DNA of 33,754 nt from assembly GCA_903897005.1 (NCBI GenBank), contig CAITZZ010000109.1, forward strand, positions 1-33,754, in the 5' to 3' direction. Shown here piece by piece: positions 1 to 33,754 of this stretch. The notes beneath the pieces were generated by a model. The model was given only the letters and a program-made list of their open reading frames with translations, was not told the DNA's origin and made no database searches. The DNA comes from an uncultured beta proteobacterium. GTDB taxonomy: Bacteria; Pseudomonadota; Gammaproteobacteria; Burkholderiales; Burkholderiaceae_C. How positions within the stretch are numbered: position 1 is the stretch's first letter; the number at the start of each line of letters is the position of its first letter. Both the position numbers and the translations under genes were made by a program.

Positions 1-231
1 ATCATCAGCCTGGCCGCCGCGTTCGGGCGCGACGTGATTGCCGAAGGTGTGGAGACGGTGGCGCACGGCACCGCGCTGCTGCAGCTGGGTTGCGAACTGG
101 CACAAGGCTACGGCATTGCACAGGCCATGCCACCAGAGCAGTTACCCGCCTGGGTGGGCAACTGGCAGCCCGATGCGGCGTGGTGTGGGGTGATGAATTC
201 TGGTGTGGCATCCCGGTCAACAGACAAGTAG
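1..231 (+). CDS. EAL-domain protein, C-terminal end (partial)
   Basis: Only the last 76 codons are in the window; the frame is open from base 1 to a TAG at 229. The visible residues include an EGVET block (residues 15-19 of the visible part) followed by the QLGCELAQGYGIAQAMP stretch. Together these are the typical last conserved blocks of an EAL domain, the c-di-GMP phosphodiesterase fold; the Glu of EGVET belongs to the metal/catalytic set in active enzymes. About 25 unconserved residues follow. The rest of the protein, including the EAL signature itself and any GGDEF or sensor domains, lies to the left, so activity cannot be judged. Whether this gene belongs to the host or to the integrated element to its right is not resolved. 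Confidence 0.85.
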   Translation: MISLAAAFGRDVIAEGVETVAHGTALLQLGCELAQGYGIAQAMPPEQLPAWVGNWQPDAAWCGVMNSGVASRSTDK

Positions 232-740
232 GCTGCCGCAAAGCGGGTGTTCGAGGCGGTCTGGAATCGCTGCACAAAAGCCCCACAGTCCGCGAAATTT
301 TCATCGTGGTTGTGAATGTCAGCTTACCTATTTCCATCGGGTTAGCTGAACGACCGCTCGGCCCTACTGCGGCGACCCGCTTTGGGCACACTGTTGCCTG
401 CCAATCAATCGCGGCGAATGCCCGGAGTCAGGCCTAAACCAGCCGCACGGGCTCGCTGCATCCACCTGCCTCTGGCGTTGCGACCGCGCTCTGCCGGGGC
501 CTTCCACGGCCGCTATACGGCGGCGGCACCCCAACACCTTCCGCGAGTTCAAAACACGCGCAGAACGCCTGTAAACAGCCCGTAGAGCCACTGAGGGCGC
601 AGGCCGACACCTCGCGTGGCCTGTATCTATCAAATTAGATGCTGGGGAGGGGGAAAAGCGTGCGCGCCCACTGGTATGGGGCTCCATGACAGTGATTCAA
701 CTACCGCTGAATCGGTAGGTGACACAGGCCTTCAGCAAGA
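232..740. other. Gap of about 500 bases without a recognisable gene
   Basis: Open frames here (for example on the minus strand at 364-687) give Arg/Pro/Ser-rich low-complexity translations that resemble no family and look like chance frames in GC-rich DNA. A small perfect inverted repeat, CTACCG/CGGTAG with a six-base loop, lies at 701-718, just past the stop of the leftward gene ending at 741, and could be a weak 3' hairpin for that transcript. No tRNA and no copy of the 6714-6758 attachment block was seen, so this gap does not visibly hold the left end of the element. Confidence 0.5.
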
Positions 741-1112
741 CTAGCTCGGCTGTGCAAGGACTATTGAAATGAGGGGGCGCTGCCCCGGTCTTGTTTCCAC
801 TTGAATCAGCCCGGCTTGTTCTAGCCGCGCCAATCCCGCACTTGCGGCAGCCCGCTCCACGCTAAGGTACTTCAGGGACACCCGCGTGAGTTTGAACGGC
901 TTGCCTTTTGCCATCCCGTGCCGCCACCATAGGGCGATAGCCACATTGATCGTCTTGCCAGGAAGAGCGGCTGCTCTGCCCAACCATTCAAGTGGAATCG
1001 GCCCCTTAACAAATAGCGCTTTCTTTGGGGCTACCGCTAACCTGCCAGTTACAGCGTCAAGTTGCAATCGCCTTACCGAAATATCGGAATCAGAAGTAGC
1101 TGGTGGATACAT
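741..1112 (-). CDS. Winged-helix DNA-binding-like protein of the element
   Basis: A 123-residue protein. Residues about 49-118 read as a winged helix: a helical stretch (ALPGKTINVAIALWWRHGM), a helix-turn-helix-like segment (residues 74-101, LTRVSLKYLSV through ARLEQAGLI) and a wing (QVETRPGQRPLISIVL). This arrangement suggests a small transcription regulator or a replication-initiation-type DNA-binding protein. It is the last gene of the leftward run, 72 bases after the polymerase stop. The ATG at 1112 has no clear Shine-Dalgarno; an A/T-rich stretch (TATATA and TATACAT on the minus strand) lies directly upstream and may be a promoter, which would fit a leaderless or separately transcribed gene. 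The domain reading is from pattern only; the target is unknown. Confidence 0.6.
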   Translation of the reverse strand: MYPPATSDSDISVRRLQLDAVTGRLAVAPKKALFVKGPIPLEWLGRAAALPGKTINVAIALWWRHGMAKGKPFKLTRVSLKYLSVERAAASAGLARLEQAGLIQVETRPGQRPLISIVLAQPS

Positions 1113-1184
1113 ATGTATAGATATATAAAGAGAATGTACGGGTGCGCCAGCCAGACGCAGGTACGTGCGTTTGGCCGGCGCAGG

Positions 1185-2921
1185 TCAGGCCAACACCGGC
1201 CCACTGATCAGGTTCATCACCTTGTTCCACATCACTACACCGCGCTTGTCCATATAGCGGTCTGGATAGCGGACTTCCTTCACATCGCTGCCAAGTTCAA
1301 AGCCATCCAGAACTATCCGGCTGGCCTCCTGCATCAGGGATTCCGTGGTGGCGATAGCTTCGTCCAGTTCGTCCAGCGGCGCTTCGATGAGCAGCGCGTC
1401 GTGCACGGGAGCACAAACACGGATTCCTGCCTCGGTCAGAAGAATGCTGGCAATGCGCAGCATCTCGGCACCATTGGCCTGCATAGGGAAATTACGCAGA
1501 CTGCGGTCATTGATCTCGTCGCGTGTATGAATCTGCCAGCCAAACCCGGCCCACAGACGGCCACCAAGCACAGCCTCATCGACTGCGCTGTCTGACCACT
1601 TCCAGAACTGCCGGTAGGTGCGGCGATGAAGTTCCAGGAGTTGACGGGCGCGGGCCACCGGCTGGTTGATGCGCGCGGCCAAGCTGGCCTCGCCCATCCC
1701 ATACTGCACGGCAAGCACGCACTCCTTGAATTGCCCCCGCACGGCTTCATGCGTCCACTTGGTAGCGGTCGGCGGGGCCGCCCCAGCTTGGATCGCAAAC
1801 GCCATATACGGGTCGCCACTGCGGTAGGCATCCAGCATGGCCGGATCACCGGAGAGGGCGGCGGCAATGCCGAACTCCTGCTGACTCCAATCCACGTAGG
1901 CCAGTCCCCAACCGGGTTTTGGGCGGATCAGGCCGCGCAGCCAGACCGAGGGGCCAAAGATGAACTTGGAGTTGGATGGCTGATTGCGCCCAGTGCGTGC
2001 CTGAAATGGCGACAACAGGCAGCGGTTGCGCCCATCGTCGCCAACGTACAGATTCGCAAGCCGCATTCCCGATAACGATGAGCGGAGTTCGCGCATCGGC
2101 GCCACCTCGACATACGTGCGCGCCATCTTGCGGAAGGTGTCATCACTCATATCGAGTCGTCCGCTTTCCAGGCGCGGCCAGGGGATGTCGTTGGCGACCA
2201 GATACTCTTCCCAGCGGCTAGTCTTGAAGCTGCGCCCGTCGTAGACGCCGTAATCCAGGTCGATGTCAGCAATCAATTGATCTTGAATCGCGCTCCACTG
2301 CGACAAGAGCAAGCTGTGCACCTCGATGTCTAGCGGAACGCCATTCATCTGGATGCACGACACCGACTTCATGTAGCGTCCACGCAGCAGTGCACGTGCC
2401 CAGTCGATCTGGTTTTGCATGGCGTCAATTAGGTACGCCAGTGCCACGACATCGGTTTCGCAGTAGTCCAGGATCGCCACTTGCTCGGGCATACTCCATG
2501 GTCCGCCGGTCAGGACAAGGTCACGCATGGTGCTCTTCTGCTCACCACCTATGCTGGGCAGTCCGTAGTACAGCAGCGCGCCCAGTAGACCATTGCCATG
2601 AGCCAACCGCAGGCCGTTGGTCAGGCAGCGGAACTCAGCGAAGAGATCAAGAACATGGGTTGGGTGCGCCCACCCCAACGCATGAAAGCAATCCATCTCG
2701 GCTGAGGCGTAGTAGGCGACGCACAGTGCCTCTTCACCAGTCGGAAAGGGGGCAGCAGCCATCTGTTCAAGATCGGCCTGCCAGTAGCGACTGGTGCCCC
2801 CCGAAGGCCACGCCCGCACCACCATGCAGACCGGAGTCGGCAGATTGCCCTCACGGCCACCTGCCGGGTGGAACTCGAAATCCACGAGGTATATGCCGTC
2901 GGGGAAATCGAGCGTGTCCAC
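1185..2921 (-). CDS. Family A DNA polymerase with 3'-5' exonuclease domain (element-encoded)
   Basis: This is a 578-residue Pol I-like enzyme without the N-terminal 5'-nuclease. A DEDDy exonuclease domain is seen at residues 1-165: Exo I D14-x-E16, Exo II around D92, Exo III Y153-x3-D157. The polymerase domain has motif A (D344-W-S-Q-Q-E349), motif B (R395, K399, Y407) and motif C (H507-D508-A509). Both catalytic Asp residues are present. From the K399-Y407 spacing, residue 403, equivalent to E. coli F762, is Leu; the usual HDE of motif C is HDA. The GTG at 2921 was chosen because it overlaps the upstream stop by one base (TAGTG) and starts just before the exonuclease core; an upstream ATG at 3026 would add 35 unconserved residues lying over the neighbouring gene. 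Likely role: replication of the integrated element or of its excised form. That role is inferred. Confidence 0.9.
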   Translation of the reverse strand: MDTLDFPDGIYLVDFEFHPAGGREGNLPTPVCMVVRAWPSGGTSRYWQADLEQMAAAPFPTGEEALCVAYYASAEMDCFHALGWAHPTHVLDLFAEFRCLTNGLRLAHGNGLLGALLYYGLPSIGGEQKSTMRDLVLTGGPWSMPEQVAILDYCETDVVALAYLIDAMQNQIDWARALLRGRYMKSVSCIQMNGVPLDIEVHSLLLSQWSAIQDQLIADIDLDYGVYDGRSFKTSRWEEYLVANDIPWPRLESGRLDMSDDTFRKMARTYVEVAPMRELRSSLSGMRLANLYVGDDGRNRCLLSPFQARTGRNQPSNSKFIFGPSVWLRGLIRPKPGWGLAYVDWSQQEFGIAAALSGDPAMLDAYRSGDPYMAFAIQAGAAPPTATKWTHEAVRGQFKECVLAVQYGMGEASLAARINQPVARARQLLELHRRTYRQFWKWSDSAVDEAVLGGRLWAGFGWQIHTRDEINDRSLRNFPMQANGAEMLRIASILLTEAGIRVCAPVHDALLIEAPLDELDEAIATTESLMQEASRIVLDGFELGSDVKEVRYPDRYMDKRGVVMWNKVMNLISGPVLA

Positions 2922-3508
2922 TAGACTTTGCCCAGCAGAGATTGAACGACAGGGTGATCCAGTCCGATGATGATCTTGCCGCGAAAGGCCACATCCACCA
3001 AGGCATCGATATCGTGTGCCGGCCAATCGGGGTCAGGCAGCGGGCCTTCCGCCTCATAGACGTCGTAACCACCTGTGTGCATATTGGCCGTAACGCGAAT
3101 CCACGTCGGTTTGGCACGTTCAACAGCCTGCGCCAGCGATTCATGCCAAGGGTTACGCGTCCCGGATTCTCCCGGCAGCGGCACCGGGATCAGGAAGGTG
3201 TTGTTCTGACGGTCGATGGCTGCGTGCAGCATGACCGGACGAACGAGTTCACTGATTTGCTGGGATATATCTGGCATGACCAAATAGCTTTCTCGGGCTT
3301 CCTTCTGTTCGAGCAGCATGGCCGGGAAGGTCATCGCGTCGGACGTGTGCGTGCGAAAGAATTGTGATTTCTTTGGCTTACCCACGTGCACGTTGGTCAG
3401 CAGTTTCTTGACGCCCAGTGTCGCGCCATACGTGGCTGGCAAGCGCAGGGATTTGAGGTCCGCGGTGGTTGTGGACGCGGTTTGTTTCGATGCTGTCTGA
3501 GTTTTCAT
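2921..3508 (-). CDS. Unknown protein translationally coupled to the polymerase
   Basis: A 195-residue protein of unrecognised family. The first 18 or so residues are Thr/Ser/Gln/Lys-rich and probably disordered; the remainder looks like a compact alpha/beta protein with several beta-like stretches (KKLLTNVHVGKP, PTWIRVTANMHTGGYDVYEA). There is no signal peptide or membrane segment. The start is supported by AGGAG eight bases before the ATG. Its TAG overlaps the GTG of the polymerase (TAGTG), so the two proteins are probably made together. Small proteins encoded just before a mobile-element polymerase are often single-strand-binding proteins or processivity factors; that is only a guess from position, as no OB-fold signature is evident. 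Confidence 0.75.
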   Translation of the reverse strand: MKTQTASKQTASTTTADLKSLRLPATYGATLGVKKLLTNVHVGKPKKSQFFRTHTSDAMTFPAMLLEQKEARESYLVMPDISQQISELVRPVMLHAAIDRQNNTFLIPVPLPGESGTRNPWHESLAQAVERAKPTWIRVTANMHTGGYDVYEAEGPLPDPDWPAHDIDALVDVAFRGKIIIGLDHPVVQSLLGKV

Positions 3509-3556
3509 AGTAGTGCTCCTGGGTGAAGTGAAGTTGAGAGAGGATTGCGTTCTGTA

Positions 3557-3601
3557 GACGCTGGTTGGTTGTGTCTTGGCGGGTTGGCCGTCACCAGCGT
3601 C
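3557..3601 (-). promoter_or_regulatory. Inverted repeat between two element genes
   Basis: A perfect nine-base inverted repeat, GACGCTGGT at 3557-3565 and ACCAGCGTC at 3593-3601, separated by 27 bases. It lies in the 117-base gap between the 117-residue gene (stop at 3626) and the 195-residue gene (start at 3508). There is no T-run, so it is not an intrinsic terminator. It could be an mRNA structure setting the level of the downstream genes, or a dyad for a DNA-binding protein. Function is unknown. Confidence 0.4.
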
Positions 3602-3625
3602 CGTCTCGTTGCCTTTTGGGGCACA

Positions 3626-3979
3626 TCAGCTTGCCTCCTTGTTGGCGGCCAGAGCCACCTGCATGGCGCGCTGCTGGAAGCCCGCGTCTCCGGCAATGAT
3701 CCAGCGAGTTGACGATGCGCCCGCCTCACCCATGCGGCGATTGACTGCGACCAAGCACTCAAGGGCCGCGGCTTCGTCATGCGCCAGCGCCTGAACTATT
3801 CCGTCGTCGGGCAGGTTCAGGCAGCCGGCTGCCACGAAGAATTTCATCTTCAAGTTTCTTGCTGACGCGGCACCGGAATGAAAATCTTTGTTGGCAAAGT
3901 TTTGAAGTGCTTTGGCAAGGACAAATTGGCCCTGGGTGGTACTCAGGTCGGCGACCAGACCGAAAGTGGCGGCGGCCAT
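3626..3979 (-). CDS. Unknown protein, 117 residues
   Basis: No family is recognised. The translation is Ala-rich and mostly helical in character (LAKALQNFANKDF, IVQALAHDEAAALECLVAVNRRM), without signal peptide, membrane segment or metal-binding motif. It begins with an ATG that overlaps the TAA of the preceding HTH gene by one base (TAATG), so it is almost certainly translated by coupling and is a real gene. The next gene downstream starts after 117 bases holding an inverted repeat. Membership of the same operon suggests a role in element maintenance or replication, but nothing in the sequence says what. Confidence 0.65.
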   Translation of the reverse strand: MAAATFGLVADLSTTQGQFVLAKALQNFANKDFHSGAASARNLKMKFFVAAGCLNLPDDGIVQALAHDEAAALECLVAVNRRMGEAGASSTRWIIAGDAGFQQRAMQVALAANKEAS

Positions 3980-4176
3980 TACATCTGCCCCAGCAGGCGT
4001 TTGCAGTCTTCCTCATGGCGACGCTGCCATTCATCAGCGGCACGGTCGCTTATGAAGCGGCGGCGACCTACCTTGTAGGTGACCAGACGGCCACTGTCAA
4101 TCTCTTCGTAAGTCTTGGTTCTACCAAGCCTATGGGTGTCGATAAACTGGTTGACTGTGTACGCTTTTTGATCCAC
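3979..4176 (-). CDS. AlpA/excisionase-like helix-turn-helix protein
   Basis: A 65-residue protein with the layout of the MerR-like small excisionase/AlpA regulators: an N-terminal YTVNQFIDTHRLGRTKTYEEI helix-turn-helix (residues about 6-26), then SGRLVTYKVGRRRFIS, matching the usual 'G.L...K.GrR..I' wing, and a charged C-terminal helix. Family members activate integrase or excision genes, or bend DNA at attachment sites as recombination directionality factors. The start is a GTG preceded by a full AAGGAGG at six bases' spacing (4183-4189). It is the first gene of the leftward operon and its stop overlaps the next start (TAATG). Phased TTGC repeats about 80 bases upstream are candidate binding sites. 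Confidence 0.8.
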   Translation of the reverse strand: MDQKAYTVNQFIDTHRLGRTKTYEEIDSGRLVTYKVGRRRFISDRAADEWQRRHEEDCKRLLGQM

Positions 4177-4254
4177 GTTCGGCCTCCTTGGGCTTTAGGT
4201 GTTCGCTGAAAGGCCAACGACTCACCGTGAATCAATTTTGTTGAAGCGTTAGAC

Positions 4255-4306
4255 GCTTGCAAGGGTTTGCAAAAGCTTGCCTAAATACGCATGGATAAAG
4301 GCTTGC
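4255..4306. promoter_or_regulatory. Phased TTGC repeats upstream of the HTH gene
   Basis: Three copies of TTGC occur exactly ten bases apart (4257, 4267, 4277), each preceded by GC or GT and two followed by AA; a fourth lies at 4303 within GGCTTGCAG. One helical turn per repeat is the pattern of sites bound side by side on one DNA face, as for small excisionases or regulators. The block sits between the divergently relevant hairpin at 4322 and the start of the AlpA-like gene at 4176, so it is the natural promoter/operator region of that operon. Binding itself is inferred. Confidence 0.45.
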
Positions 4307-4321
4307 AGCCAGATTTGTGTC

Positions 4322-4350
4322 AAAACTCTCGCTCAGAGTTTGAGAGTTTT
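4322..4350 (-). terminator. Hairpin terminator after the 299-residue gene
   Basis: Perfect nine-base stem AAAACTCTC (4322-4330) with GAGAGTTTT (4342-4350) around an eleven-base loop. Read leftward it ends in a run of four T and lies exactly at the TAA of the 299-residue gene, so it looks like an intrinsic terminator insulating that gene from the operon that follows. The symmetrical A/T ends would allow it to work in both directions. The stem is weak in G/C, so efficiency is uncertain. Confidence 0.55.
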
Positions 4351-5248
4351 AACCCAGGATTACGTTTGAAAATGCCTTTAGGACCGTGCCACTGGAAAAT
4401 TTATGTTTGCCCCCCCGTTTTTTGTATCCGGCAGTGAACAATGCCGCTGAAACTTTGTCAGCAAGGTTTTCACGCTTGGCAAGCAAGGTAGGTTTATCGA
4501 TTACGCACAGTCGTGCGAAGTACCGGGCGGGTGTGTACCAAGGTTGTTCAGGTGCTGGATCGCGGTCATCTGCTACAAGCCACGGTTTTGTTGCTTCTTC
4601 CTGTGATGCAGACACCGCATTCGCCGTATCCCCGATCACCCCCGTGCTTGTCGCACCTGATCGAACCCGTTCAGCATATCCATCCGGCAAAGTGAATGCG
4701 CCGCCTGAGGCTTCAACTAACTCGACCAATGCGACCGGCGTACACGGTAGCGTCAGATGAACCTTGAGGAACTCGCGCATAAGCAGTCGATCAGTTTGAT
4801 TCAGTAGCGATAGCGTGTGGGCATCAATCGGGGTGGGGTAGACACTGCCCGCAGCTACAGTGAAGTCACCGTACCTACCTTCGCCACAGTCGGTAAGAAA
4901 TTCAAAAGCGGGCAAGTCAATTGATGCGCGGCCCGTGTACTGATCGATTTCCTCGATAGATTCAGCGCAAGGCACTGTATCAATGTAAGTGGCAGTTTCA
5001 CGATACTTTAGGGTCCTGGCAGTTCGGCCAGTCTGGCGAGTTTCCGTGAATGCTTGAAGACCATCGTCCAGTTGCTCGACAAGCAAGATTCGACCACTTT
5101 CCGTGAGTCGATCCCACTGCGCAACCTCAAACACTTTTTTCACTGGGCTGTGTAACTTCTTCGGCAGTTTGTCGAATGGCTTGCCCCATTGGCCGTCAAG
5201 CTGTGCCAACAGTGGATGGGGTTCTTTCTTGTACATGAAATTTGACAT
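4349..5248 (-). CDS. Unknown 299-residue protein next to the integrase
   Basis: No family is recognised. The start is well supported by AAGGAG about seven bases before the ATG. The protein is soluble with no signal peptide. Two parts can be told apart: residues 1-175, with a mixed alpha/beta character (RILLVEQLDDGLQAF, LMREFLKVHLTLP), and a C-terminal basic segment (about 235-299: WYTPARYFARLCVIDKP, then KKRGGKHKFSSGTVLKAFSNVILG), separated by an acidic/Ala-rich linker at about 205-230. The basic C-terminus could bind nucleic acid. It sits between the integrase and the AlpA-like gene and ends in its own hairpin terminator, so it appears to be an independent unit of the element. It could be a regulator, a cargo function or an antiphage gene; the sequence does not decide. 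Confidence 0.7.
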   Translation of the reverse strand: MSNFMYKKEPHPLLAQLDGQWGKPFDKLPKKLHSPVKKVFEVAQWDRLTESGRILLVEQLDDGLQAFTETRQTGRTARTLKYRETATYIDTVPCAESIEEIDQYTGRASIDLPAFEFLTDCGEGRYGDFTVAAGSVYPTPIDAHTLSLLNQTDRLLMREFLKVHLTLPCTPVALVELVEASGGAFTLPDGYAERVRSGATSTGVIGDTANAVSASQEEATKPWLVADDRDPAPEQPWYTPARYFARLCVIDKPTLLAKRENLADKVSAALFTAGYKKRGGKHKFSSGTVLKAFSNVILG

Positions 5249-5282
5249 GGTCGCACTCCTTCAAGTGCCTTCAATTAGGAGG

Positions 5283-5335
5283 CCCCAGCAAGCGGGGGAA
5301 GGTGCCCGCCTTTCGTCTGGCCGGACTAGCTGGGG
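5283..5335 (-). promoter_or_regulatory. Structured leader between integrase and the 299-residue gene
   Basis: Outer inverted repeat CCCCAGC (5283-5289) with GCTGGGG (5329-5335) encloses an inner GCGGG/CCCGC hairpin (about 5292-5308). This lies in the 141-base gap after the integrase stop and before the 299-residue gene's start (5248). It may be the integrase terminator, without a T-run, or a folded 5' leader controlling the 299-residue gene. No known riboswitch class is recognised. Confidence 0.4.
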
Positions 5336-5389
5336 CGAAACGGGTTCAGGCCGTATACGCCGCCGATATTGGGCGTGGTGCTTCGATGA

Positions 5390-6574
5390 TCAACCAAGCG
5401 CCAGCTTTCCCAAACCTTCAGCAGCTTGGTCCTGCAAAAGATGGCCGTAGTGCTTTTCAATCATTGCCAAACTGGTGCCAGCCAAACGTGCAACGGTAAG
5501 CAAATCTAGGCGGTGCAACACGATTAGGTCAGTGATGGTCGAATGGCGCAGGCTGTACGTCACTGCATCAGTCGGGAGTTTCGCAGCCTTGGCGGCATCC
5601 TTGAATGGACCTTTCCAGGAATCCTTATCCCAGAATTTGCCGCCTGCGCGAGGCAGTAGTGGTGCTGCTGGCAGCTTTCCCTTGGACTGCTCTGCAAAGA
5701 ACGCTGTCGTCGATTTGGGCAATCCAATCTTGCGGTCCTTTCCGTGCTTGTCCTTACCGACTGTCAGCACGCCCAGGCGCTTGTCGAAGTGTCCGACTGT
5801 CAGCGCGGCTACAGCGCCGGGTCTCAATGGCATCAGAGACAAAGCAGTGAGGAACGCTGCCAGATCAGCCGGTGCGTTGGCGATAAGTGCCTTCCGTTGG
5901 TTGAGGTCAAGATAGCATTCGCGTCGTTTGTCAGCGTCCTTGATAGGTTTTAGCTTATTTTTCCACGCGCTGTCACTGGTGACATGGCCGTCCTCAAGAG
6001 CGAGATTCAAAGCGGCCTTGAGCACGGCCATCTCCCGATTGATTGAACTGTCTGCGCGAATGTTGGTCGATTTCTTGTTCTTGTCCTGAGGGATCGTCGG
6101 CGTCCTGACCAACTTATTGCGCCAGTCATTCAACACGGCGGGAGTGAGCTTCATTACGGGAGTGTTGCTTAACCTGATGTCCGAATAGACCCAGCGTCGA
6201 AACCGACCCTCCGCATCTTTGACAGCACCATCCATTTTTGCGTCCCGCAATTTCGTGACGTATGCTTTGCAAGCCTGCTCTACTGTCAAAACACCATTCG
6301 ATCCCCCGGCATCAAGGTGAACCGCCCATTCACGCGCTGCCTTCTGCGCGGCATCGAAACGTATGTTGTCGGACAACTCGGAAAAGTCACCTAAGGAATG
6401 ATATTTTTGCTTTCTGGTTGACTCGTCCAGGACACGGAATATCCAAGTTCCGCCTGGGCCGCTGATCATCTTGCGGTAGCCGAGAAACACACCTTTTGCG
6501 ATACGATGCCAATATGGTTCGCGCCTCACTTTTAGTTTGTCGCGTGCCGAGACTGAGTCGATTTTGGTTGCCAT
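5390..6574 (-). CDS. Tyrosine-recombinase integrase of the element
   Basis: A 394-residue phage-type integrase that would catalyse site-specific recombination between element and host attachment sites. Seen: an N-terminal arm-binding-like part (residues about 17-65, PYWHRIAKGVFLGYRKM then YHSLGDF), a SAM-like core-binding part (about 95-205) and the catalytic domain (about 220-380) with R251 (in MPLRPGAVAAL), R343 (YSLRHS) and the nucleophile Y376 (MIEKHYGHL). The usual box II His is Tyr340 and the third-position His/Trp is Thr367 (AGTS); this pattern is familiar in the YSLRHS...AGTS subgroup. ATG 6574 is chosen because AAGGA precedes it and MATKIDSVSARDKLK matches the family N-terminus; ATG 6631 would add 19 residues. 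It reads away from the attachment site 140 bases upstream. Confidence 0.95.
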   Translation of the reverse strand: MATKIDSVSARDKLKVRREPYWHRIAKGVFLGYRKMISGPGGTWIFRVLDESTRKQKYHSLGDFSELSDNIRFDAAQKAAREWAVHLDAGGSNGVLTVEQACKAYVTKLRDAKMDGAVKDAEGRFRRWVYSDIRLSNTPVMKLTPAVLNDWRNKLVRTPTIPQDKNKKSTNIRADSSINREMAVLKAALNLALEDGHVTSDSAWKNKLKPIKDADKRRECYLDLNQRKALIANAPADLAAFLTALSLMPLRPGAVAALTVGHFDKRLGVLTVGKDKHGKDRKIGLPKSTTAFFAEQSKGKLPAAPLLPRAGGKFWDKDSWKGPFKDAAKAAKLPTDAVTYSLRHSTITDLIVLHRLDLLTVARLAGTSLAMIEKHYGHLLQDQAAEGLGKLALG

Positions 6575-6713
6575 GTTTTTCCTTGCGTACGGAAATTGTA
6601 CGGAATTTATAGGCGAATTGTGGCGCACCATGACGAATGATGCAATAGCTAACTAATTGATTTATAAACGATTATGAATTTTGACGAACAATCGAAAAGC
6701 TTATCACCCTTCG

Positions 6714-6758
6714 TTCACACTGCAGGGGTCGCAAGTTCGAAACTTGCACTGCCCACCA
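6714..6758 (+). other. Attachment site: 3' part of tRNA-Val(CAC)
   Basis: The block fits tRNA positions 32-76: anticodon loop TTCACAC (anticodon CAC, valine), 3' anticodon strand TGCAG, variable loop GGGTC, T-arm GCAAG/TTCGAAA/CTTGC, acceptor strand ACTGCCC, and encoded ACCA. No matching 5' half (acceptor GGGCAGT, D-arm) exists upstream, and the five bases where the 5' anticodon strand should be (CTTCG) pair only partly. So this is not a working tRNA but the displaced 3' end left when an element integrated into the gene. The intact, regenerated tRNA should lie at the other, left end of the element. Confidence 0.85.
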
Positions 6759-6776
6759 TCCATTGGTGATAAGAAT

Positions 6777-6811
6777 GGGACTTGACAGAAATGCCAAGTC
6801 CCTATTTTTTT
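6777..6811 (+). terminator. Intrinsic terminator of the ancestral tRNA gene
   Basis: Perfect eight-base stem GGGACTTG (6777-6784) with CAAGTCCC (6795-6802), ten-base loop, then TA and seven T. It begins 19 bases after the CCA of the tRNA fragment, the normal place for the terminator of that tRNA transcript. It therefore marks host DNA just outside the element and supports placing the boundary within 6714-6758. Confidence 0.85.
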
Positions 6812-6911
6812 GACGACAAGAGCGCCATGGTCTGAAAGCGCTCCACAAATATCAACCGTTCATTCCTGATTAATCGGTGTGTTAATCCATATTTCCCGGT
6901 AAGATGTGGCG

Positions 6912-8171
6912 ATGGACGCAACCCCCTTCTATCCGCGCTTGATTCAGGCACGCATCGCAGAAGCACTGACCGACACGCCCGTTGTGCTGCTTGCCGGGCC
7001 GCGCCAGGCAGGCAAAACAACGCTGGTGCGACAGATGGCAACGCCAGGGATGCGCTATCTGACCCTGGACGATGCGTTGACGCTGCTTTCGGCGCGCGAC
7101 GATCCGGTCGGCATGGTTCGCAGTTTGGACCGAGCCGTCATCGACGAGATCCAGCGCGCGCCTCAACTGCTGTTGGCCATCAAGAAGAGCGTCGATGAAG
7201 ACCGGCGAGCCGGGCGCTTCTTGCTGACCGGGTCGGCCAATTTGATGGTCATGCCGGCGCTGGCGGATTCTTTGGCGGGGCGGATGGAGACGCTCGCTTT
7301 ACTGCCCTTGTCGCAAAGCGAAATCCAGGGGAGCAGCGCGAACTGGATCGATGCGGCTTTTGCGGGCAGTCTGCTCAAAGTGGCGGCACCCGTTGTGGGG
7401 CAGGCATTGGTTGAAGTTGTCTTGCAGGGGGGTTACCCGGAGGCGATTTCGCGCACCAGCGCGCGCCGGCGCGCTGTGTGGGCACGCCAGTACCTGGCGG
7501 CACTCATTGCGCGTGATGTGCGAGACGTGGCCAGCATCGACAAACTCGATCAGTTGCCCCGCTTCTTGCGCAGCCTGGCGCAGGTCTCGGGCCAGATGTG
7601 CAACTACACCCAACTCGGTGGCCAGGTCGGCCTGGACAGCAAGACAGCAGCCCGATATGTCGGCGTGTTCGAACAGATGTACCTTCTCAGACGCGTTGAG
7701 GTCTGGGCCAGAAGCAAGCTCAAACGGGTCGTCAAATCACCCAAGCTGCAATTCATCGATGCCGGTCTGTTGGCCAGCTTGCTTGATCTGGGCGAGGCCG
7801 AAGTGCAGCGTGATCGCAGCCGATTCGGCAATGTTCTTGAAACTTTTGTCTATGCGGAATTGCTCAAGCACAGCAGCACGGCCGAGGGTGACTACCGGCT
7901 GCTCTACTACCGTGATGTTGACGGGTTTGAAGTGGATGTGGTGATCGAAAACGCTGCCGGTCAGTTGATCGGTGTCGAGGTCAAGGCCGCCGCCACCGTG
8001 AAGGCTGGCGATCTGCGGGGCTTGAAGAAGTTGGCCAGTGTTGCAGCAGACCAGTTCATGATGGGCATCCTGCTGTACGACGGCACAGAAACCCTGCCTC
8101 TGGGTGATGGCATGTGGGCAGTTCCCCTGTCGACTTTGTGGGGCGGAGTTAGCTTGGAACGGAGGGTTTAG
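6912..8171 (+). CDS. AAA ATPase with DUF4143 domain
   Basis: A 419-residue protein of the DUF4143 ATPase family. Walker A is GPRQAGKT (residues 29-36), Walker B AVIDEI (residues 75-80), followed by the LLTGSANL sensor-like block at about 103. The DUF4143 part (about residues 180-360) ends in a pattern resembling a PD-(D/E)xK nuclease core: [11 protein letters not shown] ... LIGVEVKA (about 332-352). The cellular role of this family is poorly known; members occur in genomic islands and have been suggested to act in stress or toxin-antitoxin-like functions. ATG 6912 is preferred; an in-frame GTG six bases upstream (6906) is possible, and neither has a strong Shine-Dalgarno. It stands immediately outside the element and one base before the next gene's upstream region, so it may be co-transcribed with the oxidase. 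Confidence 0.85.
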
Positions 8172-8172
8172 C

Positions 8173-9273
8173 ATGGATCAGATCGAATGCGTGGTTATCG
8201 GTGCCGGTGTGGTCGGCTTGGCAGTGGCGCGTGCGCTTGCGCTGGGCGGGCATGAAGTGATGGTGTTGGAGGTAGCCTCGGCCATAGGCACGGGAACCAG
8301 TTCGCGCAACAGCGAAGTCATCCATGCCGGCATCTACTACCCGAAAGACTCCCTGAAAGCGAAGTTGTGCGTGCAGGGCAAGCAACTGCTGTACGACTAT
8401 TGTGCTGAGCGAGGCATTGGCCACCGGCGTTGCGGCAAACTGTTGGTGGCGACATCACCGGAGCAGGTAGCGCAGTTGCAGGGCATCAAGGAGCGCGCCG
8501 AACGCAATGGCGTGAGTGATTTGCAACTGCTCAGCGCCGCACAGGCGCGCGCCATGGAGTCTGCGCTGGTTTGTGACGCAGCCATCTTTTCACCCAGCAC
8601 CGGCATTGTTGACAGCCACACCCTGATGCTGGCACTGCAGGGCGATATAGAAAATGCCGGCGGCATGGTGATCCTCAACTCAAAGCTGGAGCGGGCCGAC
8701 TGCACGCCAACAGGTGTTGGCCTGACGGCCGCCGACGGCACACAGCTGCTGGCAAAGACAGTGGTCAATGCCGCCGGTTTGCAAGCGCCAGCGCTGGCAG
8801 CACGCTTCGCGGGGCTGGCGCCTCAGCATGTGCCGCGCGCCTGGTTTGCCAAGGGAAATTACTTCACGCTTGCCGCTCGCGCGCCGTTCTCCCGGCTGAT
8901 CTATCCCGTGCCACAGCCTGGCGGGCTGGGCGTGCACCTGACGCTCGATCTGGGAGGGCAGGCCAAGTTTGGTCCGGACGTACAGTGGGTTGATTCGGCT
9001 GACGATTTGACAGTCGACGCGGCGCGCGGCGATGCCTTTTATGCCGAGGTGCGCAAGTACTGGCCAGCACTCGAAGACGGCGCGCTGATTCCAGGTTATG
9101 CCGGGATACGGCCGAAGATTCACGGCCCCGGTCAGGCTGACTGCGACTTTATGATTCAGGGACCCGCCGAGCACGGAGTGGCCGGCTTGATCAACCTGTT
9201 CGGCATCGAGTCGCCGGGGCTGACCAGTGCGCTGGCGATTGGTGATTACGTGCGAGATATGCAGTTGTCATGA
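8173..9273 (+). CDS. FAD-dependent oxidoreductase, L-2-hydroxyglutarate oxidase-like
   Basis: A 366-residue flavoprotein of the DAO superfamily. The N-terminal dinucleotide-binding motif is GAGVVG (residues 11-16), ending in an acidic residue (VLE) at the second strand, typical for [19 protein letters not shown] (about 46-61) is the conserved flavin-contact block of the L-2-hydroxyglutarate dehydrogenase/oxidase group (LhgO/L2HGDH). The C-terminal [13 protein letters not shown] and [18 protein letters not shown] blocks also match that group. Likely reaction: oxidation of L-2-hydroxyglutarate or a similar 2-hydroxy acid, with transfer of electrons to oxygen or quinone; the substrate is inferred. 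GGAGGG lies seven bases before the ATG, and the upstream ATPase stop is two bases before the start, indicating an operon. Confidence 0.85.
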
Positions 9274-9285
9274 TGGGCCGGTATT

Positions 9286-9377
9286 TGTCATCCCGTCCCC
9301 GGATCAAGTCTGGGGTTATAACATCCGGGATCCAGTGCCACGCATACACTGGATTGCGGCTCAAGGCCGCAATGACA
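9286..9377. repeat. Intergenic palindromic repeat, copy 1
   Basis: Bounded by TGTCAT and ATGACA and containing an eight-base hairpin ATTGCGGC/GCCGCAAT with loop TCAAG (9353-9373). The same loop and nearly the same stem recur at 21113-21133, so these are copies of one dispersed extragenic element. A second CCCC/GGGG pairing lies in its left half. It occupies the gap between two convergent genes. Confidence 0.7.
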
Positions 9378-9420
9378 GCCCTCCAGGAAGCCGGCAATGA
9401 CAGCCCTCCAGAAAGCCAGC
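9371..9420. repeat. Two tandem 25-base repeats
   Basis: AATGACAGCCCTCCAG followed by G/A AAGCC G/A GC occurs twice in tandem (9371-9395 and 9396-9420) with two base differences; a decayed third start (AGTGACGGC) follows. The first unit overlaps the right edge of the palindromic repeat, so the duplication appears to have started from its end sequence. Confidence 0.7.
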
Positions 9421-9433
9421 AGTGACGGCTTTC
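9411..9433. terminator. Possible terminator between convergent oxidase and pyrD
   Basis: Stem GAAAGCC (9411-9417) with GGCTTTC (9427-9433) around nine bases, adjacent to TT and the pyrD stop. It could serve the rightward oxidase transcript, although the T-run is short. It is built from the last tandem repeat unit, an example of a repeat possibly used as a terminator. Confidence 0.4.
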
Positions 9434-10492
9434 TTAGCAAGTTTTCTTTATCAACCTGGCTGAGTCGGTGACTAGCGCCGGACCCTGGTAGATCAGGCCG
9501 GTATAGATCTGCACCAGATCGGCGCCGGCCCTGATCTTGCTCACGGCGTCCTGCGCGCTCATGATGCCACCCACCCCGATGATGGGAAAATCATCGCCCA
9601 GGGCAGCGCGCAGCTGTGTGATAACACGGTTGCTCTGTGCCAGCAGTGGCGCGCCGGACAGGCCACCGGCCTCGGCGGCGTGCGTCAAACCCTGCACGCC
9701 GTCGCGTGCCAGCGTGGTGTTGGTGGCAATCACTCCGTCCATGCTGTGGCGGCGCAGTGTGTTGGCGATGACATTGATTTGGGCCTCATCCAGATCGGGG
9801 GCAATCTTGACGAACAGCGGCGTTGTCTTGCCATACTGTTTGGCCAGGGCTTTGCGACGCCTGGCCAGGGCTGCGAGCAGGCCGTCGAGTGCCTCATCGC
9901 TTTGCAGCGAACGCAGGTTCTTGGTGTTAGGGCTCGAGATATTGACTGCCACGTAGTCAGCGTACTGATAGACGCCGTCGAGTGCGATCAGGTAGTCGTC
10001 GGTGGCGCGTTCGATGGGTGTGACCGCGTTCTTGCCGATATTGAGTCCAAGCAGCATCGGCGCCTTCAGCGTCTGGCGCTGTTGGTACAGAGCGGAGCGC
10101 TTGACGTTGGCAACAAAGGCGTCAAGCCCGTCGTTGTTGAAGCCCAGGCGGTTGATCAGGGCCCGCTGCTGCGGCAGGCGGAACATGCGTGGTTTCGGGT
10201 TACCGCTTTGCGGTAGCGGCGTCACCGTGCCCACTTCAACAAAGCCGAAGCCGATGGCGCCCAGCGCGTCTATGCAGCGCGCATTCTTGTCCAGACCGGC
10301 CGCCAGGCCGACGCGGTTCGGGAAAGTCAGCCCCGCCAGCTTGATCGGATCCTCCACCCGGCTCGTCTTGTATGCCAGTTGCAAAGGCGTGCCTTGCGTG
10401 CCAGCCAGCGCGTGCAGCGTCAGTTCGTGCGCTGTCTCGGGATCGAGGCTAAACAAAAATCGGCGCGCCAGCGCATAGGGGACGAGAGACAT
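9434..10492 (-). CDS. pyrD: Dihydroorotate dehydrogenase (quinone), class 2
   Basis: A 352-residue enzyme that oxidises dihydroorotate to orotate in pyrimidine synthesis, passing electrons from FMN to membrane ubiquinone. An N-terminal helical, membrane-associating extension (residues 1-45, [24 protein letters not shown]) typical of class 2 is present. The core shows the FMN-binding AGLDKN block (about 65), [22 protein letters not shown], the NxxGFNNDG block, and [11 protein letters not shown], which contains the class 2 catalytic Ser region; the C-terminal [10 protein letters not shown] and YTGLIYQGP phosphate-binding blocks are intact. Length is normal. It is divergent from rpiA across 47 bases, so the two promoters must share that short interval. 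Confidence 0.97.
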
Positions 10493-10539
10493 TGGATAAT
10501 TCCTGCAAAGTATTCAACTAACCTGACTGATTTTCCCAG

Positions 10540-11259
10540 ATGACACAACAACCGACTTCCGCCAGCGCCACTTTGTCACAAGATGAACTCAAAACCATGG
10601 TTGGCCGAGCGGCTTTGCAATTTGTGGTGCCGGGTGAGATTGTCGGCGTTGGCTCGGGCTCCACCGTCAACAAGTTCATCGACGCGCTGGCGTCCATGAA
10701 GGAGCAGATCAAGGGTGCGGTATCGAGTTCAGTGGCCAGTACGCAGCGCTTGCAGGTGCTGGGCATTGCTGTCTTCGACTCCAATGAAGTCGAGCGGCTG
10801 TCGGTTTACATTGACGGTGCCGATGAGATCGACCACCGGGGCAACATGATCAAGGGCGGCGGCGCGGCGCTCACGCGCGAGAAAATTGTGGCAGCCCAGT
10901 CATCCAAGTTTGTCTGCATTGTGGACGAATCCAAACTGGTCCAGACTCTGGGAAAATTTCCGGTTCCGGTGGAAGTGATCCCGATGGCGGTGCAGCGTAT
11001 CACGCGCCAGTTTGCCGCGCTCGGCGGCAGCGCCAGTCTGCGCCTGAAAGACGGCGAGCCGCTGGTCACTGACAACGGCCAGTACATTCTGGATGTGGCC
11101 GGTTTGCAGATCAGCGACCCGCTGGCGTTTGAGTCCGAGGTCAGTCAGTGGCCCGGCGTCGTGACAGTAGGTGTGTTTGCCTTCCAGAAAGCACAAGTCT
11201 GCCTGTTGGCCACAGCGGCCGGCGTCAAGACGATGAGCTTTCCCCCTGTCGCCAACTGA
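10540..11259 (+). CDS. rpiA: Ribose-5-phosphate isomerase A
   Basis: A 239-residue enzyme interconverting ribose-5-phosphate and ribulose-5-phosphate in the pentose phosphate pathway. The conserved [12 protein letters not shown] (about 37-48), the DGADEID catalytic Asp block (about 95-101), [12 protein letters not shown] (about 108-119, including the catalytic Glu) and VEVIP are all present. Length is usual for the family, with a slightly longer N-terminus ([11 protein letters not shown]). It is divergent from pyrD; its stop is directly followed, with no spacer, by the stop of the convergent glutaredoxin-domain gene, and no terminator is visible between the two. Confidence 0.97.
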
Positions 11260-11922
11260 TCAGAATCGGATACCTGCCGGATTGGGCGGTGCGGCGCTCG
11301 GTTCCACAACCGGATCGCGCGGCGCTTGCGCTTCACTGGCAGGCGCTACCGCTTTCTGCACCGTCACCAGCGGCGTGGCTGGCGGCGCGCGGTAGCTGGC
11401 CGGCAGCACCGAGGTTTTCGGGTAGCCGGCAGCATCCAGAAACTGTGTCCATTCAGCGTCAGAATAGCCCTTGATCTGCTGGCTGCCTATGGTTAGAAAA
11501 GGCAGCGAACTGCCGCCGCTGATGCGCTGCAGCGCATCGCTGTCATCCGCGGTACTAACTGTTTTTTCGGCGTAAGGAATGCCGCGGCCGTTGAGCAGGT
11601 CGCGACCCGAATTGCAAGGCGCACAGCTGCTTGATGTGTAAAGCGTGACCGGGTATTTGCTGGCAAGCTGCCTCAGTTCCGCAGGCAGTGCGACCGCAGT
11701 GACTGCCAGTGCGCGGCCGCCGGCCCCCAGCACCGTGGCGTTATCGGTTGCAACGGGTAGCTTGTCAGAGAAGGTGACGCGGCCATCAGCGCCCACCACC
11801 CGGTAAATGGTCTGCGCCTGCGTGGCGCCCGCCAGCAGCAGCGCCGCAACGCAGACGCTGCCACAAAGTGATGCGCTGAGGATTCGCGCGCCTGGCTTGC
11901 GGGATGGATTCTTGATTTTCAA
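11260..11922 (-). CDS. Exported DUF4124-glutaredoxin protein
   Basis: A 220-residue protein. A basic N-terminus and hydrophobic core (LCGSVCVAALLLAGATQAQ, up to about residue 37) form a Sec signal peptide, with probable cleavage after AQA or near it. A short DUF4124-like beta unit follows (TIYRVVGADGRVTFSDKLP). A glutaredoxin-like domain occupies about 93-170: VTLYTSSSCAPCNSGRDLL gives a CAPC redox motif, with SSLPFLTIG supplying the cis-Pro and GYSDAEW the C-terminal helix. The C-terminus is Ala/Pro-rich. A periplasmic thiol-disulfide role is inferred; the partner is unknown. It follows prlC by 11 bases on the same strand, probably in one operon. Confidence 0.85.
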   Translation of the reverse strand: MKIKNPSRKPGARILSASLCGSVCVAALLLAGATQAQTIYRVVGADGRVTFSDKLPVATDNATVLGAGGRALAVTAVALPAELRQLASKYPVTLYTSSSCAPCNSGRDLLNGRGIPYAEKTVSTADDSDALQRISGGSSLPFLTIGSQQIKGYSDAEWTQFLDAAGYPKTSVLPASYRAPPATPLVTVQKAVAPASEAQAPRDPVVEPSAAPPNPAGIRF

Positions 11923-11933
11923 AATCGACCTCT

Positions 11934-13973
11934 TCAGTTCTTCGTGCTCATGCCCTGATGTCGCAGCAGGGCGTCGAGTTCGGGCTCGCGTCCGCGAAAA
12001 GCCGTGAAAGATTCCATGGCTGGGCGGCTGCCTCCGACCTCCAGAATAGTTTGACGGAATTTTCTACCAGTTTCAACATTCGGCAAACCGTCCGGATCCA
12101 TACTTTCCTCAAAAGCCGCGTAGGCATCGGCACTCAACACCTCAGCCCACTTGTAACTGTAATAGCCCGCTGCATAGCCACCGCCAAAAATATGGCTGAA
12201 AGTGTGGGCCGTGCGACTCCATTCTGGCGACTGCAACACCGCCACTTCAGAGCGAACCTGGCGCAGCAGGGTCATCAGGTCGGTGGCTGGATCATGCGAG
12301 GTATGCAGCAACATGTCAAACAGGGCGAACTCTATCTGTCTGAGGGTTTGCAGACCACTCTGGAAGTTTTTAGCAGCCAGCATCTTGTCGAACAAGTCGC
12401 GCGGCAAGGATAGACTGCTATCGACGTGGGCTGTCATGTGGCTCAGCACATTCCACTCCCAGCAGAAGTTCTCCATGAACTGGCTCGGCAGTTCGACGGC
12501 GTCCCATTCGACGCCGCTAATGCCCGAAACGTCAAGTTCCTCGACCTGCGTCAAGAGGTGGTGCAGGCCGTGTCCAAACTCGTGAAACAAGGTGGTGACG
12601 TCATCATGGGTCAGCAGCGCAGGCTTGTCACCCACGGCGTCGGCAAAATTGCAGACCAGGTGCGCCACCGGCGTCTGCAATTGCCGTGTGTCCGGTCGCA
12701 GCCAGCGCGTGCGCACGTCATCCATCCAGGCGCCACCGCGTTTGCCGGTGCGCGCTGCGGGGTCCAGGTAAAACTGGCCGACCCGAGCGCCAGCACGCTC
12801 AATCCGGTAAAACCCGACCCCTGCGTTCCAGACGGGTGCCTGGTCCTGGCGGATCTTCACATCGAACAGGGTTTCGACGATCTTGAACAAACCTGCCAGT
12901 ACTTTGGGCGCTGGGAAGTACTGCTTGACCTCCTGCTCGCTGAAGGCGTAACGCGCTTCTTTCAGTTTTTCTCCAATAAAGGGCCAGTCCCAGGGCTGCG
13001 GGTCGCTCAGTTGCAGATGCTTTGCGCCATAGTTGCGCATGTCAGCCACGTCCTGTTCGGCAAAGGCTCGTGCGCGTTGTGCCAGATCACGCAGGAAAGT
13101 GATGACCTGCTCGGGTGACTTCGCCATCTTGGGGACCAGCGAGAGTTCTCCGTAGTTGTTGTAGCCCAGCAAAGCGGCTTCTTCACGTCGCAAACTCAGG
13201 ATTTCGGTAATCAGGGCCGAGTTGTCGAACTTTTCCGGTTCGATCTCGGCCTGGTCGGAAGCGCGGGTGACGTAAGCGCGGTACAGTTTCTGGCGCAGTG
13301 CGCCGCTGCTGGCAAACTGCATCACCGGCAGATAGCAGGGCATCTTGAGCGTCAGTTTGAAGCCTTGCTTGCCCTCGGCCTGGGCCAGTGCCAGCGCAGC
13401 CTGTTTGACGTCCTCCGGCACGCCATCGAGTTCACTCGCATCGGCATAGTAGGCAAAGGCATCGGTGGCGTCGAGCGCGTTTTCGCTGAACCTCTGGCTC
13501 AACTCGGCCAGGCGCTCCTGGATGGCCGCAAAACGTTCGCGCTGGGCGCCAACCAGTTCTGCACCACCGAGGACAAAGTTGCGCAGGGCGTTCTTGTGGG
13601 CCTGGCGCTGCTCGGCGGTCAGCGTGGCCGGGTCAATCTGTTTGTACTTGGCATACAGGCGCTGGTCCGAGCCCAGGCGCGTGAAGAACTCGGTGACTTT
13701 GGGCAAGACCAGGTTGTAGGCGGCGCGCAGTTCGGGCGCGTCCGCAACGCTCTTGAGGTGGTTCACTGCGCCCCAGGCGCGGCTCAGTTTCTCGACCGCG
13801 ACGTCCAGCACGCCGGCGATGGCGTTCCACTCTGCGGCAAAGCCGGTTGCGGTGACGCTCTCCAGGGCGGCATCGGCCTGCGCCAGCAATTGCTCTAAGG
13901 CCGGCGCGACGTGCTCCGGCCGGATCTGATCAAACAGTGGCAGATCGTCAAAGGAGAGCAGGGGATTGTTCAT
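11934..13973 (-). CDS. prlC: Oligopeptidase A (M3 metallopeptidase)
   Basis: A 679-residue cytoplasmic zinc peptidase that degrades short peptides, including cleaved signal peptides in E. coli. The zinc site HEFGH (residues 464-468) within the M3 consensus [12 protein letters not shown] is intact, and the third ligand region [22 protein letters not shown] follows. Length fits the family (E. coli protein 680). The N-terminal [24 protein letters not shown] block is typical. Its ATG overlaps the folD stop by four bases (ATGA), so the two are translationally coupled. Confidence 0.97.
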
Positions 13974-14836
13974 GTAGCCCGCTCCGCTGCTTCAAGCGTG
14001 TTGACCAGCAGCATGGTGATGGTCATCGGGCCAACGCCACCGGGCACCGGGGTAATGAAACTCGCCACTTCCCGGACGCCGGCAAAGTCCACATCGCCGC
14101 AAAGTTTGCCTTCCGGGTTACGGTTCATGCCAACGTCAATCACGATCGCACCGGGCTTGACCATGTCGGCCGTCAGCACGTTGCGCTTTCCCACGGCGGC
14201 GACAACGACGTCGGCCTGGCGCGTATGTTGCCCGATGTCGGCGGTGGCACTGTGACAAACCGTGACAGTGGCGTTGGCTTGCAGCAGCAGCAGGGCCATC
14301 GGCTTGCCCACCGTGTTGCTGCGACCGATCACGACCGCATGCTTGCCGCGCAAATCGACGCCAGTGCTCTCTATCAATTTCATGCAGCCGTAGGGTGTGC
14401 AGGGCCGAAAGCCGGGTGCGCCGGTCATCAACTCGCCAGCCGACAGGGTGGCGTAGCCGTCCACATCCTTGCTGGTGGCAATGGCTTCAATCACCTTGTG
14501 CGGATTGATGTGTTTGGGTAGCGGCATCTGCACCAGAATGCCGTGCACCGAAGGATCTGCGTTGAGCGCGGCGATCCGCGCGAGCAGATCGGCCTCAGGC
14601 AAGGTGGCCTCGTATTTCTCGAAGACCGAGTGCACGCCGGTGTCGGCACAAGCTTTGACCTTGTTGCGCACATAGACTGCGCTGGCCGGATCCTCGCCGA
14701 CCAGAATCACCGCCAACCCGGCACTGCGGCCGCGTGCTTTGAGCGCCAGTACGCGCGCTGCGACTTCGCTGCGTAACTGGGCAGAGAGGGCGACTCCGTC
14801 AATGATCTGGCCACGCTGGTTTTCTTGGTTCGTCAT
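13970..14836 (-). CDS. folD: Bifunctional methylenetetrahydrofolate dehydrogenase/cyclohydrolase
   Basis: A 288-residue cytoplasmic enzyme converting 5,10-methylene-THF to 10-formyl-THF in two steps with NADP+. The YVRNKVKAC block carries the catalytic Lys; the conserved [10 protein letters not shown] and [12 protein letters not shown] blocks, and [15 protein letters not shown], the dinucleotide-binding signature, are all present, as is the C-terminal [11 protein letters not shown]. Length is normal. It overlaps prlC by four bases and is separated from the upstream response-regulator gene by 117 bases that contain a long perfect-arm palindrome, which may act as a transcriptional boundary. Confidence 0.97.
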
Positions 14837-14877
14837 AGCTTTGCTTGGTTCGGTTCGTCTACAGGATCAACAACTGC

Positions 14878-14939
14878 GTCATTGCGAGCGCAGCGTGGCA
14901 ATCGACAGCGATGGCTTGCCACGCTGCGCTGGCAATGAC
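14878..14939. repeat. Long extragenic palindrome
   Basis: Two 26-base arms (14878-14903 and 14914-14939) around ten bases. The outer end is GTCATTGC/GGCAATGAC with near-complete pairing inward through AGCGCAGCGTGGCAA. This belongs to the common 'GTCATTGCGAGCG...' kind of dispersed extragenic palindrome found in many proteobacteria. It lies between response regulator and folD and would form a strong hairpin in the leftward transcript. Confidence 0.75.
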
Positions 14940-14953
14940 CACGGCAGGCCTCG

Positions 14954-15580
14954 TCAGGTTTTGCCGGCGGCTTGTCCCAAGGCAATTTTCAAAAGATCGG
15001 CGACGGTGTTGGCGTTGAGCTTTTCCATGATGTTGGCGCGGTGCGCTTCCACCGTCTTGATGCTGATGCCCAGGTCGTCCGCAATCTGCTTGTTCAGTCG
15101 GCCGGCAACGATGCGTTCGAGCACCTGAGCTTCGCGCAAGGTCAATCGTGCCATCAAGGCGCCACGGTTGGCTGCGCTCTGGTGCTCGGCAAAGGTTTCT
15201 TTGGCCTGGTCGAGCATGCGCTCCACCAGGGTCACCAACTGGTCTTCCTTGAAGGGCTTCTGGATGAAGTCCATGGCACCCTTCTTCATGGTGTCGACCG
15301 CCATCGGTACGTCGCCGTGACCCGTGATGAAGACAATCGGAAGAGGCGAACGGGCTTCGATCAGGCGATTCTGCAATTCCAGACCCGTCATGCCACCCAT
15401 GCGGATATCGACGATCAGACAGGCCACTTCGCGCGCATCGTAGCGACTGAGAAAAGACTCAGCGGAGTCAAAGCAGCGTACGCGGTATTCCTTGCCTTCC
15501 AGCAACCACTGAAGCGAATCGCGCACTGCCTCGTCATCATCAACGACGTAGATCGTGCCTTTTTTCGGTATCAAACTCAT
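14954..15580 (-). CDS. FixJ-family response regulator (REC-LuxR)
   Basis: A 208-residue transcription regulator. Receiver domain at residues about 8-122: acidic D14-D16, phospho-acceptor D58 (CLIVDIRMGG), T86 (FITGHGD) and K108 (QKPF). A LuxR-type HTH lies at about 143-205 (LTLREAQVLERIVAGRLNKQIADDLGISIKTVEAHRANIMEKL). This layout is the FixJ/TodT/DctR-like class that activates transcription on phosphorylation. It starts 32 bases after the histidine kinase stop, so the pair is an operon. The pair lies divergent from aceE; control of the pyruvate dehydrogenase operon is plausible but inferred from position. Confidence 0.93.
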   Translation of the reverse strand: MSLIPKKGTIYVVDDDEAVRDSLQWLLEGKEYRVRCFDSAESFLSRYDAREVACLIVDIRMGGMTGLELQNRLIEARSPLPIVFITGHGDVPMAVDTMKKGAMDFIQKPFKEDQLVTLVERMLDQAKETFAEHQSAANRGALMARLTLREAQVLERIVAGRLNKQIADDLGISIKTVEAHRANIMEKLNANTVADLLKIALGQAAGKT

Positions 15581-15612
15581 GCGTTATCCCGGATTGACCC
15601 TGGAGTCCTTGG

Positions 15613-18168
15613 TTATCTGAGCGTTAGCGGTGCCGCCGACGGGCCTGGCTCCGTCACCGGAATCCAGAATGAAAAACAGCACCCTGTGACTTCGGCGCCA
15701 TTGTAGATGTTCTCGGCTTTCATTCGGCCCAAATGCGATTCTACGATTGAGCGGCACAGGCTCAGACCGATGCCCATGCCGTCTGCTTTGGTCGAGTAAA
15801 AGGACTCGTAGAGCCGCTGCATCACTTCAGGCGCAAGGCCCTGACCGGAATCGACCACCGTGAATTCGATCACCGGCTTGTCATCGACCTGACTCGGCGC
15901 CACGCGCAACCTCACACTGCGCTCGGCCGTCGGTCGCTGTGCCGAATCAATCGAATCGGCTGCGTTTTTCAGCAGATTCACCAGTACCTGCTCGATCAGG
16001 ATCGGGTCCACCAGCAAAGGCGGCAGACGTGGTGCCAGGTAATGGGTCAAGCGGACATTGCGCCGGCGCATCTCGATCTCGGCGAGTTCTAGTGCTTCCT
16101 CGACCATGCCGGAGACTTCCGACAGCGAACGGTTGGGCTCACTGCGCTTGACGAAGGAACGGATGCGCTGAATGATCTGGCCCGCGCGCTGCGCCTGCCG
16201 GGCCGTCTTTTCCAGCGCGCCGAGCAGGTCCTCGTCGCTGATATGCCCGCTCTTGATACGCGAGACCATGCCGTTGCAGTAGTTGTTGATGGCGGTCAGT
16301 GGTTGATTGAGTTCGTGCGCCACGCTCGAAGCCATCTCACCCATGGTGATCAGCCGACTGGCGTTCTGGGCGCGCTCGGTCTGGGCGGCCGACTGTGCCT
16401 CGGCGATGCGGCGCGCCGTGATGTCTGTGGCGATCACCATCTGCGCCAACCGGCCATCGACCCAACTCAGGTAACGCGTGCGAACTTCCAGCCATTTTCC
16501 AAGGGCGTCGAGGTAGATCTCGGAACTCTCCGCCTCGCTGTCGGGAAGCGAGTTGGTTGGCAGACCGGCAAAGACGTCGACATCGTCCAGCGTTTCGTCA
16601 GTTGGCGACGTTGCCGGCACACCGGCTTCAGCCACCAGTTGCAAATGCCCGCCTGCCTGGGTGCCGAACCAGAGGCGGTACAGCTTGTTGGCAAACAGCA
16701 GTTCGTCGCTGCCAAGCGGCGCCACGGAAATCGACGCGTCCAGCGCTTCAAGCACGGTGGTGAAGCGCTCGTGCGAGGCCGACAACTGATCCCGAATCCG
16801 GTTCGGCTCGGTGATGTCCGTCATTGAAGTCATCCATCCGCTCTGCACACCATGGGCGTCGATCAGGGGAGAGACATAGAGTCGGGCGTCAAACAGGGTT
16901 CCGTTCTTGCGCTTCACCCGAAACTGCACACCGCTGGGCAGGATCTTGCCTGCCAGTTCTTCTTCCAGCCGTGAGTTCAGGGAGTCGCGATCAGCCTCCG
17001 GCCAGTACGGAAACGGTGCGGTGCGGCCCACCAGATCGGCTTCGCTCCAGCCCGTCATCTTGCAAAACGCCGCATTGACGTAGGTGATTCGCCCTTGCAA
17101 ATCGAGTGCACGCATGCCTGTGAGCATGGAATTTTCCATGGCCCGGCGGAACACCGTTTCCGACACCAGCGCCTGCTGTGCCTGCATGCGTCGGCGCGTG
17201 TGGCGCCAGTTGGCGATCAGCATCCAGGCTGTCATCGCACTCAGGGCTGTCACCAGCCAGAACAGGCCACTGCCGATGACGCCGAGCGAGGTTCGATAGG
17301 CCTCGCCGCGAATCGTCAAGTTGTTGCCAACCGGAGACACCGGAACTTCGTAGGCGTTTACCGGGCTGTCCCACGGCAGCAAGCGGGTGGCCGGGTTGCG
17401 TGCCGGAATCGTCGTGCCGGCCAGCAGGCCGCCCCTGGCGTCGTGCATTGAGACGGCGTAGCGGGCTGTCACCTCAGCCGGTACGCCATAGCGAAACAAA
17501 CCATCGACCGAGTACTCCGCCAGCACCACGCCGGAAAACCGCGCGCCTTCACTCAGGGGAATGTGCAGTTGCAGTGTGGCAGAACCGTCCGGCGTTGCCG
17601 CGCGCTGGGCGTAAATGGGCTGTTGCAGATCGCGCGCCAGACTGAAGGCACTTTCGGTGTCACCCATGTTGAAAGTACTGCCGATGGTGCGCAACTGGCT
17701 GCTCGTCAGGTTGCCGGTATCGACGATCGCTTTGATTCGGCGTCGCTCGTCAATCCAACTCAAACTTTGCAGTTCGGGGTAACGGCTGATCAGGGTTTCG
17801 GCGCGACCCTGGAAGTCGTCTGCATCGATCTCATGGTTGGCGAGTTCGCGGCCGACGCGCATCAATTGCTCCTGGCGCTCCAGCAGGCGCAGGCGCAAGC
17901 GCTGCTGCGTGTATTCGACATCGCGCTTGACGGCCTCCTGTTCGCGGTCGATTTCTTCCAGCCGCAAGTAGCCAAAGGCAGTCACGATGGCGGCCAGAAA
18001 CAGCAGCACGGCCGCCAGCGGCGCCAGCATGGCAAAGCGGTCCTGTCGCTGCGGCGTCTGGCGCCGCCACCAGCGCCTCCAGCGCGCCAGCAGCGGCAGC
18101 TTCATCGAACTTGGCAAGGCAGCAGGACCGGTCAGTGGCATGGCATCAAGTGTAGGTGAGTGGGTCAT
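15613..18168 (-). CDS. Membrane sensor histidine kinase with PAS domains
   Basis: An 851-residue sensor. Two membrane segments (about 46-68 and 295-319) enclose a periplasmic sensing region of about 225 residues. A PAS domain follows (about 338-455, MRALDLQGRITYVNAAFCKMTGWS) and a second, divergent PAS-like region (about 465-585). HisKA has H618 (SSVAHELNQPL), and the HATPase has N box LLKNAADSI, G1 VDSGQGL and G2 MGIGLSLCRSIV. All kinase motifs are intact. It resembles FixL/DctB-type kinases; no haem site is evident. The ATG at 18168 is chosen; a TTG at 18201 and ATGs at 18141 and 18105 are alternatives and none has a clear Shine-Dalgarno. It precedes the response-regulator gene and faces aceE. 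Confidence 0.93.
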   Translation of the reverse strand: MTHSPTLDAMPLTGPAALPSSMKLPLLARWRRWWRRQTPQRQDRFAMLAPLAAVLLFLAAIVTAFGYLRLEEIDREQEAVKRDVEYTQQRLRLRLLERQEQLMRVGRELANHEIDADDFQGRAETLISRYPELQSLSWIDERRRIKAIVDTGNLTSSQLRTIGSTFNMGDTESAFSLARDLQQPIYAQRAATPDGSATLQLHIPLSEGARFSGVVLAEYSVDGLFRYGVPAEVTARYAVSMHDARGGLLAGTTIPARNPATRLLPWDSPVNAYEVPVSPVGNNLTIRGEAYRTSLGVIGSGLFWLVTALSAMTAWMLIANWRHTRRRMQAQQALVSETVFRRAMENSMLTGMRALDLQGRITYVNAAFCKMTGWSEADLVGRTAPFPYWPEADRDSLNSRLEEELAGKILPSGVQFRVKRKNGTLFDARLYVSPLIDAHGVQSGWMTSMTDITEPNRIRDQLSASHERFTTVLEALDASISVAPLGSDELLFANKLYRLWFGTQAGGHLQLVAEAGVPATSPTDETLDDVDVFAGLPTNSLPDSEAESSEIYLDALGKWLEVRTRYLSWVDGRLAQMVIATDITARRIAEAQSAAQTERAQNASRLITMGEMASSVAHELNQPLTAINNYCNGMVSRIKSGHISDEDLLGALEKTARQAQRAGQIIQRIRSFVKRSEPNRSLSEVSGMVEEALELAEIEMRRRNVRLTHYLAPRLPPLLVDPILIEQVLVNLLKNAADSIDSAQRPTAERSVRLRVAPSQVDDKPVIEFTVVDSGQGLAPEVMQRLYESFYSTKADGMGIGLSLCRSIVESHLGRMKAENIYNGAEVTGCCFSFWIPVTEPGPSAAPLTLR

Positions 18169-18220
18169 CAGTCCGGCCAACGCACAAACAAGGTAGTTCA
18201 ATGAATTTCATATAACAAAA

Positions 18221-18238
18221 TCAAATAGCACTATTTGA
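18221..18238. promoter_or_regulatory. Perfect dyad in the kinase/aceE divergent promoter
   Basis: TCAAATAG-CA-CTATTTGA is an eight-base perfect inverted repeat with a two-base centre, in the A/T-rich interval between the histidine kinase gene and aceE (start 18306, with AGGAGA at 18295). The size and symmetry suit a dimeric regulator. It does not match the PdhR operator (AATTGGT-N3-ACCAATT). The divergent FixJ-like regulator is the first candidate to bind here. Confidence 0.5.
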
Positions 18239-18305
18239 AATATGTGAGGAACTGTGAGAGAATTGCCGAACTGCACTAAATTACACCATTACACAGGAGA
18301 CAAGC

Positions 18306-21062
18306 ATGTCAGCAGTTCCCGAGAATTCGGTCGGTTCAGCCGCGCGTGACGCGGATCAGCAGGAAACCCGCGAGTGGTTGGATGCGCTGTCAGCCGTCAT
18401 TCAAAGCGAGGGGCCAGAGCGCGCTCACTTTTTGCTTGAACAGTTGCTTGATCATGCGCGCCAGAGCAGCATTGACCGGCCGTTTTCTGCCAACACAGCT
18501 TACGTCAACACCATCGCCACCGACCAGGAAGAGCGCTGCCCTGGCAATATCGAAATTGAGGAGCGTCTGCGTGCCTACATGCGCTGGAATGCGATGGCGA
18601 TGGTGGTCAAGGCCAATCGCCATCACCCGGTCGATGGCGGTGATCTGGGGGGCCACATTGGCTCCTTCGCCTCGCTCGCGCACATGTTTGGCGCCGGCTT
18701 CAACCATTTCTGGCACGCCGAGAGTGAAAACCACGGCGGCGACTGCCTCTATATTCAGGGCCATGTGGCGCCGGGCGTCTATGCCCGCGCTTACATGGAA
18801 GGGCGCTTGACTGAAGAGCAACTGCTCCATTTCCGCCAGGAAGTCGGTGGCCAGGGGCTGTCGAGCTATCCGCACCCCAAGCTGATGCCGGCGTTCTGGC
18901 AGTTCCCGACCGTCTCCATGGGCTTGGGACCGCTGATGGCGATTTATCAGGCCCGCTTCCTGAAGTACCTGCATGCGCGCGGCATTGCCGACACTTCCGG
19001 ACGCAAGGTATGGGTCTTCTGCGGCGACGGCGAGATGGACGAAGTCGAGAGTCGTGGCGCCATTGGCCTTGCGGCGCGTGAGAATCTGGATAACCTGATT
19101 TTTGTTATCAACTGCAATCTGCAGCGACTCGACGGCCCGGTGCGTGGCAACGGCAAGATCGTGCAGGAACTCGAAGGCGAATTCCGTGGTGCCGGCTGGA
19201 ACGTCATCAAGCTTTTGTGGGGCAGTGAGTGGGACCCTCTGCTGGCGCGCGACAAGGAAGGCGCGTTGCGCAAACTGATGATGGACACGCTGGACGGTGA
19301 CTATCAGTCCTTCAAAGCCAACGACGGTGCCTATGTGCGCAAGAACTTCTTTGGCCGCGACCCGCGTACCGCGGAGATGGTGGCCAAGATGAGCGACGAT
19401 GACATCTGGGCTTTGCGCCGGGGCGGCCACGACCCGCAAAAGGTGTATGCCGCCTACCACGCTGCCGTAAAGCATGTCGGGCAGCCCACGGTGCTGCTGA
19501 TCAAGACTGTCAAGGGTTTTGGCATGGGCAAGAGCGGCGAGGGCAAGAACAATGTGCACCAGACCAAAAAGTTGACCGATGAGGACATCAAGATCTTTCG
19601 CGATCGCTTCAACATCCCCATTGCGGACTCTCAAATTGCCGATATCCCGTTTTACAAACCGGCGGACGACACCCCCGAGATGCGCTACCTGCACGAACGC
19701 CGCAAGGCGCTCGGTGGCTACCTGCCGAGCCGGCGCAGCAAGGCCGATGAGCAGTTCACCGTGCCGGCACTCGACATTTTCAAGTCGGTCATCGAGCCCA
19801 CCGCCGAGGGGCGTGAGATCTCGACGACGCAGGCCTACGTGCGTTTTCTGACCACCCTGTTGCGTGACAAGGCGCTGGGACCGCGTGTGGTGCCGATTCT
19901 GGTAGACGAGGCGCGCACTTTTGGCATGGAGGGCTTGTTCCGGCAGATTGGCATTTACAACCCGCAGGGTCAGCAGTACACACCGGTCGACAAGGATCAG
20001 GTGATGTACTACCGCGAAGACAAGGCCGGACAGATCCTGCAGGAAGGCATCAACGAGGCCGGTGGCATGGCCAGCTGGATTGCCGCGGCTACCAGCTACA
20101 GCACGAACAACCGCATCATGCTGCCGTTCTACGTGTATTACTCGATGTTCGGCTTTCAGCGCATTGGCGATCTGGCATGGGCCGCCGGCGACATGCAGGC
20201 GCGCGGCTTCCTGCTCGGTGGCACGTCGGGGCGCACCACGCTCAACGGCGAAGGCTTGCAACACGAGGATGGCCACAGCCACATCATGGCCGGCACGATT
20301 CCGAACTGCGTCAGCTATGACCCAAGCTTCGCGCATGAAGTCGGCGTCATCCTGCACCATGGCTTGAAGCGCATGGTCGAGGCTCAGGAAAACGTTTTCT
20401 ACTACATCACCCTGCTCAATGAAAACTACGCCATGCCTGGCCTGGCCGCAGGTACCGAAGAGCAGATCATCAAAGGCATGTACCTTTGCAAGGAGGGCGA
20501 GGAACAGGCCCCCACGCTTGCCGCTGCGCGTGCTGCGCTGCCCGGCGGGCAAACCCCGGTTCTGCGTGTCCAGTTGTTGGGGTCTGGCACCATCCTGCGT
20601 GAATCGATCGCAGCGCAAACCTTGCTGGCAGAGGACTGGGGCGTCGTTGCCGATGTCTGGAGCTGCCCGAGCTTCAACGAACTGGCGCGCGATGGACAGG
20701 ACTGCGAGCGCCACAATCTGCTGCATCCGCAAGCAGCGCCGCGCGTGGCCTTTGTCAGCCAGCAGTTGGAAAAACATGCCGGCCCCGTGGTGGCTTCGAC
20801 CGACTACATGAAGGCGTACGCCGAGCAGATCCGCTCCTTCATTCCCAAGGGTCGCGGCTACAAGGTCCTTGGCACCGACGGTTTTGGCCGCAGTGATTTC
20901 AGATCGAAATTGCGCGAGCACTTCGAGATCAACCGTCACTACATCGTGCTGGCCGCCCTCAAGGCCTTGAGTGAAGACGGCAAGCTGCCGGTTGCCAAGG
21001 TCACAGAAGCGATTCGCCGTTACGGCATCCAGGTCGACAAGATCAACCCGCTGTACGCATGA
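18306..21062 (+). CDS. aceE: Pyruvate dehydrogenase E1 component, homodimeric type
   Basis: A 918-residue thiamine-diphosphate enzyme that decarboxylates pyruvate and acetylates the lipoyl groups of E2, in the cytoplasmic pyruvate dehydrogenase complex. The ThDP motif runs from GDGEMDE (G240 onward) to NLIFVINCNLQRLDGPVRGNG. The family blocks DGGDLGGHIGSFASLAHMFGAGFNHFW region and QGLSSYPHPKLMP are present, as is the C-terminal transketolase-like part (GFGRSDFRSKLREHFE). It is a little longer than the E. coli protein (887). AGGAGA lies five bases before the ATG. It is the first gene of aceE-aceF-lpdA, divergent from a two-component pair. Confidence 0.98.
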   Translation: MSAVPENSVGSAARDADQQETREWLDALSAVIQSEGPERAHFLLEQLLDHARQSSIDRPFSANTAYVNTIATDQEERCPGNIEIEERLRAYMRWNAMAMVVKANRHHPVDGGDLGGHIGSFASLAHMFGAGFNHFWHAESENHGGDCLYIQGHVAPGVYARAYMEGRLTEEQLLHFRQEVGGQGLSSYPHPKLMPAFWQFPTVSMGLGPLMAIYQARFLKYLHARGIADTSGRKVWVFCGDGEMDEVESRGAIGLAARENLDNLIFVINCNLQRLDGPVRGNGKIVQELEGEFRGAGWNVIKLLWGSEWDPLLARDKEGALRKLMMDTLDGDYQSFKANDGAYVRKNFFGRDPRTAEMVAKMSDDDIWALRRGGHDPQKVYAAYHAAVKHVGQPTVLLIKTVKGFGMGKSGEGKNNVHQTKKLTDEDIKIFRDRFNIPIADSQIADIPFYKPADDTPEMRYLHERRKALGGYLPSRRSKADEQFTVPALDIFKSVIEPTAEGREISTTQAYVRFLTTLLRDKALGPRVVPILVDEARTFGMEGLFRQIGIYNPQGQQYTPVDKDQVMYYREDKAGQILQEGINEAGGMASWIAAATSYSTNNRIMLPFYVYYSMFGFQRIGDLAWAAGDMQARGFLLGGTSGRTTLNGEGLQHEDGHSHIMAGTIPNCVSYDPSFAHEVGVILHHGLKRMVEAQENVFYYITLLNENYAMPGLAAGTEEQIIKGMYLCKEGEEQAPTLAAARAALPGGQTPVLRVQLLGSGTILRESIAAQTLLAEDWGVVADVWSCPSFNELARDGQDCERHNLLHPQAAPRVAFVSQQLEKHAGPVVASTDYMKAYAEQIRSFIPKGRGYKVLGTDGFGRSDFRSKLREHFEINRHYIVLAALKALSEDGKLPVAKVTEAIRRYGIQVDKINPLYA

Positions 21063-21081
21063 AAAGCGTCCTCGCCGTGAT

Positions 21082-21137
21082 TGTCATGCCGGACCTGATC
21101 CGGCATCCATGGATTGCGGGTCAAGCCCGCAATGACA
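21082..21137. repeat. Double-hairpin repeat between aceE and aceF (copy 2)
   Basis: Bounded by TGTCAT and ATGACA. Two eight-base hairpins: ATGCCGGA/TCCGGCAT (21086-21106) and ATTGCGGG/CCCGCAAT with loop TCAAG (21113-21133). The second hairpin is nearly identical to that at 9353-9373. In the operon mRNA it would fold between the E1 and E2 cistrons and may affect relative expression or mRNA stability. Confidence 0.7.
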
Positions 21138-21170
21138 GTCTTGTGATCTGCAAGTGATTAGGAGATATAC

Positions 21171-22499
21171 ATGTCTGTTATAGAAATCAAAGTCCCGGAT
21201 ATTGGCGACTTCAAGGATGTGGCCGTGATCGAGATCATGGTCAAGCCGGGCGACCCCATCAGGCTCGAGCAGTCGCTGGTGACGGTGGAGTCCGATAAGG
21301 CGGCGATGGAGATCCCGTCCAGCCATGCCGGTGTACTCAAGGAGCTCAAGGTCAAGGTGGGCGACAAGGTCAATATCGGAGACCTGCTGGCGATCCTGGA
21401 GGGCGCCGCCACCGTGGCCTCGCTTGCCCCGGCGGCCGCGCCGGCATCCCCTGCGGCGCTACCGACTCCTGAGCTTGCTGCGGTTGCGCTGCCGCCGGTA
21501 GCGGTCGCGCCGGCAAGCGCGACCCCGGCATTGCCGGCACACAACCCGACGGCGCTGCAGCTGCAACTGCCCCACGCTTCGCCATCAGTGCGCAAGTTCG
21601 CGCGCGAGCTGGGTGTGCCGCTGCACGAGCTCAAGGGCCGCGGTTTGAAAGGCCGCATCACCGAAGCCGATGTGCAATCCTTCACCCGCTCGGTGATGAG
21701 TGGAGCCGTTCAGACCGCTGCCGCTGCGGCGCAGAGCAGGAGCGCCGGTGGTAACGACGGTGCCGGTCTGGGTCTGCTGCCCTGGCCGGTCGTGGACTTC
21801 GCCAAGTTCGGCCCCATCGAGCGCAAGGACCGCTCGCGCATCAAGAAGATCAGCGCTGCCAACCTGCACCGCAACTGGGTCATGATCCCGCATGTCACCA
21901 ACCATGACGACGCCGATATCACCGACCTGGAGGCCTTCCGCGTTGCGACGAACAGAGAGAACGAGAAATCAGGGATCAAGGTCACCATGCTGGCTTTCCT
22001 GATCAAGGCCTGCGTGGCAGCGCTGAAGAAGTTCCCCGACTTCAACGCCAGCATCGACGGCGAGCAACTCGTCCTCAAGCAGTACTTTCACATCGGTTTT
22101 GCCGCCGACACGCCCAATGGCCTGATGGTGCCCGTGATCCGGGACGTCGACCAGAAAGGCATCTTCCAGATCTCGCAGGAAATGGGTGAACTGGCCAAGA
22201 AGGCGCGCGACGGAAAACTCAGTCCGGCTGAAATGTCGGGTGCTGGCTTCACGATCTCCAGTCTGGGTGGCATTGGCGGGCGCTATTTCACGCCCATCAT
22301 CAACGCGCCCGAAGTGGCGATTCTGGGTGTCTGCAAATCCACCATGGAGCCGGTCTGGGACGGCAAGGCATTCCAGCCGAGGCTGATGCTGCCGCTCTCA
22401 CTGAGCTGGGATCACCGCGTGATCGACGGCGCCAGTGCGGCACGCTTCAACGTCTATCTGGGCCAGATCCTCGGCGATTTCCGGCGCGTCTTGCTTTGA
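21171..22499 (+). CDS. aceF: Dihydrolipoyllysine-residue acetyltransferase (PDH E2)
   Basis: A 442-residue core protein of the pyruvate dehydrogenase complex; it transfers acetyl from lipoyl-Lys to CoA. A single N-terminal lipoyl domain (residues 1-78) carries the modified Lys at K43 (VESDKAAMEIP). An Ala/Pro/Val-rich swinging linker (about 80-125) is followed by the E1/E3-binding domain (HASPSVRKFARELGVPL ... GRITEADV, about 138-172) and the acetyltransferase domain with the catalytic SWDHRVIDG block (H415, D419). E. coli AceF has three lipoyl domains; this protein has one, as do many relatives. GGAGA lies upstream of the ATG. A hairpin repeat separates it from aceE. Confidence 0.97.
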   Translation: MSVIEIKVPDIGDFKDVAVIEIMVKPGDPIRLEQSLVTVESDKAAMEIPSSHAGVLKELKVKVGDKVNIGDLLAILEGAATVASLAPAAAPASPAALPTPELAAVALPPVAVAPASATPALPAHNPTALQLQLPHASPSVRKFARELGVPLHELKGRGLKGRITEADVQSFTRSVMSGAVQTAAAAAQSRSAGGNDGAGLGLLPWPVVDFAKFGPIERKDRSRIKKISAANLHRNWVMIPHVTNHDDADITDLEAFRVATNRENEKSGIKVTMLAFLIKACVAALKKFPDFNASIDGEQLVLKQYFHIGFAADTPNGLMVPVIRDVDQKGIFQISQEMGELAKKARDGKLSPAEMSGAGFTISSLGGIGGRYFTPIINAPEVAILGVCKSTMEPVWDGKAFQPRLMLPLSLSWDHRVIDGASAARFNVYLGQILGDFRRVLL

Positions 22500-22520
22500 G
22501 TTGCCGAGGCCTTAGGTGAC

Positions 22521-22595
22521 AGAGTGTGGGGCATTGGACTCCGCCTCATGCTGTCAAAGGCCCAGAAATCGGCGGGGCCCAACACCCCACACTCT
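22521..22595. promoter_or_regulatory. Long inverted repeat between aceF and lpdA
   Basis: AGAGTGTGGGGCATTGG (22521-22537) pairs with 22579-22595 in 15 of 17 positions, eleven of them unbroken at the outer end, and an inner CCGCC/GGCGG (22541-22545, 22571-22575) extends it. The whole is a 75-base hairpin in the 153-base aceF/lpdA gap. There is no T-run, so it is not a plain intrinsic terminator. It could be an attenuating or RNase-protecting structure, or a small inserted palindrome unlike the other repeats here. Confidence 0.6.
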
Positions 22596-22652
22596 GCGGC
22601 GAGCCTTGTGGCACGCTAAGGTTCGAAAAACATTCTGATTGATTGGAAAAAA

Positions 22653-24512
22653 ATGGCACTCATCGAAATCAAGGTCCCCGACATTGGCGACTTCGCCGAG
22701 GTTACCGTCATCGAACTGATGGTCAAGGTGGGTGATACCATCCGCGCCGATCAAAGCCTGATCACTGTGGAGAGCGACAAAGCATCGATGGAGATTCCTT
22801 CATCGCACGGCGGTGTAGTGAAGGAGCTCAAGGTCAAACTCGGCGACAAGGTGAAAGAGGGTTCTTTGGTCTTGCTGCTTGAAAGCAGTGACGCGAGTTC
22901 CCCTTCGGGACAGGCTGTCCCGCCCTCACCTCAAGCCTCTCTCTTGCCGGGGGAGGACAGAGCAGGCACGGTGGCCGCTACGGCGGCGCCGGTCATCTCG
23001 GAGCCTGCCGCCACCACGTTTGCCGGTGCCGTTGATCTGGACTGCGATCTGCTGGTGCTCGGTGCCGGTCCCGGCGGCTACTCGGCAGCTTTTCGGGCGG
23101 CTGATCTGGGACTCAAGGTTGTGGTGGTGGAGCGTTACGCGCAACTTGGCGGTGTCTGCCTGAACGTCGGTTGCATACCGAGCAAGGCCTTGCTGCATGT
23201 GGCGGCGGTGATGGACGAGGTGTCGCACATGGCGGCACTAGGTGTTGATTTCGGTAAGCCAGCCATCAACGTTGACAAGCTGCGCGGCCACAAGGAAAAG
23301 GTGGTTGCCAAACTCACCGGCGGCTTGGCCGCCATGGCCAAGATGCGCAAGGTGACGGTGGTGCGTGGTTACGGCGCCTTTGTTGGCGCCCACCACGTGC
23401 AGGTGGAAGAAACCACGGGGTCGGCGCAAGAGAAGACCGGCAAGACGCAAACCATCGCTTTCAAGAGTTGCATCATCGCCGCCGGTTCACAAGCAGTACG
23501 TTTACCCTTCATGCCGGACGATCCGCGTGTTGTCGATTCCACCGGCGCACTGGCACTGAAAGAAGTACCCAAACGCATGCTGATTCTGGGCGGCGGCATC
23601 ATTGGCCTGGAGATGGGCACTGTCTACAGCACACTGGGCGCACGTCTTGATGTGGTTGAAATGCTCGACGGCCTGATGCAGGGCGCGGATCGTGACCTGG
23701 TCAAGGTCTGGCAGAAGATGAATGCGCCGCGCTTTGACAACATCATGCTCAAAACAAAAACCGTCGGTGCCAAAGCCACGCCTGAAGGCATCGAGGTCAC
23801 GTTTGCGCCAGCTGAAGAAGGTGGCACGGCACCGGCGCCGCAGACCTACGACCTGGTACTGCAGGCGGTGGGGCGCACACCCAACGGCAAGAAAATTGCT
23901 GCTGAAAAAGCCGGGGTTACCGTGACAGATCGTGGCTTCATCAATGTCGATATCCAGATGCGCACCAACGTGGCCCACATCTTTGCTATCGGCGACATCG
24001 TTGGTCAGCCCATGCTGGCACACAAGGCGGTGCACGAGGCCCATGTGGCCGCCGAAGTGATTGCCGGTGAACTGCAAGGCAACAAAGAGCTGGCAGCAGC
24101 CGCGTTCAACGCCCGCGTGATTCCGAGCGTGGCCTACACCGATCCAGAGGTCGCGTGGGTTGGTCTCACCGAAGATCAGGCCAAGGTCAAAGGCATCAAG
24201 GTCAAGAAGGGCCTGTTCCCATGGGTCGCTTCTGGTCGTGCCATTGCCAACGGGCGCGACGAAGGCTTTACCAAGCTGCTGTTTGACGACAGCGAAGAAG
24301 CCCATGGCCACGGCAAGATTCTGGGCGGCGGCATTGTTGGCACGCACGCGGGTGACATGATTGGCGAGATTGCGTTGGCGATCGAGATGGGTGCCGACGC
24401 TGTGGACATCGGCAAGACGATTCATCCGCACCCAACCCTGGGCGAGAGCATCGGCATGGCGGCGGAAGTGGCGCACGGCAGCTGCACCGATGTGCCGCCA
24501 GCGCGCAGGTAA
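22653..24512 (+). CDS. lpdA: Dihydrolipoyl dehydrogenase (E3) with fused N-terminal lipoyl domain
   Basis: A 619-residue E3 that reoxidises dihydrolipoyl groups with NAD+. Residues 1-78 are a lipoyl domain with K43 ([11 protein letters not shown]), closely similar to that of the adjacent E2. A Pro/Ala/Ser-rich linker (about 80-126) leads into the flavoprotein: FAD motif GAGPGG (137-142), redox disulfide C169/C174 ([13 protein letters not shown]), the second dinucleotide motif [10 protein letters not shown], and the active-site HPHPTLGE with H593 and E598. All catalytic residues are present. Such lipoyl-E3 fusions are known from betaproteobacterial and Neisseria PDH complexes. It is the last gene of the PDH operon. 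Confidence 0.97.
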
Positions 24513-24517
24513 GCAAC

Positions 24518-25999
24518 TCAGCGGCGGTGCTGCGCAGCGTGCCCGTGAGGCGCACTGTGCGGATGCCCTGGCGGATGCGCTTGGTGCTCGTGCGGCTTCG
24601 TCAGCAGTGAACCTACGACCATACCGACGATAGCCATGGCCAGGCCGGCCAGTTGCCCCGGAAAGGCCTCTCCGAGCTGCTTGAACACCAGAAACACCAG
24701 CCAGGTGAAGATGCCGAAAATGATGGAAGCGATGGCGCCCTGGCGCGTTGCGCGTTTCCAGTAAAGGCCGCAAACCAATGGCACAAAGGCGCCTACCAGC
24801 GTCACCTGGTAGGCTGACGACACCATCTCATAAATTTGTGTTCCCTTCATCGCCATGGCATAGGCCAGCACGCCGCAGGCAAAGAAGAACAACGTCACGC
24901 GAAACGCCAACAGTTCCTGCTTGTCACTCAGCCGCGGGCGCAGATGCTTGTAGATGTTCTCGACGAAGCTGGTGGAGGGTGCCAGCAGCGTGGCCGATGC
25001 ACAGGACTTGATCGCCGACAGCAGTGCGCCAAAGAAAATCACCTGCGCCGCGAAGGGCATTTTCGTGAGGATCAGGGTCGGCAGAATCTTCTGCGGGTCG
25101 TTGGCCAGAAACTCCTTGGTCTGCTCCGGCATGATCAGCACCGCACAAGCGACGATGAACATCGGCACGAAGGCAAACGCCAGGTACGCCAGACCACCGA
25201 TCACAGCGCCGCGCGAGGCCGTCTTCGCGTCCTTGGCGGACATCACGCGCTGAAACACGTCCTGCTGCGGGATGGAGCCCAGCATCATGGTGATGCCAGC
25301 AGCAAAGAAGAACACGATGTCCTTGAAGTTGGCCGCCGGCGCCATGCGGAACCAGTCGTTGCTCTGGGCCAGGGCCAGCACCTTCCCGGTGCCACCTGCC
25401 ATGTCGCTCGAAATATAGGCAATGAAGGACAGGCCGATGATGAGCACGATCATCTGGATGAAATCAGTCCAGGCGACCGCCAGCATGCCGCCGAAGATGA
25501 CGTAAATCAGCACCGACAGCGTGCCGATGACCATTCCCGCCTCGGTACTGATTTCGCCACCTGAGACGACATTGAACACCAGCCCCAGGGCGGTGATCTG
25601 GGCTGCAACCCAGCCGAGGTAGGAAAGGATGATGGCCGTGGAGCAGAAGATTTCGACACCCTTGCCGAAACGCTTGCGGTAGAAGTCGCCTATGGTCAGC
25701 AGGTTCATTCGATAGAGCTTGGCGGCGAAGAACAGGCCCACAAAGACCAGACACATCGAGGCGCCGAAAGGATCTTCGATGACGCTGTTGAGGCCCCCCG
25801 AGACAAACTTGGCGCTGATTCCGAGAACCGTTTCGGCGCCGAACCAGGTGGCGAAGGTGGTGGTGATGATCATCACCAGCGGAAGGCTGCGTCCGGCAAT
25901 GGCGAAGTCCGCCGAGTTCTTGATGCGGGTACCTGCATAGACGCCGATGGCCAGCGTTCCCAGTAAATAAAGTACAACGAGGCCAAGCAGGGCATTCAT
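24518..25999 (-). CDS. Sodium:solute symporter with His-rich C-terminal tail
   Basis: A 493-residue integral membrane protein of the sodium:solute symporter (SSS) family, with about 13 hydrophobic segments beginning at residue 4 (LLGLVVLYLLGTLAIGVYAG). SSS-type blocks include SADFAIAGRSLPLVMIITTTFATWFGAETVLG (about 27-58), the TIGDFYRKRFGKG loop, and a long central block (YVIFGGMLAVAWTDFIQM). The last 25 residues contain eight His (HEHQAHPPGHPHSAPHGH), unusual for the family. The ATG at 25999 has AAGGA about ten bases upstream and starts at the first family residue; longer frames upstream cover the divergent gene at 26144. The substrate cannot be read from the sequence. It converges on lpdA with a gap of only five bases. 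Confidence 0.9.
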   Translation of the reverse strand: MNALLGLVVLYLLGTLAIGVYAGTRIKNSADFAIAGRSLPLVMIITTTFATWFGAETVLGISAKFVSGGLNSVIEDPFGASMCLVFVGLFFAAKLYRMNLLTIGDFYRKRFGKGVEIFCSTAIILSYLGWVAAQITALGLVFNVVSGGEISTEAGMVIGTLSVLIYVIFGGMLAVAWTDFIQMIVLIIGLSFIAYISSDMAGGTGKVLALAQSNDWFRMAPAANFKDIVFFFAAGITMMLGSIPQQDVFQRVMSAKDAKTASRGAVIGGLAYLAFAFVPMFIVACAVLIMPEQTKEFLANDPQKILPTLILTKMPFAAQVIFFGALLSAIKSCASATLLAPSTSFVENIYKHLRPRLSDKQELLAFRVTLFFFACGVLAYAMAMKGTQIYEMVSSAYQVTLVGAFVPLVCGLYWKRATRQGAIASIIFGIFTWLVFLVFKQLGEAFPGQLAGLAMAIVGMVVGSLLTKPHEHQAHPPGHPHSAPHGHAAQHRR

Positions 26000-26143
26000 G
26001 GGGCCGGGGTCCTTGAGCGGGAAAATGATGACGCGAGAGTGTAGCAAATGAGGTGCCGCACCCGCCCGCCAGAGCGGAACCGGACATTGGGTGCCTGCTA
26101 GAATTTCTCCAGATTTACGAGCAACCTTGATGGGCAGGCGAAC

Positions 26144-26407
26144 ATGCACATTGATCACCACGATCTCTACACCGAATTCCCCGACATGCGTGAGGCCATC
26201 GCTGTCCTGAAGGATGAAAGTGGTTACTTCAGCAACCTCTTCGGACGTTACAACCGCCTCACCGGCAAGGTGGAGGACCTCGAAGAGCACGACATGCCAG
26301 TGGCTGACTTCACGCTCGAGGACATGAAGAAGGCTCGCGCCAAACTGAAGGACGAGATTTACCAGTTGCTGCTGGTCTTTCGCTGCGGACAGCGGCATCA
26401 AGCCTGA
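26144..26407 (+). CDS. YdcH/DUF465 family small protein
   Basis: An 87-residue charged, helical protein. MHIDHHDLYTEFPDMREAIAVLKDESGYFSNLFGRYNRLTGKV-type residues at the start and the ending KKARAKLKDEIYQLL match the DUF465 (YdcH) family, short coiled-coil-like cytoplasmic proteins of unknown function. Members are usually 70-80 residues; here about ten extra residues (VFRCGQRHQA) extend the end. It is divergent from the symporter and 81 bases before iorA on the same strand. Confidence 0.85.
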   Translation: MHIDHHDLYTEFPDMREAIAVLKDESGYFSNLFGRYNRLTGKVEDLEEHDMPVADFTLEDMKKARAKLKDEIYQLLLVFRCGQRHQA

Positions 26408-26488
26408 TACTTAGCCCGACGCCCGGGATGCGATACTTCGCCAGGGCCGGCTCAATTTCCTGGGCACCCTGTTTTTTTTGAGGCAAGC

Positions 26489-28123
26489 ATGTCTGAAGAA
26501 ATTTTGCTCGGCGACGAAGCCGTCGCGCGCGGTGCGATCGATGCGGGGATCAGCGCGGCCTATGCCTATCCCGGCACGCCTTCGACCGAGATCTACCAAA
26601 CCATACAGGATTACGCCAAGGAGCACAGCCTGCCGGTGCGCGGCATGTGGTCGACCAACGAGAAGGTGGCACTCGAAGAGGGGATCGGCGTGTCCTACGC
26701 CGGTGGCCGCGCCATGGTCTCGATGAAGCACGTGGGCCTCAATGTGGCGGCCGATCCGTTCATGAATGTGGCCGTCTCCGGCGCCCATGGCGGGCTGGTG
26801 ATTGCCGTGGCCGACGATCCGTCCATGCACAGTTCGCAGAACGAGCAGGACTCGCGCTACTTTGCCGACTTCGCCATGGTGCCCTGCCTGGAGCCCGGCG
26901 ACCAGCAGCAGTGCTACGACTTCACGCGAGAGGCTTTCGAACTGTCGGAGCGCCTGCAGGTGCCGGTGCTGTTGCGCCTGGTGACGCGGCTGGCGCACAG
27001 TCGCGCGGCGGTGACGCTGGCTCCAGCGCGGGCGCAGAACGTGCCCAATTATGTGGAAGATCCGAGTCGCTACACGCTGCTGCCGGTCAATGCGCGCAAG
27101 GCTTACGCCAAGCTGGTGGACAAGCAGCCGGCTCTGCAGGAGTTCTCGGAGAATCATGCCGGGAATGCGCTGACATTGCGCGGCAACGGCAAGCCCGGCA
27201 TCCTGGTCAGCGGCCTGGGTTGGAACTACCTCAAAGAGGCGATGGGCGACGCGCTGGAGGGCTACAACCTGCTGCGCGTTGGCGTCTATCCGCTGCCGGT
27301 GAAGAAGATCCGCCAACTGCTTGATGCCTCCAGCGAAGTCTGGATTGTGGAGGAGGGCTACCCCTTCATCGAACGCTACGTGAGTGCCTTGGGACTGATG
27401 CGCGAACGTCCGATTCACGGCAAGCTCACTGGCGCCCTGCCGCGCATGGGTGAGCTGACACAGGACACGATCCGGCGCTGCTTTGGCCTGCCGGTGAGTG
27501 TCTCGCTGCAGATCGAGGGCCTGTCCGACGTGCTGGTCGGGCGACCGCCACGCCTGTGCGACAAATGCCCACACACCGACGCCTATATCGCCATCAACCA
27601 GGTCCTGACCCAATATGGTCCGGGTGTGCGCGTGATGGGCGACATCGGCTGCTACACGCTGGGCTACCTGCATCCCTACAACGCCATCCACTCCTGCCTG
27701 TGCATGGGCTCCTCCATCGGCATGGCCATCGGGGCTGCGCACACCGGCATGACGCCCTCGCTGTGCGTCATCGGAGATGGTACCTTCACGCACTCTGGCA
27801 TGGCACCGCTGCTGGACGCGGCGCGCGACAACACCAACATCAAGGTCTTCATCCTGGACAACAGCATCGTCGCCATGACCGGCGGGCAGCCGACCATGGC
27901 CACCGACGAAGAAGTGGTTGATCTGGTGGCTGGGCTGGGGGTGCCGCGCGAGCACATCCGCATCGTGGTGCCCTTGCCCAACCGCAAGGAGCAGACCCTG
28001 GCCATCATCAACGAGGAACTGCCCTACAAGGGGTTGTCGGTGATCATTGCGCGGCGTGCCTGCGTCACTTACGCCAAGCAGATCAAGCTCTACAAGCGCG
28101 CCTGCGAGGAGCAAACTGAATGA
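26489..28123 (+). CDS. iorA: Indolepyruvate oxidoreductase alpha-type subunit without ferredoxin domain
   Basis: A 544-residue ThDP enzyme subunit of the 2-oxoacid oxidoreductase group that oxidatively decarboxylates aryl-pyruvates to aryl-acyl-CoA. The N-terminal block LLGDEAVARGAIDAGISAAYAYPGTPSTEI (about 6-35) and the ThDP-binding block GDIGCYTLG ... VIGDGTFTHSG ... NTNIKVFILDNSIVAMTGGQP (about 382-470) are present. Canonical IorA is over 600 residues and ends in a two-[4Fe-4S] ferredoxin domain; here the protein stops soon after RRACVTYAKQ, with no CxxCxxCxxxC motif. The stop overlaps the iorB start (ATGA), so it is not truncated by the window. GAGG precedes the ATG. The electron path is therefore unclear. 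Confidence 0.88.
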   Translation: MSEEILLGDEAVARGAIDAGISAAYAYPGTPSTEIYQTIQDYAKEHSLPVRGMWSTNEKVALEEGIGVSYAGGRAMVSMKHVGLNVAADPFMNVAVSGAHGGLVIAVADDPSMHSSQNEQDSRYFADFAMVPCLEPGDQQQCYDFTREAFELSERLQVPVLLRLVTRLAHSRAAVTLAPARAQNVPNYVEDPSRYTLLPVNARKAYAKLVDKQPALQEFSENHAGNALTLRGNGKPGILVSGLGWNYLKEAMGDALEGYNLLRVGVYPLPVKKIRQLLDASSEVWIVEEGYPFIERYVSALGLMRERPIHGKLTGALPRMGELTQDTIRRCFGLPVSVSLQIEGLSDVLVGRPPRLCDKCPHTDAYIAINQVLTQYGPGVRVMGDIGCYTLGYLHPYNAIHSCLCMGSSIGMAIGAAHTGMTPSLCVIGDGTFTHSGMAPLLDAARDNTNIKVFILDNSIVAMTGGQPTMATDEEVVDLVAGLGVPREHIRIVVPLPNRKEQTLAIINEELPYKGLSVIIARRACVTYAKQIKLYKRACEEQTE

Positions 28124-28893
28124 ACTACGACCTGGTAATTTGCGGTGTCGGCGGCCAGGGCGTGTTGTCGATCGCCTGGGTGATTGATCACGCGGTTCAT
28201 GAGGCCGGCCTGCATTTCAAACAGTCCGAGGTGCACGGCATGGCGCAACGCGGCGGTGCCGTCTCCGCCTTTGTGCGCATCTCCGACCAGCCGGTCGCCA
28301 GCGACCTGATAGCAAACGGTGCGGCCAGCCTGGTGCTGTCGGTGGAGCCAATGGAAGCCTTGCGCTATGCCCAGTTGCTGCGGCCGGACGGCTGGATCGT
28401 GAGCGACGTCACGCCGCTAGAGAATGTGGACGCCTACCCGCCACACGAAGCCCTGTACAAGGTGTTGTTTTCTGTGCCGCATCTGGTGGCGCTGGATGCC
28501 ACACGATTGGCTACCAAGGCCGGCGCCGTGAAGGCGCAGAACATGGTGGTGCTGGGCGCGGCTGCCTCGCAGTTGCCCTTGCCGGTGGACTTGCTGGAAA
28601 AGCAGATCCATGAGCTCTTTGCGAGCAAGGGCGAGCGCATCATCAAGGCCAATATCAATGCCTTCCGGATGGGCGCGGCAGCCAGCCAGTTCGCGGCCGT
28701 GCTGTCAGCGGCGGGGGTGCCCTCATCCGTGCTGGCCCGGGTCTTGCCGCGTCTTGCCTTCGAGCCGCAAGCGGTGGCGCAGCCGACGCTGGACGCCTGG
28801 TGCAAGCGGCTGCTTGCCGCTGACGCCGTGCAGCTGGCGCTGCAACTGTTCCAGGGCGACGCCGTACTGGCGCTCGACGCCGTGCCGGCCTAG
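28120..28893 (+). CDS. iorB: Indolepyruvate oxidoreductase beta-type subunit
   Basis: A 257-residue protein of the 2-oxoacid:acceptor oxidoreductase gamma-type fold. The N-terminus VICGVGGQGVL (residues 6-16) is the family's glycine-rich motif, followed by SEVHGMAQRGGAVSAFVRI (about 39-57). The domain ends near residue 195 (KANINAFRMGAAAS); about 60 further Ala/Leu-rich residues form a C-terminal extension not usual in the short IorB proteins of archaea. It overlaps iorA by four bases (ATGA), so a tight two-subunit complex is expected. Its TAG overlaps the convergent glgP stop (shared CTAG). Confidence 0.9.
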   Translation: MNYDLVICGVGGQGVLSIAWVIDHAVHEAGLHFKQSEVHGMAQRGGAVSAFVRISDQPVASDLIANGAASLVLSVEPMEALRYAQLLRPDGWIVSDVTPLENVDAYPPHEALYKVLFSVPHLVALDATRLATKAGAVKAQNMVVLGAAASQLPLPVDLLEKQIHELFASKGERIIKANINAFRMGAAASQFAAVLSAAGVPSSVLARVLPRLAFEPQAVAQPTLDAWCKRLLAADAVQLALQLFQGDAVLALDAVPA

Positions 28894-31388
28894 ATCGTCG
28901 ATCCGGCCGAGCCAGTCTGGCCGCTGGGGGCGTCGTCACCGAACAGCGGCTGCACGTTCCAGATTTCACTGGCATATTCGCCAATCGTGCGGTCTGATGA
29001 AAACGGCCCCATCGCGGCGATGTTCAGGATCGCCTGGCGTGTCCACTCGGAGGGCTTGCGGTACAGCGCATCGACGCGTTGCTGCGCTGCCAGATAGTCC
29101 GGGAAGTCCGCCAGCAACTGGTAATAGTCAGACTCCAGCAGGTTGCGCGTGAGGTCCTGGTAACGCTGTGGCTCATCTGGCGAGAAAGCACCATCCGCGA
29201 TGCGGTCAATGGCGGTCTTGAGTTCGTAGTTGTTGTCGTAGTAGCGGCGCGGTTGATAGCCGTGGGCGCGCAGTTCACTTACCTGCTGCGTTCGGTTGCC
29301 GAAGATGAAGATGTTTTCCATGCCGACGTTCTCGGCAATTTCGATGTTGGCGCCGTCCCAGGTACCGATCGTCAACGCGCCGTTCAGTGCGAATTTCATG
29401 TTGCCGGTGCCAGAGGCTTCGGTGCCCGCCATCGAGATCTGTTCCGACAGGTCGGCTGCCGGAATGATCAGCTCGGCCAGCGTCACGCGGTAGTTGGGAA
29501 CGAACACCAGCTTGAGCCGGTTGCCTACATGGGGGTCGCTATTGATGACGCTGGCGACATCGTTGATCAAGCGGATCACCTGTTTGGCCATGTAATAGGC
29601 AGAGGCCGCCTTGCCGGCAAAAATCACCGTACGTGGCACCCAGTTCGCCTGCGGATTGGCCAGGATCTGGTGGTAGCGGCTGATCACGTGCAGCAGGTTG
29701 AGCAACTGGCGTTTGTACTCATGCATGCGCTTGACCTGCACGTCAAACAGGCTCTCGGGGTCAAGGCGGATGCCGAGTTCGCGCCCTATGTAGTCGGCCA
29801 GGCGGCGCTTGTTCTGCTGCTTGGCCAGGTGCACCGCGTTGTTGAAGGCAGGTTCGCTGGCGAGCGGGCGCAGTTGCGAAAGCTGATCCAGATGGCGGCG
29901 CCAGGTGCGACCGATCCGGTCGTCGATCAGCCGGGCCAGTGGCTGGTTGGCCTGCGCCAGCCAGCGCCGTGGCGTGATGCCATTGGTCTTGTTGCAGAAG
30001 CGCTCCGGAAAAAGGCGAGCGAAATCGGTGAAGATGGTCTGCACCATCAGGTCACTGTGCAGGGCCGAGACGCCGTTGATCTTGTGGCTGGCCAGCAGGC
30101 ACAGGTAGGCCATGCGTACACGCCGGTGTCCGTTCTCCTCAATCAGTGAAACGCGCTGCAGCAGATCAGGCTCGCCCGGGTAGCTTTCGTGCAGACCGGC
30201 CAGGAAGCGTGCGTTCAGGTCGTAAATGATGCGCAGGTGGCGCGGCAGCAGTCGACCCATCAGATCCACCGACCAGGTTTCCAGTGCTTCTTGCATCAGC
30301 GTGTGGTTGGTGTAGCTGAAGATGCGGCAGCACAGCGACCAGGCGCTGTTCCAGTCCAGTCGGTGCTGGTCTACCAGCAAGCGCATCAGTTCAGGCACTG
30401 CCAGCGCCGGATGCGTGTCGTTGAGGTGGATTGCCACCTTGTCGGCCAGCGCATCGAAGCTGCTGTGGCTTCTCAGGTAACGGCGCAACATGTCCTGCAG
30501 CGAGGCGCTGACGAAGAAGTACTCCTGGCGCAGACGCAACTCCTTCCCGTGGTCGGTGCTGTCGTCCGGGTAGAGCACGCGCGAGACGTTTTCTGACTCG
30601 TTCTTGGCTTCCACCGCGCGCATGTAGTCGCCCTTGTTGAAAGCATCGAGGTTGATGACACTGGTGGCCCGCGCTGACCACAGACGCAGCGTGGAGACCG
30701 AGGTCAGTTCGTAGCCCGGTACACCGCTGTCGTAGGCGGTGGCGATGACATCTTCGGTGTCGACCCATTGCACGACGCCGTTCTCGGTCGTCAGGCGCCC
30801 GCCGAAGCGCACGGTATGGCTGAATTCAGGCCGCATGAATTCCCAGGGATTGCCGTTGACAAGCCAGCTGTCGGGCTCCTCCACTTGCTGGCCGTCCACG
30901 ATGCGTTGCGCGAACATGCCGAAGTCGTAACGGATGCCATAGCCCATGCCGGGCAAGCCGACGCTGGCGATGGAGTCCAGAAAACAGGCTGCCAGGCGCC
31001 CCAGGCCGCCGTTTCCGAGGCCGGGGTCGGCTTCCAGATCCGTGATCGCATCAAAGTCGGCACCCAGTTGTGCGCAGGCCGTCTTGGTCTCTTCGTAAAT
31101 ACCCAGGGCCATCAGCGCGTTGGTCAGCATGCGCCCGGGCAGGAACTCCATTGAAAGGTAATAAACACGTTTGCAGTCGCCGTCCTCGGCTGCGTTCAAG
31201 CTGGCGCGCCAGCGGTCCATGGTGCGGTCGCGCAAGGCGTAGAAAATGGCAAACAGCCAGTCGCGTTTTGTTGCCGAGCGCACATCCTTGCCGACCTGGT
31301 ACACCAGCCGATTGGAGATCGATCTGCGCAAGGCATCGACGGTGTTGGTGGGTTGGTCAAACTGAAAAGGTTGTACGCTGGACATCAA
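28890..31388 (-). CDS. glgP: Glycogen phosphorylase
   Basis: An 832-residue pyridoxal-phosphate enzyme releasing glucose-1-phosphate from glycogen or maltodextrin. The PLP-binding Lys is K665 in EASGTGNMKFALNG. The family blocks NGGLGRLAACFLDS, LNDTHPALAVPELMRLL, VCNKTNGITPRRWL-like NKTNGITPRRWLAQANQ and VKRMHEYKRQLLN are intact. The length is that of bacterial glycogen/maltodextrin phosphorylases. It is the last gene of a glgC-glgA-glgP run, 21 bases after the glgA stop. Maltodextrin preference (MalP-like) cannot be excluded, but the context favours glycogen. Confidence 0.95.
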   Translation of the reverse strand: MMSSVQPFQFDQPTNTVDALRRSISNRLVYQVGKDVRSATKRDWLFAIFYALRDRTMDRWRASLNAAEDGDCKRVYYLSMEFLPGRMLTNALMALGIYEETKTACAQLGADFDAITDLEADPGLGNGGLGRLAACFLDSIASVGLPGMGYGIRYDFGMFAQRIVDGQQVEEPDSWLVNGNPWEFMRPEFSHTVRFGGRLTTENGVVQWVDTEDVIATAYDSGVPGYELTSVSTLRLWSARATSVINLDAFNKGDYMRAVEAKNESENVSRVLYPDDSTDHGKELRLRQEYFFVSASLQDMLRRYLRSHSSFDALADKVAIHLNDTHPALAVPELMRLLVDQHRLDWNSAWSLCCRIFSYTNHTLMQEALETWSVDLMGRLLPRHLRIIYDLNARFLAGLHESYPGEPDLLQRVSLIEENGHRRVRMAYLCLLASHKINGVSALHSDLMVQTIFTDFARLFPERFCNKTNGITPRRWLAQANQPLARLIDDRIGRTWRRHLDQLSQLRPLASEPAFNNAVHLAKQQNKRRLADYIGRELGIRLDPESLFDVQVKRMHEYKRQLLNLLHVISRYHQILANPQANWVPRTVIFAGKAASAYYMAKQVIRLINDVASVINSDPHVGNRLKLVFVPNYRVTLAELIIPAADLSEQISMAGTEASGTGNMKFALNGALTIGTWDGANIEIAENVGMENIFIFGNRTQQVSELRAHGYQPRRYYDNNYELKTAIDRIADGAFSPDEPQRYQDLTRNLLESDYYQLLADFPDYLAAQQRVDALYRKPSEWTRQAILNIAAMGPFSSDRTIGEYASEIWNVQPLFGDDAPSGQTGSAGSTI

Positions 31389-31409
31389 CTGTCTCCGAAA
31401 AAATGGAAC

Positions 31410-32906
31410 TCAAAAACGAAGGGGTGCTGCGGTTAGCGCAAGCAGTGTCTGGTAAAGCGCGCGATAGGCTTGTGCTGGCTCCTGCCAGTCAAAGCGCTGC
31501 TGCATGGCGCGGCGTTGTACCGCGCTCCAGTCCGATGGCCGACGGCGCAGCGCAAAGGCACGGCGCATGGCACCCAGCAGGCCGTTCGCACTGAACTCAT
31601 GGAACGCGAAGCCGCTGGCGCGGCCCTCATCAAGGGCTTCCAGGCTGCAGTCCGTGACGGTGTCGGCCAGTCCACCCACAGCGTGCACCAGTGGCAGGGT
31701 TCCATAGCGCAGACCGTACAACTGGGTCAGACCGCAGGGCTCGTAACGTGACGGCACCAGCAGTACGTCAGCGGCGGCGATGATGCGGTGCGCCAGGTCT
31801 TCGTTGTAGCCGGTGCGCAGGGCGGCTTGCCCCGGGTGGCAGGCCAGGGCCTCGCGCAGTGCAGCTTCGATGCCGGCGTCGCCACTGCCGAGAATCACCA
31901 ACTGGCCACCCCGATCGATCAGCTCCGGCAGCATGGCAGGCACCAGGTGCAGACCTTTTTGTTCGCTCAGGCGTGTCACCGCCGCAAACAAGAGTGCGTC
32001 GGGCCGTTCTTCCAGGCCGAGCAGACGCTGCAGGGCGCGCTTGACACGGGCCTTGCCGCTCATGCGCTTGCCATCAAAATGGGCATTGAGCAGCGGGTCT
32101 GTGGCCGGGTTCCAGAGCTCGTAGTCAACGCCATTGAGGATGCCGCTGACACGATCGCGCCGGTCGCGCAGCACGCCGTCCAGGCCGCAGCCCTGTTCTG
32201 GCGTCATGATCTCCTGGGCGTAGCGTGGACTGACGGTGGTGATGGCGTCTGCAAACTGCAGACCGGCTTTCATGAAGGAAAGCTGCCCGTGGTATTCCGC
32301 ACCGTTGATGGTGAACAGGGACTCTGGCACGCCGAGTTCGGCACAGCTGGAGGCCGCAAACAATCCCTGGTAAGCCAGGTTGTGGACGGTGAACACGCTG
32401 GGCGTGATGCGGCCAGCGCCGGCCAGCAGCTTCTGGTAAAGCGGAGCCAGACCGGCATGCCAGTCGTGCGCATGCACCACGTCGGGTTGCCAGTGCGGGT
32501 CGGCGCCTTGCCCTAGTGCCGCAGCGGCCCAGCCCAGCAGCGCAAATCGCGCAGCGTTGTCACTCCAGTCCTGTCCTGCTGCGTCCTGGTACGGGCCGCC
32601 CTCGCGCTGGTACAGTGCCGGCGCATCCAGCAGGTAGACCGGCTGACCGCTTTCGATCACATGGCCTCGGACCAGCATCGGTGGCGGCTGCAGTGTGCGC
32701 AGCACATCGGGACCGCCTTCAACCGGCAGGCGCAGCGCAGGCGCATCGGCGCGCACACCGGCTGCGATCGATGGGAACGCTGGCAGCAGCAGGCGCACAT
32801 GGCAACCGGCTGCCCGCAGTGCCGCCGGCAGCGCCGCACCGACGTCGGCCAGACCACCGGTTTTGAGCAGCGGATAGATTTCGGTGCAGACGTAGAGAAT
32901 CTTCAC
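31410..32906 (-). CDS. glgA: Glycogen synthase (ADP-glucose)
   Basis: A 498-residue GT5 glycosyltransferase that elongates alpha-1,4-glucan from ADP-glucose. The KTGGLADV nucleotide-binding block (K15) is at the N-terminus and the C-terminal [22 protein letters not shown] block carries the catalytic Glu region. [14 protein letters not shown] and HNLAYQGLF are typical. The GTG at 32906 is chosen because it immediately precedes [11 protein letters not shown], the family N-terminus, and overlaps the glgC stop by four bases (GTGA); an ATG at 33086 would add 60 residues lying over glgC. Translational coupling with glgC is expected. Confidence 0.96.
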
Positions 32907-33754
32907 TGCGCTGTTTCCTCGGTGTTGACGCCCTGCGCCAGACGCTCCAGCATCGGGCGCGTGACCAGCACCACCCCCTGCTCGGTACGAAAGAAGCGGC
33001 GCGCGTCCTCGGCCGGGTCCAACCCGATGCTCATGCCGTCGGGAATGCGGCAACCCTTGTCGAGCACGACCTTGCGCAGATGGCAACGCTGGCCCACCTC
33101 AACCTGCGGCAGCAGCACCGATTCCTCGACCTGGCTGAAGGAATGCAGTCGAACCTTGGAGAACAGCACGGAGCGGCGCACCAGCGCGCCCGAAATGATG
33201 CAGCCACCCGACACCAGTGAATCGACCGCCATGCCGCGCCGAAGGTCATCGTCGAAGACGAACTTGGCTGGCGGCAACTGCTCCTGGTAAGTCCAGATTG
33301 GCCAGTCGCGGTCGTACATGTCGAGATCGGGGACGGTGCGTGTCAGGTCCAGGTTGGCGGCCCAGTAGGCGTCGATGGTGCCCACATCACGCCAGTAGGC
33401 CGGGGCTTGGGGGGAACTCTTGACGCAGGAGAGACTGAAAGGGTGGGCCACGGCTTCGCCACGCGCCACGATCGCCGGGATCAGGTCCTTGCCGAAGTCG
33501 CGGCTTGAGCCCTCGACTCCGGCGTCGGTCTTGAGCGCCGCGTAGAGGTAGTCGGCGTCGAACACGTAAATGCCCATGCTGGCCAGCGCGTGGTCGCTCC
33601 GGCCTGGCATGGGTGTGGGGTGCTGCGGCTTCTCGTCAAAACTGACAATGCGGCGCTGCTCATCGATGGCCATCACGCCGAAAGCGCTGGCCTCGGCCAG
33701 CGGCACTTCGATGCAGCCCACGGTGCAGCGTCCGCCACGTGCCACGTGATCGGC
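32903..33754 (-). CDS. glgC: Glucose-1-phosphate adenylyltransferase, C-terminal part (partial)
   Basis: 283 residues are visible; the frame remains open to the right edge, so the N-terminal nucleotidyltransferase core start is missing. Seen: [19 protein letters not shown], the sugar-phosphate-contact [14 protein letters not shown] and DFGKDLIP blocks, [18 protein letters not shown], and the left-handed beta-helix part ([22 protein letters not shown] ... [11 protein letters not shown]). The enzyme makes ADP-glucose from glucose-1-phosphate and ATP, the committed step of bacterial glycogen synthesis, and is usually allosterically controlled. It overlaps glgA by four bases. Confidence 0.96.

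Follow-up and report, generated by a model that had tools for sequence, protein, structure and literature searches.

The stretch at positions 741–6758 of the window, by which we mean the whole 33,754 nucleotides analysed, is read here as the integrase side of an integrative element with its own replication cassette, composed of a 195-residue protein (P195), a family A DNA polymerase (PolA) and a winged-helix protein (WH). This element would most likely be carried by a helper phage, like the PICI and PICMI satellites, a reading to which we give a probability of about 0.58. The cassette, on the best reading, stands in for the primase usual in PICI/PICMI-like integrative elements.

All genes of the stretch lie on the reverse strand and run leftwards from a tRNA 3′ half at 6714–6758 on the forward strand. 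The first encodes a tyrosine integrase of 413 residues (5390–6631; phrog_1, E 6.9e-33; PF00589, E 2e-4, below the cut-off) and is followed by an int-alpA RNA (RF02996; 5268–5336), which matches the whole model at 58.3 bits against a gathering score of 35.8 (E 9e-10). The next gene after the integrase is an open frame for a 299-residue protein (4349–5248), beyond which lie a 65-residue HTH protein of AlpA/excisionase type (3979–4176; HTH_17, E 0.003 and TIGR01764, E 0.001, both below cut-off) and a 117-residue open frame of uncertain coding status, overlapping the alpA stop by one base (3626–3979). The cassette follows with P195 (2921–3508), the 578-residue polymerase with its 3′–5′ exonuclease motifs (1185–2921; PF00476, E 5e-21; phrog_17, E 5e-44) and the 123-residue WH (741–1112), which is MarR-like below cut-off. 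The stop codon of P195 and the GTG start of the polymerase share one base (TAGTG). The integrase, AlpA-like protein, coupled P195 and polymerase, and winged-helix protein named in the initial annotation are thus all present; the int-alpA RNA, the 299-residue gene and the 117-residue frame had been missed. Family scans of the window's proteins returned no primase and no relaxase or T4SS component, and large terminase subunit, portal, capsid and TerS are likewise absent from the part of the element within the window, its left end lying outside the contig.

Sequence comparison confirms that the element is inserted in tRNA-Val(CAC), with 6714–6758 (attR) as the 3′ half of that gene from anticodon loop to CCA, because a relative (genome G369, locus L047) shows the empty site. 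Positions 6714–9423 are collinear with L047 14662–17359 at 92% identity, 6714–6812 match at 99%, and an intact tRNA-Val(CAC) stands in L047 at 14632–14706, after dnaQ; the tRNA fragment noted earlier beside the integrase is therefore real. One att end and the integrase are seen, while the left end (attL) is absent from the contig, and the att core does not recur within positions 1–7200 of the window or elsewhere in its own assembly. On the forward strand, positions 1–243 contain the last, 3′ part of a GGDEF/EAL gene of host type; this segment shares 98.8% identity with the final part of a 1370-residue gene on contig C57 of G369 and probably lies outside the element. The left junction falls either in the interval between this gene end and WH (244–740) or beyond the contig; the interval has no match to the polymerase loci, and 267–390 and 343–389 match other contigs of G369. 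This copy may have been cut short or rearranged, or the contig may be a chimera near 243. The host's own dnaQ contig (C408) stops about 50 nt short of the expected tRNA start, and guessing the intact tRNA through a 5′ consensus gave only noise.

The initial annotation had described the element as compact; neither compactness nor completeness is supported, with attL missing and with the best-bounded near relative, L074, extending over 11.4 kb between 48-bp tRNA-Met repeats. The cargo of L074 comprises an N6/N4 methylase, a SmaI-type nuclease, an HTH protein and a phosphoesterase, and its scanned genes include no structural gene, capsid among them. Few relatives show matching att repeats: L074, L124, L135 and, weakly, L113 do, and L117, L126, L139, L143 and most of the other loci tested do not; an apparent repeat in L131 was the tRNA itself and was dropped. 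A core similar to attR lies within 1.5 kb of related integrases in 11 of 26 loci.

Scans built on two short patterns found relatives of the polymerase at no fewer than 124 loci of the genome collection, the best 80 of which were examined, and at 10 loci of IMG/VR, counts that come from different search patterns and collection sizes and so give no rate; with P195 matching none of 50,697 phage records, the homologues do not appear to sit mostly in ordinary phages, where the initial annotation would have had to find them for its proposal to fall on that point. P195 is present in all 81 testable polymerase loci, four apparent exceptions carrying it in another frame, and WH is present in 81 of 84. 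In 68 of 79 loci, 36–46 nt separate the exonuclease DxE motif from the stop codon of P195. Judged by gene order, the association exceeds chance, because P195–polymerase–WH recurs in loci from many sources, and neither a primase nor a helicase is conserved alongside it. A recombinase occurs in 21 of the 26 loci with long enough flanks, and a tRNA lies within 700 nt of the integrase in 17 of 60 loci with a clustered integrase. These cassette, flank and spacing counts omit L112, a duplicate of the L008/G303 contig, and L122, L132 and L138 were excluded as having no called polymerase ORF. The neighbour of about 195 residues and the nearby integrase and tRNA, which had been proposed as features to look for around polymerase homologues, were thus both encountered. 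Within the family, the polymerase was found at E ≤ 1e-40 in the window alone among 299 genomes, and P195, searched in 60 relatives, in the window and G303.

The remaining genes behave differently, the integrase, AlpA and the 299-residue protein not being conserved together with the polymerase across its loci, and the conserved unit is therefore the cassette and not the whole element. Of 398 further genomes in the family, 24 have the integrase at E ≤ 1e-60, and P195, polymerase and WH have no match in eight extended neighbourhoods of related integrases. The AlpA-type protein has relatives in L140 and L155, in the latter next to a related integrase, and the int-alpA RNA is absent from the 26 other polymerase loci and the 20 integrase-relative loci searched. 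For the 299-residue protein, Pfam, PHROG and PADLOC give no match and NCBIfam a single one far below threshold, and the polymerase loci contain no homologue; the 117-residue frame has neither a family match nor a homologue there. The integrase gene and the variable gene that follows it overlap by 4 nt in 7 of 36 loci, a count that likewise leaves out L112.

Conservation of the catalytic residues was assessed in 83 polymerase ORFs of at least 540 residues (81 different, G303/L112 and L085/L086 being identical pairs), which also served for the polymerase tree. D92, D344, E349, R395, K399, L403, H507 and D508 are invariant in all 83, as is a leucine at the 762-equivalent position, and Y153, D157 and Y407 are each present in 82; on the exonuclease side, D14 is retained in 80 and E16 in 81 of the 81 rows aligned there. 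With the exonuclease carboxylates and the positions that we take to be motifs A, B and C all present, the enzyme is a family A polymerase with a 3′–5′ exonuclease. P195 has a confidently predicted structure (AF2 pLDDT 92.1) with no PDB match at E ≤ 0.001, the best reaching 0.13 with low TM; its weak matches are led by the ssDNA-binding PrgE, and an OB-fold ssDNA-binding protein is a guess prompted by the predicted structure. The predicted structure of WH (AF2 pLDDT 90.1) weakly matches many winged-helix proteins, regulators among them, and none specifically.

Carriage by a helper phage is favoured because a related branch has TerS with no large terminase seen nearby, and because the scanned genes of L074 include a restriction-modification system and no capsid. 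TerS (phrog_83) occurs in seven loci (L117, L118, L125, L126, L139, L143 and L145), none with a large terminase seen near it; two of them belong to cultured carriers, L126 to Polynucleobacter cosmopolitanus and L139 to Polynucleobacter sp. Latsch14-2. In the polymerase tree the seven group in a single fork (support 93), nested in a 10-row branch (100). Viral contigs offer a different picture, with the polymerase near a large terminase in L006, L007, L142, L144, L146 and L148 and near capsid and portal in L147. Together with a portal on the record of L149, the cut-off left side of the window and the link of Leu762-type family A polymerases mainly to temperate phages reported in PMC6302109, they fit a decayed or cut-off prophage whose cassette is a temperate-phage replication module, the structural genes having been lost or lying beyond the left end. 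We nevertheless regard a prophage as unlikely. Four of the large-terminase loci (L006, L007, L142, L146) share one 7-row branch (98), L147 lies elsewhere, and all five fall outside the 20-member clade (99) to which the window belongs; the sequences of L144 and L148 were of insufficient length for the tree, and L147 carried the label of the large-terminase group there although its large terminase was not seen. Among 124 proteins beside WH (up to two first ORFs of 120–1000 residues after WH, from 69 loci; 18 of the proteins from viral loci), GpA terminase is matched five times, exactly as often as there are viral loci in the large-terminase cluster, and portal and capsid once each. A further 137 flanking proteins of genome loci, picked from a list of 159 and mostly (130) encoded upstream of the polymerase, yield one packaging match, TerS, among the top 25 families listed. 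On the side of a prophage, a search for a single portal family (phrog_12) in 32 of 33 genomes or records, all but L108, matched four: those of G430 (L149) and G428 (L147) fall on the same short record, that of G423 is very weak, and that of G419 could not be placed relative to the element. The absence of P195 from the phage records and the conserved catalytic residues argue against a prophage.

A mobilizable or ICE-type element, with conjugation genes outside the contig and a polymerase that repairs or copies the transferred strand, is rather improbable. The missing left end would accommodate it, a tRNA site and tyrosine integrase suit ICEs and IMEs equally, and distant PolA proteins occur on some plasmids (15 records), yet no relaxase or T4SS family appears for the 124 and 137 flanking proteins among the top 25 of 66–101 families listed, and P195 has no match in 72,556 plasmids. 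Least probable is a defence or repair island whose cassette would target invading or damaged DNA instead of replicating the element, as restriction or Abi genes in some flanks and a match to the PADLOC RTasPolA model (E 9e-21) could suggest, a reading set low because that match spans the polymerase domain only, scans of the window's proteins showing no reverse transcriptase, and recombinases and tRNA sites accompany the cassette.

The helper-carried element resembles several known systems without coinciding with any of them. The vast majority of known satellites rest on a primase, according to PMC10803314, where the PICMI of Vibrionaceae are described as gene-poor islands in which int leads into a variable gene, often overlapping it, and then into alpA and a replication gene, with no capsid-remodelling genes, all of which is shared here. 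The PICMI model given there makes co-located int, alpA and prim mandatory, its methods adding Fis, and the prototype sits by fis, whereas the window has int and an AlpA-type HTH protein, no prim and a tRNA-Val site, and its relatives combine P195–PolA–WH with tRNA sites, varied hosts and sometimes TerS. With PICI, as presented in PMC6092414, the element shares int, alpA, a module for replication and a specific attachment site served by its own integrase (here the phrog_1 integrase and the tRNA-Val core of the empty site), and some of its relatives carry terS as some PICI do, but the pri/rep module is replaced by the family A polymerase, P195 and WH. Pipolins share tRNA integration, a tyrosine recombinase, their own DNA polymerase and common restriction genes in the account of PMC7385651; their polymerase, piPolB, is a primer-independent family B enzyme, in contrast to a family A enzyme with a fixed partner. 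The temperate-phage modules of the Leu762 group share family A and the leucine, but the groups set out in PMC6302109 adjoin helicases, whereas no helicase cluster is conserved here and the partners are P195 and WH. Tycheposons, named with VEIMEs as proposed satellites in PMC11389934, are likewise tRNA-anchored islands with a tyrosine recombinase (PMC10872708); the main text of that Methylophilaceae island paper does not contain the term "DNA polymerase", and a primase is named for satellite phiAH14b in PMC4936722. The initial annotation had proposed a pipolin-like plan and a distinct class of element. The former gives way to phage satellites, which one branch, having TerS with no large terminase seen, resembles more than it does pipolins; the latter retains its conserved partner and mostly non-phage loci, and is weakened because of that same satellite-like branch and because some viral contigs also have the polymerase and its neighbours, several together with large terminase and one together with capsid and portal.

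From these genes we infer a cycle in which the integrase and the AlpA-type directionality factor would excise and reinsert the element, and WH would probably bind its origin or control the cassette. P195, acting as an OB-fold SSB, would cover single-stranded DNA, and the proofreading polymerase coupled to it would extend a primer supplied by a transcript, by a host or helper primase, or by recombination. The copied DNA would then most likely be carried by a helper phage in the PICI/PICMI manner.

An enzyme set found across many bacteria, mostly with no virus-shell genes seen beside it, suggests a mobile element of a poorly known kind, the members of which are perhaps parasites of viruses. For small elements, a cassette in which a family A polymerase has a single strict partner would be a further route to copying themselves, and P195 next to PolA provides a marker for finding such elements in many groups. 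Whether replication of a small circle can be started and carried by PolA together with a winged-helix protein and an SSB-like partner, and from which primer, thereby becomes a tractable question.

The minus-strand genes named in the initial annotation were all found in the window, and an int-alpA RNA sits between the integrase and the 299-aa gene. The tRNA 3' fragment described beside the integrase was borne out by a relative genome, G369, in which the equivalent site is unoccupied and the order runs dnaQ, intact tRNA-Val(CAC), DUF4143 gene. Window 6714-9423 matches this empty site at 92%, and because the intact tRNA-Val(CAC) there is collinear with the window, 6714-6758 is attR, the right attachment end. 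A T-arm stretch of tRNA-Val also lies near the downstream oxidoreductase gene in three further relatives (L021, L022 and L027). No second copy of the att core was found in window 1-7200 or in the rest of the assembly, a draft genome of 439 contigs in which the window is contig C109 and the genome's own dnaQ forms the end of contig C408. Positions 1-243 hold the last part of a GGDEF/EAL gene, 98.8% identical to a gene on a G369 contig other than that of the empty site, and the likeness ends at 243; either the element includes this gene, or there has been a genomic rearrangement, or the window's contig is a chimera. Window 267-390, which resembles sequences of other G369 contigs, is perhaps a dispersed intergenic repeat.

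The window element is an integrase module used elsewhere joined to a shared replication cassette of P195 (the 195-aa partner), family A polymerase and winged-helix protein. With a four-sequence alignment as query, 124 loci with polymerase relatives were found in genome_contigs, the best 80 of 124 being taken further, and 10 in viral_contigs, numbers not comparable as rates because each scan had its own pattern. When the ORFs of 92 loci were clustered, 88 distinct loci proved to have a called polymerase ORF, their source labels being mostly metagenome bins and not reliable for host range. The neighbour of about 195 aa that the initial annotation expected beside polymerase homologues is present in all 81 loci, the window included, whose contig extends far enough upstream (77 by ORF call, the remaining four by tblastn). 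In 68 of 79 loci the exonuclease motif comes 36-46 nt after the P195 stop, and the winged-helix gene is found in 81 of 84 (missing from L120, L131 and L147). The co-occurrence with integrase and tRNA proposed alongside held in part: a recombinase is nearby in 21 of 26 long-flank loci (absent by clustering in L069, L080, L109, L110 and L114) and 17 loci have a tRNA no more than 700 nt from an integrase, but the window's own integrase type was matched in only two of 91 polymerase loci (E<=1e-4). At the same threshold the winged-helix protein matched in 78, AlpA in one, and the 299-aa and 117-aa proteins in none. The integrase lies upstream in 36 of the 88 loci and only downstream in 17, none being seen in 35, many of them on short contigs.

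Of 398 other genomes, 24 carry an integrase of the window's type, and this integrase clade probably targets tRNA-Val, since a tRNA-Val-like core lies within the 1.5-kb flanks of 11 of 26 integrase relatives. Eight neighbourhoods of such relatives, each 11-17 kb, contain no cassette matches, and it is this spread without the cassette that marks the element as a combination of two modules. The closest integrase relative (L155) has 67% identity and inner stops; beside it, L155 658-810 matches the window AlpA at 53%, and no int-alpA RNA was found at this locus.

Across 83 aligned polymerase rows, the residues of the exonuclease and polymerase sites show little or no variation, motif C is HDA in all 83, and position 403, which on our reading of motif B would be the equivalent of E. 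coli 762, is Leu in all 83. PMC6302109 ties Leu762-type polymerases mainly to temperate phages. Known records gave 726 phage and 15 plasmid matches, all distant, below 60% identity and with none reaching 80% query cover. P195 is predicted with pLDDT 92.1, the model having strands at 51-53, 60-68, 73-77, 90-99, 104-110, 137-142 and 147-152 and helices at 120-131 and, short, 79-82; the arrangement of four main strands, helix and two strands may be an OB-like fold. PDB structure matches were weak (best PrgE, E 0.13, TM 0.17); five viral proteins matched in BFVD at E<1e-3, none bearing an SSB name, and single-sequence searches at E 1e-3 gave no matches in 50,697 phage or 72,556 plasmid records. 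The third cassette protein is predicted as a winged-helix protein, without closer assignment.

Family scans of flanking proteins, in which the top 25 families were listed, place packaging genes beside part of the cassettes. Among the matches listed for 124 proteins beside the winged-helix gene were small terminase subunits (TerS; phrog_83 nine, phrog_57 three), GpA large terminase (TerL) five, capsid one and portal one; the GpA count equals the viral loci in the TerL cluster (L006, L142, L144, L146 and L148), and head protein and portal belong to L147. TerS phrog_83 was individually confirmed in L117, L118, L125, L126, L139, L143 and L145. A second set of 137 flanking proteins, all from genome loci, gave one TerS match, in L091; the top 25 families listed for this set include nothing else of a packaging or structural kind. 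In a quick-method polymerase tree supported by SH-aLRT only, the seven TerS rows form one fork (93) inside a branch of 10 rows (100), a branch of 7 rows (98) unites four TerL rows and three others, L147 is placed elsewhere, and the window's clade of 20 (99) contains no TerS- or TerL-labelled row. L147 is a 7.4-kb viral contig, without a winged-helix call, in which P195 and polymerase adjoin the major head protein and portal; the two are apparently in use by a phage here.

Other loci show further arrangements. L074 6664-18071, in a Rhodocyclaceae bin, is an 11.4-kb element bounded at tRNA-Met by 48-bp repeats with a spacing of 11.3 kb; it carries a methylase and SmaI-type nuclease (restriction-modification), an HTH protein and a phosphoesterase. 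L135 2973-13507, perhaps a tandem island array, has two integrases 9.2 kb apart and 36-bp and 21-bp repeats by tRNA-Leu. Palindromes at L139 12670-12760 and L143 6130-6200, like the anticodon arm of the neighbouring tRNA-Lys, may be a terminator or a short att core. L143 and L150 are one 25.9-kb IMG/VR record filed as virus, which past about 7.5 kb of L143 looks by eye like host chromosome. The pairs L074/L081, L065/L137 and L084/L085 each come, judging by the record titles, from the same assembled bin, so that two distinct elements with the cassette may coexist in one genome.

In a limited search, outside the primary tycheposon and VEIME literature, we could not find a description of integrative elements or satellites that combine a family A polymerase with a P195-like partner, nor of the P195-polymerase-winged-helix cassette itself. 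The element looks like a satellite of the PICI/PICMI type or a pipolin-like self-replicating island, and by the features tested it belongs to neither group.
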